A stretch of 64,000 bases of DNA from Pedobacter psychrodurus (GTDB lineage Bacteria; Bacteroidota; Bacteroidia; Sphingobacteriales; Sphingobacteriaceae): assembly GCF_004331735.1 (NCBI RefSeq), contig NZ_SJSO01000004.1:1-64000 (forward strand), given 5' to 3'. The position numbers and the translations under genes were made by a program. Each line of letters starts with the position of its first letter. Position 1 is the first letter of the stretch. Under the pieces are notes generated by a model. That model did no database searches. It worked only from the letters and a program-made list of their open reading frames with translations, and was not told the DNA's origin. Shown in pieces: positions 1-64,000 of the stretch.

Positions 1-2
1 AG

Positions 3-221
3 GGTTTGATCAACTATTACGGAAAATTCCATAGCTCAAAGTTGAAAGGCTTTCTGCGTGGGGTTAATGCAAAGTTGGCTAACTGGGCAATCAGGAAATA
101 CAAAGGGTTGAGAGTCAGCGTGACCAGTGCGATGAAATGGCTAAAGCGTTTATATAAACGAAAACCAAAACTCTTTGCACACTGGACATTTGGCTCAAAA
201 CCTACTATGGAATTACGATAA
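3..221 (+). CDS. ltrA: Group II intron reverse transcriptase/maturase, C-terminal fragment
   Basis: This partial reading frame ends at the TAA at 219-221 and enters from beyond the left edge. It is the group II intron maturase-specific region (GIIM domain): it reads INYYGKF near the start, then a basic stretch with RKYKGL and a KLFAHW motif close to the end, as in LtrA-type intron proteins. The full protein (usually 400-600 aa) would carry reverse transcriptase and maturase activities that help the intron RNA splice and retrohome. Only the last ~72 residues are visible. The stop codon sits just before RNA domain V, the normal arrangement. Confidence 0.85.
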   Translation, partial: GLINYYGKFHSSKLKGFLRGVNAKLANWAIRKYKGLRVSVTSAMKWLKRLYKRKPKLFAHWTFGSKPTMELR

Positions 222-224
222 TAA

Positions 225-297
225 GAGCCGTATGATGGGAGACCATCACGTACGGTTCTGTGAGAATCTCAGGTTGAGATACCTGGGTTTACTTGAT
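225..297 (+). ncRNA. Group II intron domains V and VI
   Basis: Bases 225-258 fold as a 34-nt domain V hairpin: GAGCCGTATG pairs with CGTACGGTTC around a short apical stem. The catalytic triad AGC lies at 226-228. It is followed by a domain VI-like stem (CTCAGGT at 268-274 with ACCTGGG at 281-287) whose 3' side should hold the branch-point adenosine. The RNA core at this end looks undamaged. Assignment rests on the strongly conserved domain V. Confidence 0.85.
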
Positions 298-369
298 AAC
301 TATTGAGCTATTATTAAAAATCCCCGATTTGAAATAGACCGTCCACAAAAGTTTGGACAAACGTAACAA

Positions 370-1450
370 TTAACTATTTAGGCTGTGAGCTCGGTATTCC
401 ACCGGGCTCATTCCTTTTAGATTCAACCCGATTTTATCATTATTGTAGTAATTGATGTAACTTGTCAATGTCATTCCATAACTCTTCCACTGTTGTCCGG
501 TTAAAGTCTAAAATAATGACAAAATCTTTAAAATTAAGCTGAAAAAGCGGTTTTTGTTCCGCTTCTAAAAGGCAAGCCCCCTGTTTTTCCAATTTTAAAA
601 ATTCTTATCTAAATCCGGCTGTCCGGTAAAAAACTACTCATTTGTTGAAGTTCTAATCATTTAAACCATTTATGGCTCAAATATCCAGCAAAATATCCTC
701 TTAGTATATAAATATTGCAGCCATTTGCGGTTAGGCTGTCCGCTAAAAATTCATACAAAAAAGTTTACCGGACAACAGTGTAACTCTTCTACGAATAAGT
801 ATTTTTTGAGATAAAAATACCTCATACTTCAGCGTACCAAAAAAGTTTTCTATTATAACATTATCAAGGCAGTTTCCCTTTCTCGACATGCTTTGAATAA
901 TTCTATTCTTGCGCAGAATACCTTGGTAACTTTTCATCCTATATTGTATTGCCATCCCTGATCCGAATGTAATATTGGTTTGGAACTCTTTGCATCTTTT
1001 TCAGTGCATACCAAGCATATCGGTAATATGCCCGAAATTCGGCACCAGAGATAGTGAATAGCTTATAATATCCCAATTGAATAAATCTATTACGTGAGAG
1101 AGAGATACAGTTTTTTGCCCGCTACACTGAATTTAGTGACATCGGTAGCCCATTTTTCAAACGGCCTATTTGCATTAAACTGCCTTTTAGTATATTAGGT
1201 GTATTCTTCTCTTCTTCTCCTTTGTAAACTATGTATTTCTTAAGCTTGACGACCATCTCGCCAGTCAGTCTCAGGACAGTTTTGTGATTGATGGCATGCC
1301 CTTATTTTTTTAGTTGAAATAGCATTCTCCTATAGCCGTATCTACATCTATCCTTATGCTGTTTGGCAAGTGCAATGATGCGTGTCCCAATCACTTCGTA
1401 CTTATCAATCACCTTATTACGCTTCATATAGTAATAAAACGAGCTTCATG
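370..1450 (-). pseudogene. IS3-family transposase OrfB, frameshifted and interrupted
   Basis: Read on the minus strand, pieces of an rve/DDE integrase appear in different frames: YGYRRM near 1340, WATDVTKFSVAGKK near 1130 (first catalytic Asp), SRKGNCLDNVIIENFFGTLK at about 835-895 (the usual region of the last catalytic Glu), and SYINYYNNDKIGLNLKGMSP followed by VEYR at 395-465, ending in a TAA at 370-372. In an intact enzyme these blocks lie in one frame of roughly 280 residues. Here they are split by several frameshifts, at least one stop, and the insertion at 488-780. It cannot make transposase. Confidence 0.85.
488..780. mobile_element. MITE-like element, 293 bp, with 9-bp target duplication
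   Basis: The element starts with CACTGTTGTCCGGTTAAA and ends with the inverted copy (TTTACCGGACAACAGTG), so the ends match over about 16 bases with one indel. It is flanked by the direct repeat TAACTCTTC at 479-487 and 781-789, which is single in the uninterrupted IS3 gene. No reading frame inside could be a transposase, so it is non-autonomous. Internal copies of the end motif (GGCTGTCCGGTAAAAA at 617-632 and a near copy at 734-749) suggest nested or rearranged ends. A small AAGCGG/CCGCTT hairpin lies near 547-566. Confidence 0.85.
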
Positions 1451-1541
1451 CCATATTGGGTACCATCAAAAGCATTGACAGATCAAACACCTCCTAAAGT
1501 GTCTAACTTTTTGGGGCACTGCAGAGGCTTAAGGTGACATC

Positions 1542-2861
1542 TTAATATATATCTGTGATCATTCCTTTTTTATAATTAAAGGTATATCCAGGAGCTGGAT
1601 TCCAATTATCAAATGCATACCAACCGTTATAAGAACCATTCCATCCCCAGTTCATTGATAAATGACCATAACCTACCTGAAAAATGTACATCCATGGGCT
1701 TGCACCTGGTTCTGGTCTTGGGTCATTTGTTAACATACATTCAAACATATAGGTGTCTTTATACCCATCACATACCCATGCATGCCCTTCTTCGTAACTA
1801 TTAAAAATCCACCATTTACCTTGTTTTCCACCTGTTAAAATAACCGGTCTTCCTAGGTTTAAATCGAATTTAACTTTACTATAGTTGTAGTTTGCAGCGG
1901 TACTTTGGCCATATCCGAAGGTTTGTAAACCCATTATCGCCTCCCCGTCTGTAGCACCTGAACCATCGCAGCCATAGTCCATAGAGCAAGCTTGACCGAC
2001 CAGTGACATTAGGTATTGGACATCCGCATTGCCATAGTTGTTACTCATCCCAGCCCAATTAAAATTAAACATAGATGGTTTTGCGTGGTATCTCAAGATT
2101 TGAGCAATGGCAGTTGCATAACAACCTGTCGGAGCACGACCATTTGAGTAGTTAGAACAACCCATATGCGGACAAAGATCGTTATAACCGGTACCCTGAC
2201 CCCATTGCGTTTGCAATAATGGTCCAACTTGGGCTACTATCATAGACAGCTGGTTCCCTTCTTCAAACCGATCACAAGGGAAGTTCCATAAATCCACGGA
2301 CGATAACTCATTGTTTCGTCCGTTAAGACTTAGTTTTTTTTGATTCGAAACTATTGGAGCTTTCTCTAAAAGATTTTTCCAACTCTTTTTGATAGTTTCA
2401 GTCGGCTTTAGATTTTTCTTTCTAATTTCTGTGATACCATCATTAGTTTGCTGAAGCCATGCAACCAAACCAGGTGGATAATTTATTTTTTCACTTACTT
2501 CAAAGTTTCCTTTGTCTGCATATGCCAGTATCGGAATTGCACGTTTATCAGCCGAAACAATCGCAAAACCGCCGTCATCATAATTTAATATATAAAAGCT
2601 AGGTTCAGATTTATTTGGGTCGATTGTAAATGCTTGTTTAATAATTTTGGCCTTTGCCGACACCTTTGTGTTTTTAGATGCCATTATTTTTGCCTTCGAT
2701 GTATTGAATGATTCTTGAATAGCAATGGATTTTGCTGTTGAAAGATCTACAAAATTTGAATCTTTGAGTATCTTGTCTGTTATTTCTAAGTTGTTTTTTT
2801 CTTTTGCACATCCGAACAGAAATACAAGAAGAACGAGAGTGGTTAATTGTTTTTTCATCAT
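1542..2861 (-). CDS. C10 family peptidase (streptopain-like) lipoprotein
   Basis: Secreted cysteine protease of 439 aa. The N-terminus is a lipoprotein signal (lipobox FLFGC, Cys18), so it should be membrane-anchored. Residues ~35-145 resemble the Spi/propeptide inhibitor domain that keeps C10 enzymes inactive. The catalytic domain starts near residue 205: the active Cys is Cys247 in PTGCYATAIAQILRYH and the His is His360 in EEGHAWVCDGY, followed by the typical NWGWNGSYNGWY end. The gene starts 4 bases inside the upstream small lipoprotein gene (ATGA overlap), so the two are probably translated together. Family members in other Bacteroidota digest host or environmental proteins; the substrate here is unknown. 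Confidence 0.9.
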   Translation of the reverse strand: MMKKQLTTLVLLVFLFGCAKEKNNLEITDKILKDSNFVDLSTAKSIAIQESFNTSKAKIMASKNTKVSAKAKIIKQAFTIDPNKSEPSFYILNYDDGGFAIVSADKRAIPILAYADKGNFEVSEKINYPPGLVAWLQQTNDGITEIRKKNLKPTETIKKSWKNLLEKAPIVSNQKKLSLNGRNNELSSVDLWNFPCDRFEEGNQLSMIVAQVGPLLQTQWGQGTGYNDLCPHMGCSNYSNGRAPTGCYATAIAQILRYHAKPSMFNFNWAGMSNNYGNADVQYLMSLVGQACSMDYGCDGSGATDGEAIMGLQTFGYGQSTAANYNYSKVKFDLNLGRPVILTGGKQGKWWIFNSYEEGHAWVCDGYKDTYMFECMLTNDPRPEPGASPWMYIFQVGYGHLSMNWGWNGSYNGWYAFDNWNPAPGYTFNYKKGMITDIY

Positions 2862-3337
2862 TTAATTATATTAATTATTTTATTTGAAGAATTCGTATCT
2901 GTCCACACCACCACGTCATTATAAGTTACACTAACGGTTAGGGCACTATTGCGATTTGGATGTAAATATTTATAAACAATTTTATCTTCGGTATTATTAT
3001 TGAACCTTAAAATTACCGTTGCCTCATCCGTATCAAGGAAAGGAAATGGATATACCTTTAACATTTTTTCATTTAACGGGCCAGGTATTAATTCAAATCC
3101 TTTCTCACTTCCGGTTGTTTTGTTAGGACGAACTTCCTGCCCGTTAACATTATATATTACTGCCAAGTTCTCTATATAAGCTTCGGAAAGAAGAGGACTG
3201 CCGATGGCATTGGAATATGTAAAATAAACAGATAAATCAAGTACAGGACTGTTTTTCCCACCTTGTTTTTTACATGAAATTATATTCATCAATCCCATAG
3301 CCATTATGATGTGACAAGAAAATAAGATATATTTCAT
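2858..3337 (-). CDS. Small lipoprotein coupled to the C10 protease
   Basis: A protein of about 159 aa if started at the ATG ending at 3337, which gives a clean signal peptide with lipobox IISC (Cys22); an ATG 12 bases upstream is also possible. The mature part is rich in Asn, Tyr and Val, with alternating hydrophobic residues suggesting a beta-sandwich. I do not recognise the family. Its last codon overlaps the start of the C10 protease by 4 bases, so they form one transcription and translation unit. In Bacteroides, C10 proteases often sit beside small inhibitor proteins; this could be such a partner, but no sequence feature proves it. Confidence 0.75.
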   Translation of the reverse strand: MKYILFSCHIIMAMGLMNIISCKKQGGKNSPVLDLSVYFTYSNAIGSPLLSEAYIENLAVIYNVNGQEVRPNKTTGSEKGFELIPGPLNEKMLKVYPFPFLDTDEATVILRFNNNTEDKIVYKYLHPNRNSALTVSVTYNDVVVWTDTNSSNKIINIIK

Positions 3338-3349
3338 ATGGGCTTTCAC

Positions 3350-4264
3350 ATTTTAAAAAATTAAAAGATTTTTATTTTGAATTATAACGAGAGTATTTTA
3401 GCGCAAAAGAGAAACTTATGCGTTCACGATTAAGTTGAATTGGGAAAGAGAGATTTAATTTCATAAGAGATGTTTTTAGTTTTCGATTACATAAAAGTAT
3501 TATATTATTTAATATAAAATGACAATAAAATGTAACAAAACTAATGATAATAAAGTAGCTAATTCTTTACAACTAAGCATACAGATTCTTCAGTTGATGA
3601 CTACATTGCCCGATATTTCTAGGGAATATTAAGATTAATCAATGAAAAGTGCCGCTACTTGTGATAAATTGAATATTTTTTTGATAATATAAAAACAGCA
3701 AAATTCTAAAATATTGGATGCAGCTTTGGAAAACTCAAGAATAATATTTAGCCTTTTTTAAAGGCGAAGAAAATTAGCGAATTTTGCTCTATATATTAGA
3801 AATTTGTATTCTTGTATTGATTTCAGACTCCAATTTCAATGAAATTATTTTCCAATTGATACCATAGTTATATTGAATCTCCGTTGACTTGCGAGATTTG
3901 TAACAAATCAGTACCGCTTTACAATCTTGGTATCGATGATTTAAATGCTCGAGTTTAGTGGGATAAACCTTAAAATAGTACTGTATTAGCGTTTAAATTA
4001 CGCGACTCTTGTTTATATTAAAAAAACCTGTTAGATTAATTTCTGACAGGTTTTTTTTATATCTGTTCAACTCTTTCTATTTGTCATTCTGAATGCAATA
4101 AAAAATCTTTAAAAGAAGGGGAATGAAATGGGATTGGAGCTGAGTCTGAAGTTAACAAGCCTGATACCAATACGATCAAATAGATTGCTTCGCCCGATGA
4201 AAAATCGGTCTCGCAAAGGACAACAGGACTAATGCACTAATGACAAATAAACCAATGAACCGCT
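3350..4264. other. AT-rich intergenic region
   Basis: About 0.9 kb without a supported gene. The part next to the lipoprotein gene must hold the promoter of the C10 operon, but I cannot pick it with confidence. A hairpin terminator lies at 4019-4058. Bases 4082-4110 (GTCATTCTGAATGC and onward) and 4189-4207 (CCCGATGAAAAATCGG) are fragments of dispersed repeats that appear more completely elsewhere in the window. In the rest (3480-4010) I see no coding potential, RNA gene or clear element. Confidence 0.6.
4019..4058 (-). terminator. Bidirectional intrinsic terminator downstream of the SpmAB gene
   Basis: AAAACCTGT and ACAGGTTTT form a stem flanked by A-runs on one side and T-runs on the other, so it can work in both directions. 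It lies about 200 bases after the stop of the minus-strand SpmAB gene. Confidence 0.75.
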
Positions 4265-5536
4265 TTATGCAAAAAACATATAACTAAGCGCAATCGCTGT
4301 ACAAACCCCAACCAAATCGGCTAGTAACATCGAACCGATGGCATAACGTGTATTTTTTATTCCAACAGAACCAAAGTAAACCGCTACTACATAAAAAGTG
4401 GTATCAGAAGCACCTTGAAAAACGCCTGATAGCTTACTGGCAAATGAATCTGGTCCGCTAGAAATCATGGTGCTTACCATCATTCCGCGAGCAGCACCAC
4501 CACTTAAAGGCCTGATTAAAGCTGTTGGCAAAGCGTCTACAAATTTAGTGTCGGCTCCAATAAACACAAACATGTTTTTAATACCGCTCATTATTACATC
4601 AAAAGTTCCGCTGGTTCTTAACATGCTTACGGCAACTAAAATTCCAACTAAATAAGGGACAATTTTCAATGCAGTTTCAAATCCACCTTTGGCCCCATCG
4701 ATAAACGCATCAAAAACATCTATTTTTTTATATAATGCACCCAATACAATCAATAAAAAGATCAATAAAATTATTCCGCCGCTTAATAAGCCTGAAAATG
4801 ATTTTATACTTTCTGCATTTAACTTGCTTACATACCAAACCAGTAAGCCAACTACTGCCGAGATACTTAATACCCAGGTAATGATAACGGGTTGAAGTAA
4901 GTTTATCTTTTGTTTAAAGGATACGATGAGCATGGCGGCCATGGTACCAACAAAAGTTACGATTAGGCACGGAATAAAAATATCGGTTGGGTCTTGCGCA
5001 TTTTGGGTTGACCTAATGGCGATTACACTAACCGGAATTAAACATAAACCTGCGGCGTGTAAACATAAAAACATAATCTGTGAATTACTGGCCACATCCT
5101 TATTTGGATTGAGCTCTTGCAAACTTTCCATAGCCTTTATGCCAAAAGGGGTAGCTGCATTATCTAAACCTAACAAATTGGCTGAAAAATTCATGATCAT
5201 GTGCCCCATAGATGGGTGCCCTTTTGGAATTTCGGGAAAGAGTTTCGAAAAGAAAGGACCAATAATTCTGGATAATAAACGAATACCGCCTGCTTTTTCG
5301 GCAATGCTCATTAAACCCATAAATAAAGCCAGTGTTCCAATTAATTTAATGCAAAGGTCAACCGCGATCCAGCAAGTTTCGATAATGCCATCTAATTTTA
5401 AAGGATTTAAGGGATCGGATGATTTTCCGATTACCATCCAGTTAAAAATATCGCTATGTCCGAAAAAGAAACATTTAATACTTGCTACAACAATAGCCAC
5501 GATAATAAATGCTGACCAAATTCTACTTAATGCCAT
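4265..5536 (-). CDS. SpmA-SpmB fusion, spore-maturation-like membrane protein
   Basis: A polytopic inner-membrane protein of 423 aa in which the two Firmicutes proteins SpmA and SpmB are joined. The SpmA half (about 1-210) carries NFSANLLGLDNAATPFGIKA; the SpmB half (about 225-423) carries GASDTTFYVVAVYFGSVGIK. Both belong to the nucleoside recognition (Gate) superfamily, related to transporters. The organism is not a spore former, so the role is unknown; a transport function is a family-level guess. It is a single gene with its own terminator downstream. Such fusions are common in Bacteroidota. The start at 5536 gives an immediately hydrophobic N-terminus. Confidence 0.85.
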   Translation of the reverse strand: MALSRIWSAFIIVAIVVASIKCFFFGHSDIFNWMVIGKSSDPLNPLKLDGIIETCWIAVDLCIKLIGTLALFMGLMSIAEKAGGIRLLSRIIGPFFSKLFPEIPKGHPSMGHMIMNFSANLLGLDNAATPFGIKAMESLQELNPNKDVASNSQIMFLCLHAAGLCLIPVSVIAIRSTQNAQDPTDIFIPCLIVTFVGTMAAMLIVSFKQKINLLQPVIITWVLSISAVVGLLVWYVSKLNAESIKSFSGLLSGGIILLIFLLIVLGALYKKIDVFDAFIDGAKGGFETALKIVPYLVGILVAVSMLRTSGTFDVIMSGIKNMFVFIGADTKFVDALPTALIRPLSGGAARGMMVSTMISSGPDSFASKLSGVFQGASDTTFYVVAVYFGSVGIKNTRYAIGSMLLADLVGVCTAIALSYMFFA

Positions 5537-5691
5537 TAGGGTTGTTTAGTTTTATTTGAAAAGGTTAAAATACTTCTTTTAGTCGAAAGTTCATAGAAGA
5601 GATTTTGGAGTTGGGAGTTCAGAGTTACTGGCGATCGCTCTATTTATGGTCGAATAATAGCAATGAATTTATAGTATTTATCCAATGAAAA

Positions 5692-5731
5692 ATCCATGAT
5701 ACAAAGCTTTTGATATGCTTGTATCATGGAT
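5692..5731 (-). terminator. Intrinsic terminator after the S9 peptidase gene
   Basis: The arms ATCCATGATACAA and TTGTATCATGGAT pair almost perfectly around a short loop. On the minus strand the stem is followed by TTTTTC, so it fits the end of the S9 peptidase transcript, about 80 bases past its stop. Confidence 0.8.
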
Positions 5732-5812
5732 TTAGATTCTTAGTTGCCAGCATTGGATTGTCGTTTTCTGAATTAAGCACGCTAAACTCCCAACGCTAAA
5801 CTCCAAACTCAG

Positions 5813-8671
5813 CTAAGGCTTATCATCTGTTAATTCAAAACCCCAGGTTTTTCCTTTTTCAGTAGCAGGAATCCCACTTGTCATCCAAGCTGGAGCCTTT
5901 GCGCCTTTTAAATAATAATCAAAAAATTGTTGTTCGCGGATTTGAATATCCTTACGATTCTGGCGTTGAACTAAGTTATGCGCTTCACCATTATAGTTAA
6001 GCATCCAAACTGGTTTACCTAATCGACGTAAACCGGTAAACATTTCTATTCCCTGATACCAAGGCACAGCACCGTCTGCATCGTTAGCCATTACCACAAC
6101 TGGTGTATTTACTTTCGGGAACATAAATAAGGGTGAATTCTCGATATATAATTCTGGTTTTTCCCAAAGTGTTGCACCAATACGGCTTTGTGTTTTTTCA
6201 TACTGGAACTGACGGTTCATACCGGTTTCCCAGCGGATACCACCATAAGCAGAAGTCATATTGGCTACAGGTGCACCAGCCCATGCTGCAGCATACATGT
6301 TATTTTGGGTAATTAAATAAGCTACTTGGTAACCGCCCCAACTTTGACCCTGGATACCAATTTTACTACCATCTACCCAGCTGTTTTTCTTTAAGCTTTC
6401 TACGCCAGAATTGATGAACTCTACAGCAGATTTACCTGGGTGACCAGTTTCGTAGCTAATATCTGGTGCAAAAACCAGATATCCATTACTCACGAAATAA
6501 GATATATTTAAGCGTGACGGCGTAGGTGCCGGCGCTTGATAAGTGTATAAACCATCGGTTAGTTTTTCGTAGAAATAGGCGATCATCGGATATTTTTTAT
6601 TTGGATCGAAGTTTTCTGGTTTGTACAGAATACCTTCAGCTTTATAGCCTTTTGGCGTGGTCCATTTAACCAGCTCAGCCGTACCCCAATTGTAGTTTTT
6701 TTGTTGAGGATTGGTATTGCTTAATTTGGTTTCAGTTTTTAAATCTGTAGTGATATAAACATTTGGCGATTCTACATAATTGGCTTTATCGTAAATGTAA
6801 ACATCAGCATCTTTAGCTTTTACCAGGTTTGAATATTTAAACTTAGCCATTACTACCAATTCTGGTGCTTTAGCTGAACTTACGTTGGTGCGGTAAAAAC
6901 CGTTTTCTTTAGTTAAATTGTTAAAACCATCTAACCAAACTGTTTCGTTCGGTTTTACAAATTTGCTATCGGCATTGCGCTCAAATCTGTTGTCCTGTTG
7001 TACTCTTTCGTAACGGAAGGTAATGTTATTTGCTCTTCCAAAACCAGCGGTAATATTTTTTGGTGCCGATTTTCCGTCTGGTGAGAACGACCAGATATCA
7101 TATTTATCGTTAATTAGAACAGCTTTATCACCTTCAGTCCAGGTAGCTAAGCCATAAGCAGAAGGTAAGTCTGGTACATCATTCTCTTCATCAACAAATT
7201 TTTCGCTTAAACCTGCTGTTAAAACGGTAACCTTTGCAGTAGCTACATGGTAAGTATTCCAACTGCCTGATTTTCGATCAAAGTATAAAACATAATTCCC
7301 TGCTGGTGAAGCTATTGCATAACCATTGAGGTTTTCTATAATTTTCTTTTTCTGGCCATTTTTAGTATCAACCAAATAGTAATCTTTTGAAGTTGAGCCG
7401 CTCCATTGTGATTCTATCCTGCGACCGTAATCAGTAGAAGCCAAAACCTGCCCGGCATCACCTTCAGCAATGATGTTTGCATCAGGCAATTTTAAGTCTG
7501 CTAAAGGAATTACTTTTGGATCACTGCTATAAACGTCAATCACCGATAAATAACTTTTCTTACTGTCTCTTTCTGCGTTTTTAAGCTGCATAGGCTGTAA
7601 ATAGTCGTCTTTGTAATTCCAAACATCAACTTTAGCCACTTCGAAATCTACAATAGTTGTGTCTTTTGGTTTTTTGATAGGAGAGATGCCAAAAAATAAT
7701 TTCTTGCCATCTTTACTAAAAGTTATTTTACCATCGCCATTAACCGACCATTTTGCGGGCAGCCCAGGCATATCAAAATCAACCAGTATTTGTGCTGTAT
7801 CGAGCGTTAAGGAGTTGTAATAAATATTGTAATCTTTTATTTCCTGTTTCTCCGGACTTTGTTCGCCCACAAAGGCCACATGTTCGCTTTCCTCATCAAA
7901 AGTGAAGTTTTTGAAACTTCCTTTTCCCTTAATCAGGGTTTTAAGTGCGCCTTTTTCTGTATTTAACAAGAATATACCTTGTGGAGCAGTTTTGTCCTTT
8001 TTAGATCCGCTACAGGCAAAAACTAACTGTTTGCCATCTTTACTAAAGTAATAATCGGTAACAAATTTATAGGTTTTATCTGTGCCTGTTAAAAGGTTTT
8101 TTACCACTAAATCAGTTCCCTCTTCGGTTTTACCTTTACCTGCAGGTTCATCATCGGCAAAATCTGTTTCACCATCTTTTTTATCGGTTGGTTTTACTGT
8201 TTTCTTTGCGGTATCTGGTTTTTCAGTTAAATAGGCCATTACACTTGCACCTTCTTCAGGAAATTTGAAAGATTTTACTCTTGCCACTTTTGTAACAGCA
8301 CTGGTAGTGAGGTTAGCAATACCTAAAGAGTCTTTTGGCAATTCATCAGGCTTTCTCTTTTTAATTTTAGCCTGACGTAAATCTTTATTTAAGGGACGGA
8401 TGTTAAAAGCCGCGAATTTAGAATCGTTACTAAACTGCGAGTTCATTCCTCTTGGTATATTGATCTTCGCATTGGTTTTAATATTGGTAAGGTACAATTG
8501 TACATCTCCTTCTTGCTGTAAGATGCTGTACATAGCCCATTGGCCATTATTTGATAATTGCTTTGTTCCTACTGATTCCCAATTATCATATACCGAATGA
8601 TCTAAAGGTTTCTTTTGTGCGTAGGCAAAGCTGACAACGAAAAACAGAATAATAGTTAGTCTCTTTTGCAT
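5813..8671 (-). CDS. S9 family serine peptidase (prolyl oligopeptidase type)
   Basis: A secreted peptidase of 952 aa with signal peptide (first ~19 residues ending FAYAQ). The middle (about 30-690) is a beta-propeller-like region. The C-terminal alpha/beta hydrolase domain has the triad: Ser777 in GQSWGGYQ, an Asp near 866 in NDADGAVPW and His898 in GEAHNL. S9 members cleave short peptides, often after Pro or as dipeptidyl/acyl aminopeptidases; the exact specificity cannot be read here. An acidic/Lys-rich insert near residues 155-185 is unusual but in frame. Monocistronic, with a terminator just downstream. Confidence 0.9.
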   Translation of the reverse strand: MQKRLTIILFFVVSFAYAQKKPLDHSVYDNWESVGTKQLSNNGQWAMYSILQQEGDVQLYLTNIKTNAKINIPRGMNSQFSNDSKFAAFNIRPLNKDLRQAKIKKRKPDELPKDSLGIANLTTSAVTKVARVKSFKFPEEGASVMAYLTEKPDTAKKTVKPTDKKDGETDFADDEPAGKGKTEEGTDLVVKNLLTGTDKTYKFVTDYYFSKDGKQLVFACSGSKKDKTAPQGIFLLNTEKGALKTLIKGKGSFKNFTFDEESEHVAFVGEQSPEKQEIKDYNIYYNSLTLDTAQILVDFDMPGLPAKWSVNGDGKITFSKDGKKLFFGISPIKKPKDTTIVDFEVAKVDVWNYKDDYLQPMQLKNAERDSKKSYLSVIDVYSSDPKVIPLADLKLPDANIIAEGDAGQVLASTDYGRRIESQWSGSTSKDYYLVDTKNGQKKKIIENLNGYAIASPAGNYVLYFDRKSGSWNTYHVATAKVTVLTAGLSEKFVDEENDVPDLPSAYGLATWTEGDKAVLINDKYDIWSFSPDGKSAPKNITAGFGRANNITFRYERVQQDNRFERNADSKFVKPNETVWLDGFNNLTKENGFYRTNVSSAKAPELVVMAKFKYSNLVKAKDADVYIYDKANYVESPNVYITTDLKTETKLSNTNPQQKNYNWGTAELVKWTTPKGYKAEGILYKPENFDPNKKYPMIAYFYEKLTDGLYTYQAPAPTPSRLNISYFVSNGYLVFAPDISYETGHPGKSAVEFINSGVESLKKNSWVDGSKIGIQGQSWGGYQVAYLITQNNMYAAAWAGAPVANMTSAYGGIRWETGMNRQFQYEKTQSRIGATLWEKPELYIENSPLFMFPKVNTPVVVMANDADGAVPWYQGIEMFTGLRRLGKPVWMLNYNGEAHNLVQRQNRKDIQIREQQFFDYYLKGAKAPAWMTSGIPATEKGKTWGFELTDDKP

Positions 8672-8833
8672 TTTTAGAAATTATTAATTTGTTGGTTGAG
8701 ATTTAATCTTCTAAAATTGGAATTTTTTAGCTTATTAAGAAACTTGTATGTCAAATATTACAATTAAAAGCATTTAGTTGGAAAGTATGAGGTCGGAGGC
8801 CCAATTTACGCCATGCGCTTAGCGCTCCGCTCC

Positions 8834-8871
8834 AAACAAAAAACCTCGATCACTTTTAAGCGATCGAGGTT
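8834..8871 (-). terminator. Intrinsic terminator of pyrG-yidC
   Basis: AACCTCGATC and GATCGAGGTT form a stem around an 8-10 base loop. On the minus strand it is followed by a T-run (8834-8843). It lies just after the yidC stop. Confidence 0.85.
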
Positions 8872-8893
8872 CTCGTTATAGTTGAGCAGCTAA

Positions 8894-10699
8894 TTATTTT
8901 TTAGCTTGTTGTTGCTGACGCATATAATCATCTAAACGCTGTTGGAATTTAGATTTTTTCTTTTTCTCATCAGCTGGTCTGGCTTTGTTCTGTTGAATCA
9001 AAGCGTGGATCTTATCATCATCAACCATTTTACGAATTAAGAACTGCTGTCCGAAAGTCATTAAGTTGGCTAAGAAATAATAATAGTTTAATCCGGCAGG
9101 GTAGCTGTTTAATACACCTAAGAAAATAACGGGCATAATGTAACCGATGTATTTCATTTGGCCTGTTGCTCCAGAAACCTGATTGTTAAAATAAGTCATA
9201 ATCAATGTAGAGATGGTCATCAATACACACATTAAACTTAAGTGATCGCCAATGAAAGGGATTTTTACACCAAATTTGATAAACTCATCATAAGTTGATA
9301 AATCTTTCATCCACAAAAAACTCTCACCACGTAACTCAAACAAGTTAGGGAAGAAGAAGAAAAAGGCCATTACCAAAGGCAATTGTAATACCATCGGCAA
9401 ACATCCGCCCAGAGGATTAACACCGGCTTTCTTATATAGTTTTAAATATTCCTGTTGAACCAATGTTGGATTATCTTCACCTACCTTAGCTTTAATTTCG
9501 TCCATTTCTGGCTTCAATACCCTCATCTTCGCCATTGACAGGTACGACTTGTAAGTAAGCGGTGATAAAGCAACTTTTAGTAAAATGGTTAATACCAAAA
9601 TAATTAAGCCGAAGTTCCAATTAAAGTTATTTAGAAAATTAAATACAGGTAGTACAATGAAACGGTTAATGTATTTTAAAGGCCAGTAACCCATATCAAC
9701 CTGTTGCTCTAAATCATAACCTTGTGCTTTTAAAGCAGAGAATTTGTTGGTTCCGAAATAGAATTCCATTTCATAAACCTGATTAGCGGTATGTGCATAT
9801 GGCAACTGCATATTGGCATCATAAAACTTCACCAAGCCTGGAGATGTTGGGATTTTAACTTCTAAACTTCCTTTTTCGAAAGCCTGTTTCGAGATTAAAG
9901 AAGCTGAGAAAAAGTGTTGTTTGAAAGAGAACCATTGGATTTTACCTTTCGATAAATCTTCTTTCTCATCTTTCGAAACACTGAGGTGATCTACATCGCC
10001 ATCTAAATATTTGTAGTATGGCGCAGAATAACGGTGCTCACTTTCGAGCGATTTTTCTTGCTGTAATAAAGTAGTTTGCCAGTTTAATCCAATGTTATTG
10101 CCTGCAATTACTTGTTGTAAGCCAACCAGGTTAATGTTGAAACCAACTTTATTGCTCAGTGCTTTTAAATCGTAAACATATTCTACGTATGCATTAGCAC
10201 CATAATTGGCACGCATGGTAACGGTATTTCCGGTTTTTGTTGGTGTAAAGTATAAATCGTTGGTATTAATTACTTTACCAGCAGCATTAAGGTTTAAGCC
10301 AAATTTATTCTGATTTCCATCAAATAAAATTAGGGGCTTACCGGTAAAGGTTTTCTGACCTTTAATTTTAACCGAGGTAATTTTACCACCTTTATTGCTT
10401 AAAGTGATTAATAAATTCTCGTTTTCTAAAATAGTATTAGCTTCTGTGCCATTTATAGCAGTACCAAAAGGGCCTTTTAGGGCTAAAGAATCTACAACTG
10501 GGTTAGCAATGGCAGCTGTTTTAGTGGTGTCTTTTTGAATTGGACTAACGCCAATCTGTTTTAGTGAATCTGCTCTTTTAGTAGAGTCGATTCTTACTTG
10601 TTCTCTTTTTACTTCAGCTTCATTTGGCTTCAAAAAGTAGAATGATCCTGCCAAAATGATCATGATCAGGAACAGTCCTGTAAAGGTATTTCTATCCAT
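8894..10699 (-). CDS. yidC: Membrane protein insertase YidC
   Basis: 601 aa, the usual length for Gram-negative YidC. It has an N-terminal anchor (residues ~7-23), a large periplasmic domain (~60-345) and a C-terminal core of five membrane segments (~350-570), including SMAKMRVLKPEM and NPLGGCLPMVLQLPLV, followed by a basic Gln/Lys-rich tail. It inserts and folds inner-membrane proteins, alone or with SecYEG. The position matching the hydrophilic-groove Arg of E. coli YidC is Lys here (ILLKVALSPLT). It follows pyrG by 20 bases, with no visible promoter between, so the two are probably cotranscribed. Confidence 0.97.
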   Translation of the reverse strand: MDRNTFTGLFLIMIILAGSFYFLKPNEAEVKREQVRIDSTKRADSLKQIGVSPIQKDTTKTAAIANPVVDSLALKGPFGTAINGTEANTILENENLLITLSNKGGKITSVKIKGQKTFTGKPLILFDGNQNKFGLNLNAAGKVINTNDLYFTPTKTGNTVTMRANYGANAYVEYVYDLKALSNKVGFNINLVGLQQVIAGNNIGLNWQTTLLQQEKSLESEHRYSAPYYKYLDGDVDHLSVSKDEKEDLSKGKIQWFSFKQHFFSASLISKQAFEKGSLEVKIPTSPGLVKFYDANMQLPYAHTANQVYEMEFYFGTNKFSALKAQGYDLEQQVDMGYWPLKYINRFIVLPVFNFLNNFNWNFGLIILVLTILLKVALSPLTYKSYLSMAKMRVLKPEMDEIKAKVGEDNPTLVQQEYLKLYKKAGVNPLGGCLPMVLQLPLVMAFFFFFPNLFELRGESFLWMKDLSTYDEFIKFGVKIPFIGDHLSLMCVLMTISTLIMTYFNNQVSGATGQMKYIGYIMPVIFLGVLNSYPAGLNYYYFLANLMTFGQQFLIRKMVDDDKIHALIQQNKARPADEKKKKSKFQQRLDDYMRQQQQAKK

Positions 10700-10719
10700 T
10701 ATTTATGTATGTACTGCTT

Positions 10720-12336
10720 TTAATTCGTTTTCTTTTTCGCAAACTCCATCGCAGCGGCGACAAATTTAACAAAAAGTGGGTGAGGATTAGCAACTGTTGA
10801 TTTTAATTCTGGGTGAAACTGTCCACCAACGAAAAATGGATGATTTTTAAGCTCCACAATTTCAACTAAATTGGTCTGTGGGTTCATACCCGACGCAATC
10901 ATTCCTGCATCTTCATACTGCTTTAAATATTCATTGTTAAATTCGTAGCGGTGACGGTGGCGCTCATTGATGTGAGATTTCCCATAAATAGAAAAAGCTT
11001 TTGTTCCTTTTTTAATATCGCAAGGATAAGAGCCTAAACGCATGGTTCCACCTTTATTTGTTATTTTTTTCTGCTCTTCCATCATGTTAATTACCGGATT
11101 TGCAGAATTTTCTTCAATTTCTGTAGTATGTGCATCTTTTAAGCCTAAAACATTACGTCCAAACTCAATAACGGCACATTGCATACCCAGGCAGATTCCG
11201 AAGAAAGGAATATTGTTCTCACGAACGTATTTGATGGCATCAATTTTACCTTCAATACCACGACTACCAAAACCTGGCGCTACCAATACACCTTGTAAAT
11301 GGCCCAGTTTATCTTTTACGTTATCTGGGAAAAGACCTTCAGAGTGGATGTATTCTACCTTTACCTTACATTCATTTTTCGAACCTGCGTGTACAAAAGA
11401 TTCGATAATTGATTTATAGGCATCAGGTAATTCTACATATTTACCAATCAAGCCTATTTTAACTTCGGCAGTTGGGTTTTTTAAACGGCCAAGGAAATCT
11501 TTCCAGCTTTCCATATCCGGATCATTCTTGGTTGGCAGTTTTAATTTCGATAAAACAGTTTTATCCAATTGTTCTTTTAACATCAACAATGGCACATCAT
11601 AAATTGTAGATGCATCCATCGATTCGACTACCGCATTGATGTTAACGTTACAAAATAAAGCAATTTTTTTTCTGATCTCAGGGCTAATGTGGTGCTCGGT
11701 TCTGCAAACCAATATATCTGGCTGTATTCCGTATTCCAATAAAGCTTTAACAGAGTGTTGTGTTGGCTTGGTTTTTAACTCGCCGGCAGCAGCCAAATAA
11801 GGCACCAAAGTTAAGTGGATAACAATCGCATTGGTGCTGCCTTCTTCCCATTTAAACTGACGAACAGCCTCAATAAATGGTAACGATTCGATATCACCAA
11901 CAGTTCCGCCAAGTTCAGTAATGATAATATCATAATCACCACTATCGCCTAAAATGCGCATGTTGCGTTTAATCTCGTCGGTAATGTGAGGAACAACCTG
12001 AACTGTTTTGCCCAGATACTCGCCTTTACGCTCTTTGTTAATTACATTCTGGTAAATACGGCCTGTGGTAATGTTGTTTGCCTGTGAGGTTGGAACGTTA
12101 AGGAAACGTTCATAATGACCAAGATCCAGGTCGGTTTCAGCACCATCTTCAGTAACAAAGCATTCGCCATGTTCGTATGGATTTAAAGTTCCCGGATCGA
12201 TATTAATGTACGGATCGAATTTTTGAATGGTTACACGGTAGCCACGTGCCTGTAAAAGTTTAGCTAAAGATGCGGAAATGATGCCCTTACCTAAAGAGGA
12301 AGTAACACCGCCCGTAACAAAAATATACTTTGTCAT
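10720..12336 (-). CDS. pyrG: CTP synthase
   Basis: 538 aa, full length. The N-terminal synthetase domain (1-~270) begins with the P-loop [11 protein letters not shown] and contains [11 protein letters not shown]. The C-terminal class I glutamine amidotransferase domain (~290-538) has the nucleophile Cys382 in GICLGMQ and the His508/Glu510 pair in FHPE. It makes CTP from UTP, ATP and glutamine in the cytosol. It is the first gene of a likely pyrG-yidC operon with a promoter-like TACCTTTG upstream. Confidence 0.98.
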
Positions 12337-12399
12337 GATTGATAATTTGTGAAATTAACCAGGTGTTTTAAGCCTGTTTAATTGTTTTTGTACGGGATA

Positions 12400-12407
12400 C
12401 AAAGGTA
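12400..12407 (-). promoter_or_regulatory. Bacteroidota-type -7 box for pyrG
   Basis: TACCTTTG (minus strand) matches the TAnnTTTG -7 element of Bacteroidota primary sigma promoters and lies about 65 bases upstream of pyrG. A clear TTG -33 element at the right spacing is not seen, so this is a moderate call. Confidence 0.5.
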
Positions 12408-12495
12408 CAAAAAATTATCACTCGATTAGGTTTTGCTTGAATATTTTTTAATGATATTATGTCTCTGATATTGACTGGTTTAGGTAATACGCCTG

Positions 12496-13263
12496 TTAAA
12501 GTATCAGCGTATAAAGTTCTTTTTTGATATCATCTATCTTTCTTGGGTTCTTTTTATCATCGTAACGGGTATAGAGGTCGATCATTTTTTTGAAATCTTT
12601 TTCGGTATCCGTTCTTTTCCCTTTTGCAGGAGGAGCAATGTTAAAGATGGGAACGTTTTTCGCTTCAACCTTGATGGCAAACCAGGTGGTATTGTACCGT
12701 GGTATGGCCAGCCCCAATATCATTCCAGGTAAGCCCGTAAATCCCTCGGGGCCGCCTTTTAATAAAATTTCCTCGCTATAGAAAGCCACTACAGTAACAG
12801 AATCGTTTATTACTGCTATTGCTTTACGGCATTCGTAACCTGCAATTTGGCGTACATCATGCATGATTTTCCAATTGAGATGGGGAATAGTGTCTTTTAA
12901 AATAAAATCTTCGCCGCTTATTGGTTTTCTTATTACCCTTGCTTTTTTGCTAAAGTCGGTATACAGCTCATTCGTATTCTCGCCAGCAATAAAAAAGAAA
13001 TTATTGTCATTTAAGGTTTCTTTCGGTTTAATCTTATAAATGGAGCTACTGTCGTTAAAACTATAATCCCAATTGGAAGTCCTGTATTTGCTCATTTTAT
13101 CCCTGGCGTCGTCAGATATCCAGGTGTTTGATGCTAATTGCTGTTTTTGATTGATTTTTTTCTCGAAAGTTATTTTAGCACTTTTGATGAAAACAGTTTG
13201 TGCAATCACTCCTGTTACTGCAAAAAACAAGATTATGGTTAGTCCTAAATTCTTCATCTTCAA
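12496..13263 (-). CDS. GLPGLI family protein
   Basis: 255 aa with a signal peptide (cleavage after VIAQ, ~22). It contains the naming motif as GFTGLPGMILGLAIP near residue 180 and a conserved YECRKA segment. GLPGLI proteins are exported, Bacteroidota-specific and of unknown biochemistry. The gene begins directly after the stop of the outer-membrane receptor gene with no gap, which is the usual pairing. I infer that it works with that receptor at the outer membrane. Confidence 0.88.
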   Translation of the reverse strand: MKMKNLGLTIILFFAVTGVIAQTVFIKSAKITFEKKINQKQQLASNTWISDDARDKMSKYRTSNWDYSFNDSSSIYKIKPKETLNDNNFFFIAGENTNELYTDFSKKARVIRKPISGEDFILKDTIPHLNWKIMHDVRQIAGYECRKAIAVINDSVTVVAFYSEEILLKGGPEGFTGLPGMILGLAIPRYNTTWFAIKVEAKNVPIFNIAPPAKGKRTDTEKDFKKMIDLYTRYDDKKNPRKIDDIKKELYTLIL

Positions 13264-16038
13264 TTATTTTTTGTCTTGTTTAATAAAGTTTCCGGTTAAA
13301 TTATAGGTGATACCAATTAGGACGTACCTCGGAATAAAACTGTTGGTGTATTCACTGATGTTATTGCCTCCAACGTAACGGTTATAGCCAATTTTTTCTG
13401 CCAGAATATCAGAAATAGATACTTTTAATTCCAGTTCTTGCGCTTTAAGCATCTTCTTTGATAAATAAGCATTCCATAGCGCAATATTTACCGGTGTGCT
13501 GAACGAAGAGTTTGCAGGCTGATAAGATAAGGATATGGAGGTGTTAAATTCGGTATTATACGGTAGTTCAATGTTACCCGAAATATCATGGTTGTGGCTA
13601 AAGTTTTTACCATTATTTATAGAACCGATTGATGAACGGCTGTTCGAAAATATAAATGAAGGGTTATACTGCACCTGGACTTTATCACCATAATAACTAA
13701 ATCGGGGACGTAAATTAAGGCTATTGTTCACGTTTTCATTCAGTTTGTTATTTAAAATGGAAACCGAGTTCGAATGGTTATAACTGGCATTTAAACCTAT
13801 ATTGAAATTAATCTTACTAAAACTTTTATTAAAGCTTGCACCCCCGTAAAAATTGTTATTGCCATTTAAATTGATATAACTGCTCACGGTTTTGTTCACG
13901 TCATCAATCGTTCTCGAGCTCACAACAGCATTTTTGGTAAAGCTATAGCCACCATACACATATGCATACATCTGCGATTTTTGTTGGTAAGTGTTAAAAT
14001 TAAAGCCAATATTATTATTGAATGATGGTTTTAAGTTTGGATTACCTTTAATTTCGTAAAGGGGATTATTTACCTGTATGATGGGTTGTAATTGATCCAG
14101 ACTTGGCTGCCTGGTACTGCCGTTGTAATTTAACGATACACTAGTACTTTTACCAAGTTTATAGTTAAAGTTACTCTGTGGCGCCCAGTTTAAATAGTTT
14201 CGGTTAAATTCGTTGTTCCGGTCCAGATCATTCAGCTCGAATGTAGTTTCAGTAGCTTCTGCACCACCAGATAGGGTGAATTTCTTTGATCTGTATTGCA
14301 GCACAATTTTACCGATGTTCGAAAAATTATTGAAATCGAAATTGTTGCTCAGCGAATCGATTCGTTTATTATTTAATGATTTATCGAACACTAATTTATG
14401 GCTATTTGATGTTACAGTTTTAAAGCTGTAGGCTGTTTGTAATGAAAATTGCTTGCCCAATGGTTCTGTATACGATATTCTGGTACCCAGAGAGCTTTCA
14501 CTACCCGAATTATCGTTCAGGAAGTCTTGGTTAATAGTTCTATTGATTGCTCCATTCCCATCATAATAATTGGTAACACTTAAGCTGGTGCCCAAACTGG
14601 TGCTGTTTTTGGTTTCAGGCTGTACATCGATGGAAAGCGTTCTTCCTTTTTTTACAAACTTTTTGGAGTAATTGATATTGCCGTTAAACAGGTCGTTTTC
14701 GCCATTGCTATCATTAAACTGGTCACTATTGTTTACAAATATCCCTGCGTCATTTTTAGTTTCGTTAGTACTCGTATATAGGTTGCTGCTTTTGCGTTTA
14801 CTGCCTGCAAATGAAATTTTTAAAGTTGATAGCGAATCTAATTTAATATCAACACTTCCTTTTAAACTTTGTCCGGTGTTTCTGTTTTCACTATTTGAGC
14901 TGCCCTCACTAAAGAAGTTTGTTCCGTTAGGCAATAGCGACTGGTTTTTAGATGTTGTTCTGTCCAATATGTTTCTATCACTGCCTTTATAATTGAGCTT
15001 CAAACCAACTTTGTTTTCATTCCATTTGTCAGAAAAATGCGCACCATATCCTGTTACATCAGGCAGACCACTTGATGGTGAAAAATCATCTTCATCGTTG
15101 TTGCCATAACTGATCATTACGGTACTGCCATCATCACCAACTTCAATCACATCATAATCATTGCCTTTTAGCTTGCTCATGGCAGCACTTGCCTTCGAAT
15201 CTTGATTGGTATTGGAGTTAGAACCAAAAACGGCGGCTTTTAATTTGTTTTTATAAATGCCTGCCATACCACCTATGTTTTTATAGTGCTTTAGGTCGCT
15301 ATTGGCATCCAGGGTACTGAGATACCCATTTTTGGCGTTTTCCTTGAGTTTGATGTTCATCACTTTCTCTTTGGCATCGCCCTCTTTTATACCGGATAAT
15401 TCTTCCTCCTTGGTTTTTTTGTCGTAAACCTGAACTTCGCTAACCGCATTGGCTTTCAGGTATTTCTGGGCCAGAAGTGGATCATCACCAAAAAATTCTT
15501 CGCCATCAACCAAAAGCGTATTTACATCTTTTCCACCTGCTTTTATGGCGCCATCTTTGTCAACCTCAATTCCAGGTAAGCGCCTTAATAAATCCTGTAG
15601 ATTAGCGTGTGGTTTTACTGCAAAGCTATCTGCCTGGTAGGTTATGGTATCGCCCTTCATACTAATGGCCTGCTTTTGTGCCTTAATTACCACTTCATTT
15701 AAAAGCGTTGCTTTGCTATCCATCGCGATATTACCCAGGTTAAATTTTGATGAATCAGACAATTGGATGTCTCTTATATAATCGGCCATCTTAGGAAAGG
15801 TGACCACCAGGGTATAATTTCCTTTTTTTAAATTAGAAAACACAAATTCACCGTTAGCCTTGGTCCGTGCATCTTTAACTAAAATGGAATCTTTGCTTCT
15901 TATCAGCAGGATAGAGCTGTTCTGTAATTTTGTTTTTTCAACGGTATCAACCACAACACCTTTTATGCTTGCGTTTTGCGCTTGGGCTGAAAAAAATAAT
16001 AACGAAAAAAGAAGAACTGAGAGGAGTTGCTTGAGCAT
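13264..16038 (-). CDS. Outer membrane beta-barrel protein, TonB-receptor-like
   Basis: 924 aa. Signal peptide (first ~20 residues, ending AQAQ), a carboxypeptidase-regulatory-like beta-sandwich (~22-105), a plug-like region with GDTITYQADSF, LRRLPGIEVDKDG and LLVDGEEFFGDDP (~128-190), then a long Asn/Ser/Tyr-rich barrel to the C-terminus. This matches the OMP beta-barrel family 3 group usually paired with GLPGLI proteins, and the next gene is a GLPGLI protein. It lacks the SusD partner of polysaccharide systems. The substrate is unknown; peptides or small exported ligands are possible. Confidence 0.85.
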   Translation of the reverse strand: MLKQLLSVLLFSLLFFSAQAQNASIKGVVVDTVEKTKLQNSSILLIRSKDSILVKDARTKANGEFVFSNLKKGNYTLVVTFPKMADYIRDIQLSDSSKFNLGNIAMDSKATLLNEVVIKAQKQAISMKGDTITYQADSFAVKPHANLQDLLRRLPGIEVDKDGAIKAGGKDVNTLLVDGEEFFGDDPLLAQKYLKANAVSEVQVYDKKTKEEELSGIKEGDAKEKVMNIKLKENAKNGYLSTLDANSDLKHYKNIGGMAGIYKNKLKAAVFGSNSNTNQDSKASAAMSKLKGNDYDVIEVGDDGSTVMISYGNNDEDDFSPSSGLPDVTGYGAHFSDKWNENKVGLKLNYKGSDRNILDRTTSKNQSLLPNGTNFFSEGSSNSENRNTGQSLKGSVDIKLDSLSTLKISFAGSKRKSSNLYTSTNETKNDAGIFVNNSDQFNDSNGENDLFNGNINYSKKFVKKGRTLSIDVQPETKNSTSLGTSLSVTNYYDGNGAINRTINQDFLNDNSGSESSLGTRISYTEPLGKQFSLQTAYSFKTVTSNSHKLVFDKSLNNKRIDSLSNNFDFNNFSNIGKIVLQYRSKKFTLSGGAEATETTFELNDLDRNNEFNRNYLNWAPQSNFNYKLGKSTSVSLNYNGSTRQPSLDQLQPIIQVNNPLYEIKGNPNLKPSFNNNIGFNFNTYQQKSQMYAYVYGGYSFTKNAVVSSRTIDDVNKTVSSYINLNGNNNFYGGASFNKSFSKINFNIGLNASYNHSNSVSILNNKLNENVNNSLNLRPRFSYYGDKVQVQYNPSFIFSNSRSSIGSINNGKNFSHNHDISGNIELPYNTEFNTSISLSYQPANSSFSTPVNIALWNAYLSKKMLKAQELELKVSISDILAEKIGYNRYVGGNNISEYTNSFIPRYVLIGITYNLTGNFIKQDKK

Positions 16039-16183
16039 TTATGTTGTTGAAAAAGCGTTAAATAATTTGTGTCTGGTTAAGCGCTCTAAAATACAACTAT
16101 TTATTTAGTTTAAAAATAAATATTAAAATATTTTTTTTGATAACGAGAAGAGGGGAGAGCTTAGCGCTGAGGAGAATGGCATT

Positions 16184-16660
16184 TTATTTTCCTGCTGCAA
16201 AAATTAGTTTTTTGATAAGTACTAGCTGTCCAAGATGGTAGTAACTATGTTCTATTACACCTTCTACATTACGTAGATAGGTGCCGTATTTTTCATCAAT
16301 AAATACCTGATCTAATTTTTCGTCACGCATTTGGGCTACTTCATTGGCGAAAGATGCCGAATTTACCAAAAACTCTTCCACCAGCTTTTTCCAATCTGTT
16401 TCTGATTGTATCGGTGGCAGGTCGAAACTATACTGATCCTTAATTTCTAGCAGCCCCCCTTTAAATACGTTTAAAAGGCCAGCCAAGTAATAATTGATAT
16501 GATAGGTTAAAGCTGCAATTGTATTTAAATCTGCTATTTGGTGTACGGCCTGTTGCCAGGTAATGCTCAATAATTGTTCCTTGTAGTTGGTATTGGCAAT
16601 CCAATATCCGTTTAATAAAACCTCCCTTAGTCGGTTTGCAATAAATTCAGATCTTTTCAT
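16184..16660 (-). CDS. DinB/YfiT-like putative metal-dependent protein
   Basis: 158 aa, the size of a DinB four-helix bundle. Conserved histidines occur in ALTYHINYY (~residue 54) and VIEHSYYHLGQ (~135 and 139), the usual metal-binding triad layout. Family members include thiol S-transferases (BstA, mycothiol enzymes), but many are uncharacterised and no reaction can be assigned. It is the last of three minus-strand genes with short gaps (28 bases to the gene upstream). Confidence 0.8.
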   Translation of the reverse strand: MKRSEFIANRLREVLLNGYWIANTNYKEQLLSITWQQAVHQIADLNTIAALTYHINYYLAGLLNVFKGGLLEIKDQYSFDLPPIQSETDWKKLVEEFLVNSASFANEVAQMRDEKLDQVFIDEKYGTYLRNVEGVIEHSYYHLGQLVLIKKLIFAAGK

Positions 16661-16688
16661 TTCTAAATTTTTGTGTCTGTTTTCCCCG

Positions 16689-17231
16689 TTAGCAGCAGTT
16701 GTAGTAAATCTTCACTTTCTGTTCTTTTTCACTCCAGGCAATGTAAATGTTGTTTTCTTTTCCTAAACGATACTTAAATCCATTTAAGCCCGATTTCTTT
16801 AATTCTTCGTAAAGTGCTTTATCAGGGGTATAATTATCGGCCTTATCTTCGGGCATTACCGCTGGTTCCAGAAAGTTATCATCGCTAAAAAAATCATCAG
16901 CAATGGTTTTTAAGAAAATAATCTGATCTTTTTCTTTTGATAAGTCAACATTTGGATCGGTACTGCCCAATAATTCAGTTCCTTTGACTTTGGTGTTGTA
17001 AATTTCTTTTCCATCAGCATTTTTAATGGTGAAGTTCAATACCATTTCTTCGGGTTTTCTGCCGGTAAGTTCGATCTTAAAAGTATCCAACCGTTTTAAA
17101 TCAGAAAAAGATTTGGCAAGGCTTTGGTTAACATTTTTAAACTCAATGGCATTGGTTTCTTTTTTGCCGTTTGAATTGCAGGCAACAAGTGCTAAAAGGC
17201 AGATAGCAACGAAGAGCGATATATTTCTCAT
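16689..17231 (-). CDS. Hypothetical lipoprotein
   Basis: About 180 aa from the ATG ending at 17231. That start gives a good lipoprotein signal (LLALVAC) and avoids the 28-base overlap with the upstream gene that a longer reading would need. The mature part is acidic/Lys-rich and ends in KIYYNCC. I recognise no domain. It lies between an outer-membrane-like protein and a DinB protein in one direction, so it is probably part of a small operon. Confidence 0.7.
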   Translation of the reverse strand: MRNISLFVAICLLALVACNSNGKKETNAIEFKNVNQSLAKSFSDLKRLDTFKIELTGRKPEEMVLNFTIKNADGKEIYNTKVKGTELLGSTDPNVDLSKEKDQIIFLKTIADDFFSDDNFLEPAVMPEDKADNYTPDKALYEELKKSGLNGFKYRLGKENNIYIAWSEKEQKVKIYYNCC

Positions 17232-17266
17232 ACTCAAAACTACAAATTTTATCATGCCGTTTAAAA

Positions 17267-17836
17267 TTAAAAGGAATAACCAACTGATAGCCACAATTGA
17301 AAGTCAAAATATCCATTTGGTAGTTTGCTGTTTAAATTATTATGAACATTAAAATAGTTCCCATAGCCTAATCCTGTTAATCCTTCTAAGAGAAAATGTT
17401 TCTTTGGGATAAATGATACCCCAAAAGTTCCACCATAACGTAAAGAACTTGCCTTAAAATCTCGATCATGGCCCCAACTAAAAAAGCCCGTATTATCTAC
17501 TGAGCTGTGTGAGACCACTGTTTTATTTAGATTTCCGAAATAAGCACCGTAGAAAGCGTTAGCTTCTCTATTTTTAATTGCCCTGATGTATTTCTTTGCA
17601 CGCAGTAAAAAACCATCGTAATGGTAATAATCGCGGTAACCGAAATTTTTAATTTCTCCCGAGGTATAGGCAAACTCTAAACCATAAAGATCAGAAAAGG
17701 TCTTTTCTACAGATAGGGTAGGTCTTTTAGCAACCAAATTTAAAAGATTTGTTTTCACAATTAAGCCAGCCGGTTTTTGCGCAAAAATGGCAGAGTTACA
17801 TAATAAGAAAATAAATAGGAGCGTTTTCTTTTTCAT
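17267..17836 (-). CDS. Hypothetical outer-membrane-type protein
   Basis: 189 aa with a clear signal peptide (ending AIFAQ) and alternating aromatic/glycine strands ending in LWLSVGYSF, a typical C-terminal beta-strand with terminal Phe. It is probably a small beta-barrel or periplasmic protein of unknown function. First gene of a likely three-gene unit with the lipoprotein and DinB genes. Confidence 0.65.
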   Translation of the reverse strand: MKKKTLLFIFLLCNSAIFAQKPAGLIVKTNLLNLVAKRPTLSVEKTFSDLYGLEFAYTSGEIKNFGYRDYYHYDGFLLRAKKYIRAIKNREANAFYGAYFGNLNKTVVSHSSVDNTGFFSWGHDRDFKASSLRYGGTFGVSFIPKKHFLLEGLTGLGYGNYFNVHNNLNSKLPNGYFDFQLWLSVGYSF

Positions 17837-18082
17837 AGATAAACGAAAATACTAAAATATCGGCTTCAAGCAATTAATGCTATGGCATATTGTAATTTAG
17901 TATTTATAGTTGCGTAAACCAGCCATAAATCTTTACCCTAAACTGGGTTTCCAAAAAGTGGCTGGCGAACCAAGGCCTTATACAGGTTGCAATATCCAGA
18001 TGGAACTAGTGATTAGATAGGTTAGGGAGTGTTTATGGTTTAGGGAGTAGCACTAACCGCTAACCCCTAAACTTATAACCAA

Positions 18083-18871
18083 TTATTCTAGTTTCAATGC
18101 TTTAAGTAATTTGTTCAGCTTTAATAAATCCTCGGGCGTATCAATAGCAACAGTTTCCAGATCGGTAACCTTAGTTTGGATATAAAATCCGTTTTCAATC
18201 CAGCGAAGCTGCTCTAGGCTTTCGGCAATTTCTAAAGAAGATGGTGGTAATTTGGTAATGGCTTTTAAAGATTCTGTACGGTAACCATAAATCCCGATGT
18301 GCTTGTAAAACTGATGCTTCTCTGCCCATACGCCCGGTTCGCCATTTCTGAGAAAAGGAATCGGACTACGGCTAAAATACATGGCTCGGCCATTTACATC
18401 GATTACCACTTTAGGACTATTCGGATTGTACACACTTTCCTGACTCTGGATCGATTTAATTAGCGTAGCTAACTGTACTTTCTCTTCAGTAAAGCAGCTT
18501 GCCAATAATTCAATCTGTGCAGGCTCAATAAAAGGTTCATCACCCTGGATGTTGATCACAATATCGTAGCCAGGTAAAGTTTCAATTACTTCAGCGCATC
18601 TATCGGTTCCACTTTGGTGATTAGTTGAGGTAAAGATAAATTCTCCACCAAACCTTTTCACTTCATCAGCAATCCGTACATCATCGGTGGCAATAACTAC
18701 TTTCGATAAACTTTCGGCTTTCGATGCTTGCTCGTAAACCCTTTGGATCATGGTTTTTCCGGCAATATCTACTAAAGGCTTTCCCGGAAAACGGGTAGAG
18801 GCATATCGTGCAGGAATAATTCCGATAATTTTTGGATTTCCTAATGTGGAGCTTAAATTTCTATCACTCAT
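18083..18871 (-). CDS. kdsB: 3-deoxy-manno-octulosonate cytidylyltransferase (CMP-KDO synthetase)
   Basis: 262 aa from the ATG ending at 18871. A longer reading would run 30 residues upstream through the DUF5808 gene and is not needed. The protein opens with IIPARYASTRFPGKPL, the nucleotide-binding signature, followed by VVIATDD and NIQGDEPFI. It activates KDO as CMP-KDO for lipopolysaccharide core synthesis. Its ATG overlaps the TGA of the upstream small membrane protein (ATGA), so translation is probably coupled. Confidence 0.95.
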   Translation of the reverse strand: MSDRNLSSTLGNPKIIGIIPARYASTRFPGKPLVDIAGKTMIQRVYEQASKAESLSKVVIATDDVRIADEVKRFGGEFIFTSTNHQSGTDRCAEVIETLPGYDIVINIQGDEPFIEPAQIELLASCFTEEKVQLATLIKSIQSQESVYNPNSPKVVIDVNGRAMYFSRSPIPFLRNGEPGVWAEKHQFYKHIGIYGYRTESLKAITKLPPSSLEIAESLEQLRWIENGFYIQTKVTDLETVAIDTPEDLLKLNKLLKALKLE

Positions 18872-19071
18872 ATATTCTTTCGATAGAATTGATAAAAAAC
18901 AAATATGAAGATCAATGCGATGATAATATAAGATATCGGATGTGCAAAATTGAATGTCCAACCAAGCAATTTTATACGCTTCGGAACAATTAATCTCGAG
19001 TCTTTTTTATTGAAATAAAAAGTACCCCATTTCCAGTTCTCTGCAGTATCATGCTCGAAATCTTTTCCCAT
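18868..19071 (-). CDS. DUF5808 small membrane protein
   Basis: 67 aa. The sequence WKWGTFYFNKKDSRLIVPKR followed by GWTFNFAHP matches the DUF5808 pattern (W-G-x-FY-N-x-D-R-hydrophobic-PKR-GWT-NFA). One membrane segment follows (~45-62). Function unknown. It sits between the deoxynucleoside kinase and kdsB and overlaps kdsB by 4 bases, so its expression is tied to LPS synthesis; whether the roles are linked is not known. Confidence 0.8.
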   Translation of the reverse strand: MGKDFEHDTAENWKWGTFYFNKKDSRLIVPKRIKLLGWTFNFAHPISYIIIALIFIFVFYQFYRKNI

Positions 19072-19133
19072 ATTTATCGCATTTATAGTTAAATAATGTA
19101 TTCCACCTATAACTCCCCTTTAGGGGCTGGGGA

Positions 19134-19748
19134 CTAAAATAAACCGTTAATCTCCGCTTCTATAGATTGGATTACCGTACCTAAATCTTCTGGATTGTTG
19201 GTGAAATCTAATTTATCTTTATCTAAAATCAATAATTTACCCAGGTTATAACCTTTAATCCAGGCTTCGTATTTTTCGTTCAGTTTAGAAAGGTAGTCAA
19301 TGCGGATACCTGCTTCGTACTCACGGCCACGACGCTGGATATTATTAACCAGTGTAGGTACCGATGCACGCAGGTAAACCAATAAATCAGGTGGTTTAAT
19401 AAAAGAGGTAATATTATCAAAAATGGCCCGGTAATTATCATGATCGCGGGTGGTCATTAAAGCCATATCGTGCAGGTTTTCGGCAAAAATATGTGCATCC
19501 TCGTAAATTGTTCTATCCTGGATAACGTTACGTTTATTTACCTCAATATCGGTAATTTGCTGAAAACGACTATTAAGGAAATAAATCTGAAGGTTAAAGC
19601 TCCATCGTTTCATGTCGCTGTAAAAATCCTCCAGATAGGGGTTATTGTCCACAGCCTCGTATAAAGCTTCCCATCCATAATTCTTGGCCAACAAGCCTGT
19701 TAAGGTAGTTTTACCGGCACCTATATTTCCTACAATTGCTATGTGCAT
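19134..19748 (-). CDS. Deoxynucleoside kinase
   Basis: 204 aa, standard size. P-loop GNIGAGKTT at the N-terminus, then VDNNPYLEDFY, WSFNLQIYFL and the IQDRTIYED segment, as in bacterial deoxyadenosine/deoxyguanosine kinases. It phosphorylates salvaged deoxynucleosides with ATP. The exact base preference cannot be read. It lies 78 bases after trpS and 62 bases before the DUF5808 gene, in the same direction. Confidence 0.93.
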   Translation of the reverse strand: MHIAIVGNIGAGKTTLTGLLAKNYGWEALYEAVDNNPYLEDFYSDMKRWSFNLQIYFLNSRFQQITDIEVNKRNVIQDRTIYEDAHIFAENLHDMALMTTRDHDNYRAIFDNITSFIKPPDLLVYLRASVPTLVNNIQRRGREYEAGIRIDYLSKLNEKYEAWIKGYNLGKLLILDKDKLDFTNNPEDLGTVIQSIEAEINGLF

Positions 19749-19826
19749 ATTTTCTTGCGTTTTGCGGTGAGCGTTTTGCGTCAGGCGATTATAGCGCCAA
19801 CCGCCATCCGCTTACCACAATATTAA

Positions 19827-20825
19827 TTAAAAACTTTTAAACCCGATTAAACTGCGAACCTCTCTGATGGTTTTTTGTGCGCTTTCACGGGCTTTTAATG
19901 CGCCATGTTTAGCAACCTGCCTTAAATAAGAATCATCTTTAGCGATATCCTGAATACGCTCACGCATTGGTGCGGTAGCGATAATCATATCTTCTGCCAG
20001 TTGTTTTTTAAAATCGCCGTAACGGATCTGCATTTTGTTGTACAAATCTTCAAAATGAGCATGAGTATCAGCACTCGAAACCACTTTCATTAAATCGAAA
20101 AGATTCTGTATAGGCTCAGGTTTTGGTTGGTTTTCTTCTGTCGGACCACCGTCACTAACCGCTCTCATTACTTTTTTGCGGATGGTTTCAGGATCATCAG
20201 ATAGATAGACTGCATTCGCTTCACCTTCTGATTTACCCATTTTGCCTTTACCATCTAAACCAGGTACTTTAACCAATTTATCAGAGTAGCTAAAAGCGTA
20301 AGGTTCAGGGAAATATTCTGTATTGTATAACCTGTTGAAACGGTTTCCGAAAGTACGGGCCATTTCCAAATGTTGCTCCTGATCTTTTCCAACAGGTACT
20401 TTTGTAGCCTTATGGATTAAAATATCGGCTGCCATTAATACCGGGTAGGTTAATAAACCTGCATTTACGTTATCAGGGTTGGCACGTACTTTATCTTTAA
20501 AAGAAGTACTGCGCTCCAATTCACCCATATAAGCGTTCATATTTAGATATAGATATAACTCCGCAATTTCGGGAACATCGCTTTGTATATAAATGGTGCT
20601 ATTTTCTGGATCAATCCCACTAGCCAGATATTCAACCAAAACATGTTTAATATTTCCATGTAAATCGGCTGGAGTAGGGTGTGTAGTTAAAGAGTGTAAA
20701 TCGGCGATAAAAAAGTAGCAATTATAGTCGTTCTGCATTTGAACGAAGTTTTTAACTGCACCATAATAATTACCCAAATGTAATTTTCCTGTTGAGCGAA
20801 TGCCGCTCACCACTGTTTCTTTCAT
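19827..20825 (-). CDS. trpS: Tryptophanyl-tRNA synthetase
   Basis: 332 aa class I aminoacyl-tRNA synthetase. The HIGH-type motif is KLHLGNYYG (~residue 14-22) and the KMSKS-type loop is KMGKSEGE (~198). It charges tRNA-Trp with tryptophan in the cytosol. The length and both signatures are typical. It leads a same-strand series with dNK, DUF5808 and kdsB; no terminator is visible between them. Confidence 0.97.
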   Translation of the reverse strand: MKETVVSGIRSTGKLHLGNYYGAVKNFVQMQNDYNCYFFIADLHSLTTHPTPADLHGNIKHVLVEYLASGIDPENSTIYIQSDVPEIAELYLYLNMNAYMGELERSTSFKDKVRANPDNVNAGLLTYPVLMAADILIHKATKVPVGKDQEQHLEMARTFGNRFNRLYNTEYFPEPYAFSYSDKLVKVPGLDGKGKMGKSEGEANAVYLSDDPETIRKKVMRAVSDGGPTEENQPKPEPIQNLFDLMKVVSSADTHAHFEDLYNKMQIRYGDFKKQLAEDMIIATAPMRERIQDIAKDDSYLRQVAKHGALKARESAQKTIREVRSLIGFKSF

Positions 20826-21338
20826 AATGGCACGAAATTAAAAATAAAATACAAGCAAATCATAAATCGCTTCAATTTTAATGGTAAGATTTTTTTGAGC
20901 AGTCGTCATCTCAACTGGAGTGGGTATATCGCGATCGTCATCTCTCGCTATTTCTTCGTCATTGCGAGGAGGAACGACGAAGCAATCTTTTCATGGCGCT
21001 TGGTATCTCACCGACCACAAGGATATTACCCATAATTTGGAAATCAAAGTCAGTATTTCATCGGAAACTTTAGCCCTTCTTTCCGTTACAAGTCCTCTCC
21101 CGATGAAAAATCGGGATGTGGGCTTTACACTTCAATAAGGTTTATAAACAGCGGTTTTGCAAGAATGAATTGTTTTAAATACAATCGTCATCTCGACCGT
21201 AGTGTTCCGAAGGAACTCCTTTGGAGGAGAGATCTTTAGACCGGCAGGGCGCCAGTGATTGGTGTTCTACGATCATATTCTTGGCCCAATGCAATCAGTT
21301 GTTTTAAATATCAAACTATTTTATATTTTTGATCATCT
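20826..21338. repeat. Intergenic dispersed-repeat block
   Basis: About 510 bases between divergent genes without coding potential. Three repeat pieces are visible: CGTCATTGCGAGGAGGAACG near 20957 (a common Bacteroidota intergenic repeat ending GAAGCAATCTTTT), the unit 21055-21146 that is repeated in inverted orientation at 27851-27943, and CGTCATCTCGACCGTAG with GGAGGAGAGATCT at 21186-21235. The promoters of trpS and the acyltransferase must also be here but are not clear. Confidence 0.75.
21055..21146 (+). repeat. Dispersed repeat, copy A
   Basis: A 92-base unit whose reverse complement recurs at 27851-27943. The two share an identical core of about 50 bases that includes the palindrome TCCCGATGAAAAATCGGGA and the flanking CCTTCTTTCCGTTACAAG. 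Differences are limited to about ten positions outside the core. Confidence 0.9.
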
Positions 21339-22064
21339 ATGATTCACTTTCTAAGACAAGTACACCGGGTATGTTTTTTATTCTGGATACTGTTTTTTTT
21401 CGCGCTGTTCTATCCTTTATATTACATTACTTCTCGTAATGAGAAATATTATAACATCCTCAATTTTTTCAGAAAAGCCAATAGTTTTTTGTGCAGCTCG
21501 TTTTCAGGTGTTTTTTTTCGTTATCAATATGAAGAAAAGCTAAATTCAAAACAAACTTATATCTATTGTGCCAACCATACATCTAATCTGGATATCATGA
21601 TTTTCTGCATCATGGGGCATGGTAAATTCCACTTTATGGGAAAGGATGAATTGTTGAATAATCCAGTATTGGGCATTTTTTTTAAAACCATCGATATTTC
21701 TGTAAACCGTGACAGTAAGATTTCGGCTTTTAAAGCATTTAAAAAAGCTGGCGAGAACCTAGAAAAGGGAATGAGCCTGGTTATTTTTCCTGAGGGTAAA
21801 ATTGATGACCATTACCCACCAAAGTTAGGCGAGTTTAAAAATGGTCCGTTCCGTTTGGCTATTGATAAAAATATAGCCCTGGTGCCTGTTAGTATTACCG
21901 ATGTTTGGAAAATTAATTGGGATGACGGAGCAAAGTATGGAAGTAAGCCAGGAATTTGCGATATTTACGTCCACAAACCCATAAATACATCAACTTTGGC
22001 CGATGTTGATTCTGATGTATTGAAAGAAAAGGTTTACAGATTGATTGATAGTAAGTTAGTATAA
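21339..22064 (+). CDS. 1-acyl-sn-glycerol-3-phosphate acyltransferase (PlsC-like)
   Basis: 241 aa. An N-terminal hydrophobic segment (~10-32) is followed by the acyltransferase box NHTSNLD (H-x4-D, ~residue 80), a GKDELL segment and the substrate motif FPEGK (~150). It adds the second acyl chain to lysophosphatidic acid at the inner membrane. Two bases separate it from gatC, so the genes are cotranscribed. Confidence 0.92.
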   Translation: MIHFLRQVHRVCFLFWILFFFALFYPLYYITSRNEKYYNILNFFRKANSFLCSSFSGVFFRYQYEEKLNSKQTYIYCANHTSNLDIMIFCIMGHGKFHFMGKDELLNNPVLGIFFKTIDISVNRDSKISAFKAFKKAGENLEKGMSLVIFPEGKIDDHYPPKLGEFKNGPFRLAIDKNIALVPVSITDVWKINWDDGAKYGSKPGICDIYVHKPINTSTLADVDSDVLKEKVYRLIDSKLV

Positions 22065-22066
22065 AT

Positions 22067-22357
22067 ATGAATTTAGACGCAAAAACCATCCATAAAATAG
22101 CCGATCTGGCCAGAATTCATATTGATGAAAAACAAGTGGATATACTGATCCCTGAAATGAACAAAATTTTGTCTTTTATGGAAAAGTTAAATGAATTGGA
22201 TACTTCAAATGTAAAACCGCTGGTTTATATGAACGAATCGGTAAATGTTTGGAGAGAAGATGTCGTTAAGCAGGAAATAGCTACGGTTGATGGCCTGAAA
22301 AATGCCGCAAAGCATACCGACCAATTTTTCATGGTGCCAAAAATTATTGAAAAATAA
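22067..22357 (+). CDS. gatC: Asp/Glu-tRNA amidotransferase subunit C
   Basis: 96 aa, the usual size. It starts with a helix containing IADLARIHID and later has NELDTSNVKPL and WREDVV, typical for GatC, which scaffolds GatA and GatB in making Gln-tRNA and Asn-tRNA. gatA and gatB are not in the window. It directly follows the acyltransferase gene (2 bases). Confidence 0.95.
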   Translation: MNLDAKTIHKIADLARIHIDEKQVDILIPEMNKILSFMEKLNELDTSNVKPLVYMNESVNVWREDVVKQEIATVDGLKNAAKHTDQFFMVPKIIEK

Positions 22358-22436
22358 TAGATCAACAACATTTGAGCTTAATTTTCAATCCGCTTGTAAC
22401 ATCTTACCCGCTACGCTTGTCTAAAAAAGAAAAAAC

Positions 22437-23195
22437 ATGGAGAAACCACTCATCACTATAAAAGAAATTGGCCGTAAATATGTTATTGGGTCTGAAGTGA
22501 TTCACGCGTTAAAATCAGTTTCTTTAGATATTAATAAAGGCGAATTCGTAGCCTTGATGGGCCCATCTGGTTCTGGTAAATCAACCCTAATGAATATTTT
22601 AGGCTGTTTGGATACACCTTCAAGCGGAACCTATGTTTTAAATGGAACTAATGTGAGTCACATGAGTGATGATGCCTTGGCAGAAGTGCGCAACCAGGAG
22701 ATCGGTTTCGTTTTTCAAACCTTTAACTTATTGCCACGTTCAACATCTTTAGATAATGTTGCCTTACCCTTAATTTATGCCGGAACCAGTAAGAAGGACA
22801 GGGATGCAAGAGCAGCTAAGGCATTAGAAAATGTAGGCTTAGGCAATCGTATGGATCATAAGCCCAATGAATTATCGGGCGGTCAACGTCAACGTGTGGC
22901 TGTAGCCAGGGCTTTGATCAATAATCCCTCTATTATTTTAGCCGATGAGCCAACAGGTAACTTAGATACCAAAACATCAATTGAAATAATGGGCTTGTTG
23001 GAGGAAATTCACAGCAAAGGGAACACCATTATTCTGGTTACGCATGAGGAAGATATCGCGCAACACGCCCACCGTATTGTACGTATGCGTGATGGTTTGA
23101 TTGAAAACGATTATTTAAATACAGATATAAAAAATGTCTCTCCACGTTTGCAGGCTTTGAATGATAATGGCAACGATTTTGAGAAAATTAACTAA
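22437..23195 (+). CDS. ABC transporter ATP-binding protein (MacB/LolD type)
   Basis: 252 aa. Walker [10 protein letters not shown] (~residue 42), Q-loop [11 protein letters not shown], signature LSGGQRQRV and Walker [13 protein letters not shown], followed by the switch His in VTHEED. The DEPTGNLD form is typical of the MacB/LolD/FtsE class, which works with FtsX-like permeases. No permease is adjacent; a MacB-type permease lies 3.4 kb downstream on the same strand at 26552 and is a plausible partner. Confidence 0.93.
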
Positions 23196-23198
23196 AGC

Positions 23199-23262
23199 CC
23201 TAATTCCCCTGTAGGGGAATTAGGATTCACATAATTATTCCCCCTCAAAGGGGGCAGGGGGT
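23199..23262 (+). repeat. Two G/C-rich hairpins ahead of the PduO gene
   Basis: CCTAATTCCCC and GGGGAATTAGG (23199-23224) make a perfect 11-bp stem with a TGTA loop. A second stem CCCCCT/AGGGGG (about 23241-23255) and the following GCAGGGGGT run directly into the start codon at 23263. A similar CCCCTTTAGGGG string occurs at 19109-19120, so this is probably a dispersed repeat, but here it covers the initiation region. Confidence 0.7.
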
Positions 23263-23811
23263 ATGAAAATCTACACTAAAACAGGCGATAAGGGCCAAAC
23301 ATCACTCATTGGAGGTACCCGTGTGCCTAAATACCACTTACGTATCGAAACCTATGGAACTGTTGACGAATTAAATTCGTACATCGGATTAATTATGTGT
23401 CAAGATATTGATGCGCATGACCAGAAACTATTAAAAGAAATTCAGGATAGGTTATTTACTATCGGCTCATCGCTTGCAGCCGACCCTGAAACATCTAAAA
23501 TGAAGATCCCTGATCTGCACGATGCTGATGTTATCTTGTTGGAAAATGAGATGGATCTGATGAACGAAAAGCTACCGCCTTTAAAACATTTTGTTTTGCC
23601 TGGTGGAAATACTGTAGTTTCTTACTGCCATATTGCACGATGTGTTTGCAGAAGGGCAGAACGCCTGACAGTAGCGCTTGCAGATAATAGCTTTGTAGAT
23701 GAGCGTGTAACAGTTTATTTGAATCGGTTAAGCGATTATTTATTCGTTTTGGCACGAAAACTGACCGTCTATTTCAGCGCGGAAGAAAACATTTGGATTC
23801 CGCGGATTTAA
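23263..23811 (+). CDS. Cob(I)alamin adenosyltransferase, PduO type
   Basis: 182 aa. It starts with KIYTKTGDKGQTSLIGG, the ATP-binding signature of PduO-type enzymes, and contains YGTVDELNSYIG and later CRRAERLTVAL with VYLNRLSDYLF. It transfers adenosyl from ATP to reduced cobalamin, making adenosylcobalamin. Start chosen at the ATG directly after the hairpin repeat; the family signature begins at residue 2. The product is the cofactor that a CarH-like regulator elsewhere in the window would bind. Confidence 0.95.
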   Translation: MKIYTKTGDKGQTSLIGGTRVPKYHLRIETYGTVDELNSYIGLIMCQDIDAHDQKLLKEIQDRLFTIGSSLAADPETSKMKIPDLHDADVILLENEMDLMNEKLPPLKHFVLPGGNTVVSYCHIARCVCRRAERLTVALADNSFVDERVTVYLNRLSDYLFVLARKLTVYFSAEENIWIPRI

Positions 23812-23832
23812 TAGTGGAAAAATAAGTTTGTT

Positions 23833-23858
23833 TTGCTCAAAAATTTTAATATACTTTG
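23833..23858 (+). promoter_or_regulatory. Promoter for the DUF2795 gene
   Basis: A TTG at 23833-23835 (-33-like) and TATACTTTG at 23850-23858 (-7-like) are spaced as in Bacteroidota promoters. The start codon follows at 23897. Confidence 0.5.
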
Positions 23859-23896
23859 CGCAATAATAAGAACAAGAATTTAATTGAATTGACGAT

Positions 23897-24118
23897 ATGT
23901 ATTGGACATTAGAATTAGCATCGCACTTGGAAGACGCACCATGGCCTGCAACTAAAGACGAATTAATTGATTATGGTATCCGCTCTGGTGCCCCAGTAGA
24001 AGTAATTGAAAACTTACAGGCATTAGAAGATGATGGCGAACCTTATGAAACCATTGAGGAAATATGGCCAGATTATCCAACTAAAGAAGATTTCTTCTTT
24101 AATGAAGATGAATACTAG
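23897..24118 (+). CDS. DUF2795 domain protein
   Basis: 73 aa, very acidic. WTLELASHLEDAPWPATKDE followed by ELIDYGIRSGAP matches the DUF2795 fold, a small helical domain of unknown function. The acidic tail EDFFFNEDEY ends the protein. It has its own promoter-like sequence and a terminator just downstream, so it is expressed alone. Confidence 0.85.
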   Translation: MYWTLELASHLEDAPWPATKDELIDYGIRSGAPVEVIENLQALEDDGEPYETIEEIWPDYPTKEDFFFNEDEY

Positions 24119-24134
24119 AATTTTAAACAGATAA

Positions 24135-24168
24135 AAACCTTTCAGTAAAACTGGAAGGTTTTTTTTTG
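24135..24168 (+). terminator. Intrinsic terminator after DUF2795
   Basis: AACCTTTCAGT and ACTGGAAGGTT pair with one G-T, followed by TTTTTTTT. Confidence 0.85.
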
Positions 24169-24257
24169 CCTTACATTTTTGGTTTAACGTATTTAACAGG
24201 GATTGATGAGTGTGGGTAAATAAAATTTACATTTTTTAAACAAAACCGAAAAGCCAT

Positions 24258-24301
24258 GTGTTAATAGAGCAATAATATAACATTGCTTAAAAAATTAACA
24301 C
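24258..24301 (+). promoter_or_regulatory. Hairpin directly before the lmo0937-like start codon
   Basis: GTGTTAAT (24258-24265) pairs with ATTAACAC (24294-24301), and inside it AGCAAT pairs with ATTGCT (24268-24273 with 24282-24287). The outer arm ends one base before the ATG at 24303, so the structure would cover the ribosome-binding region. The match is direct; a regulatory role is inference. Confidence 0.45.
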
Positions 24302-24302
24302 T

Positions 24303-24461
24303 ATGGGAAATTTATTGTATTTAGTCGCAGTAGTATTGGTGATACTATGGGTGATCGGATTTATATTTCACGGCTTCGGCGACGTTGGCGGAATAATCCA
24401 CGTTTTATTGGTAATCGCAGTTATTGCAATTCTGCTTAAAGTAATTGGCCGGGCAACGTAA
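24303..24461 (+). CDS. lmo0937-type (DUF5670) small membrane protein
   Basis: 52 aa, starting MGNLLYLVAVVLVILWVIGF, followed by FHGFGDVGGIIHVLLVIAVI and ending in KVIGRAT. This is the two-helix hydrophobic pattern of the lmo0937/DUF5670 family, which is widespread and often induced by stress; biochemical role unknown. Two membrane segments flank a Gly-rich turn. Start and stop are clear. A hairpin abuts the start codon and a terminator follows the stop. Confidence 0.85.
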   Translation: MGNLLYLVAVVLVILWVIGFIFHGFGDVGGIIHVLLVIAVIAILLKVIGRAT

Positions 24462-24524
24462 AAAATATATCGCACCGATATTCATTAATTTAGAAGTGAG
24501 TAACAGTTTAAAATAATGAATTAA

Positions 24525-24556
24525 AAAAAGGAGTTTCATTTTTGGAACTCCTTTTT
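24525..24556. terminator. Bidirectional terminator between the small gene and ispD
   Basis: AAAAAGGAGTT and AACTCCTTTTT pair around a short loop, giving A/T tracts on both sides. It separates the convergent genes at 24461 and 24563. Confidence 0.85.
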
Positions 24557-24562
24557 CTAATT

Positions 24563-25228
24563 TTAATTTTTCAGCAACAATTCAGCAAGCTCCAGATCGA
24601 TTGGGTAAGTAATTTTGATATTTCCTCTTTCTCCTTCGATGATATTAATTTCATAACCTATAGATTCTACCACGCTTGCATCATCGGTAAAATGAGAATT
24701 AAACTCCTGGTTATAGGCTTCTTTAAGAATGTTAAGGTTAAAAGTTTGTGGAGTTTGTACTAAATAGATTTCATCACGTTTTAATGCAGTTGTTTTATCG
24801 TCTCTAAGCAAGCGTACACTGTCGCTTGATTGCACTGCTGTAATAACGTTGCCCTGCAGCTCAGCTTCTTTAAAACAATTGTCGATAAGTGATTTGGAAA
24901 CAAGAGGACGAACGGCGTCGTGAATGGCAACATAACTTTCTTCTTCTATAGCATGGATTGCATTTTTTACGGAGTGAAAACGCTCCGTGCCACCATCGAT
25001 AACTTGGTGCGGTACATGGAAATTAAATTCTTCGCATAACCGTGCCCAATAGCCTTGCTGATCTTCGTTTAGAACCAATAAAATTTTAGGTTGAGTATCG
25101 CTTTGTGCAAAAGCTTTTATCGTGTGCATTAAAACCGGAAGGTTTTTGAGCAGTAGAAATTGTTTTGGGGTTTCCGTTTGCATCCGATTTCCAGAACCGC
25201 CTGCTACAATTATAGCGTAGTATTTCAT
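24563..25228 (-). CDS. ispD: 2-C-methyl-D-erythritol 4-phosphate cytidylyltransferase
   Basis: 221 aa. The N-terminus IIVAGGSGNRM followed by PKQFLLL is the nucleotide-binding signature; AIHDAVRPLVS and DDASVVE are also family motifs. It makes CDP-methylerythritol in the MEP isoprenoid pathway, which supplies precursors for the carotenoid genes later in the window. The 73-base gap to queA holds an ATCTC-rich repeat. Confidence 0.95.
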   Translation of the reverse strand: MKYYAIIVAGGSGNRMQTETPKQFLLLKNLPVLMHTIKAFAQSDTQPKILLVLNEDQQGYWARLCEEFNFHVPHQVIDGGTERFHSVKNAIHAIEEESYVAIHDAVRPLVSKSLIDNCFKEAELQGNVITAVQSSDSVRLLRDDKTTALKRDEIYLVQTPQTFNLNILKEAYNQEFNSHFTDDASVVESIGYEINIIEGERGNIKITYPIDLELAELLLKN

Positions 25229-25229
25229 A

Positions 25230-25301
25230 TTTAAGAGATGAGATTATAGATTTGAGATATGAGACTTGTATAACTCAAATCTCACATCTCAATACTCAAA
25301 T
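25230..25301. repeat. ATCTC-rich inverted repeat
   Basis: Between ispD and queA. TAGATTTGAG and CTCAAATCTA form the outer inverted pair, with GAGATATGAG and CTCACATCTC inside. The same ATCTCAYATCTCATATCTC wording appears inside bioA at about 31480-31511. Confidence 0.75.
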
Positions 25302-26351
25302 CTATATAATTAGCATGGCGTCGCCGTAGCTGTAAAATTTATATTTTTCTTTTACTGCAACTTCGTAAGCATTCATAACGTTTTCGTATCCGCCAAATGC
25401 ACTTACCATCATCAATAAAGTAGATTCTGGTGTATGGAAATTGGTAATCATTGAGTTTGCAATATTGAAATCGTAAGGAGGGAAGATAAACTTACTGGTC
25501 CAATCGCTAGCTGATTTTAATGTTCTGTTTGCAGAAACAGCCGATTCAATTGCACGCATTGAAGTGGTACCCACCGCGCAGATTTTTCTTTTTTCCTCTA
25601 AAGCTTTATTTACGATACTTGCATCTTTTTGCTCGATAATAAACTGCTCAGAATCCATTTTGTGTTTGGTTAAATCTTCAACCTCAACAGTTCTGAAAGT
25701 TCCTAAACCAACATGTAGCGTTACTTCTGCAAATTCTATACCTTTAAGTTCAAGGCGTTTCATCAACTCACGACTAAAGTGTAAACCTGCAGTTGGAGCA
25801 GCTACTGCACCTTCATGTTTAGCGAAAATAGTTTGATAACGTTCTTTATCTTCGGCGGTAGCTTTACGTTTAATATACTTAGGAAGTGGGGTTTCACCTA
25901 AAATTTCAACGTTTTTTCTGAATTCTTCGTCAGTACCTTCAAATAAGAAACGGATGGTACGGCCACGTGATGTGGTGTTATCTACAACCTCGGCAACCAA
26001 TAAATCGTCGTCGCCAAAATATAATTTATTGCCTACGCGGATTTTACGTGCCGGATCTACCAAAACATCCCATAAACGTAATTCCTTGTTTAATTCACGT
26101 AGCAAGAAAACCTCAATGGTTGCACCAGTTTTCTCTTTATTGCCATATAAACGAGCAGGGAAAACCTTAGTATTATTTAATATCATTACGTCTTTGTCAT
26201 CGAAATAACCTAAAACGTCTTTGAAAATTTTATGTTCAATTTTACCGCTGTCTTTGTGTAAAACCATCAGGCGAGCTTCATCGCGTTGTTCTGCCGGATT
26301 GTTGGCTATTAATGATTCAGGTAAGTTGAATTTGAATTGTGATAATTTCAT
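25302..26351 (-). CDS. queA: S-adenosylmethionine:tRNA ribosyltransferase-isomerase
   Basis: 349 aa from the ATG ending at 26351. Homologues start [16 protein letters not shown], so the 23 extra residues of a longer reading are rejected. Motifs include [22 protein letters not shown] and [15 protein letters not shown]. It transfers a modified ribose from SAM to preQ1 in tRNA, the step before QueG, whose gene is also in the window (61027). Confidence 0.95.
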
Positions 26352-26551
26352 TCTTGATGAATTTTTTGAGGTGCAAAAATACGAATTTAATTTTTCTTTT
26401 CCGTATTTTATCAAACGCATTTTATGTATATTATGTTTTAATCATTTTAAATCAAATAATACAGGGCGATTAATGCATTGTAGACATAAAATTAATTAGT
26501 TTTGAAGATAAGCTGTAACCTTTTCAAAGGCTTTGCATCTAATCTTTAATT

Positions 26552-27796
26552 ATGATAATTTTTAGGCTAATAGGCGAGAGTTTCCGTTTTGCATTTGATG
26601 CGTTGCGCCAGAATAAATTACGCACCATGTTATCGCTTTTGGCTATAACAATCGGTATTTTTACCATTATTGCTGTATTCTCTGCGGTAGATACCTTTCG
26701 CGGTAAATTGCAGGCCAGTGTAGATAAACTGGGCTCTAACACGATTTATATTCAAAAATGGCCTTGGAGTTTTGGCGATAATTACCCTTGGTGGAAATAT
26801 ATGAACCGCCCTCAGCCTTCGTTGCGCGATTTTGAAGCCCTCCGCGAAAGAATTGAAAATGCACAAGGCGTTACATTCGAAATATCGACTAACGATAGGA
26901 CAATCAAATATAGAAGTAGCTCAGTAGAAGGGATTTCGGTATGGGCAGCATCACACGATTTTAATAAAACTTGGAATTTCGAACTTCAGGACGGCCGGTA
27001 TTTTACCGAAAATGAGAGTAAAAACGGTTCACCTGTTTGTATATTAGGCTCTGATATTGCAGATGGACTTTTTGATGGCGATGCGCCAGTAGGTAAACAA
27101 GTGCAGATTTTAGGAAGAAGATTAACTGTTGTTGGTGTTTTCAAAAAAGAAGGAGAAGATATGTTGGGTACCTCTCTTGACAAAAACGTAAATATTCCAA
27201 TTGCTTTTGCAAAAGGTGTTTTAGATATCCAAAGTGAACGCTACGGTCCACAAATTACCGTTCGTGGTAAGGATAACGTGAGCTTAGAAGAGGTAGAAAG
27301 CGAATTGAAAGGTTTAATGCGCTCTATCCACAGAATTAAGCCTGGCCAGGAAGAAGATTTTGCACTAAATAAAACCACCATTATTTCTAACCAGTTAGAT
27401 TCGATGTTTAAAATGGTGAATATTGCCGGTTGGGTAATAGGTGGGTTTTCGATCTTGGTTGGTGGTTTTAGTATTGCCAATATCATGTTTGTATCGGTTA
27501 AAGAACGTACCAATATTATTGGTATCCAAAAATCGTTGGGTGCTAAAAACTATTTTATCTTGCTTCAATTCATATTTGAATCTATCTCACTTTGTATTTT
27601 GGGTGGCTTGCTGGGCCTATTACTGGTCTTTCTGCTCGCATTGGGGATTGGTGCGGCCACAGATTTCCATATTATACTGGGCTTGAATAATATTGCCTTA
27701 GGTATTGGAATATCGATTATTATCGGCACTATCTCTGGTTTTTGGCCAGCATATTCAGCATCAAGATTAGATCCGGTAGAAGCGATTAGGAGCTAG
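26552..27796 (+). CDS. MacB-type ABC transporter permease
   Basis: 414 aa: an N-terminal membrane segment (~20-42), a large periplasmic MacB-PCD domain (~45-270) and three C-terminal FtsX-like helices (~285-400) with TNIIGIQKSLGAKN and the closing ASRLDPVEAIRS. It would act with an ATPase of the MacB/LolD class, for example that encoded at 22437. These systems move lipoproteins, peptides or antibiotics by mechanotransmission; the substrate is unknown. Confidence 0.92.
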   Translation: MIIFRLIGESFRFAFDALRQNKLRTMLSLLAITIGIFTIIAVFSAVDTFRGKLQASVDKLGSNTIYIQKWPWSFGDNYPWWKYMNRPQPSLRDFEALRERIENAQGVTFEISTNDRTIKYRSSSVEGISVWAASHDFNKTWNFELQDGRYFTENESKNGSPVCILGSDIADGLFDGDAPVGKQVQILGRRLTVVGVFKKEGEDMLGTSLDKNVNIPIAFAKGVLDIQSERYGPQITVRGKDNVSLEEVESELKGLMRSIHRIKPGQEEDFALNKTTIISNQLDSMFKMVNIAGWVIGGFSILVGGFSIANIMFVSVKERTNIIGIQKSLGAKNYFILLQFIFESISLCILGGLLGLLLVFLLALGIGAATDFHIILGLNNIALGIGISIIIGTISGFWPAYSASRLDPVEAIRS

Positions 27797-27850
27797 TTTT
27801 CAGTTAGCCGTTTTTAGTTAGCAATTAGCAGTTTTCTGCACTTCCGTAGT

Positions 27851-27943
27851 TCATAAACCTTATTGCAGTGGAAAGCCCACATCCCGATTTTTCATCGGGA
27901 GAGGACTTGTAACGGAAAGAAGGACTGGATTCTCCGATGAAAT
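27851..27943 (-). repeat. Dispersed repeat, copy B (inverted)
   Basis: Reverse-complement partner of 21055-21146, with an identical core of about 50 bases including the TCCCGATGAAAAATCGGGA palindrome. Confidence 0.9.
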
Positions 27944-27970
27944 GCTTGCTTTCATTTTCAAACACCATAT

Positions 27971-28055
27971 CGTCATTTCGAGCGGGGTGCAACGCAGTCG
28001 AGAAATCTGTTGCAATAGATCTCTCCATTCCGCTGGGCTTCAGTCGAGATGACGA
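27971..28055. repeat. Palindromic intergenic repeat
   Basis: Starts CGTCATTTCGAG, ends CTCGAGATGACG-like (TCGAGATGACGA at 28044-28055), with GAGAAATCT and AGATCTCTC in the centre. It is the imperfect palindrome seen in related form at 21186-21235 and at the right window edge. Confidence 0.75.
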
Positions 28056-28085
28056 ACCTTTTTTTCTTGAGATATGATATAAATA

Positions 28086-28121
28086 AAAAACCCATGTTAA
28101 ACTTAATTAACATGGGTTTTT
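28086..28121. terminator. Bidirectional terminator
   Basis: AAAAACCCATGTTAA and TTAACATGGGTTTTT are perfect 15-base arms around a short loop. It sits between the ABC permease side and the convergent aminotransferase gene. Confidence 0.9.
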
Positions 28122-28162
28122 ATGATGATGTTGCTAACAGTAAACGGTTAACTGAAAACTTG

Positions 28163-29359
28163 TTAGGCTAACTTACCTAAAGCTTCTTTAATTCTTCTTA
28201 ATGCTTCAACCAAACTCTCGTCTGATGCTGCGTATGATAAACGAATGTAGTTGTTGTTACCAAACGAATCGCCACCAACGGTTGCTACATGACCAACGTT
28301 TAATAAATACAAAGCCAGGTCTGATGAATCTTTAATCACGTTTCCGTCAGCATCTTTTTTACCGAAGAAAGAGCTGATTTCCGGGAAAAAGTAAAAAGCC
28401 CCATCAGGAAGATTTGTTTTTACACCTGGAATTTCATTTAATAAATTGTAAACCAATTCTCTACGGCGTAAAAATGCTTCTTTCATTTCTAAAACACTTG
28501 CTAAACCCTGCTCGTAAGCAACAATCCCTGCTCTTTGCGCAATAGAACACGTTCCAGATGTTGTTTGTCCTTGTAATTTATCATTTGCTGCTGCAATTTC
28601 TTTATTAGCTGCAATATAACCTAATCTCCAACCCGTCATGGCGAAAGCTTTAGAGAAACCATTAACAATGATTACACGGTCTTTAATGCTGCCGAATTGC
28701 GCAATAGACTCGTGTTTATCAACAAAGTTAATGTGCTCATAAATCTCATCAGATAAGATATAGATATTAGGGTGTTTTTCGAAAACGGCAACCAAAGCTG
28801 CTAATTCTTCTTTACTATAAACCGAACCTGTTGGATTACAAGGTGAAGAAAACATAAATAACTTCGATTTCGGTGTAATGGCTGCTTCTAACTGTGCAGG
28901 AGTGATTTTGAAATTACTTTCGATGTCCGTATCGATAAAAACAGATTTTCCTTCAGCCAGGGTTACCATTTCTGAATATGAAACCCAGTAAGGTGTAGGT
29001 ATGATTACTTCATCATCCGGATCAATTAAAGTTAAAATAACATTCGATAGTGATTGTTTAGCACCTGTTGAAACAACGATCTGAGAAATATCATAATCCA
29101 GGTTGTTTTCTGTTTTTAACTTATTCACGATCGCCTGGCGCAGATCTGGGTAGCCCGGTACTGGTGAATAGCGCGTATAATTCTCGTCTAATGCTTTTTT
29201 AGCTGCATTTTTTACGTGATCGGGTGTATTGAAATCGGGTTCGCCAACACTTAAACTAATAATGTTAATGCCCTTTGACGCTAATTCGCGGCCAAGTTTG
29301 GTCATTTTAAGGGTTGCAGATTCAGATAGACTGTTGATTCTTTTGGATAAGGTGCTCAT
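28163..29359 (-). CDS. Class I/II aminotransferase (aspartate aminotransferase type)
   Basis: 398 aa PLP enzyme, full length. Motifs: ISLSVGEPDFNTP, YSPVPGYPDLRQAI, SSPCNPTGSVYS, and the PLP lysine in NGFSKAFAMTGWRLGY (~residue 237). It transfers amino groups between aspartate-like donors and 2-oxoglutarate. Substrate range within this family varies. A TATATTTG -7 box lies just upstream and a strong terminator follows. Confidence 0.93.
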   Translation of the reverse strand: MSTLSKRINSLSESATLKMTKLGRELASKGINIISLSVGEPDFNTPDHVKNAAKKALDENYTRYSPVPGYPDLRQAIVNKLKTENNLDYDISQIVVSTGAKQSLSNVILTLIDPDDEVIIPTPYWVSYSEMVTLAEGKSVFIDTDIESNFKITPAQLEAAITPKSKLFMFSSPCNPTGSVYSKEELAALVAVFEKHPNIYILSDEIYEHINFVDKHESIAQFGSIKDRVIIVNGFSKAFAMTGWRLGYIAANKEIAAANDKLQGQTTSGTCSIAQRAGIVAYEQGLASVLEMKEAFLRRRELVYNLLNEIPGVKTNLPDGAFYFFPEISSFFGKKDADGNVIKDSSDLALYLLNVGHVATVGGDSFGNNNYIRLSYAASDESLVEALRRIKEALGKLA

Positions 29360-29377
29360 GGTTAATTACTTTGAGCG

Positions 29378-29385
29378 CAAATATA
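29378..29385 (-). promoter_or_regulatory. -7 box for the aminotransferase gene
   Basis: TATATTTG on the minus strand, an exact TAnnTTTG match 19 bases upstream of the start codon. No clear TTG is seen at the -33 distance. Confidence 0.45.
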
Positions 29386-29472
29386 TAAACCAAATATTAT
29401 TCTGCACTAAAAAAGACATAGTTTTTCTCATTTAATTTATTCGATAAGCGTATTTTTGAAAAAAATATCCTT

Positions 29473-30459
29473 GTGTCGGTAAAAAAGAAAGCAATAATAA
29501 TTTCTCTGGTGGTGAGTGTGGTGCTGATGTTGGCCAAGTTTGTTGCGTATTTTATTACGGGATCGAATGCCATCTTAACAGATGCAGCAGAGAGTATTGT
29601 AAACGTAATTGCAGGGAGTTTCGCCTTTTATAGCATCTATCTTAGTACGCAACCCCGCGACGAAAATCATCCTTATGGACATGGGAAGGTGGAGTTTTTC
29701 TCTGCCTTTGTTGAAGGGATATTGATTCTGATTGCGGGAGTGGTTATTATTTTCAAATCATCGTATAACCTTATTTATCCTCATGTAGTAGGGGAGCTAT
29801 TAACCGGAACACTAATTATTGGTATTACGGGTTTAATTAATCTAATTGTTGGTCTATACCTCATAAACGTAGGTAAAGATGAACATTCGGTTACATTGCA
29901 GGCTGATGGCAAACATTTATTAACTGATACCTATACCAGTGTAGCGATTGTTTTTGGCTTAATATTAATTCAGCTAACAAATATTATTTGGCTAGATAGC
30001 TTACTTTCTTTTTTGGTAGGCTTTTATATTGTTTATTCTGGTTATAAACTTACCCGTGGTTCGGTGGGTGGATTAATGGATGAAAGTGATTTTACACTTG
30101 TTGAAGAAGTAGTAGATGTTTTACAAAAGAACAGGCACAACCCGTGGATTGATGTGCACAATCTTCGTACCCAGCAATATGGCCCTGAATTTCATATCGA
30201 TTGCCATGTAACATTGCCATACTACTTTGATTTAAATAAAGTTCACCGCGAAATTTCGCAGATTGATGAACTGATCAACAAAAATGGCTTTCGTAAAGCA
30301 GAGCTCTTTATTCATGCAGATCCATGTTTGCCTGAGTGTTGCCATTATTGCCATATGAGTGAATGTCCGGTGAGGGCAGAGACCTTTAAAAAGGAAATTG
30401 TATGGACGCCAGAAATAGTAATTAAGAATAAAAAACATTTCGAAAATGAGCTACTTTAA
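29473..30459 (+). CDS. Cation diffusion facilitator with Cys-rich tail
   Basis: 328 aa from a GTG start (no in-frame ATG gives the full first helix). Four to six membrane segments; metal-site motifs DAAESIVN and HPYGHGKVE in helices 2-3, QADGKHLLTDTYTS in helix 5, then a cytosolic domain. It exports divalent metals (Zn, Fe, Mn) with proton exchange. The C-terminus carries DPCLPECCHYCHMSECPVR (~285-305), with six Cys and two His, a likely extra metal-binding site. It overlaps the Nudix gene by 14 bases. Confidence 0.9.
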   Translation: MSVKKKAIIISLVVSVVLMLAKFVAYFITGSNAILTDAAESIVNVIAGSFAFYSIYLSTQPRDENHPYGHGKVEFFSAFVEGILILIAGVVIIFKSSYNLIYPHVVGELLTGTLIIGITGLINLIVGLYLINVGKDEHSVTLQADGKHLLTDTYTSVAIVFGLILIQLTNIIWLDSLLSFLVGFYIVYSGYKLTRGSVGGLMDESDFTLVEEVVDVLQKNRHNPWIDVHNLRTQQYGPEFHIDCHVTLPYYFDLNKVHREISQIDELINKNGFRKAELFIHADPCLPECCHYCHMSECPVRAETFKKEIVWTPEIVIKNKKHFENELL

Positions 30460-30898
30460 TGTTAGGGTTTATGGATTGTTAATTAACCAGAATAATGAGG
30501 TTTTGGTAAGTGATGAGGAAGAATATGGCTTTCGTTTCAGTAAGTTTCCGGGGGGTGGTTTAGAACTTGGCGAAGGCTTAATCGATGGATTAAAACGTGA
30601 GTTTGTGGAAGAGTGCGATGCTGAAATTGAAGTATTATCTCATTTTTATACTACAGATTTTTTTGAAAAATCGTCATTTAACGATAGCCAGGTAATTAGC
30701 GTGTATTATATCGTTAAAGAAAAAGCTCCTTTGCAGTTGGCCTTTAAAGATACCATTTACGATTTTGATGGAGAAGGTGAAATTCTTCAGGCTTTTAGGT
30801 GGGTGAAAATTGAAGATTTAAGTATTGAAGATATCACTTTTAAAACAGATAAAACCGTAGGCCAGCTTTTAAAAAATCAATATTCAGTTAACTTATAA
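30446..30898 (+). CDS. Nudix hydrolase family protein
   Basis: 150 aa. The Nudix box is GGLELGEGLIDGLKREFVEE followed by CD: it keeps the Glu residues of REUXEE that bind Mg, but the usual Gly after EEx is Asp. It likely hydrolyses a nucleoside diphosphate derivative; the substrate is unknown. It starts within the end of the metal transporter gene and ends 2 bases before bioA, so the three are one transcript. Confidence 0.85.
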   Translation: MSYFNVRVYGLLINQNNEVLVSDEEEYGFRFSKFPGGGLELGEGLIDGLKREFVEECDAEIEVLSHFYTTDFFEKSSFNDSQVISVYYIVKEKAPLQLAFKDTIYDFDGEGEILQAFRWVKIEDLSIEDITFKTDKTVGQLLKNQYSVNL

Positions 30899-30900
30899 TC

Positions 30901-32205
30901 ATGATGCTCGATAACGACCAAATCTTAGCTCCTTCCTCAAACCTCAACTTGGCTGAACGCGATAAAAAGGTAATCTGGCATCCCTATACCCAAATGAAAA
31001 ATGCACTTCCTCATATCCCAATTGTTAGGGGTGAAGGGGTATACGTTTTTGATGAGGATGGTAAACGGTATATCGATGCGGTTTCATCCTGGTGGGTGAA
31101 TATTCACGGTCATTCACACCCTTATATTGCACAAAAAGTAGCCGAACAGCTCAATGTGCTCGAACACGTAATTTTTGCAGGTTTTACGCACGAGTCCGCT
31201 GTATTGCTGGCAGAAAGGCTCTTGCCTATTTTACCAGGCAAACAAGATAAAGTTTTTTATACCGATAATGGATCAACCGCGGTAGAGGTAGCCTTAAAAA
31301 TGTGCCTGCAGTACTGGGACAATAATGGCACGCCAAAAACGAAGATTTTAGCCTTTAAAAATGCCTATCATGGCGATACTTTTGGCGCCATGTCTGTTAG
31401 TGGCCGCAGTATTTTTACCGATGCTTTTAATAGTTTATTATTCGATGTTGAATTTATTGATCTTCCAAACGAAGATAATATCTCACATCTCATATCTCAT
31501 ATCTCAAATCTTACCGATACCGCTTGTTTTATCTTCGAACCACTCATTCTAGGATCTGGCGGGATGTTGATGTACGAAGCTAAACATTTGGATCAACTTT
31601 TATCGGCTTGTAAAGAAGCCGCGATTTTAACCATTGCTGATGAGGTAATGACGGGTTTTGGTAGAACGGGAACTTACTTTGCCTGCGAGAAATTAATTAA
31701 TAAGCCTGATATCATCTGTTTAAGCAAAGGTTTAACCGGTGGAACAATGCCATTAGGGGTAACCACCTGTACGAATGAGATTTTTGAAGCATTCTTAAGC
31801 GACGATAAATTAAAAACGCTTTATCACGGACACTCTTTTACAGCAAACCCGATTGCTTGTGTAGCTTCTTTAGCGAGTTTAGATATTTTGTTAAAAAGCG
31901 AAACACTTCAGAATATTAAACGGGTAGAGGCCAAACATGCTGTTTTTCTTGAAGAAATTAAAGCGCATCCTAAAGTTAAAGCCATTAGGCAAACGGGAAC
32001 AATTATCGCAATTGAGTGGGAAACAGGGAATGAAACTTCTTATTTAAGTAATCTGCGTAATTTGTTGTATGCTTACTTTTTAGATAAAGGAATTATATTG
32101 CGGCCATTAGGTAATATCATCTATATTCTCCCACCTTATGTAATCAGTGATGAAGATCTCAATTACATTTATGCAGCCATAAAATCGGCTTTGGAAGAGG
32201 TATAG
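30901..32205 (+). CDS. bioA: Adenosylmethionine-8-amino-7-oxononanoate aminotransferase
   Basis: 434 aa. It opens with IWHPYTQMKN and contains SSWWVNIHGHSHP, YHGDTFGAMSVSGRS and the PLP lysine in IICLSKGLTGG (~residue 280). It makes 7,8-diaminopelargonic acid in biotin synthesis, using SAM as amino donor. Other bio genes are not in the window. Residues ~194-204 (NISHLISHISN) are encoded by an ATCTC-type repeat that also occurs between ispD and queA; it stays in frame. Confidence 0.94.
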   Translation: MMLDNDQILAPSSNLNLAERDKKVIWHPYTQMKNALPHIPIVRGEGVYVFDEDGKRYIDAVSSWWVNIHGHSHPYIAQKVAEQLNVLEHVIFAGFTHESAVLLAERLLPILPGKQDKVFYTDNGSTAVEVALKMCLQYWDNNGTPKTKILAFKNAYHGDTFGAMSVSGRSIFTDAFNSLLFDVEFIDLPNEDNISHLISHISNLTDTACFIFEPLILGSGGMLMYEAKHLDQLLSACKEAAILTIADEVMTGFGRTGTYFACEKLINKPDIICLSKGLTGGTMPLGVTTCTNEIFEAFLSDDKLKTLYHGHSFTANPIACVASLASLDILLKSETLQNIKRVEAKHAVFLEEIKAHPKVKAIRQTGTIIAIEWETGNETSYLSNLRNLLYAYFLDKGIILRPLGNIIYILPPYVISDEDLNYIYAAIKSALEEV

Positions 32206-32272
32206 GTAGCTTTTAAGTCGTAGCGAGAAGCTACGACCAGTATTTGAATCTAGTATTTGTCTTTTGGAATGG

Positions 32273-32359
32273 TCGTCATTCCCACGCAGGTGGGAATCTT
32301 AAAGCAATTTACAAATTAAGCTAAAGCATTAAGATTCCCAATCAAGTTGGGAATGACGA
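32273..32359. repeat. Palindromic REP-like element, copy 1
   Basis: Two hairpins in inverted arrangement: CGTCATTCCCACGCAGGTGG (32274 on) and its partner ending TTGGGAATGACG, joined through GAATCTTAAAGC and GCATTAAGATTC. The whole 87 bases are nearly self-complementary. A second copy in the opposite order lies at 44045-44114. Confidence 0.85.
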
Positions 32360-32433
32360 ATCGACTAAATCTGTCATTCAAACTTCTTTGCTTTTCCTGA
32401 AACTGACTTCTCAGAATGACGAAACAAGTGAAA

Positions 32434-32868
32434 CTACGATTCAGCCTCGAAATAATTTTTAAGCGCATCATTAACAAAATAAGTCCAGCCGCCATTGAAA
32501 CTTGTTTTGGCAAAGTCAGGGCCGTTCTCAGCAAAGCTTTCTATGCCGCTATGTGTTAATTTAAGCCTTGTTTGCTCGCCTTGCTCAAATAACTCCCAGC
32601 TAACAACTGAATGGCCTGGGTAGCCATCATACCGCCAAGTGTAAGCGAGTTTTCTGCCTTCAACTATTTCTGTTATTTCGCAGAGATGTAAATATTGCGG
32701 TCCATCTTCCGGTCCACCAGAAAACTCAAATTTAAAACTCACTTCTGGCTTAAAGTCTTCCAATTGAAAATACCATTGTTTAATTTCGTTATTGTCGGTT
32801 AAAGCTTTCCAAACTTTTTCGATAGGGGCGTTGTACACCCGTTCTACAATAATTGGTTCGTTTTCCAT
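32434..32868 (-). CDS. AHSA1/SRPBCC domain protein
   Basis: 144 aa, one START-like domain: it opens ERVYNAPIEKVWKALTD, has a central AYTWRYDGYPGHSVVSWEL and ends in GGWTYFVNDALKNYFE. The family (Aha1-like) includes hydrophobic ligand binders, but the role is unknown. AHSA1 genes commonly sit right after an ArsR repressor; here the upstream 175 bases hold only a broken ArsR end, so control of this gene has probably changed. A VOC protein gene lies further upstream in the same direction. Confidence 0.88.
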   Translation of the reverse strand: MENEPIIVERVYNAPIEKVWKALTDNNEIKQWYFQLEDFKPEVSFKFEFSGGPEDGPQYLHLCEITEIVEGRKLAYTWRYDGYPGHSVVSWELFEQGEQTRLKLTHSGIESFAENGPDFAKTSFNGGWTYFVNDALKNYFEAES

Positions 32869-32871
32869 CTT

Positions 32872-33046
32872 TATTTTGATTTTGTCTCTTTTGATAGAGT
32901 ATTTCTAAAGCATCTAATTTGCTTGCCCAAAAAACACGGTATTGTTCTACCCACTTAGATACTTCTGCGAGTTTTTGAAATTGTATGTTACAATCAGTCG
33001 CGGCCTTGTTGGGTAATTTCTACCAAACCGCATTCCGTTAAATTTT
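32872..33046 (-). pseudogene. ArsR-family regulator, C-terminal remnant
   Basis: Minus-strand frames give TECGLVEITQQGRD then a stop, and after a frame change CNIQFQKLAEVSKWVEQYR followed by VFWASKLDALEILYQKRQ. Together these match the wing (CGLV-QQGR) and last helices (W-Y-FW-LD-L) of an ArsR repressor. The DNA-recognition helix and N-terminus are missing and one frameshift separates the two pieces. It ends inside the AHSA1 start, as intact ArsR-AHSA1 pairs do. Confidence 0.75.
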
Positions 33047-33072
33047 AGTTTATTTTTCTTGAATGATAAAAA

Positions 33073-33489
33073 CTAACCCAAGGGCATTTTGCTCATATCC
33101 ATATAAAGAATACTCCATCTTTGTCCGTCCAGGTCAACAAAACCACAGCCATACATCCAGCCATCTTTGTAACCAGGCTCGCCATAAAGTGTACCACCTG
33201 CGGCTACCACTTTTTGCGCAAGGTCATCCACTTCTTCCGGGCTTTCTGCATCAAAGGAGAATAATACTTCACCACCATTGCGTTTATCGGCAATGCTGGT
33301 TCCTGCAAAACCCTCGTACAAAGTTTCTTCAAAAAGCATAATTGCTAAATTGCTTTCTCCTACTAAAAAACACGCAGAATCTTCGCGGGTACCATACTGA
33401 AGGTTAAGCGTGAAACCTAGTTGCGTGAAGAATGCTTTAGACTTGTTAATGTCTTTTACCGGAAGATTTATCCAAAGTGATTTTATCAT
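33073..33489 (-). CDS. VOC family protein (glyoxalase/bleomycin-resistance fold)
   Basis: 138 aa, two beta-alpha-beta-beta-beta modules: WINLPVKDINKSKAFFTQLG at the start, and DKRNGGEVLFSFDAESPEEV then YGCGFVDLDGQRWSILYMD at the end. VOC proteins bind metals and small electrophiles or antibiotics; no catalytic assignment is possible. It is the first gene of a unit that once contained an ArsR regulator and AHSA1. Confidence 0.85.
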   Translation of the reverse strand: MIKSLWINLPVKDINKSKAFFTQLGFTLNLQYGTREDSACFLVGESNLAIMLFEETLYEGFAGTSIADKRNGGEVLFSFDAESPEEVDDLAQKVVAAGGTLYGEPGYKDGWMYGCGFVDLDGQRWSILYMDMSKMPLG

Positions 33490-33770
33490 AACGTTTTATA
33501 TTTTGATGTAAGTAAAGATAGGTAAGCAGCTGTAGAGTTGTCCTTGCTAAAAAAGAAAATTTGCAGGGCTGTTTGAGACAATTTATTTTAGTAGTAAGTT
33601 TTTACCCCGTTGGGCATTAAAAAATAATAATGTTATCAGTTTATATTTTCTTATAATTCTATAGGGTCAACCTGCTAATTTTAGCCTTTTGTGTTAATTT
33701 TTACCATGTAAGACATTTAAGAGCATTTTAGCTCATTAAGCATAGACATGTTACTTTAGGAATGAGGTAC

Positions 33771-34106
33771 CTAATATTTGTATTTTTCGGAAAGCTTTTT
33801 AGTCGCTACGTTACAATAAGAAAGTGTAAGCGCATCGAAGATCGTTTCATCTGTTAATGCTGTTAGGTCAAAAATAGTCCATCCTTGTTTACCCCATGCC
33901 CCGGTAGCCGGCCATATTCTGTTCTGATCAAAATCACAAAAAACAGACTGATCAATTGCTGATAATTTGAATGTCGCCTGCTTTTTTTGAATATTTAATG
34001 TAGCAAAGATCTTTTTATTTACCCGGAAAGATGTTTTTTCGAAATGTGGCAGTTCAATAACTTCATCAAAAGATAAACAATGTGCTATAAAAGTTGATGA
34101 ATCCAT
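33771..34106 (-). CDS. MmcQ/YjbR family protein
   Basis: 111 aa. CLSFDEVIELPHFEKTSFRV and then VNKKIFATLN, with a WGKQGWTIFDL segment, match the MmcQ/YjbR fold, a CyaY-like small domain sometimes called DNA-binding. Function unclear. It starts 16 bases after the DnaQ-UvrC gene stop (minus strand) and is probably cotranscribed with it. Confidence 0.85.
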   Translation of the reverse strand: MDSSTFIAHCLSFDEVIELPHFEKTSFRVNKKIFATLNIQKKQATFKLSAIDQSVFCDFDQNRIWPATGAWGKQGWTIFDLTALTDETIFDALTLSYCNVATKKLSEKYKY

Positions 34107-34122
34107 GGGATATAATTGATTG

Positions 34123-35496
34123 TTACAATTTATACAATTTCTGTGGATGTTGTTCTGCGTAATTCAGAATTAAATTTAAAATATAACTGTTGGATTTATA
34201 GATAGATAAATCGTTTTTGATGGGGGCCAGGCCATCCGCAAGATAATCCTTATCCGTAAAGTAACCCATCCCATAAAATTTTCCATTCTCTACAACCAAA
34301 CAGCTAAACTCGTCATCTTTTCTGCCTTCATCCACCAATGCGAAACTTGGTTGTTGTTTCTGGATATCGGCCAATGCAGTGTTTAATTTTTTATTATAAA
34401 CACTAACAGTCTCTATTCCACTGCAAGCACCAAAACACTGGCCATTTTCATGGGCATAACATTTGGTTACTGTTTTTTGCAAATAACAAAGCTTTGCACA
34501 AAGTTGGTATTTGTCAACCAGTTGATTTAAAAAATTATAGCCTTCCAATAAACTGTTGAAACTTTGCAGTGCATTATTGTTTTTTTTATGTTTATCAATA
34601 GCTAAACGAAAATAGCCGTTTTGATCTTCGAAAACATATAGATCATATTTATGCTCATAGCGCTTCATTGCCCGGTTATTTTCTGGCCAAAGGCGTTTAA
34701 TTTCATTGGCTTCTAAAATTAAGGCCATCAGTTCGGTGCCGCAAATTACGTGGTCTACATGATGAATAGTGCGTAAAAACTCCTGCCGCTGTCGGTTGGG
34801 TGTGTTACCGGTAAAGTGACTGGTTACGCGTTTTTTAAGATCTTTCGCTTTTCCAACATAAATAATTTTGCCCTTACTATCTTTAAAATAATATACACCA
34901 GGCTGATGAGGTAACCGCAAAATAGAAGCTTTATCTAAGTGGGGCGGTAAAACCTGTTCTTTCGATGTTTTCTTCAGCATATCGGCTATTATGCCTTCTT
35001 GGTCGCATTCCAGTAATAAATTGAAAAGGATACTTGTTGCATCTGCATCTCCCGCTGCCCGGTGTCGATTTTGAATCGGTATCTGCAACGCTGTACAAAG
35101 TTTTCCTAAACTATAAGAAGATTTGCCAGGAATTAGTTTTCTGCTTAATCTTACGGTACACAGTTTTCTGCATTGTAAATCGTATCCTGCAGTTGCCAAA
35201 TGATGCTTCAAAAAGGAATAATCGAAGTTTACATTGTGTGCCACAAAAATCTTATCGTTTAATAGTTGATAAATCTGTAAAGCAACGTCATCAAAAGTTG
35301 GGGCATCCAATAACATGTTATCATCAATACCTGTAAGCGCCGTAATGTAAACGGGTATAGGCTGCTTCGGATTAATCAGGGTAGTGTAAGATTCAACTAT
35401 TTCATTGCCATCATGGATGTTAATGGCAACCTCGGTAATACCATTTGCTGAGGCATGACCGCCAGTGGTTTCGATATCTACAACTGCGTATAACAT
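34123..35496 (-). CDS. DnaQ-like exonuclease fused to UvrC-type GIY-YIG nuclease
   Basis: 457 aa, two nucleases in one chain. Residues 1-165 are a DEDDh exonuclease: DIETTG (D7, E9), HNVNFDYSFL (~88-96) and HRAAGDAD (~145-152). Residues ~195-285 are a GIY-YIG domain: PGVYYF (199-204), IIYVGKAKDLKKR (211-223) and the Glu in LILEANEIKRL. The C-terminal ~170 residues resemble the end of UvrC-N/Cho proteins with a Cys cluster (CYAHENGQCFGACSG). It likely incises and trims damaged DNA. The UvrB-binding and HhH parts of full UvrC are absent. Confidence 0.9.
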   Translation of the reverse strand: MLYAVVDIETTGGHASANGITEVAINIHDGNEIVESYTTLINPKQPIPVYITALTGIDDNMLLDAPTFDDVALQIYQLLNDKIFVAHNVNFDYSFLKHHLATAGYDLQCRKLCTVRLSRKLIPGKSSYSLGKLCTALQIPIQNRHRAAGDADATSILFNLLLECDQEGIIADMLKKTSKEQVLPPHLDKASILRLPHQPGVYYFKDSKGKIIYVGKAKDLKKRVTSHFTGNTPNRQRQEFLRTIHHVDHVICGTELMALILEANEIKRLWPENNRAMKRYEHKYDLYVFEDQNGYFRLAIDKHKKNNNALQSFNSLLEGYNFLNQLVDKYQLCAKLCYLQKTVTKCYAHENGQCFGACSGIETVSVYNKKLNTALADIQKQQPSFALVDEGRKDDEFSCLVVENGKFYGMGYFTDKDYLADGLAPIKNDLSIYKSNSYILNLILNYAEQHPQKLYKL

Positions 35497-35567
35497 TAAA
35501 TTAATTTTAGATACAAATCTATGCTAAAATAATTAGTATGAAAATAATTTTGATTATTTCTTTAGCA

Positions 35568-35601
35568 TAAAAAAAGCGGCTACGTATTTAACGTAACCGC
35601 T
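35568..35601 (-). terminator. Intrinsic terminator after the outer-membrane protein gene
   Basis: AGCGGCTACGT and ACGTAACCGCT pair with one mismatch (35575-35601); on the minus strand a T-run follows. Confidence 0.85.
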
Positions 35602-35622
35602 CCTGTATTTTGTATATAGCTG

Positions 35623-36252
35623 TTATTTAAGTTTACTAAGCAGTTTGCTTAAATTAGGTTTAATACCAACAGAGATTGGTACAGTGTTAAAAGCCCTGTT
35701 CTGGATTTTACTAAAACCATACATGTAACTGGCCTCCACAAATAAATTAGCGCCTCCAATATTGTATTCGATACCGGCGCCACCTTCGGCAATACCCAAA
35801 CTGTTTGATTTATTATCTTGGGTAACCTGTAAAGTTGACGTATTGACCCCCGCCTGAGGAGTAAGAATAATTCCTCCACCGGCACCCGCAAAACCATAAA
35901 ATGCCCATTTATTTACAATCTTCCGGTAACCTAGTGCTACATTTAATAAATAGGTGGTTGCTCTTCCTTTTTGAAGGGTATAAGTATATCCTGCATCTGG
36001 GGTAATCTGGTTAAAAGTGAAAGCATGTAAACTTACTTTTGGATACAGGAACAATCCACCATTGCCTAAACCTAAATTTATACCTAAAGATGTTGAAAAT
36101 TTTGGCTTAAAATAATCCGAAGTTTCACCCATTGGGAATGCAAATCCAATTCCACTCATCGAATAGAGTTTATCAGGTCTGCTTTGTGCTTTAACTTTGA
36201 TTGATATTGTTGCACATAACAATAGAAGAGGTGTTAGTAATTTTAATTTCAT
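35623..36252 (-). CDS. PorT-like outer membrane beta-barrel protein
   Basis: 209 aa. Signal peptide (ending VKAQ), then eight-strand-barrel-like alternation with glycine-rich strands (GIGFAFPMGE, ALGYRKI, FYGFAGAGGG, AGIEYNIGGANLFVEASYMYGF). Likely an outer-membrane protein of the PorT/OMP_b-brl type with no known substrate. It starts 8 bases after a single-domain response regulator, so the two share a transcript. Confidence 0.8.
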   Translation of the reverse strand: MKLKLLTPLLLLCATISIKVKAQSRPDKLYSMSGIGFAFPMGETSDYFKPKFSTSLGINLGLGNGGLFLYPKVSLHAFTFNQITPDAGYTYTLQKGRATTYLLNVALGYRKIVNKWAFYGFAGAGGGIILTPQAGVNTSTLQVTQDNKSNSLGIAEGGAGIEYNIGGANLFVEASYMYGFSKIQNRAFNTVPISVGIKPNLSKLLSKLK

Positions 36253-36260
36253 ATCTGATT

Positions 36261-36623
36261 TTAATTTTCGGTTAAAGCATTTACTTTTTGGAGTAAATCT
36301 GCCATGTTAAAGGGTTTTTCTAAATAATCATCAGGATGGTATTTTTGAGACGAGATATAATTTTCATCATACCTGGCCGATGCCAAAATAATGGGTATGT
36401 TTTCTGTTTCTGGATTTAACCTTAACGCTTTAAATACGGCACGCCCATCCATTCCATTTAACATAATGTCTAGAATGATCAGATCGGGACCAAAATCTTT
36501 TATGGTTTTAAAAATATACCTAGGCGATAGTAACGGATAAACTTTATAATGTTCAGTTTCTAATACATCCTGGAAAACTTCTAATATATCTGGATCATCA
36601 TCCACAATCAACACTCTTTTCAA
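36261..36623 (-). CDS. Single-domain response regulator
   Basis: 120 aa, a complete CheY-like receiver and nothing else. Acidic pocket VDDDPD, phospho-acceptor Asp in LIILDIMLNGMDG (~52), Ser in ILASAR and Lys in LEKPFN. It needs a kinase; none is adjacent in the operon, and the two-component genes upstream use full LytTR regulators. The small outer-membrane protein follows directly. Confidence 0.92.
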   Translation of the reverse strand: MKRVLIVDDDPDILEVFQDVLETEHYKVYPLLSPRYIFKTIKDFGPDLIILDIMLNGMDGRAVFKALRLNPETENIPIILASARYDENYISSQKYHPDDYLEKPFNMADLLQKVNALTEN

Positions 36624-36738
36624 AACAGATAAATCATTAATTAATAATAAATAGATTATCCTAATACAAAGTTTGGGACGTAATGTTTTGATTATGCGTT
36701 AAAAATTGATAGAGATGCTGATGTTAGGCTATTAAAGA

Positions 36739-37497
36739 CTACATTATGGTGCCAGGACGGGGTTTTTCTTGCAGTAAATTGTTCTTAATAAAATTTGCAA
36801 AAAGTTCTATATATGCACCTGAAACAGTAAAGGATGTTTCGCCAGAAAGCAGTATTTTGTTGCCAAGTACACTCTTGATATGCTGCTTTGCAATAACAAC
36901 AGTGGGGTTAACCTGGATAAATGCGGAATTTTTTTTCAACATTTTCAAAGTCTTGATAAAATTAGATTTTGAACTTAAAAAAGCATTTTTTGTAGTTTTA
37001 AATTGAATATCCTCTCCCATTTCTTCTACTGCAATTAAATCATCCAGATCTATTCTTACCAAATCGCCATTTTCTCCTTGTAAAGGGATATAAAAGAAAT
37101 GATCGTCGAAAATAGAAAAAGGATGTTGTTCTTTTTTTCCAGTTGGGTAGAGGTTATTTATTGTTTTAGCAAAATGTAAAATAGAGTAGGGCTTAAGCAA
37201 ATAAGCATCTGCGTCTACCTTAAAAGCATCGATTGCATACCTTGGGTGTGCAGTGGTGAAAACAAGGTGTTTTGTTTTTTGCCTTAACAGGCTTGCCAGT
37301 TCGATTCCTGAAAGCGAAGGCATTTCGACATCCATAAAAATAATGTCGACAGGATTAGATACCGATATTTCTGCCAGGGCTTGGAGCGGTTCAGTAAAAG
37401 TTTGGATAAGCTTTAAATCGGGCAGCTTGTCCATATATGCTATTAAGCTCTCTAGGGAATGAGGATCATCATCAATAGCGATACAACTTATTGACAT
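36739..37497 (-). CDS. LytTR response regulator A
   Basis: 252 aa. Receiver domain (1-~120) with IDDDPHSLE, Asp in IIFMDVEMPSLSG and LLKPYS; LytTR DNA-binding domain (~140-245) with an AFIQVNPTVVIAKQHIKSVL-like segment. It belongs to the class usually driven by LytS/YehU kinases. It lies downstream of the sensor kinase gene (165 bases), same direction, and is a paralogue of the regulator at 38836. Confidence 0.93.
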   Translation of the reverse strand: MSISCIAIDDDPHSLESLIAYMDKLPDLKLIQTFTEPLQALAEISVSNPVDIIFMDVEMPSLSGIELASLLRQKTKHLVFTTAHPRYAIDAFKVDADAYLLKPYSILHFAKTINNLYPTGKKEQHPFSIFDDHFFYIPLQGENGDLVRIDLDDLIAVEEMGEDIQFKTTKNAFLSSKSNFIKTLKMLKKNSAFIQVNPTVVIAKQHIKSVLGNKILLSGETSFTVSGAYIELFANFIKNNLLQEKPRPGTIM

Positions 37498-37661
37498 TTT
37501 TTATAGGTTTAGTTGATGCAAATTACAATTTCAACCAGTAAAATGGAAAAAAAATACATTCGAAACGGATTTTTATGTATTCGGCAAGGAAAATCAGCTT
37601 TTCTTCTGAGATTATTGTGTAATATGAGATTTTAAACTAAAAATTAGTAAAGCAATTTTTT

Positions 37662-38744
37662 TTATTTAAGTTTAATGATTAGAATTACCTTGAAATACTG
37701 GTTTGAATCAGTAAAGTAGTTGAAATCAGCATTTTTGCCATAGGTGTAATCTAAGCGCTTCTTTATGTTTTCCATTCCAGAACTTAAACCAGAGCTATCT
37801 TTAACTGCCTTTATTAAGTTAGAAGTTTCTATAATAAGTTGACCATGTACTATCTTCAAACTCACCTCGGCAGGATGTGATTCTGTAAGCAGTTCGCCAT
37901 GTTTAAACATATTTTCTACTAAAGTGGTTAACACTAGGGGAATGATTTGAGTATCACGTATTTCGTCGTCGTACCAGAAACGGAGCTTTACATGGTGATC
38001 TTTACGGAGCTGATGCAGGTTGATGAGGTTTTCTACCTGATTAATCTCCTCATCAAGCAAAATAAATTCTTTATCCTTATTGCTGTCTACCGAATAGCGC
38101 ATCATCTCTGCAAGAGAATGAATGGCTTCTGCGGCAACTGGAGATGAATCTTTAGCATTTTGATAAATAAAATCTAAAGTATTAAATAACAGGTGTGGCT
38201 GTATTTGCGCCTTTAAAAATGCATTTTCTGATTTAGCTATTTGGATAATGTTATTTAACCGTTGTTTTTCAAGATCTTCAATCTTCTTCCGCTCTTCGAG
38301 AAAATTAAGGAGAAAATAGTAACTGGTAGCAAAACACATAAAATATATGGCACGATAAATCGGCGCAGCAAAAAAAGCTGCGTTAAATATCAGTTTAATG
38401 GGACCATTATAATCGGTATAATTAATTACGATATAGTCTAAACAAACCGTTAATATTAAGTAGGCACCCAGTTCGAGTAAAATAAATAAGGGTAATTTCC
38501 ACCATCTTTCGTTAAGTTTTTTTAGGGCAAAAGCTAAAACTACGTGTGCATGAAAATAAAATGTAAATATGTTTAAACTATAAAAAATAACATAAGTGCT
38601 CAGGGTAGAAAATCTGCCAGCAAAGATGCCGATGATTATGGCTTCGTAAAATATGAATATGGTCCAACTTAAAATGTGAAGTCTTTTGTCGGAAAACCAA
38701 TTTAAAATTTTTTGTAATTTGTTTTTTTTAGCGATAAGCGTCAT
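37662..38744 (-). CDS. LytS/YehU-type sensor histidine kinase
   Basis: 360 aa. About four to five membrane segments (~25-150), a short coiled coil, then the His_kinase domain with the phospho-acceptor region LKAQIQPHLLFNTLDFIYQ (~175-195) and N-box LTTLVENMFKHG (~270). It has no PAS or other sensor domain, so it probably senses within the membrane. It is flanked by two LytTR regulators on the same strand, either of which could be its partner. Confidence 0.93.
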   Translation of the reverse strand: MTLIAKKNKLQKILNWFSDKRLHILSWTIFIFYEAIIIGIFAGRFSTLSTYVIFYSLNIFTFYFHAHVVLAFALKKLNERWWKLPLFILLELGAYLILTVCLDYIVINYTDYNGPIKLIFNAAFFAAPIYRAIYFMCFATSYYFLLNFLEERKKIEDLEKQRLNNIIQIAKSENAFLKAQIQPHLLFNTLDFIYQNAKDSSPVAAEAIHSLAEMMRYSVDSNKDKEFILLDEEINQVENLINLHQLRKDHHVKLRFWYDDEIRDTQIIPLVLTTLVENMFKHGELLTESHPAEVSLKIVHGQLIIETSNLIKAVKDSSGLSSGMENIKKRLDYTYGKNADFNYFTDSNQYFKVILIIKLK

Positions 38745-38835
38745 TGGCTAGTTAATTGGGGAACGGCTATAAATCATAAACAATAAAACCGTAGGCGTTT
38801 AATTGTTTAGATAACGAATATACTAAAAAATTAGT

Positions 38836-39576
38836 TTAAGATCGATTAGTTTTAATCGTTTTCTCTTTTATGTAGTCCTGTATGCTCTCACGGTAACTAT
38901 TTCCAATATTGATGGTTAAATCATTGATCATTTTTAAGGTATTTCCTTCTACTTTTTCAATGTAGTTTTTTGCGATAATAAAAGAGCGATGTGCCTGGGC
39001 AAAATTCTGATAGTCTTTTAAAATGATTTTTATCTCTGATAATGCTATGTATGAAACAATCGTTTCGTTTAAGGTAAAAATCCGGACATAGTTTTGTAGA
39101 CTTTCTACTGCAATGATATCGGTATACCTTACTTTAATCAAATTGTTCTTCTCATTTTTATTCCTGACAAAGAAATAATCATCCTCTTGCTTAATACTAA
39201 CATTCGGTAAGCCAGGGCTAAGGGGAAATAATCGGTTAATGGTCTCCGCAAAACGGGCAAAGGTATATGGTTTTAATAAATAAGCGCTTGCATTCATTTC
39301 AAAAGCTTCATAAGCGTATTTAGAATGCGAAGTGGTAAATATTAATTTATCTGTTTTATGTCTAATTGCTTTTGATAATTCTAATCCCGAAATCATAGGC
39401 ATATCAACATCTATAAAAACAATGTCAACATTATCTCCTGCGGTAATTTCGTTTAATGCCTGTAAGGGATCTGTATACGATTTTATTAAATGAATATTTG
39501 TGAGATTATTGATGTATGATTTTATACCGTTGACGGCGTGAATGTCGTCATCAATTACGATACAGGTTAATTTCAT
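38836..39576 (-). CDS. LytTR response regulator B
   Basis: 246 aa from the ATG ending at 39576; the extra 61 residues of a longer reading look like intergenic translation (aromatic/basic, no motif) and the protein proper begins MKLTCIVIDDDIHAVNGI. Receiver with Asp in IVFIDVDMPMISG, LytTR domain from ~145 with SLQNYVRIFTLNET and FAQAHRSFIIAKNYIEKVEG. It precedes the kinase gene and is similar in layout to regulator A. Confidence 0.92.
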   Translation of the reverse strand: MKLTCIVIDDDIHAVNGIKSYINNLTNIHLIKSYTDPLQALNEITAGDNVDIVFIDVDMPMISGLELSKAIRHKTDKLIFTTSHSKYAYEAFEMNASAYLLKPYTFARFAETINRLFPLSPGLPNVSIKQEDDYFFVRNKNEKNNLIKVRYTDIIAVESLQNYVRIFTLNETIVSYIALSEIKIILKDYQNFAQAHRSFIIAKNYIEKVEGNTLKMINDLTINIGNSYRESIQDYIKEKTIKTNRS

Positions 39577-39866
39577 TAGGTATGTTTTAAGGTTAAGCGA
39601 AATTATAGCTTGCTTTTTAAATAAAGAAATTATTTTAGCCCTGTAATGGTGTTTAGTTGGTTTTTGTAGTAAATATGATACGTATATGTTTTTTTTTCTG
39701 CAAGAAACATAATCAGTGAAAATCCATAATAAAAATTTTTTACCAAATAAATAAAACAAATCTATTTAATTGCTTGTATAACAATATATTGTATTTTGAA
39801 TCGTAGTTATTAATAGATATATTTAATAACCAAATAATCATCCCTAATTACCTAAAACAATATCCC

Positions 39867-40142
39867 ATGAAAAATAGAATTCGCACCACCAATAGATTAA
39901 ACGTGTCTATTACTAAAAAGGTTATTGAACTGCAGGAGCAAGGTTACGATTGTGATTTTCTTCTATTGGCCAATGGCAGTTTGCAGTGCATGCAAACTAA
40001 CTTAAATTACCCGGTAAGTACAGTGGCTATTAAACAAAGGGAACATGGCTACGATTTCTTCAGCCATTCATACAAACACGTGCATACCATAGAAACAAGT
40101 AACGGCGAAAGGGGAGTATTACTTACCGAAAAGGCATTTTAA
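39867..40142 (+). CDS. Hypothetical protein, 91 aa
   Basis: Starts at the only plausible ATG and ends just before the inverted repeat at 40153. It is basic, with KKVIELQEQGYDCDFLLLAN and the segment REHGYDFFSHSYKHVHTIET; two Cys are present. I recognise no family with confidence. A perfect 8-bp inverted repeat (GTTATTAA/TTAATAAC, 39806-39830) lies upstream. It sits between the two-component genes and the CarH-like regulator and is probably transcribed alone. Confidence 0.7.
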   Translation: MKNRIRTTNRLNVSITKKVIELQEQGYDCDFLLLANGSLQCMQTNLNYPVSTVAIKQREHGYDFFSHSYKHVHTIETSNGERGVLLTEKAF

Positions 40143-40152
40143 CCGATTGCTT

Positions 40153-40198
40153 TATACACTAATTAGTAGTTAAAATTTGCTGTGTCTAATAGTGTATA
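40153..40198. promoter_or_regulatory. Inverted repeat upstream of the CarH-like gene
   Basis: TATACACTAATTAG (40153-40166) is mirrored by CTAATAGTGTATA (40186-40198), so the arms match over 13 bases with one extra base. There is no strong U-run after it. It could be the binding site of the MerR regulator that follows or a weak terminator for the small gene. Confidence 0.5.
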
Positions 40199-40292
40199 TT
40201 TCATGTATGTGAAGCCCAATTAGAACGATTAACATAGAAATATCAGACAATACATTTAGCAAATTTTAGTAAAAAACTTTTTTTTCTTCTTT

Positions 40293-40319
40293 TTGTTTAA
40301 ATTTTATTGAATATATTTA
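40293..40319 (+). promoter_or_regulatory. Possible promoter of the carotenoid operon
   Basis: TTG at 40293-40295 and TATATTTA at 40312-40319 resemble the Bacteroidota -33 and -7 boxes. The start codon at 40329 follows closely, which would give a very short leader. Confidence 0.35.
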
Positions 40320-40328
40320 AACAAAATA

Positions 40329-41234
40329 ATGACTTACTCTATTTCAGATCTTGAACAGCTTTCGGGCATTCATTCTCATACTATCAGGATCTGGGAGCAG
40401 CGGTATAATGCGCTGAGTCCGATGCGATCGCAAGGTAATACCCGTTTATATGACGATAAGCAGCTCACAAAACTATTAAACATTGTAAGTTTAAATAAAA
40501 GCGGCTTAAAAATTTCTAAAATTTGCAGTCTTTCAGATGAGGCGATTGATAAACTTCTCGATCAGCAGTTTTCTTATTCATCTGATGATGAGCAAGCTGA
40601 CTATTATATTTCACAACTTATCCGGCATGGTTTAGCTTTCGATGACCACTCTTTTAATCATTTAATTGATCAAAGCATTGATAAGTTAGGGCTTTCTGAT
40701 TGCTATCGGAAAATTATGTATCCACTATTGGTTCGTTTGGGATTAATGTGGCGAAAAGACGATATTTGTCCTGCTCACGAGCATTTTTTATCAAATATTA
40801 TCCGTCAAAAAATATTTGTCCATATCAACAATCTTCCGTTAACAAGGCATTCTGGTGAAAGCTGGCTTCTTTTTTTGCCAGAAGATGAGGAACACGATAT
40901 TGGGCTGCTTTTTGCCAGTTATATGCTGAGGCTACATCATCATCAAGTTATTTTTTTAGGCAGCAAGGTTCCATTGGATTCAATAAAGCGAGTATTTTCG
41001 ACATTAAATGTGAACCATGTTTTACTTTTTATGATAAAATCGAGATTAGCGCCTGCGGCACAGAAATTCATAGATCAACTGTCCGAAATATGTTCATCCA
41101 GCAAAATCCATCTTGCCGGAAATAGCCAGGTTATCGGTAAACTAAACAATATCAATCACATCAACTGGTTTAAAACGCTCGATGAATTTGAAAAAACAAT
41201 ACAATATCCAGTTTTACATGAAAGAAATTTTTGA
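40329..41234 (+). CDS. CarH-like MerR regulator with cobalamin-binding domain
   Basis: 301 aa. Winged-helix MerR DNA-binding domain (1-~70) with SGIHSHTIRIWEQRYNALSP and RLYDD. The C-terminal part (~90-290) is a B12-binding module: the helix bundle has Trp141, then nine residues, then Glu151-His152 (the W-x9-EH signature of adenosylcobalamin-using CarH), and His189 in DEEHDIGLL is the candidate lower-axial ligand. Such proteins repress carotenoid genes in the dark and release DNA in light. The residue after Trp141 is Arg, not the His that forms the bis-His adduct in Thermus CarH. It overlaps crtB by 17 bases. Confidence 0.88.
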   Translation: MTYSISDLEQLSGIHSHTIRIWEQRYNALSPMRSQGNTRLYDDKQLTKLLNIVSLNKSGLKISKICSLSDEAIDKLLDQQFSYSSDDEQADYYISQLIRHGLAFDDHSFNHLIDQSIDKLGLSDCYRKIMYPLLVRLGLMWRKDDICPAHEHFLSNIIRQKIFVHINNLPLTRHSGESWLLFLPEDEEHDIGLLFASYMLRLHHHQVIFLGSKVPLDSIKRVFSTLNVNHVLLFMIKSRLAPAAQKFIDQLSEICSSSKIHLAGNSQVIGKLNNINHINWFKTLDEFEKTIQYPVLHERNF

Positions 41235-42054
41235 TCAACTATCTGCCGATTGTAGTCGGCTTACCACTAAGTTGTATAGTACTAGCTTTTCTTATGGTAT
41301 TTATTTTCTTGGTAAAGAACTACGCCAACCCATACATGCTATTTATGGATTTGTGCGTTTAGCGGATGAAATTGTAGATAGTTTCCATCATTATGACAAG
41401 AAATTTTTATTAGATAAATTTAAACTGGATACCTTCGAAGCCCTTAACTTGGGCATTAGTTTAAACCCCATCTTAAATTCATTTCAAAAGGTCGTAAATC
41501 AATACCAGATAGATCAGGAGCTGATTGTTCTTTTTCTGAGGAGTATGGAGATGGATCTTTCGACACAAAAATATACTCCCGAACTTTATAACGATTATAT
41601 TTTAGGCTCTGCAGAAGTGGTAGGGTTGATGTGCTTAAAAGTTTTTACCCATGGTAGCACTGCAGATTACGAACAATTGAAACCTTACGCCATGAAATTG
41701 GGTTCTGCATTTCAAAAGGTTAATTTTTTGAGGGATGTTAAGGCTGATCATCAAACGCTTAATCGAAATTATTTCCCTAATGTTAATTTAGCCCTATTCT
41801 GCGATCATCAAAAAAAAGAAATCGAAAAAGAAATCGAAGCAGAATTCGCAATGGCATTAACTGGTATTAAGCAGTTGCCTACAGGTTCTAGAAATGGCGT
41901 ATATTTGTCCTATATCTATTACAAAAAATTATTCGCAAAGATTAAGCGTTTAAGTGCTGAAAAAATTATGACTGAAAGGATAAGGATTTCGAACACGCAT
42001 AAAGTTGGTTTGATGTTCGATTCGATTATCCGTAATAAGTTAAATGTAATTTAA
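41218..42054 (+). CDS. crtB: Phytoene/squalene synthase family protein
   Basis: 278 aa from the ATG at 41218, which keeps the overlap with the regulator short (17 bases); an ATG 36 bases upstream is possible. Prenyl-diphosphate binding motifs: RLADEIVD (~50-57) and RDVKAD (~170), with FQKVNFLRD. It condenses two geranylgeranyl diphosphates to phytoene, the first carotenoid step. The gene ends and idi begins without a gap. No crtI follows, so the rest of the pathway lies elsewhere. Confidence 0.92.
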   Translation: MKEIFDQLSADCSRLTTKLYSTSFSYGIYFLGKELRQPIHAIYGFVRLADEIVDSFHHYDKKFLLDKFKLDTFEALNLGISLNPILNSFQKVVNQYQIDQELIVLFLRSMEMDLSTQKYTPELYNDYILGSAEVVGLMCLKVFTHGSTADYEQLKPYAMKLGSAFQKVNFLRDVKADHQTLNRNYFPNVNLALFCDHQKKEIEKEIEAEFAMALTGIKQLPTGSRNGVYLSYIYYKKLFAKIKRLSAEKIMTERIRISNTHKVGLMFDSIIRNKLNVI

Positions 42055-42597
42055 ATGGAAGAGCAAGTTATTCTGGTTGATGAGGAGGATATACCGAAAG
42101 GGCAGATGGATAAAATGGAAGCACATGAAAAAGGTGCATTACACCGTGCCTTTTCCGTTTTTATTTTTAATTCTAAACGCGAACTGTTGCTGCAACAAAG
42201 AGCAATGAGCAAATATCATTCTGCAGGCTTATGGACGAATACCTGCTGTAGTCATCCTCGGATTGGAGAAAGTAATATCAACGCAGCAAGAAGGAGATTG
42301 ATGGAGGAAATGGGGATGGGTTGCGAATTGAACTATTTGTTTAAATTTACCTACAAAGCAATATTTGAAGATGGCTTAACGGAACACGAGGTAGACCATG
42401 TTTTTTTTGGCATGAGTGATGAATTACCTATTATAAACTATGAAGAAGTAGAAACCTTTAAGTATATGGATTTGGAAGCGTTAACACAAGATATTGCTGT
42501 TAATCCAGGTGCCTATACTCCATGGTTAAGAATTTGTTTAGATAAAGTTGTAGCGCATGCATCCACTGCTAAAACAAAAAACGGGCATACAGCCTAA
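42055..42597 (+). CDS. idi: Isopentenyl-diphosphate delta-isomerase, type 1
   Basis: 180 aa Nudix-fold enzyme. Signature segments: LLLQQRAMSKYHSAGLWTNT, CCSHPRIGE with the catalytic Cys, and RRLMEEMGMG with the metal-binding Glu; the second Glu lies in EHEVDHVFFG. It interconverts IPP and DMAPP. The start codon follows the crtB stop immediately, so it belongs to the same operon and boosts precursor supply for carotenoids. Confidence 0.95.
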   Translation: MEEQVILVDEEDIPKGQMDKMEAHEKGALHRAFSVFIFNSKRELLLQQRAMSKYHSAGLWTNTCCSHPRIGESNINAARRRLMEEMGMGCELNYLFKFTYKAIFEDGLTEHEVDHVFFGMSDELPIINYEEVETFKYMDLEALTQDIAVNPGAYTPWLRICLDKVVAHASTAKTKNGHTA

Positions 42598-42890
42598 GCC
42601 ATATACCCGTATCTAAATTAACGCTCTCGAGGACAAATATAGGACTAGTTTGCAAAATTCCTAAAAGTTTAACAATTCTTTTACTTTAAGATTATAGTTC
42701 TTAGTTTGGATTTATGCTGATCTGAAAATTAAGATATTAATATATAGATATTTATAAGTTTGGACAGAAATAAACACTAAAAAATATTTTTTTCAGAGTC
42801 ATATCATTTTTGATATTTCATACAGTTGTAAGCTTGTCGATCTGTTTTTATCCACTTCTTTTTTCTCGATCACACAGCACTTCTGTGATA

Positions 42891-43094
42891 TTATTCTTCC
42901 GCTAATTTCTGGAATTTAAATTTATCTTTAATGTGGCGGTTAAAATATCTTCCTTTCGATCCGGAAGCCTTTAACATTTTATAAATCCGTTCAGGAACAT
43001 TTTTATACAGATAAATCATTTCGGTTATAAAGATGATTTTCAATGTTTCAGAAGCAACATCATAACTAAAGTATTTGATCACTGATGATGGCAT
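42891..43094 (-). CDS. KTSC domain protein
   Basis: 67 aa. SSVIKYFSYDVASETLKIIF, YLYKNVPERIYKML and SKGRYFNRHIKDKF match the short KTSC domain found alone or in phage and tRNA-synthetase-like contexts. Function unknown. It is followed on the same strand (reading left) by no other gene before idi; the 290-base gap to idi shows nothing I recognise. Confidence 0.85.
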   Translation of the reverse strand: MPSSVIKYFSYDVASETLKIIFITEMIYLYKNVPERIYKMLKASGSKGRYFNRHIKDKFKFQKLAEE

Positions 43095-43138
43095 AATATC
43101 AGATTATACCCTAAAAACAGTTGCCATTACAAATGGTT

Positions 43139-43528
43139 TCAATCGTTTTTGAGTGCTGCTTCTTCTTCCTGAACTTTAATCTTTTCCTTTTTAAGATCAA
43201 TACGGATAATGTTATATAAGCTCATATAAACATTTGCAACCCATACTATAGAAAAAAAAGAAATAATATAACCACGCTAATCTGGATAAATTAACATGAA
43301 TTTTGTAATAAATAGTAGGATTATGGCTACATAATGACTAAAGCAGTATTCGCATGTAAATACATAAAAAAACTTTCTTTTCGCCAGCCGATTGCAGTTT
43401 TTAGAACGGTTTATACAGAATTCACGTGCCTCTTTGAAAATTTCTTCTTTAGTAACTGTCCAGGCTATGCAAGCTATTGGCAAAGCCATAATAAAGAGGT
43501 AATAGATGTGTGTTTCCATAGCAATCAA
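43139..43528 (-). pseudogene. Membrane protein gene interrupted by one in-frame TAG
   Basis: The frame opens with METHIYYLFIMALPIACIAW (second ATG, ending at 43519; first at 43528), contains FTCEYCFSHYVAIILLF and stops at a TAG at 43277-43279. Translation beyond that stop continues in the same frame for 45 codons as RGYIISFFSIVWVANVYMSL and a charged tail KKEKIKVQEEEAALKND to a TGA at 43139-43141. So a ~128-residue protein with two membrane segments is cut by a single nonsense codon. Function unknown; the CEYC motif may bind a metal. Confidence 0.75.
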
Positions 43529-43630
43529 ATCAGGATATAATTACAACCTTAAACCCTTGAAAATGTTTATTAAGCGATAAACATTTTGATTACATTTATG
43601 TTAATTAACATATCGCTAATTATTTATTTT

Positions 43631-43819
43631 ATGGAAAGATCAGAAATCATATCTCTACTTGAGGTAATCAATCAACAGGTGAGCTCTTCGATTTTAGGTG
43701 GGATGGAAGAAGAGTATGAAGAATTAGAGAGCATGGGCCTAATTAAAATTAACCGAGATTCGGTACAATGGTCATCTGCTATGACGCCTGCAGGAAATGC
43801 TTATTTGGGGCATGATTAG
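43631..43819 (+). CDS. Hypothetical protein, 62 aa
   Basis: Chosen start at the ATG at 43631 (MERSEIISLLEVINQQ). The extra 15 residues of an earlier start are hydrophobic and look like translated promoter DNA. The acidic middle (GGMEEEYEELESMGLIK) may be a short winged-helix or helical hairpin; LTPAG-like MTPAGNAYL near the end resembles wing sequences. No family recognised. Confidence 0.55.
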   Translation: MERSEIISLLEVINQQVSSSILGGMEEEYEELESMGLIKINRDSVQWSSAMTPAGNAYLGHD

Positions 43820-44044
43820 ACCAGATTGCAATGTTTTAACCACAGAGGACGCAGAGTGAAGAGCACGGAGATCACAAAGCTGCCAGTGGCTGTCCATACT
43901 GGAAAAGGTTTAACCACGAAGATTCACAAAGAAAAATTCCAGAGAAAGCAGAGTACAATCGGTTTGTCAGTCTGAGGAATAATTTATTGTATAAATCAAT
44001 TTAAATGACAAGGTGATTTTAAGAGATGATAATCCTCGATGAAT

Positions 44045-44114
44045 CGTCATTCCCAACTTGATTGGGAATCGTAATGCCATAAGCTTTAAGATTCCCGCCT
44101 GCGCGGGAAAGACG
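44045..44114. repeat. Palindromic REP-like element, copy 2
   Basis: CGTCATTCCCAACTTGATTG and the closing CCCGCCTGCGCGGGAAAGACG-type arm form the same two-hairpin layout as 32273-32359 but in the opposite order. The inner strings GGGAATC and GATTCCC are shared. Confidence 0.8.
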
Positions 44115-44302
44115 CCGTTCATTGAAATCTGTGGATGGTAGCGTAGTCGAAAGCTCTTAGATACGTAGATTTATTATTGACCATATAAGAAATATAAGGT
44201 CATGTAAGGTTGTGTGTTCTTGTATGGTTTAAAATGATTTGGAATTCGTTCAATTTATATTTAATATCAAGATTATTAAGAATTTGATTCTTCAAGCCAT
44301 AT

Positions 44303-44395
44303 AGCCCTGATGGAAATGGAAATCCCTTTTGGGCGGCCGTTAAATTTTCTTATTTCGGGAGTTTAACCAAAAGGATTGAAATGGACAGCAGGACT
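44303..44395 (+). ncRNA. Structured RNA candidate (Flavo-1-like)
   Basis: AGCCCTG (44303-44309) pairs with CAGGACT (44389-44395) except one position, and AATCCCTTTTGG (44321-44332) pairs with CCAAAAGGATT (44367-44377). Between the stems, symmetrical GGAAATGGA and TGAAATGGACA strings form an internal loop. The wording (AGCCC..GATGG..ATCC..GGAC-AGCAGGA) is like the Flavo-1 motif of Bacteroidota as I remember it. No covariance test was possible. Function of the class is unknown. Confidence 0.5.
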
Positions 44396-44563
44396 GAACC
44401 CTTCCTAATGGTACTGGCGTTGCGCTTCAAAAAAAATAACTACCTATTTTAACGATTAATCAGTAGAACCCCATCAGGATCTTTACGACTAAACTTTGAC
44501 CAATTTATTGTTGGAATTCTGCTAAATTTGCAGCAAGTTTAGAATTGTGCCTAAATAAAATAA

Positions 44564-45376
44564 ATGGCCATTCTATCTGCAGATATGAACGATTTACAAC
44601 TTAGAACAGTAAATGTAACCAGATACGTTACGCCATTACGCGAGGGTGGCTCTATGCCCGCTATTGCTGAGGCTGATGATAATTTTTTATATGTACTGAA
44701 ATTTAGAGGGGCAGGACAAGGTAGCCGGGCTTTAATTGCAGAACTAATTGGGGGTGAAATAGCCCGCTATTTAGGCTTGCGTGTGCCTGAACTCGTTTTT
44801 GCCAATTTAGATGAAGCTTTTGGAAGAACAGAACCCGATGAAGAAATCCAGGATCTGCTAAAAGCCAGCGTAGGCTTAAATTTGGCATTACACTATTTAT
44901 CCGGAGCGATAACATTCGACCCTACAGTAACTACTGTTGATGCTAAACTTGCTTCGCAGATTGTATGGCTTGATTGTTTTTTAACTAATATGGACCGTAC
45001 CTGCAGGAACACCAATATGTTGTTGTGGCATAAAGAGCTTTGGTTAATCGACCATGGTGCTGCATTATACTTTCATCATTCTTGGCAGAATTGGGAAGAA
45101 CAAGCAATTAAACCTTTCTTTTTGGTTAAAGATCATGTATTGTTACCATGGGCTACTGAACTAGAAAGCGTGCATGAAGAATTTAGTAAACTACTTAGCC
45201 CGGAGAAGATCCAATCTGTAATTAATTTAATTCCTGATGACTGGTTGGAAGGCGAAACGAACTTTGAAAGCAAAGCGGAGCACCGTAATGCCTACACACA
45301 TTTTCTTACTACCCGATTAACTCATTCAACTATATTTTTAAAAGAAGCACAGCATGCAAGGGAAATTCTTATTTGA
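44564..45376 (+). CDS. HipA-like kinase (HipA_2 family)
   Basis: 270 aa (263 if the second ATG at 44585, which fits the family start better, is used). LRTVNVTRYVTPLREGGSMP and YVLKFRGAGQGSRALIAE form the N-terminal lobe; the catalytic loop is FLTNMDRTCRNTNML (~149-163) with Asp and Asn, and IDHGAALYFHH provides the metal-binding Asp. It is shorter than HipA toxins (~440 aa) and lacks the N-subdomain. Its end overlaps the DUF3037 gene by 23 bases. The pair recurs in bacteria, but its role is not established. Confidence 0.88.
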   Translation: MAILSADMNDLQLRTVNVTRYVTPLREGGSMPAIAEADDNFLYVLKFRGAGQGSRALIAELIGGEIARYLGLRVPELVFANLDEAFGRTEPDEEIQDLLKASVGLNLALHYLSGAITFDPTVTTVDAKLASQIVWLDCFLTNMDRTCRNTNMLLWHKELWLIDHGAALYFHHSWQNWEEQAIKPFFLVKDHVLLPWATELESVHEEFSKLLSPEKIQSVINLIPDDWLEGETNFESKAEHRNAYTHFLTTRLTHSTIFLKEAQHAREILI

Positions 45377-45737
45377 GTACGCTGTGATTCGCGTAATGCC
45401 GAGGGTAGAACGTGAAGAATTTATTAATGTGGGCATTATATTGTTTTGTGCTAAGCAAAAATTTTTAAAAAGTGTTTTTGCCTTAGAGGAGAAAAGAATA
45501 AAATCTTTTTCTGCTGAGGTAGATTTAGAAGAGTTAAAAGAAAACTTAAATGCCTTTGAAAGAATAAGTATGGCTGCAAAAGGATCAGGCCCCATTGGTT
45601 TATACGACCAGGCTTCTCGTTTTAGGTGGCTTACTGCAACCAGAAGTACTGTGGTGCAATGCTCAAAAGTACATCCTGGCTTTTGCGATGATGCCGGAGA
45701 GACTTTGTTTAGATTGCATCAGGAACTGGTTTTATAA
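45354..45737 (+). CDS. DUF3037 protein, partner of the HipA-like kinase
   Basis: 127 aa. FEYAVIRVMPRVEREEFINVGIIL at the start (shown as family core EYAVIRVMPRVEREEFINVG) and SRFRWLTATRSTVVQCSKVH later are the DUF3037 signature. It starts inside the kinase gene (23-base overlap), so both are made together. It could be a substrate, inhibitor or adaptor of the kinase; nothing in the sequence decides this. Confidence 0.85.
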   Translation: MQGKFLFEYAVIRVMPRVEREEFINVGIILFCAKQKFLKSVFALEEKRIKSFSAEVDLEELKENLNAFERISMAAKGSGPIGLYDQASRFRWLTATRSTVVQCSKVHPGFCDDAGETLFRLHQELVL

Positions 45738-45880
45738 AGGTTGATAATTACAAATGCTTTAGCTTAGGGCATGGCGCCAGGCGCTTGGCGTTTGATTTAC
45801 CTTAGCGACAGACCGTTTTCAGTTAAAGCAATCAAATCAATTTAACAATACAACAATTTATACCATTAACCCATCTATCC

Positions 45881-47794
45881 TTGCCAAAAGAATATTTCAA
45901 AAAACTTCAAGATTTGCTCGATACCGAACGCAACGAAGATTTACAATCGTACTTAAAACTTACTGAAAATACTTCGGCAGCCGATAGGAGGGCTTTGGGT
46001 TTAACCTGGTATCCTATTGCAATCAGGAATACTGAAATAGGTCGGGGCGATTATTTAACTGTAGAGCTGGAAAGAACTACCCATCAGGATTTTTCTCATC
46101 AGTTCCGTTTTGGTTCTGCTGTGGTATTGTTTTCTAATCACGATGCCAAAGCAGACCGGTTGGAGGGGATTATAAATCACCAAAGTGGTAGCAGGATGAA
46201 AATCAGCTTCCGTGTTGATGAATTACCAGACTGGACAAGAGATGGCAAACTCGGTGTAGACTTACTTTTTGATAATAATAGTTACGACGAAATGCAGAGT
46301 GCCCTTAAACAGGCTACGCATTTGGCAGAAAATGAATCAGAAAATAAACTGATTCGTATATTAACGAAAGGAGAAAAACCTTCATTTCAGGGAGAAGAGA
46401 AATTTATTATTCCAAATACGCTAAACGACTCACAGCAATTAGCGGTGAATAAAATTATTGCAGCCGATCATTTAGCAGTGGTTCATGGTCCGCCAGGCAC
46501 GGGAAAAACAACAACACTGGTGCATGCTATAAAATCGTTGGTTAAACACAGCGATCAAAAAATCCTGGTGGTAGCACCAAGTAATACCGCTGTTGATTTA
46601 CTTACTGAGAAGTTAGCTGCTGAAGGGTTAAAAGTAATCCGTGTGGGTAACCCGGCAAGGGTTTCTGAAAAATTGCTGGCGGCTACTCTTGATCATCAAA
46701 TGGCCGATCATCCAGAGATGAAAACGATTAAGGCTTTAAAAAAACAGGCCAGTGAGTATAAAAACATGGCCCACAAATACAAACGGAGTTTCGGTAAGGC
46801 AGAACGCGACCAGCGTAAGGCACTTTTTGATGAAGCGCATAAAATTGGAAAGGAAGTTGAAAAAACAGAACAGTATATTATGGATAATCTGTTTACTAAA
46901 GCACAGATTATCACCGCCACTTTGGTAGGCGCTAACCATTACACCGTTCGGAATTTAAAGTATAATACCATTGTAATTGATGAGGCTGGCCAGGCTTTAG
47001 AGCCGGCTTGTTGGATACCGATTTTAAAGGCGCAGAAAGTAATATTGGCCGGCGATCATTTTCAGCTCTCTCCAACCATAAAATCAAATGAAGCAGCCAG
47101 AAATGGATTAAGTAATACTTTACTAGAGAAAATGGTAAATCTTCATCCAGAGTCAGTTGTGTTGTTAAAAGAACAATACAGAATGAACAAAGATATTATG
47201 GGCTATTCATCTGAGGTGTTCTACAAAAATGAGTTAAAAGCGCATCACTCAGTTGCCAATCATTTATTATTTGAAGGCGATCAACCAATTCAATTTATCG
47301 ATACTGCAGGTTGTAGTTACGACGAAAAATTAGACGGAACAAGTACAACCAATCCTGATGAAGCTGCATTTTTAGTCAAACATTTAACGCATTTAGTAGC
47401 CAATTTAGCTGGTCAGACTTTAACTGATAGTTTTCCCTCTATCGCTATTATTTCCCCTTATAAACAGCAGGTTCAAATTTTAAATGCATTGGTTCAGGAA
47501 AATGAAATTTTAAATCCATATCGTAATAAAATTGCAGTAAATACCATTGATAGCTTTCAAGGGCAGGAACGTGATGTGGTTTATATTAGCTTGACCAGGA
47601 GTAATGGCGATGGAAGCATAGGATTTTTATCCGATACGAGGAGAATGAATGTTGCTATGACGAGAGCCAGGAAAAAGCTGGTTATTATTGGCGATAGCTC
47701 TACATTATCGAAATCTAATTTTTATGCTGAATTTATCCATTATGCGGAACAACTGAATGCCTACCACAGCGCTTGGGAATTTATGGATTTATAG
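45881..47794 (+). CDS. Upf1/IGHMBP2-like SF1 DNA/RNA helicase
   Basis: 637 aa from a TTG start; upstream in frame there is no ATG, and the N-terminus EYFKKLQDLLDTERNEDLQS fits the family. N-terminal 1B-like barrel (~60-130), then Walker A GPPGTGKTTTL (~206), motif Ia VVAPSNTAVDLL, Walker B VIDEAGQALEP, QYRMN, NTIDSFQGQERDVVYIS and the final VAMTRARKKLVIIGD. It unwinds nucleic acid with ATP; bacterial members are poorly studied. A helical insertion (~275-330) rich in Lys and Glu matches the stalk. Confidence 0.92.
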   Translation: MPKEYFKKLQDLLDTERNEDLQSYLKLTENTSAADRRALGLTWYPIAIRNTEIGRGDYLTVELERTTHQDFSHQFRFGSAVVLFSNHDAKADRLEGIINHQSGSRMKISFRVDELPDWTRDGKLGVDLLFDNNSYDEMQSALKQATHLAENESENKLIRILTKGEKPSFQGEEKFIIPNTLNDSQQLAVNKIIAADHLAVVHGPPGTGKTTTLVHAIKSLVKHSDQKILVVAPSNTAVDLLTEKLAAEGLKVIRVGNPARVSEKLLAATLDHQMADHPEMKTIKALKKQASEYKNMAHKYKRSFGKAERDQRKALFDEAHKIGKEVEKTEQYIMDNLFTKAQIITATLVGANHYTVRNLKYNTIVIDEAGQALEPACWIPILKAQKVILAGDHFQLSPTIKSNEAARNGLSNTLLEKMVNLHPESVVLLKEQYRMNKDIMGYSSEVFYKNELKAHHSVANHLLFEGDQPIQFIDTAGCSYDEKLDGTSTTNPDEAAFLVKHLTHLVANLAGQTLTDSFPSIAIISPYKQQVQILNALVQENEILNPYRNKIAVNTIDSFQGQERDVVYISLTRSNGDGSIGFLSDTRRMNVAMTRARKKLVIIGDSSTLSKSNFYAEFIHYAEQLNAYHSAWEFMDL

Positions 47795-47837
47795 CCATAA
47801 AAGTGTTACTTAAGAAGCTGAATGAGGAATTAAAGGA

Positions 47838-48020
47838 GGTGATAGCAATCCGGGCACGATAAAAGAAATCCTGGCCATTTAGCCGGATATTAAAATCTGT
47901 ATGTTTAGCGGGAATGACAGAACCACGCTAGCGCAAGGGTATTTGATGCTGGTGCCGTGGGCTTTATTCAGAAAGATGAAAATATGGGTTCTTCACTCGA
48001 ATAAGTAATTAAAGGTGTTT
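47838..48020 (+). pseudogene. Response-regulator receiver remnant
   Basis: The plus-strand frame reads NPGTIKEILAI, a TAG, then PDIKICMFSGNDRTTLAQGY; after a one-base shift it continues DAGAVGFIQKDENMGSSLE, another TAG, and VIKGV. This is the beta4-alpha4-beta5 half of a receiver domain, with Ser in MFSGND and the conserved Lys in IQKDE. The phospho-Asp half and any output domain are missing. It lies between the helicase and topB and is a relic, not a gene. Confidence 0.7.
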
Positions 48021-48024
48021 ACTG

Positions 48025-49878
48025 CTAAACTTTTTCCAGTTTCTTTTCTTCTTCGAGTTTGCCAGATATACTTGCCCCTGCAATTAACAGCTCGTGCGTA
48101 ATGGTTTTGGTATATTCTGTAATTTCTGATTTAAAATCTTTTACCGATGAGCCAGAACGTATTTCTTCTAACCTTTTTTCCCACTGTCCGGTAAGCTCAG
48201 CCTGCGCAATCTGTTTATCCTTAACAACTTCGTAAACAGCGAGTCCTTTATTAGTGGGTACTAGATTTCGCTTTTCCCTTGTAATATATTCTCTGGTGAT
48301 TAAGGTTTCGATAATAGATGCACGTGTTGCTGGCGTACCTAAACCGCTATCTTTCATCGCATAACGTAATTCTTCATCTTCAATCTCTTTGCCACATGTT
48401 TCGAGTGCTTTTAATAGCGAAGCCTCGTTATACATTGGCTTAGGTTTGGTTTGTTTTTCTAAAAGAGATTTTTCCGTTATAGGCAATTGTTCTCCAACAG
48501 CAACTTTTGGTAAGGCTGCATTGTCTTCATCTTTTTTATCGTCTTCTGGGTCGTTAAAAACAGCCCGCCAGCCTGCAGAGCGGATTACCGTTCCATTGGC
48601 CACAAAAGTGACTCCTGATTGAATGGTTATTTTGGTTAACTCTTTAAGGCATTCCTGGTGAAAAGCCTCAATCATACGCCCAACAACCATATCGTATACA
48701 GCTTGTTTATCTGCACTTAGCCCATAAGCCTGTTCGCCAGTAGGTAAAACAGCATGGTGATCGGTTACTTTTTTAGCGTTAACACTTCGCTTATTTAATG
48801 TAGTGGTTTGTAGAAACTGGGCTTGTTTTCCAAAATCAGGATGATCGGTGAATTTGGCAATCAAGTCTGGAACTCCAGCAAAAACATCATCACCAATATA
48901 GCGCGATCCGGTACGGGGATAAGAAACCAGCTTACTCTCGTATAAGTTCTGCAAAATATTAAGTGTTTGATCGGCAGTATATCCCTTTTTCTTATTGGCT
49001 TCTTGCTGCAAACTGCTTAAATCGTGCAATAACGGAGGTGGTTCTTTTCTTGGTTTAGCTTCAACGGCCGTAATGTTTCCACCTGTTGGAAAGCCAGAAG
49101 CCACATCCTCTACAAGCGCAAATAACTTTTCTACTTCTTCCTTTTCTTTATAATTCGAAGTTGATATAGCCTTAAAAATTTGCTCATCTTTAGAAAGCAA
49201 AATACTGATTTGATAATAGGTTTGAGGTATGAAGTTTTTGATTTCCAAAAAACGGGCGCAGATCATGGCTAGGGTAGGCGTTTGTACCCGTCCTAACGAA
49301 AGAACTGTTCTATTGCCTGCAGAAATACTTAGCGCCTGCGTAGCATTCATCCCCACCAGCCAATCAGATTCTGAGCGGCAATGCGCCGAATTAAACAAAG
49401 TATCGTAATCTGTTCCAGGTTTTAAATTTCTAAATCCATCTTTTATAGCTTCATCTGTTTGCGAAGAGATCCAAAGACGTTTGAAAGGTTTTTTGCATTT
49501 CAGGTAATAATAAATGTACCTGAAAATTAATTCACCCTCACGCCCCGCATCTGTTGCTACAATAATTTCGCTCGCCTCATCGAAGAGTTTTTTTATGGTG
49601 TTTAATTGTTTCCGAACCGCCGGGTCTTCTACAAAACCATCTTTTGTTTTAATTTTTCTAACGGCAAGTTTAAACTTTTGCGGAAGCATGGGTAAATGTT
49701 GCTTCCTCCAGCCAATAAAGCCATAATCTTGAGGGGGAGCCAATTGTAACAAATGCCCAAATGCCCAGGTAAAAGAATATCCTTTACCTTCAATGTATCC
49801 ATCTTTTCTGGTGGTTGCTCCGAAAACTTTAGCAAGTTCACGACCAACAGAGGGCTTTTCTGCAATTACAATCTTCAT
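48025..49878 (-). CDS. topB: DNA topoisomerase III
   Basis: 617 aa type IA topoisomerase. TOPRIM domain at the N-terminus (KIVIAEKPSVGRELAKVFGA with Glu7; ATDAGREGELIFR with the acidic DxD-like set ~109-120), then SLGRVQTPTLAM and the active-site tyrosine Tyr320 in LVSYPRTGSRYI. The zinc-finger tail of topoisomerase I is absent. It decatenates DNA and resolves recombination intermediates. The end is Glu/Lys-rich. It stands alone in its direction. Confidence 0.95.
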   Translation of the reverse strand: MKIVIAEKPSVGRELAKVFGATTRKDGYIEGKGYSFTWAFGHLLQLAPPQDYGFIGWRKQHLPMLPQKFKLAVRKIKTKDGFVEDPAVRKQLNTIKKLFDEASEIIVATDAGREGELIFRYIYYYLKCKKPFKRLWISSQTDEAIKDGFRNLKPGTDYDTLFNSAHCRSESDWLVGMNATQALSISAGNRTVLSLGRVQTPTLAMICARFLEIKNFIPQTYYQISILLSKDEQIFKAISTSNYKEKEEVEKLFALVEDVASGFPTGGNITAVEAKPRKEPPPLLHDLSSLQQEANKKKGYTADQTLNILQNLYESKLVSYPRTGSRYIGDDVFAGVPDLIAKFTDHPDFGKQAQFLQTTTLNKRSVNAKKVTDHHAVLPTGEQAYGLSADKQAVYDMVVGRMIEAFHQECLKELTKITIQSGVTFVANGTVIRSAGWRAVFNDPEDDKKDEDNAALPKVAVGEQLPITEKSLLEKQTKPKPMYNEASLLKALETCGKEIEDEELRYAMKDSGLGTPATRASIIETLITREYITREKRNLVPTNKGLAVYEVVKDKQIAQAELTGQWEKRLEEIRSGSSVKDFKSEITEYTKTITHELLIAGASISGKLEEEKKLEKV

Positions 49879-50080
49879 GAATGGGCTTATCTTTTCAACC
49901 CCAAAGATGATTAAAATATCGGCAACAGATTAAAAAAATTACTCACAATGCTATTTAACACTCGTTTCGGCAAACAATTATCAGATAACTTTGTCCAACA
50001 TTTGTTTCAGGAATTTTTATATCGAATTGATTAACAAATTGGTAATATCTTCATCTAACAGCAACAATTGATTTTAATGA

Positions 50081-50524
50081 ATGGATAAAATTTATGAACT
50101 GGCAGGAAATAAAATTAAAGTTGGGCTCGAGCCTCAGTTAATCCGTGTGTACAGTAATGCAGAACTTTGGGCTTATCTCGATGGAAAAGCAGATGCACGT
50201 TTTGAGCTGATGATAAATACAATTAAAGCCGATTATGAGCAACATTTTGGTAAAGCACTGGCTATCTCTAATGCTTCGCTTATTGTAGAAATCCTGGTAC
50301 ACGTGTACTGCGATTACCTGGGTTTGTCTTTCAACCGTATGGTACAAATAAAATGGGTACAGGCTTTGGTTAAAAAACTGCTCAAACGTGCCGAAGTTGT
50401 AGATTGTGGCGAAAAAGGGGTAGACAGTAACCGCTGGGTTTGGGATTTGCTCGCCAAAGGCAAATCGATCTTTATCAAGATCTTGCCTGAAAACCTAAAC
50501 GCCAAAAATATTAAGAGCCATTAG
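50081..50524 (+). CDS. Hypothetical protein, 147 aa
   Basis: No recognised domain. It is soluble-looking, mixed alpha/beta, with IRVYSNAELWAYLDGKADAR near the start and SNRWVWDLLAKGKSIF near the end. The 3' end overlaps that of the convergent L,D-transpeptidase gene by 4 bases. The codon use and start fit a real gene. Role unknown. Confidence 0.65.
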   Translation: MDKIYELAGNKIKVGLEPQLIRVYSNAELWAYLDGKADARFELMINTIKADYEQHFGKALAISNASLIVEILVHVYCDYLGLSFNRMVQIKWVQALVKKLLKRAEVVDCGEKGVDSNRWVWDLLAKGKSIFIKILPENLNAKNIKSH

Positions 50525-51306
50525 TCCATTTGAGCTGCTAAAATTTGTTCCTGATTTAATATAACACTTGCAGCCAGTGTTTCATTTAAAAATGATGAAT
50601 TGTATTGCTGGTCTGAATTGTTGATAAACAGCACCGTTCGGTCTGAAATGGTATTGATTACTTGATCGGCTAACTTAGCCGGAACAGCGGGGCAACCCTG
50701 GCTTCTGCCCAGTCTACCCAATTGATCGATGCTTTTTTGGCTTACATAACTTGCTCCATGAACTACGATAGATCTTTCTCGTGCATTGCTGTTAAAACCC
50801 TGGTCCATGCCATCCAGTTTAAGCGAACGCCCATGTTTTCCGTTATAAATTTCACCAGTTAAATAAAACCCTAAACTACTCTGATTTGAATTGATATTGT
50901 TAGAAAAATAGGATGGTTTATCGCCACCACTGTTTTGCCCATGTGCTACCCAAGTATTTAATATCAGTTTTTTGCTCGCAAGATCGATAATATATAAGCG
51001 TTTTTTACGGCTTTCCTGATCGAAATCAGCAATGGTTAAAATAGACTTGTTATGTAATAGGCCGGAATACTTCAAGTTATAAAAACCAGTTAAGGCTTTT
51101 TCAAAAACCTGTTCACTTAATCCGGCAGAATCTAAATGAACCTGATGGTAAATATTCGAGATATATTGCTTGTATAAACTATCTGCTGCGATCTGCTTAA
51201 CTACTTCTTGTTGAGTATAAGGAAGCTCCACTGCTTTCCAACTTGTTCCGACAATGCTCATACCCACTAAAAAAATCGTAGCAATGTCCAGGATGTATTT
51301 CTTCAT
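50521..51306 (-). CDS. Murein L,D-transpeptidase catalytic domain protein
   Basis: 261 aa with an N-terminal hydrophobic anchor or signal (~8-22). The catalytic domain (~100-225) has SLGFYLTGEIYNGKHGRSLK, then IVVHGASYVS and GRLGRSQGCPAVP with the His and nucleophilic Cys of YkuD-like enzymes. It would link or trim peptidoglycan peptides in the periplasm, or attach proteins to it. Single gene; convergent with the hypothetical at 50081. Confidence 0.9.
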   Translation of the reverse strand: MKKYILDIATIFLVGMSIVGTSWKAVELPYTQQEVVKQIAADSLYKQYISNIYHQVHLDSAGLSEQVFEKALTGFYNLKYSGLLHNKSILTIADFDQESRKKRLYIIDLASKKLILNTWVAHGQNSGGDKPSYFSNNINSNQSSLGFYLTGEIYNGKHGRSLKLDGMDQGFNSNARERSIVVHGASYVSQKSIDQLGRLGRSQGCPAVPAKLADQVINTISDRTVLFINNSDQQYNSSFLNETLAASVILNQEQILAAQMD

Positions 51307-51521
51307 TCAGTATGGTTTAGTTTGATATTGAGCTATTTATACGGTTATTTAACTCAAATGTTGCCCAAAACAATTTTTGTAGCGTTTTAAATACAATTGG
51401 TTTTACATTGTTGTGACTCAAAGGTAGGGTATATAGCTTTTAGGAATTTGATTTTTTTTTCTGAAAATTAATATCGCTAACAATTTTTTTTATTTGGTGT
51501 TATGTATTAAATCTGTACATC

Positions 51522-52970
51522 ATGAAAATTTTATTAACCGGAGCAAACGGTTACATTGGCACCAGACTACTCCCGCTATTGTTAGAAGAAAAGCACGAAA
51601 TCGTTTGTTTGGTTCGCGATAAGCGCAGGTTTATTTCAGCGTCTGATTTAAGTGATCAGGTTAAGATTATTACAGGCGATTTACTAAATGCAGAAAGTTT
51701 AAACGAAATTATAAAAGATATTGATGCTGCATATTACCTGGTTCATTCTATGTCTTCAAGCCAAACTGGTTTTTCTGATATGGAGAAAGCTTCGTCCGAA
51801 AATTTTTCGACAGCCATACAAAAAACCAATTGCAAGCAGATTATTTATTTAACAGGCATTGCCAATGATGAGCATTTATCCAAACACCTAGGATCGAGGT
51901 TGGCGGTAGAAGAAGAACTTAAATCATCAGGAAAAGCCTGTACTATTTTAAGGGCCGCTATCATCATTGGTTCCGGAAGTGCCTCATTTGAAATTATTAG
52001 AGATTTAACAGAAAAAATTCCGTTCATGATTACGCCCAAATGGGTAGAAACCCGTTGCCAGCCAATTGGTATACGTGATGTTTTGGCCTATCTGATTGGT
52101 GTTCTGCAGAATGATAAGGCCTATAATGAAACTTTTGATATCGGTGGGCCAGATATTCTAACCTATCGGGAAATGCTTTTAGGCTACGCTAAAGTACGTG
52201 GATTAAAACGCTGGATCATCACCGTTCCGGTTTTAACACCACGGTTATCTTCATTGTGGTTAAATATGATTACTCCAGTGCCTTATGCGCTTGCCAGAAG
52301 TCTGGTAGATAGCATGAAGAATGAAGTGGTTTGTAAAGATAACCGAATCCAGGTGGCGGTGCCCAGAAATTGTTTAACCTATGCCGAATCTCTACACCTG
52401 GCCTTTGAAAAGATTGATCAAAACTCTATAGTTTCGAGTTGGAAAGATGCATTAAACCGTGGTTATCTCCATTCGGATTTTATGGATCAGATTAAGGTTC
52501 CACAGAATGGAACTTTACAATATAAAGTTAAAATGCCCTTTGAACGCAAGGCTGAGGAGGTTTTCGAAAACATCTGGAGCATTGGTGGCAATAGAGGCTG
52601 GTATTTTATGGATTGGCTTTGGCATTTACGCGGGTTTTTAGATAAAATGTTCGGTGGAGTAGGTACCAGAAGAGGAAGAACCAGTAATATTGATCTTCAG
52701 GCAGGTGATGTGCTCGATTTCTGGCGTGTATTGCTTGCAGATAGAAAGAGTAAAAGATTGTTACTATATGCCGAAATGAAAGTGCCTGGTGAGGCATGGC
52801 TCGAATTGAAATTGGTAGAGTTTCATGGAAAAGCATTTTTATCGCAAATAGCTACCTTTAGGCCTAAAGGTTTGTGGGGCAGGGTATATTGGTATGCCAT
52901 GTGGCCCTTTCATGTTGTACTCTTTAAGGGGATGGCCAAAGAGATTACCACTTATAAACCTGGTAATTAA
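51522..52970 (+). CDS. SDR-type NAD(P)-binding protein with DUF2867 domain
   Basis: 482 aa. N-terminal extended/atypical SDR Rossmann fold (1-~290) starting KILLTGANGYIGTRLLPLL with GDL and AYYLVHSM segments; C-terminal DUF2867 START-like domain (~330-480) with FENIWSIGGNRGWYFMDWLW and EMKVPGEAWLELKL. Function unknown; related proteins are called NmrA-like oxidoreductases, and the second domain may bind lipids. The gene stands alone. Confidence 0.9.
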   Translation: MKILLTGANGYIGTRLLPLLLEEKHEIVCLVRDKRRFISASDLSDQVKIITGDLLNAESLNEIIKDIDAAYYLVHSMSSSQTGFSDMEKASSENFSTAIQKTNCKQIIYLTGIANDEHLSKHLGSRLAVEEELKSSGKACTILRAAIIIGSGSASFEIIRDLTEKIPFMITPKWVETRCQPIGIRDVLAYLIGVLQNDKAYNETFDIGGPDILTYREMLLGYAKVRGLKRWIITVPVLTPRLSSLWLNMITPVPYALARSLVDSMKNEVVCKDNRIQVAVPRNCLTYAESLHLAFEKIDQNSIVSSWKDALNRGYLHSDFMDQIKVPQNGTLQYKVKMPFERKAEEVFENIWSIGGNRGWYFMDWLWHLRGFLDKMFGGVGTRRGRTSNIDLQAGDVLDFWRVLLADRKSKRLLLYAEMKVPGEAWLELKLVEFHGKAFLSQIATFRPKGLWGRVYWYAMWPFHVVLFKGMAKEITTYKPGN

Positions 52971-53007
52971 ATCTATTTGCCTATTTTTGCCGCATAACGA
53001 ATGTAAA

Positions 53008-53130
53008 ATGCCAAAAGAAGAAAATGATTACGCTTTCTGGACCAAGTACAAGAGATTTGCCTCAACAGAAATTTTGATGTATTTAATTATGATTATTGGT
53101 ATCGGTCTTGGAATTATTTTTTTAAGCTAA
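53008..53130 (+). CDS. Small membrane protein, 40 aa
   Basis: Starts at ATG 53008 (MPKEENDYAFWTKYKRFAST) and has one membrane helix (MYLIMIIGIGLGIIFL) to the end. The charged cytosolic part and single helix are typical of bacterial small regulatory membrane proteins. A TATTTTTG -7-like box lies at 52982-52989. The last 17 bases overlap the end of the DUF3857 gene on the other strand. Family unknown. Confidence 0.65.
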   Translation: MPKEENDYAFWTKYKRFASTEILMYLIMIIGIGLGIIFLS

Positions 53131-55021
53131 GCGCTAATTTTAAATAATCTGCAGCATTTACATCATTAATGAATTTCGAAAACTCATTATATTGCGCTGC
53201 AGGAAATGTACCATCGTTTAATATAAATTTCCGGTAATAGGTTAGTTTGTTGTCCACTAAGCTTGCCTTACATACATATTCCCCGAAAGGGCTTTTAAAA
53301 GCTTTGTCTTGTCCAATAATCAACGCTGTGTTTATATTTTCTGGTAAAGTATAAACGATGGTATCTTCATCAGTATAACCACGGTTAATGTAAACAGGCA
53401 GGGTTCTATTCTTTATTTCAGGAATTGACCTCCGAAGATTAAATGCATTGAGCTGTAAAAACATTTTGTTTCCATTAATCGGGGCGTAATTTCTGATATT
53501 AATACTTACATCTTCCGTTAATTTGGGCGATATATCTTTTTTCTGTGCAAAGGAAACTGCCTCAAAATCGATATTATCGATGTTGTATGCTTCTTTTAAT
53601 AATTTATGCTGTTCGGTTATTGATTTACCAATCAGCGATTCCTGGTTTTCATACTGTGAGCCAGCGTAAACGGTATTCATTTTTCCAGATATACTTCCAT
53701 CTAACTGAACGATTAAATCGGCTTTACGTATTTGCAAATTCTCAGCAGTTGTTAGTTTTGGGGTATGCAATAGTTTTCCTCCTTCGGCTGTACAGGCCAG
53801 CACCAGTCTATCATCCGTAAAATCGCTTAAAAAACCAAACGGAATTTTTTGGCTCGTGCATTCTAACCAGGTGGTATCACCCTTTAATGGCATACACAGG
53901 ATAATATGATTGCCCTGTACCATACTAGCGTATTCTGGGTCCATACTTCTCTTTTCAGAACCTGCTGATACTACACAGTAATAAGAATCTATATTTGCAG
54001 CACTGAGGAGGCTTTGCATGTAATTTACCAAAGCTTTACAGTCGCCATAGCCCAACCGGTCTACTTCGCTGGCTGCAATGGGCTGGAAACCGCCAATACC
54101 AATTTGTACGCTGATATACCTTGTTTTGTCTTGTAAATACTGATAAATTTTGCGCGCTTTATCTTTCTCTGTCTTTTCGTTTTTTACCAGCTCTTTTACC
54201 ATTTCAATGGTGGCAGGCGACAAGGCTTTACGTTCTGCTAACAAATCGTCGTATATCCATTTGCCCAGCTCTTTCCAGTTGGTATAACTGCCTTTATGAT
54301 TGTAATAATAAAACGCTTGCGGGGCAATCTGGATGCTCGTTGCATAAGTTTCGTGTGCCGGACTATAGGGCTCAGTTCTAACGGCCAAGATATTGTTTGC
54401 TATCCAGATTGTTTTTTTCTGCTTCTCATCCGTTATTACTTCCGGTATTCCGCTATAATTCTGGGTTTTTATTCTTACCTGATCTGTTGGTTTACAAATA
54501 AAGGTATAAGTACTTTTCTCTACTGAAACATCATCTGCGGGTTTCGGGCTCCAATCGGGTATAATCAGATTTTGCCTATTTCTAATTTCATAATTATAAA
54601 CCACGGTGTAAGGATACTTGTTAACCGATGGCAGATAGTGTTTTACTCGGCTATCCACAAATAAGGAGAACCCATCGGCTGCGCTCATATCAGCAAAATC
54701 GTTCTGAGAAAACTTGTTGGTGAGTTTGCCAACGCTATTATAAACTTCTCCTTTTATCCCTTTAATTGAAATATTTTTATCGTAATAGAGTACCAAACGT
54801 GCTTCATCCTCTCCATTTTGGTTAAATACCGTAATGGCTTTTTTAACATGGAGCATTACGTTATCGGGCGAGCGCATATCGATAGTTGTTTCTTCATTTC
54901 TGATACAGGCGTTTGCCCGGTTGCGCAGATTAGCAGGAATTAAATCAACATCATAACTATCTTGCGCAAAGCCAACAACAGAAACTAAAAGAAAGAAAAA
55001 AACGGTGAATGAAAATCTCAT
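53114..55021 (-). CDS. DUF3857/transglutaminase-like protein, active-site intact
   Basis: 635 aa, secreted (signal ending VGFAQ). DUF3857 domain (~40-230), transglutaminase-like core (~260-400) with the triad Cys328 (GYGDCKALVNYM), His372 (GNHIILC) and Glu387 (TWLEC), then a C-terminal beta-rich part (DUF3858-like). It may act as a protease, transglutaminase or amidase on exported proteins; no substrate is known. It follows the next gene upstream with no gap (TAA-ATG), so the two DUF3857 proteins are made together. Confidence 0.88.
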   Translation of the reverse strand: MRFSFTVFFFLLVSVVGFAQDSYDVDLIPANLRNRANACIRNEETTIDMRSPDNVMLHVKKAITVFNQNGEDEARLVLYYDKNISIKGIKGEVYNSVGKLTNKFSQNDFADMSAADGFSLFVDSRVKHYLPSVNKYPYTVVYNYEIRNRQNLIIPDWSPKPADDVSVEKSTYTFICKPTDQVRIKTQNYSGIPEVITDEKQKKTIWIANNILAVRTEPYSPAHETYATSIQIAPQAFYYYNHKGSYTNWKELGKWIYDDLLAERKALSPATIEMVKELVKNEKTEKDKARKIYQYLQDKTRYISVQIGIGGFQPIAASEVDRLGYGDCKALVNYMQSLLSAANIDSYYCVVSAGSEKRSMDPEYASMVQGNHIILCMPLKGDTTWLECTSQKIPFGFLSDFTDDRLVLACTAEGGKLLHTPKLTTAENLQIRKADLIVQLDGSISGKMNTVYAGSQYENQESLIGKSITEQHKLLKEAYNIDNIDFEAVSFAQKKDISPKLTEDVSINIRNYAPINGNKMFLQLNAFNLRRSIPEIKNRTLPVYINRGYTDEDTIVYTLPENINTALIIGQDKAFKSPFGEYVCKASLVDNKLTYYRKFILNDGTFPAAQYNEFSKFINDVNAADYLKLALSLKK

Positions 55022-56995
55022 TTAGTTTACTTTTTTTAATAAAAATTCTGTTTTCTGGTTCTGGATAATCTTACTATAAAATTCCTTTAGGAAAAGATAT
55101 TCTTCTGGTTGATAAATAGCATTGTTAAATTGTAAAATTTGATTCATTGAAATGGTGTTTTCATCTAAACCTGTTTGCAATAAATACTTTCCACCAGCAT
55201 TGGGCAAAGCAATAGCCATATCTTTTGGTTTTTCCAGCAGTTGATATTTTTCTGGTAAAAGCACATTGATGATAATCCGCTCATCGGATGCTGCACCCAA
55301 ATCAACAGGGTAGGTACGCTCGTTTAAATTAAACGGGTTTTTCGAAATGGTATTAATAAAAAATGGACTGAAATAGAACTGATTTTTATTGGTGCCATCG
55401 TTTATGGTAAACTCTACCTCGTATTTTTCTATTAAAGAATTTTCTACACTATCCAGGTTTGAAATTTTATGATCCAAGATTTTAATTCTGGTTAAACGTT
55501 CATCAAGTTTCTCTACATACTCATCTGGAGAATTGTATCGAAGAATATCTCTGCGTTTGCTATATGCCGCGTAACCCATTGTATGGGTAGTTAAAGTGCC
55601 CATAATTTTTCCATCAGTAGTCATTTTTCCAGTAAGGATATAACTGGTAGTTGTTTTCTGGCTTGCCTTTAAATCGATCCAATAAGATGGTTTCTTCAAA
55701 TTGATTACCCTGCCCTGGTCGTTAATACACCGAAGTGGCAACAAACCGAAGGGTAAAAGTGGTTCAGTAGCATCTAGTAAATAACTTTTATCGGCAACAT
55801 TTACTTTGGCAACCAGATAATTAAAATCGCTCATTACCGGATAAAGTTTATTTACAGTTCCGTTATCACGAGTAGAAAGAATAACCGCTTCTGCATCCAG
55901 CCCTGCCGCAGAAAGTGCAGCAATAAGACTCAGATTAACATCTGCCACATTACCAGATCTGTCTTCTAGTGCCCTTTTAATGTTGTCTTCAGCGTATTTT
56001 CCATAATAATTATTCCACTTTATTTGTTTTTTGATGTAATTATAAATGGCTTTTGCTTTATCTAAATCAGTTGTACTTTCTTTTGTGATTTCTGGAATAA
56101 GGTCTTTAAAAACATCTTTCCTTTTCATCTGATCGCCCAGGGTTTTATAAGATGATAATTCATAATCAACATCTTTCCAGGTTTTGGTAAAAGCTGTTTT
56201 CCCTCCATTTAAATTCTGAACATCCGAAAGTTCGAAATAAATAGCCGATTTGAAGTTGCTCGGAGCAGTCATGTTATCTTCCTCCATAAATGCCGGAATA
56301 TTTTTCATCATATAGTTGATTTTTGAGCAATCGATAGCCACGCCCGAAAGCCTTAAACATTCTTTGCTCAGTTCAACTTTTTGGTCTGTCAGTTTTTGAA
56401 ATCCGCGTAACGAAACATTGTAATTGTAAATGCCCGGAATGTAAACCAAATATTCGCTAATCACCTTTGGAATGTCGCTTTGAAATTCCCATGTTTTGAA
56501 ATTAAATAAGTTAGGAGATTTTAACCTATAGCTATATTCGATTACCGATCCTTCTTTGAGGTTTGGAAGCGTAAACTTGGTCAGTCTGGTATATTTTGAA
56601 CGGTTTTCTATGAAAATAGCCTTTTTATCCATAGCCGTTTCTACAAAATTATTGTTTACATAATTAAATGTAGAAGCTTTTAAATCACTAATTGTTTCTT
56701 CGCGTGATTCGTCTTTATAGGTTGGGATAACAATATTAGCTTCCTTAAAGCCTTCTTTATTATATATTTTGATTTTTACGTGGTGTTCAAAAATTAGCTC
56801 TAAACTGCCTGTATTATCGTCTCGTTGAACAGATGCCGTACCAAATTCTTTTAAAACAATAGCATTGGCATTACTGTCTAATTTTTTTCTGTCAAATTCG
56901 TAATCGTCATAGGTAATTGCGCCAAAGTTAAAGTTTTGAGCATGAGTAGTTAATGATAAAAATAGGAGGAAGAGTATGGCTAATGTCTTATTCAT
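55022..56995 (-). CDS. DUF3857/transglutaminase-like protein, catalytic Cys replaced
   Basis: 657 aa from the ATG ending at 56995, which gives a good signal peptide (ending THAQ); a longer reading adds 21 residues before it. Same layout as the neighbouring protein: DUF3857 (~50-250), transglutaminase core (~300-420), C-terminal beta domain. The Cys motif position reads EDRSGNVADVNLSLI: Val350 stands where Cys328 is in the partner, and the His region (SDFNYLVAKV) has Asn. So it is probably a non-catalytic homologue, perhaps a binding partner of the enzyme encoded directly downstream. Confidence 0.87.
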   Translation of the reverse strand: MNKTLAILFLLFLSLTTHAQNFNFGAITYDDYEFDRKKLDSNANAIVLKEFGTASVQRDDNTGSLELIFEHHVKIKIYNKEGFKEANIVIPTYKDESREETISDLKASTFNYVNNNFVETAMDKKAIFIENRSKYTRLTKFTLPNLKEGSVIEYSYRLKSPNLFNFKTWEFQSDIPKVISEYLVYIPGIYNYNVSLRGFQKLTDQKVELSKECLRLSGVAIDCSKINYMMKNIPAFMEEDNMTAPSNFKSAIYFELSDVQNLNGGKTAFTKTWKDVDYELSSYKTLGDQMKRKDVFKDLIPEITKESTTDLDKAKAIYNYIKKQIKWNNYYGKYAEDNIKRALEDRSGNVADVNLSLIAALSAAGLDAEAVILSTRDNGTVNKLYPVMSDFNYLVAKVNVADKSYLLDATEPLLPFGLLPLRCINDQGRVINLKKPSYWIDLKASQKTTTSYILTGKMTTDGKIMGTLTTHTMGYAAYSKRRDILRYNSPDEYVEKLDERLTRIKILDHKISNLDSVENSLIEKYEVEFTINDGTNKNQFYFSPFFINTISKNPFNLNERTYPVDLGAASDERIIINVLLPEKYQLLEKPKDMAIALPNAGGKYLLQTGLDENTISMNQILQFNNAIYQPEEYLFLKEFYSKIIQNQKTEFLLKKVN

Positions 56996-57029
56996 TTGAG
57001 CGTATATAAATTGCCGCAATTTAATCCTA

Positions 57030-57058
57030 CAAACTAACATTCTGAAATAATTTGACAA
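57030..57058 (-). promoter_or_regulatory. Promoter of the DUF3857 operon
   Basis: On the minus strand TTG (57056-57058) and TAGTTTG (57030-57036) are spaced 19 bases apart, as in Bacteroidota promoters. It lies about 35 bases before the first gene. Confidence 0.5.
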
Positions 57059-57178
57059 TTAAATTTATAAATTAATAAAGCTGTTTTACAGAACTAATGA
57101 AACCTTTTTAGCACTTTTGAAAAAAAGAATTTGACATTCCGATTCAAATCTAATGTCGCAAATCTCACATCATAAGAA

Positions 57179-58132
57179 ATGAAATTAAATTTAAAGCGCC
57201 CTTTAGCATTTTTTGATTTAGAAGCTACTGGAATTAATGTTGGAGCTGACAGGATCGTTGAAATAGCGATTTTAAAAGCCATGCCAGATGGTTCTGAACT
57301 TGTTAAAACCTGGCGCGTAAATCCAGAAATGCCGATTCCTTTGCAAACTTCGTTAATACATGGTATTTATGATGAAGACATTGCAAATGAGCCTACCTTT
57401 AAAACTTTGGCAGTAGAAATTGCTGAATTTATTGGAGAAAGTGATCTGGCAGGATACAATTCGAATAAATTTGATATCCCAATGCTTTTAGAAGAATTTT
57501 TAAGAGCAGAAGTTGATTTCGATATGAGCAACCGCAAATTTGTTGATGTACAGAATATATTCCACCAAATGGAACAGCGTACATTAAAAGCAGCTTATAA
57601 ATTCTATTGTCAGGAAGATTTAATTAATGCACACGCTGCAGAAGCAGATGTAATTGCCACTTACAAGGTTTTACTTGGACAGTTAGAAATGTACAAAGAA
57701 ACCGAGTTTGAGAGTAAACAAGGTGTAAAAAGCATTCCAGTTGTAAATGATGTAGATGCACTTCATATCTTTACCAACATTAATAAACCTGTAGATTTTG
57801 CTGGCCGTTTGGTTTACAATGATAACGATGAGGTATGTTTTAACTTTGGCAAACACAAAGGTAAAACCACTGCTCAGGTGTTTTCTGTAGAACCTAGCTA
57901 TTATGCCTGGATGAAACAGGGCGATTTCCCTTTGTATACCAAAAAGAAATTAGATGAGGAGTGGGCAAAATTCAATGCCAAGAAAAACGAAAACAAAGCA
58001 GCAAGGCCTCAAAATAATGTACCTGCAAATAAACCTCATTACCAGCAGAAACCCCAACCTAAGCCAGAGAAACCTGCACAGCCGATCAATACGGATATGT
58101 TGGAGCAATTAAAAATGAAGTTTGGCAAGTAG
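57179..58132 (+). CDS. DnaQ-like 3'-5' exonuclease with exoX-type C-terminal domain
   Basis: 317 aa. DEDDh exonuclease (1-~175): FFDLEATG, NSNKFDIPMLLEE, and HAAEADVIAT. After a linker, the segment CFNFGKHKGKTTAQVF followed by PSYYAWMKQGDFP (~222-255) is the small domain of exodeoxyribonuclease X-type proteins. The rest is a Pro/Gln/Asn-rich flexible tail (KPHYQQKPQPKPEKPAQP). It probably degrades single-stranded or RNA/DNA ends during repair. Confidence 0.9.
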   Translation: MKLNLKRPLAFFDLEATGINVGADRIVEIAILKAMPDGSELVKTWRVNPEMPIPLQTSLIHGIYDEDIANEPTFKTLAVEIAEFIGESDLAGYNSNKFDIPMLLEEFLRAEVDFDMSNRKFVDVQNIFHQMEQRTLKAAYKFYCQEDLINAHAAEADVIATYKVLLGQLEMYKETEFESKQGVKSIPVVNDVDALHIFTNINKPVDFAGRLVYNDNDEVCFNFGKHKGKTTAQVFSVEPSYYAWMKQGDFPLYTKKKLDEEWAKFNAKKNENKAARPQNNVPANKPHYQQKPQPKPEKPAQPINTDMLEQLKMKFGK

Positions 58133-58208
58133 GTTTGGGTGGTTAATTGTTAAATTGCTTTTACTGAAAATAAATCAACCGCCCGGCGCTAAGCGCTATG
58201 CTCAGAAA

Positions 58209-60068
58209 ATGAAATCTATAAAAATATTCAGCCTTCTGTTGTGTACAGCATTTTATGCTAGTGCGCAAATATCCTTACCAATAGAACCCGTATTTCAGAA
58301 AGCCTATCAAAAGGAAACTAGAAATGCAAATGGGAAACCTGGTAAAAATTATTGGCAAAATACTTCAAAATACGATTTGAATGTAGATTTTAATCCTACC
58401 AGCAGGTTGTTAAAAGGTAAGGTTCAGGTAACTTATACTAATAATAGCCCTGATACACTAAACGAGATCTGGTTTAAGCTTTATCCAAATCTGTACAAAA
58501 AGGGAACACCAAGAAAATCAAAATTGGCAGAATCTGATCTTGGTGATGGGGTTGCTATTGAAAAAATGGTAGCGAACGGAAAGCCAATCGCCGATTTTAA
58601 AATTGATGGAACAAATATGACCGTTAACGTTCCGGCGGTTTTACCGGGCAAAACCATTAGCTTTTCTATCGATTATAGCTATACTTTAAATAAAGGATCG
58701 CATATGCGTACAGGGCAGGTTGATGAAGGTTCGCATTTTGTGGCTTACTTTTTTCCACGTATTGCGGTTTATGATGATGTAGATGAATGGAATAAATTTC
58801 CTTATACCGGTGCCGAAGAGTTTTATAATGACTTTGATCAATTTAAGGCTTCAATTACGGTTCCAGGTGGTTATGGTATTTGGGCAACAGGAGATCTGAA
58901 AAACCCTTCAGAAGTATTTCAGAAAGATATTGTTTCCAGAATGTTATCTGCAGAAAAAAACGATGCTGTAATTGATGTGATTACAGATAAAGATTTAGCC
59001 GATAAAAAAGTAACACAGCCTAATGCTTTTAACACTTTTAAGTTCGAAGCTAAAAATGTAACCGATTTTGTATTTGCTTTGAGTGATCATTATTTATGGA
59101 AATCGAGCAGTTTAGTGGTTGATCCTAAAACGAAAAGAAGAACCCGTGTGGATGCTGTTTTTAACCCAAAACATAAAGATTATTATGAAGTGATCGATTT
59201 TGCCCGTAAAACGGTAGAAGCCATGAGTTATACTTTTCCGAAATGGCCTTTCCCTTATAGCCATGAAACCATATTTGATGGTTTAGACCAGATGGAATAT
59301 CCAATGATGGTAAACGACAATCCTGTCGATAATAGGGTTGATGCCATTACTTTAACTGATCATGAAATTTTCCATACCATGTTTCCATTTTATATGGGTA
59401 TAAACGAAACCAAATATGGCTGGATGGATGAAGGTTGGGCAACTATTGGGGAGTGGCTAATATCACCGATGATTGATGCTACCATTGTAGACGAATATGG
59501 CGTTCAGCCTACCGCTTCTTCTTCTGGTGGGAAAGACGATACTCCGATTATGACATTAACGCCTGATTTAAAAGGATCAGGATCATTTACCAACTCTTAC
59601 CCTAAACCTGGTTTAGCTTATTTGTATGTTAAGGATTATCTGGGAGATGAATTGTTTACCAAAGCTTTACACACTTACATTCAAAATTGGAATGGCAAAC
59701 ATCCAATGCCCTACGATTTCTTTAATAGTATGAATGAGGGGAGTGGTAAAAATTTAAACTGGTTTTGGAAAGCCTGGTTTTTTGAGGATGGTGTTACCGA
59801 TATGGCTATAAAGGGGGTAGATAAAACTTCAGATGGATACGCAGTTGTTGTGGAGAATAAAAGTGTTAAAGCTATGCCAATTGATTTAACCTTAACTTAT
59901 GATGATGGTTCTGTAGAGAAAAACCACAGTACCATTGGGGTTTGGGAAAAAGGTGACCAACAGGTTAAAATCAATATAAAAACTACTAAAAAGTTATCTA
60001 AAGTAATGATGGGAAATCCACATACGCCAGATAAGGTTAAAAGTGACAATAGTTTTTCGGTGAACTAA
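58209..60068 (+). CDS. M1 family metallopeptidase
   Basis: 619 aa from the ATG at 58209, which yields a proper signal peptide (ending ASAQ); a longer reading from a TTG has no support. Aminopeptidase N-like beta domain (~45-290), then the gluzincin core: HEIFH (385-389, zinc site HExxH) and Glu408 in WMDEGW exactly 18 residues later, with DGLDQMEYPMM replacing the GxMEN motif. It is an exported zinc aminopeptidase; specificity unknown. The C-terminal part is a short beta-rich domain. Confidence 0.92.
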   Translation: MKSIKIFSLLLCTAFYASAQISLPIEPVFQKAYQKETRNANGKPGKNYWQNTSKYDLNVDFNPTSRLLKGKVQVTYTNNSPDTLNEIWFKLYPNLYKKGTPRKSKLAESDLGDGVAIEKMVANGKPIADFKIDGTNMTVNVPAVLPGKTISFSIDYSYTLNKGSHMRTGQVDEGSHFVAYFFPRIAVYDDVDEWNKFPYTGAEEFYNDFDQFKASITVPGGYGIWATGDLKNPSEVFQKDIVSRMLSAEKNDAVIDVITDKDLADKKVTQPNAFNTFKFEAKNVTDFVFALSDHYLWKSSSLVVDPKTKRRTRVDAVFNPKHKDYYEVIDFARKTVEAMSYTFPKWPFPYSHETIFDGLDQMEYPMMVNDNPVDNRVDAITLTDHEIFHTMFPFYMGINETKYGWMDEGWATIGEWLISPMIDATIVDEYGVQPTASSSGGKDDTPIMTLTPDLKGSGSFTNSYPKPGLAYLYVKDYLGDELFTKALHTYIQNWNGKHPMPYDFFNSMNEGSGKNLNWFWKAWFFEDGVTDMAIKGVDKTSDGYAVVVENKSVKAMPIDLTLTYDDGSVEKNHSTIGVWEKGDQQVKINIKTTKKLSKVMMGNPHTPDKVKSDNSFSVN

Positions 60069-60075
60069 CAAGAAT

Positions 60076-60175
60076 TCTATTGGTTGGTGTCTCACCAACC
60101 AAAAAGAATATTTCTTTTTACTTACCGATTGTGTTAACATATTGGATTTCTGTCGTTGAGACACCGACCGATAGA
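60076..60175. repeat. Short inverted-repeat element, 100 bp
   Basis: TCTATTGGTTGGTGTCTC (60076-60093) is the reverse complement of GAGACACCGACCGATAGA (60158-60175) at 16 of 18 positions. The left end also forms a tight hairpin with the following ACCAACCAA. It occupies the space between two convergent genes. No coding potential. Confidence 0.75.
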
Positions 60176-60180
60176 TTGAA

Positions 60181-61026
60181 TTAATAAGATTTAAATATAG
60201 GATAGTAAGGGTTATCAATCCTACCTTCATCACTAAAAACATTACAGAATTCAACATCTCCTAAAGCTTTTTTAAGAGATGTTTTTTTTTGATTGATATA
60301 AATACTGTTTTGGATTAATCTAATGCCGTGACTGTAATCAGCCCAGGTGTTGGTGTGTTTGTTGAATACCGGTTGAATGGCTTTTCCGTCTAATTTATGC
60401 CAACCATAAATGACCACCCTGGACGTTGATTCTCCATAAATCTTATTTGAAATAATAATGTCTTTTTTATTTCCTGCGGTTAGTTCTCCTAAGTGATGGC
60501 TAGCCAAGAGTGGAGTAAGCTGCTTAAGTATAGAATCTGTGTGTGCAATAAAAACTCGTACAGTTGTCATTTCTTTAGTTGGTAGAATAGGTTGAGGAGC
60601 CAACTTGATTTTTGCTTCTTTATAAATGTGATCGACCAAGAGTTTGGTGGGAAGTGAGCACTTAGTTAGGTTGGCAACTTTCTGAGCTAAAATAGGCGTC
60701 ATTGGAACATAAAAAAAATCGTTGTTGGTCCCGATTGCAAAATAATCAGGTAGTACGTAGTAACTAATATGATTTGTTTTTTGATCACTTATCCAATCCA
60801 CTTCGATCTTTACAAGTTTCCGTAAAAAATCAGGAACATTGCCTTTTTTAATCTCTTTGAATATTATTTTTTCACGATCCGACAGGCTTAAGCTACTATC
60901 ACTGATGAGCATCGCAAATTCTTTCCCAGCTAATGCATTCTTTTTTCTTTTCTTGAGATGAAGATCTTGTGCGCTCGTATAAAGGAAAGTAAAAGTCAAT
61001 AAAAAAAATGCTGATAATCCTTTCAT
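60181..61026 (-). CDS. Secreted protein of unknown function with YSHG motif
   Basis: 281 aa with signal peptide (ending YTSAQ). Conserved-looking features: a segment NKKDIIISNKI (~190), IYGWHKLDGKAIQPV (~208-222) and the ADYSHGIRLI segment (~232-241), patterns I recall from uncharacterised exported proteins of many bacteria. His/Asp/Ser placement suggests an enzyme (hydrolase or amidase-like), but this is inference. Its start follows the queG stop with no gap, so it is cotranscribed with queG without an evident functional link. Confidence 0.7.
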   Translation of the reverse strand: MKGLSAFFLLTFTFLYTSAQDLHLKKRKKNALAGKEFAMLISDSSLSLSDREKIIFKEIKKGNVPDFLRKLVKIEVDWISDQKTNHISYYVLPDYFAIGTNNDFFYVPMTPILAQKVANLTKCSLPTKLLVDHIYKEAKIKLAPQPILPTKEMTTVRVFIAHTDSILKQLTPLLASHHLGELTAGNKKDIIISNKIYGESTSRVVIYGWHKLDGKAIQPVFNKHTNTWADYSHGIRLIQNSIYINQKKTSLKKALGDVEFCNVFSDEGRIDNPYYPIFKSY

Positions 61027-62010
61027 TTATTCAGGTTTAAGAAAATCGATATTTCTTTTCAATCCCGTAAATTTAGTGCGCTTAACTGCTGATCCCTTAA
61101 AAACCTTTTTAAAAACATCATCCGTAATTTCGGTTAGGTCTTTTGCGTTTAAATCCAGTAATCCATTCTCGGGTTTAAAGGCATCCTCATTGTGTGCTTT
61201 AGAGAAACGGTTCCAGGGGCAAACATCCTGACAGATATCGCAGCCAAACATCCAGTTACTCATTTTATCTTTAAACTCATTCGGGATTTCATTTTTGAGC
61301 TCAATGGTGAGGTAGGAGATGCATTTCGTCCCATCTACAACCTGTGGCGCAATAATAGCATCAGTGGGGCAGGCATCCAAACAGCGGGTGCAAGTTCCAC
61401 AGTAATCGGCCTGATACGGATGATCGTAATCCAGCTCTAGGTCAACAATTAGTTCGGCAAGGAAAAAAAAAGAACCATCAGTTTTACTGATCAGGTTAGA
61501 ATTTTTACCGATCCATCCAATCCCCGATTTTTTGGCCCAGGCACGATCTAAAACTGGAGCAGAATCTACAAACGCCCTTCCAGAAACTTCTCCAATATTT
61601 TCTTCTATAAAATGAGTGAGTTCCTTTAGTTTATCTTTTATTACAGTGTGGTAATCCTGTCCGTAAGCATACTTAGAAATTTTAGGCGCATTGGGATCTG
61701 ATTGTTTTTCTTCGGTATAATAGTTTAACGACAAGGAGATTACCGATTTAGCATCATCAACCAGTAATCTGGGATCTAGACGTTTATCGAAATAATTTTC
61801 CATGTATTTCATTTCGCCATGATGGTTTTTGTTCAGCCATTTTTCCAGTCTGGGCGCTTCTTCTTCAAGGAATTCAGCTTTGGAAATGCCACAGGCCATA
61901 AAGCCTAAACGCATGGCTTCATCTTTGATCAGCTGGCTATATTTTGCATAATTGTTGTACACCGATTTGCAAAGATAAGGCTTAGGATTTAAAACATTTT
62001 CATTAATCAC
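61027..62010 (-). CDS. queG: Epoxyqueuosine reductase
   Basis: 327 aa. The N-terminal cobalamin-binding region starts with [20 protein letters not shown] (from ~residue 24); two 4Fe-4S clusters are bound by [16 protein letters not shown] (~195-210) and [13 protein letters not shown] (~245-257). It reduces epoxyqueuosine to queuosine in tRNA, the last step after QueA (25302). The N-terminus before the conserved part is ~25 residues longer than usual but has no other start. B12-dependent, linking to the PduO and CarH-like genes only through cofactor supply. Confidence 0.95.
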
Positions 62011-62098
62011 TTGTTCTAAACATAGAAACTAAATTAATTGATTAGGGTTCATCCAAATTGGATATCAACTAAGAAGGAGAACTTTTAGCATAGTAGAT

Positions 62099-62305
62099 AT
62101 GGAAAACATAGAACCACAACATACGGAATCAGGAGCAGCTCCGAAACCGATTGAAAAAGATTATGAAAGTCATAAAGAAGATCCAGGACCCGCAAAACCT
62201 GCGGTAACTGAGAAAGATGAAAATGGCGCAGGGCAGGCTCTGAAATGGGTGCTACCAATAGCCATTATCATTGGTTTGATTATATGGTTTGTGATGAGAA
62301 AATAA
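62099..62305 (+). CDS. Small single-span membrane protein, 68 aa
   Basis: The first two thirds is hydrophilic, acidic and Pro/Glu/Lys-rich (AAPKPIEKDYESHKEDPGPA), followed by one membrane helix (~47-65) ending WFVMRK. No known family. It lies between queG (divergent) and a bidirectional terminator. Expressed alone. Confidence 0.65.
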   Translation: MENIEPQHTESGAAPKPIEKDYESHKEDPGPAKPAVTEKDENGAGQALKWVLPIAIIIGLIIWFVMRK

Positions 62306-62326
62306 TTAGCTTTAGGTTAAAAATGA

Positions 62327-62357
62327 AATGCCGGTAGATGATATGACCGGCATTTTT
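62327..62357. terminator. Bidirectional terminator
   Basis: AATGCCGGT and ACCGGCATT pair around a loop of about 10 bases, followed by a T-run; it separates two convergent genes. Confidence 0.85.
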
Positions 62358-62364
62358 TATTTTG

Positions 62365-63876
62365 TTATTCTTTTAAAAGTTTAATCTGGTAGAGATCTTT
62401 CCGCCTGTCTTTTAAAATCTTTACGGTTCCGTAATGATGCAGCTCATCCAATAAATGCAGATCGACATCTACTACCAGTACCATCTCCGTATTCGGTGTA
62501 GCCTCGGCTTTAATTGCATTAGTAGGAAAAGCAAAATCGGATGGTGTAAAAACTGCCGATTGAGCAAACTGGATGTCCATGTTGTTTACTTTAGGTAAAT
62601 TGCCTACGCAGCCTGCAATGGCTACATAACATTCGTTTTCTATTGCCCGTGCCTGTGCGCAATGGCGAACACGTGTATAACCGTTTTGCGTATCGGTTAG
62701 GAATGGTACAAATAAAATCTGCATACCCTGATCGGCATATATGCGGCTCAATTCAGGGAATTCTACGTCATAACAAATCAAGATACCTACTTTACCACAA
62801 TCGGTATCGAAAACCTGAACTTTATCGCCACCGATCATGCCGTAATATTTTTGCTCATTTGGTGTGATGTGGATTTTTCTATATTCATCTATTTTACCGG
62901 TGCGGTGGCAGAGGTAGGTAGCGTTATAAAGTTTTCCATCCTCCAATAATGGCATACTACCTGTAATGATATTTACATTATAACTTAGCGCATATTCATG
63001 CATTTTCTGTACAATCTCTTCTGTTTTTTCGGCTAGTTTTCGCATAGCCTCAATTTCGGGTAAGTGGTTGTAAGGCTGTAATAAAGGAGTATTAAATAGC
63101 TCAGGGAACATAATAAAATCCGATTTGTATCCGCTCAGTGCATCAACAAAAAATTCTACCTGCTCATAAAATGCATCCATATTTGGAAATAAGCGCATTT
63201 CCCATTGCACCAAACCTAAACGGATGGTCATTGCCGAACGGGCTGAAGCAACAACTCCCTGGTAGTATATATTGTTCCATTCAATTAAGGTGGCATATTC
63301 TTTTGATTCTTTATCGCCAGGTAAATAATTCTTTAATACTTTTCTTACGTGAAAATCATTCGAAATCTGAAAAGTAAGCGTTGGGTCGTAAATTTCTTTC
63401 GCTTTTACCTTGTCTATATATTGCCTCGGACTCAACTGCTCTGCATATTGATGGTAACCGGGAATTCTGCCGCCTGCAATAATGCTTTTAAGGTTAAGAC
63501 TTTCACAGAGTTCTTTCCTGGCCTCGTACAATCTTCTTCCTAACCGTAGTCCACGGTAATCAGGGTGTACGAAAATTTCGATGCCGTAAAGTGTATCGCC
63601 ATTGGGATCGTGTGTTGTAAAAGAGTAATCACCAGTAATCAATTTATAGGTGTGCCGATCGCCGTATTCATCATATTGTACAATAATGGCCAATGAACAG
63701 GCCACAACTTTGTCGTCAACAGCGATGCAGAGCTGTCCTTCAGGGAAAATATTTAAAAGTTTTGCGATACTCGATTTTGGCCAGATGGAACCACCCATAC
63801 TGTCATAAGCCTGGAGCATTGATTCTTTAAGATCTTCGTAATCTTCGAGCGTTAGTTTACGTAATTCAATATTCAT
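62365..63876 (-). CDS. GNAT acetyltransferase-carbon-nitrogen hydrolase fusion
   Basis: 503 aa from the ATG ending at 63876; a longer reading adds 9 doubtful residues. N-terminal GNAT domain (~1-165) with GIEIFVHPDYRGLRLGRRLY (motif A, acetyl-CoA binding). C-terminal nitrilase domain (~215-500) with the catalytic triad: Glu in FPELFN, Lys in EYRKIHI and Cys in GILICYDVEFPE. This fusion is known in Bacteroidota; it may acetylate and hydrolyse amide compounds, possibly polyamine or amino-acid derivatives. The substrate is not evident. Confidence 0.9.
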   Translation of the reverse strand: MNIELRKLTLEDYEDLKESMLQAYDSMGGSIWPKSSIAKLLNIFPEGQLCIAVDDKVVACSLAIIVQYDEYGDRHTYKLITGDYSFTTHDPNGDTLYGIEIFVHPDYRGLRLGRRLYEARKELCESLNLKSIIAGGRIPGYHQYAEQLSPRQYIDKVKAKEIYDPTLTFQISNDFHVRKVLKNYLPGDKESKEYATLIEWNNIYYQGVVASARSAMTIRLGLVQWEMRLFPNMDAFYEQVEFFVDALSGYKSDFIMFPELFNTPLLQPYNHLPEIEAMRKLAEKTEEIVQKMHEYALSYNVNIITGSMPLLEDGKLYNATYLCHRTGKIDEYRKIHITPNEQKYYGMIGGDKVQVFDTDCGKVGILICYDVEFPELSRIYADQGMQILFVPFLTDTQNGYTRVRHCAQARAIENECYVAIAGCVGNLPKVNNMDIQFAQSAVFTPSDFAFPTNAIKAEATPNTEMVLVVDVDLHLLDELHHYGTVKILKDRRKDLYQIKLLKE

Positions 63877-64000
63877 AATGTTTGATTTGTATTTAATGAA
63901 CACAGAATGAAGTCAAATGTTCAAAAGGATTTTATTTTTTCAGCAGATCGTCATTGCGAACTGAAGTAGAAGGGTTTGGGTTGTATGAAGAAATCTTAAA
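63877..64000. repeat. Upstream region with partial dispersed repeat
   Basis: Upstream of the GNAT-nitrilase gene. From 63950 on, CGTCATTGCGAACTGAAGTA and the final GAAGAAATCTT are a degenerate copy of the CGTCATTGCGAGG...GAAGCAATCT repeat seen near 20957. The promoter of the fusion gene should lie here but is not clear. The window ends within the repeat. Confidence 0.6.

Follow-up and report, generated by a model that had tools for sequence, protein, structure and literature searches.

A CarH-like regulator and a conserved candidate operator at a compact crtB-idi operon of Pedobacter psychrodurus

Pedobacter psychrodurus is a soil bacterium with a gene for a CarH-like regulator directly ahead of two carotenoid genes, crtB and idi. 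CarH serves as a model for B12-based photoreception and as a tool in optogenetics; it is known mainly from proteins that have a bis-His light state and direct-repeat operators. The locus raises the question of whether its regulator works as a B12-dependent light switch, and of what such a switch would control in an operon that contains no crtI. The DNA analyzed, here called the window, is a stretch of 64,000 nucleotides (positions 1 to 64,000 of contig NZ_SJSO01000004.1, assembly GCF_004331735.1; C34 in this analysis) from a genome of 6.09 Mb.

The operon proposed in an earlier note on this DNA is real: three plus-strand open reading frames are present, and their Pfam domains agree with the proposed genes (Table 1). 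The regulator matches MerR_1 (3.3e-14) and B12-binding_2 (9.4e-07), and its nearest named relatives are Pedobacter proteins of up to 93% identity. The longest open reading frame of crtB spans 41182-42054 on the plus strand; ATG 41218 is the probable start because it yields 278 amino acids, the commonest length among CrtB homologues. From this codon the regulator gene overlaps crtB by 17 nt, versus 53 nt from 41182. The note had all the genes joined by overlaps, which holds for this junction (with 17 nt the likely extent) and fails for the next: in translation, the TAA of crtB is followed by the ATG of idi, and the two genes abut. The CrtB protein falls under every NCBIfam cut-off. Its top model is HpnD (92.7 bits versus a cut-off of 278.6), ahead of the CrtB models, which score it at 65.5 bits or less; its role as a phytoene synthase is therefore taken from its neighbors in full operons. 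Several relatives have an Fpg-like (H2TH) gene 3' of idi (L054:9531-10268); a tblastn search of positions 42001-44800 of the window found none.

Table 1. Features of the operon and its surroundings, in window coordinates
Feature	Position	Strand	Basis
Candidate operator, inverted repeat TTTGTTTAA-N16-TTAAACAAA	40292..40325	.	Unique exact match; conserved at named loci
CarH-like MerR/B12-binding regulator, 301 aa	40329..41234	+	Pfam; TtCarH sequence match; model and fold match; motif residues
crtB, probable phytoene synthase, 278 aa from likely start	41218..42054	+	SQS_PSY; homologue length; tree
idi, isopentenyl-diphosphate delta-isomerase type 1, 180 aa	42055..42597	+	NUDIX; TIGR02150 and NF002995 above cut-off
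PduO-type cobalamin adenosyltransferase, possible AdoCbl supplier, unlinked to operon	23263..23811	+	PF01923

The regulator and its putative cobalamin site

Among PDB sequences, the regulator matches CarH of Thermus thermophilus (TtCarH) with an E value of 3.2e-14. The AlphaFold model of the protein (mean pLDDT 85.8, pTM 0.75) has TtCarH 5c8e_A as its top fold match in the PDB (E 1.5e-14). Over the whole chain the TM score is about 0.6 and the rmsd is large, and the domain arrangement in the model is therefore not fixed; entries for the cobalamin-binding domain of TtCarH match the model with target TM scores of about 0.73-0.83. The DNA-recognition motif (R20-I-W-E-Q-R-Y26) differs from RxWERRY by one substitution. 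Translation confirms the residues that the earlier note had named alongside the MerR and B12-binding domains: W141, E151, and H152 form Wx9EH, and H189, flanked by E187 and G192 in a D/ExHx2G/P motif, is the axial His. Conservation of these positions among 73 named relatives is nearly complete (W141, E151, and H152 in 73/73; H189 in 72/73). In the part of PMC9304148 consulted here, an intact Wx9EH is what distinguishes CarH from CarA, and the classic B12 motif is given as D/ExHx2G/P-x41-SxT/V-x22-27-GG. The regulator departs from the second half of this motif. The x41 spacing is exact, with F234-M235-I236 in the place of SxT/V, and A263-G264 stands at a fitting distance in the place of GG.

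The regulator is a CarH homologue that probably works like CarH, as the sequence match, the predicted fold, and the intact Wx9EH and ExHx2G motifs together suggest. It is not classed as a strict CarH because it lacks SxT/V and GG and scores far under the equivalog cut-off of the NCBIfam CarH model NF052513 (85.3 bits versus 400). The earlier note was also right that an Arg (R142) follows Trp141 where Thermus has a His. This residue does not set the regulator apart: a His after the Trp occurs in 0/137 CarH-like sequences, a set that includes the window's own and counts some genomes twice (127 sequences once near-identical ones are merged). Many CarH proteins, though not all, have this His according to the section of PMC9304148 consulted. 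The extract of PMC10442372 used here describes the second His following the Trp as important for light release in Thermus; the TtCarH variant H132A binds AdoCbl as a dark tetramer and mostly stays tetrameric in light. The same extract cites an earlier report, contrary to its own result, of H132A disassembly in light.

Of the 137 CarH-like sequences, 81 have F234 with neither Ser nor Thr at 233, and 42 have Ser/Thr at 233; the four relatives from Verrucomicrobia retain both the Ser and GG. In a FastTree phylogeny, the F234 group and six Flavobacteriia-type loci stand apart from other Bacteroidota, a grouping with weak support (0.26) in which distant outgroup rows join the F234 group. Going by known B12 folds, the position of F234 is presumably the site of the cobalamin tail, and a Phe there may disturb that site.

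A supply of AdoCbl is plausible. The PduO-type adenosyltransferase, which the earlier note had put forward as the supplier, is indeed in the window, about 16.5 kb from the operon, and is the single PF01923 match in the genome; it has another likely client in methylmalonyl-CoA mutase, which is encoded at two places in the genome. CbiC, the sole synthesis marker searched, was not found in the genome and was present in 7/14 control genomes. B12 is therefore probably imported, and AdoCbl probably made from the imported form.

The palindrome upstream of the regulator

Alignment of the regions upstream of the regulator from 15 genomes reveals a palindrome before the start codon; in the window it ends 3 nt 5' of that codon. 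The pattern TTTGTYTAR-N13-20-YTARACAAA has exactly this one place in the whole 6.09-Mb genome, and a reversed control pattern has none. Across 145 genomes of the genus, the exact site (gap 15-18) occurs in 64 and the reversed control in 13; the site occurs in 0/20 genus genomes that have no CarH-like match. The 75 matches listed for the genus (in 63 genomes) were judged against regulator places, 73 of clade A and 13 others: 61 are directly upstream of a CarH-like gene, seven just behind one, and seven elsewhere (one of the last, in G011, among genes unrelated to carotenoids). Counting exact matches only, the site directly upstream is missing in 22/73 clade-A genus genomes.

At the named loci, mismatches were allowed. 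These are the 73 loci with a regulator open reading frame (a 74th, L197, has none and was left out); their gene order is carH-crtB-idi at 37, crtI first (carH-crtI) at 29, and another at seven. A site with up to two mismatches, a gap of 15-18, and a distance of up to 110 nt is found at 64/73 (37/37, 26/29, and 1/7 by type), and in 57/64 it ends 14 nt or less from the matched start. Restricting the gap to 16-17 and the distance to 100 nt leaves 55/73, where dinucleotide shuffles predict 0.18. One of the full operons (G016) has no site with up to two mismatches. The arms of the palindrome change together: by hand count, the 75 genus matches listed divide into 60 T/A, 11 C/G, and four mixed (Fisher p 1e-9, ignoring relatedness). 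This co-variation rests on the genus list because the arms hardly vary at the named loci (T/A 61, T/G 1, C/G 1, A/A 1). The site is not phylum-wide. In a search of genomes drawn evenly across the phylum, 6/30 loci (the best matches) have it no more than 200 nt away, and the locus in the window is among the six; two of the sites lie more than 100 nt away at loci without recognized crt genes.

Each half of the palindrome holds TnnACA (as TAAACA or TAGACA) in inverted orientation. Known CarH operators are described, in the passages of PMC9304148 consulted, as tandem 11-bp direct repeats, nnnnTnnACAn, with the half-site TnnACA; the same passages state that the repeats at the Myxococcus xanthus promoter were first described as inverted and later read as direct. 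Read by eye as a direct repeat, the window site matches TnnACA at only 2/4 and 3/4 positions, 11 and 22 bp before its right half, so that it may still be a direct repeat. In some genomes the palindrome occurs twice. In L201, L218, G109, G122, G123, G143, and G155, the CarH-like gene has an exact site on either side, the two being about 1 kb apart, and in L201 and L218 the second precedes crtI; in G049 and G017 the second of the sites is located between carH and crtI.

The displaced carotenoid genes

The absence of crtI that the earlier note had remarked on is true of the operon and not of the genome: the organism does not lack the gene, as a 493-aa CrtI is encoded on another contig (G000:C18). 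The search for crtI, crtY, and crtZ that the note had suggested thus yields a cluster elsewhere. There, crtI adjoins a divergent pair consisting of a 207-aa gene with no Pfam match and a PF18916 lycopene cyclase gene of the CrtYcd type; an ECF sigma gene belongs to the same cluster, and a crtZ-like FA_hydroxylase gene lies further on. A second CrtI-family gene (L053:9961-11436, on contig C11) scores 333 bits, above the TIGR02734 cut-off, and is located directly 3' of a 567-aa gene.

The split arrangement, with carH-crtB-idi at one place, is common to many Pedobacter. The split-type crtI lineage is present in 12/41 genomes searched, the window's included, at 78-100% identity, and 11/12 of these have carH-crtB-idi at a separate place. 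The twelfth, G005 (L113), has a split-type crtI/crtYcd cluster and no CarH-like match. Four genomes of the same genus (G002, G013, G019, G016) have the full order carH-crtI-crtB-hyp-idi-crtZ-crtYcd; in a fifth, G017, the operon is similar and its CarH-like gene more distant, and still other Pedobacter crt operons (G006, G018, G023, G024, G012, G022) have no adjoining CarH-like gene. The trees of the two enzymes disagree. The CrtB proteins of the split clade group with those of the Pedobacter operons (99% SH-aLRT), and split-clade CrtI takes a different position, closest to G025 and G028. An AU test, which used a quick tree and a group named after the tree was seen, rejects a constraint that unites split-clade and Pedobacter-operon CrtI (p about 1e-54). 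The favored reading of the compact operon is therefore that of a full operon from which the other genes have gone, in genomes where a crtI of another lineage is present elsewhere.

The displaced cluster has no copy of the candidate operator above chance level. Its 20-kb stretch (L052) holds no match with fewer than three mismatches, so that an exact operator at these genes is rejected; matches with up to four mismatches number 38, versus a mean of 28 in single-base shuffles. A scan of ten relatives gave two sites with two mismatches, both taken as chance: one about 0.4 kb upstream of crtI (L108) and one with a 19-base gap inside crtI (L103). The ECF sigma gene that neighbors the displaced crtI (L052:11373-11903) has kept the left arm alone, TTTGTTT, in its upstream region in 10/10 aligned genomes.

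Proposed control of the operon and comparison with known systems

On balance, the evidence leans toward an autoregulated dark repressor of the CarH family, probably dependent on AdoCbl, that gates crtB-idi. In the dark, with AdoCbl, the protein would oligomerize and occupy the inverted repeat before the start codon, and the occupied repeat would keep carH-crtB-idi shut off. Light or a lack of B12 would free the regulator from the site; IPP isomerase and phytoene synthase would then be made and would feed C40 carotenoids. The displaced genes on the other contig (crtI of another lineage, the cyclase, and the crtZ-like gene), which have no operator, would perform the later steps. With only the entry genes under the operator, control would rest at the entry to the pathway, and flux into C40 carotenoids would be set at Idi and CrtB. 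This reading draws on the match to CarH by sequence and fold, the kept motifs, the uniqueness and conservation of the site, the agreement of its halves with TnnACA, the displaced cluster with no site above chance and its differing CrtI lineage, the presence of PduO and the mutase, and the failure to find CbiC in the genome. Against it count the missing SxT/V and GG, the missing second His, the low score for the CarH model, the 22/73 clade-A genomes with no exact upstream site, and the occurrence of the reversed control in 13/145 genomes.

Three other explanations deserve weighing. The Rossmann domain may have lost productive cobalamin binding, with another signal or a partner protein releasing a B12-independent repressor from the same site. 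The replacement of SxT/V and GG by F234 and AG is in keeping with this, and a precedent is found in the consulted part of PMC9758184, which portrays class II LitR proteins as devoid of B12 binding and PmlR2 as the effector of a LOV protein. However, nearly all relatives retain the Trp and Glu that contact the adenosyl group as well as the axial His, a pattern in line with selection for AdoCbl, and the intact Wx9EH points to CarH, not CarA, by the criterion in the portion of PMC9304148 cited above; a loss of B12 dependence is unlikely, though not far-fetched. Slightly less probable again is a wider regulon, in which weaker or half sites, or the ECF factor, would extend the same control to displaced genes (those for CrtI, the cyclase, or the ECF sigma factor). 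The conserved TTTGTTT upstream of the ECF gene would fit, as would the full site that precedes an ECF gene of 62% identity in another genome of the genus (G051, L202) and an ECF-like gene directly 3' of the CarH-like gene in six class relatives; the single exact site in the genome and the counts of degenerate matches in the displaced cluster, given above, argue the other way.

Finally, the palindrome might be a promoter element and no operator at all, since it is AT-rich and lies immediately ahead of the start codon. A general promoter would be expected at more than one place, whereas the exact copy is unique in the genome; it is absent from 20/20 genomes without the regulator, and its arms change together among the 75 matches listed. 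A pure promoter element is thus very improbable.

The repressor reading looks like an altered version of the known B12 light switch rather than a new type of system. A more far-reaching proposal, put forward only tentatively and doubtful as it stands, is that a Bacteroidota clade of CarH-like proteins forms a distinct type of B12 light switch. Such proteins would keep the adenosyl and axial contacts, have a reshaped nucleotide-tail site (F234, AG), perhaps suited to another cobamide or to a different tail geometry, and no bis-His light state, bind two inverted TnnACA half-sites at a spacing of 24-25 bp, and in many Pedobacter gate only crtB-idi. If the inverted half-sites are bound, the oligomer would have to present its DNA-binding domains in opposite orientation. 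A literature search judged by titles, abstract starts, and passages, which left many journals uncovered, found no study of a Bacteroidota CarH/LitR. A group with no second His, an altered tail site, and an inverted site ahead of its gene would put to the test which elements of the CarH photocycle are indispensable, and a single well-marked promoter is available for such tests; the split operon suggests that, in nature, light control has narrowed to the pathway entry.

A second Pedobacter lineage of CarH-like proteins, 34-39% identical, occurs in a different setting (L070:3485-12237). By Pfam, for L070 only, its gene is flanked by photolyase/cryptochrome and SDR genes on one side and 2-oxoglutarate dehydrogenase E1/E2 genes on the other; gene order and sizes are repeated in L037, L038, L040-L042, L068, and L069. 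This protein may be a light-responsive regulator of DNA repair.

The closest known system is CarH/LitR of T. thermophilus (5c8d, 5c8e, 3whp), the best PDB match by both sequence and fold, with which the regulator shares a MerR helix-turn-helix, a helical bundle with Wx9EH, and a Rossmann fold with the axial-His motif. It differs in having Arg for His132, and F234 and AG for SxT/V and GG; the candidate operator is inverted, in contrast to the three 11-bp direct repeats given for TtCarH in the consulted part of PMC9304148. CarA and CarH of M. xanthus are likewise MerR/B12-type repressors over carotenoid genes, and their promoter, like the site here, has been described with inverted repeats (PMC9304148, same part). 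CarA, as portrayed there, lacks the Trp of Wx9EH and acts without B12; its profile (Trp missing, classic B12 motif kept) differs from that of the regulator, where the Trp is present and the second half of the motif is changed. Class II LitR proteins (Pseudomonas PplR/PmlR) share the MerR helix-turn-helix and the helical B12-binding_2 domain; they are reported, in the excerpt of PMC9758184 consulted, with the helical B12-binding domain only, whereas here a Rossmann fold is predicted and the axial His is kept. Within the genus, the full Pedobacter operon (G002, G013, G019, G016) has a regulator 48-56% identical, related crtB and idi genes, and, in three of the four cases, the same candidate operator; unlike the operon in the window, it also contains hyp, crtZ, crtYcd, and a crtI of another lineage.
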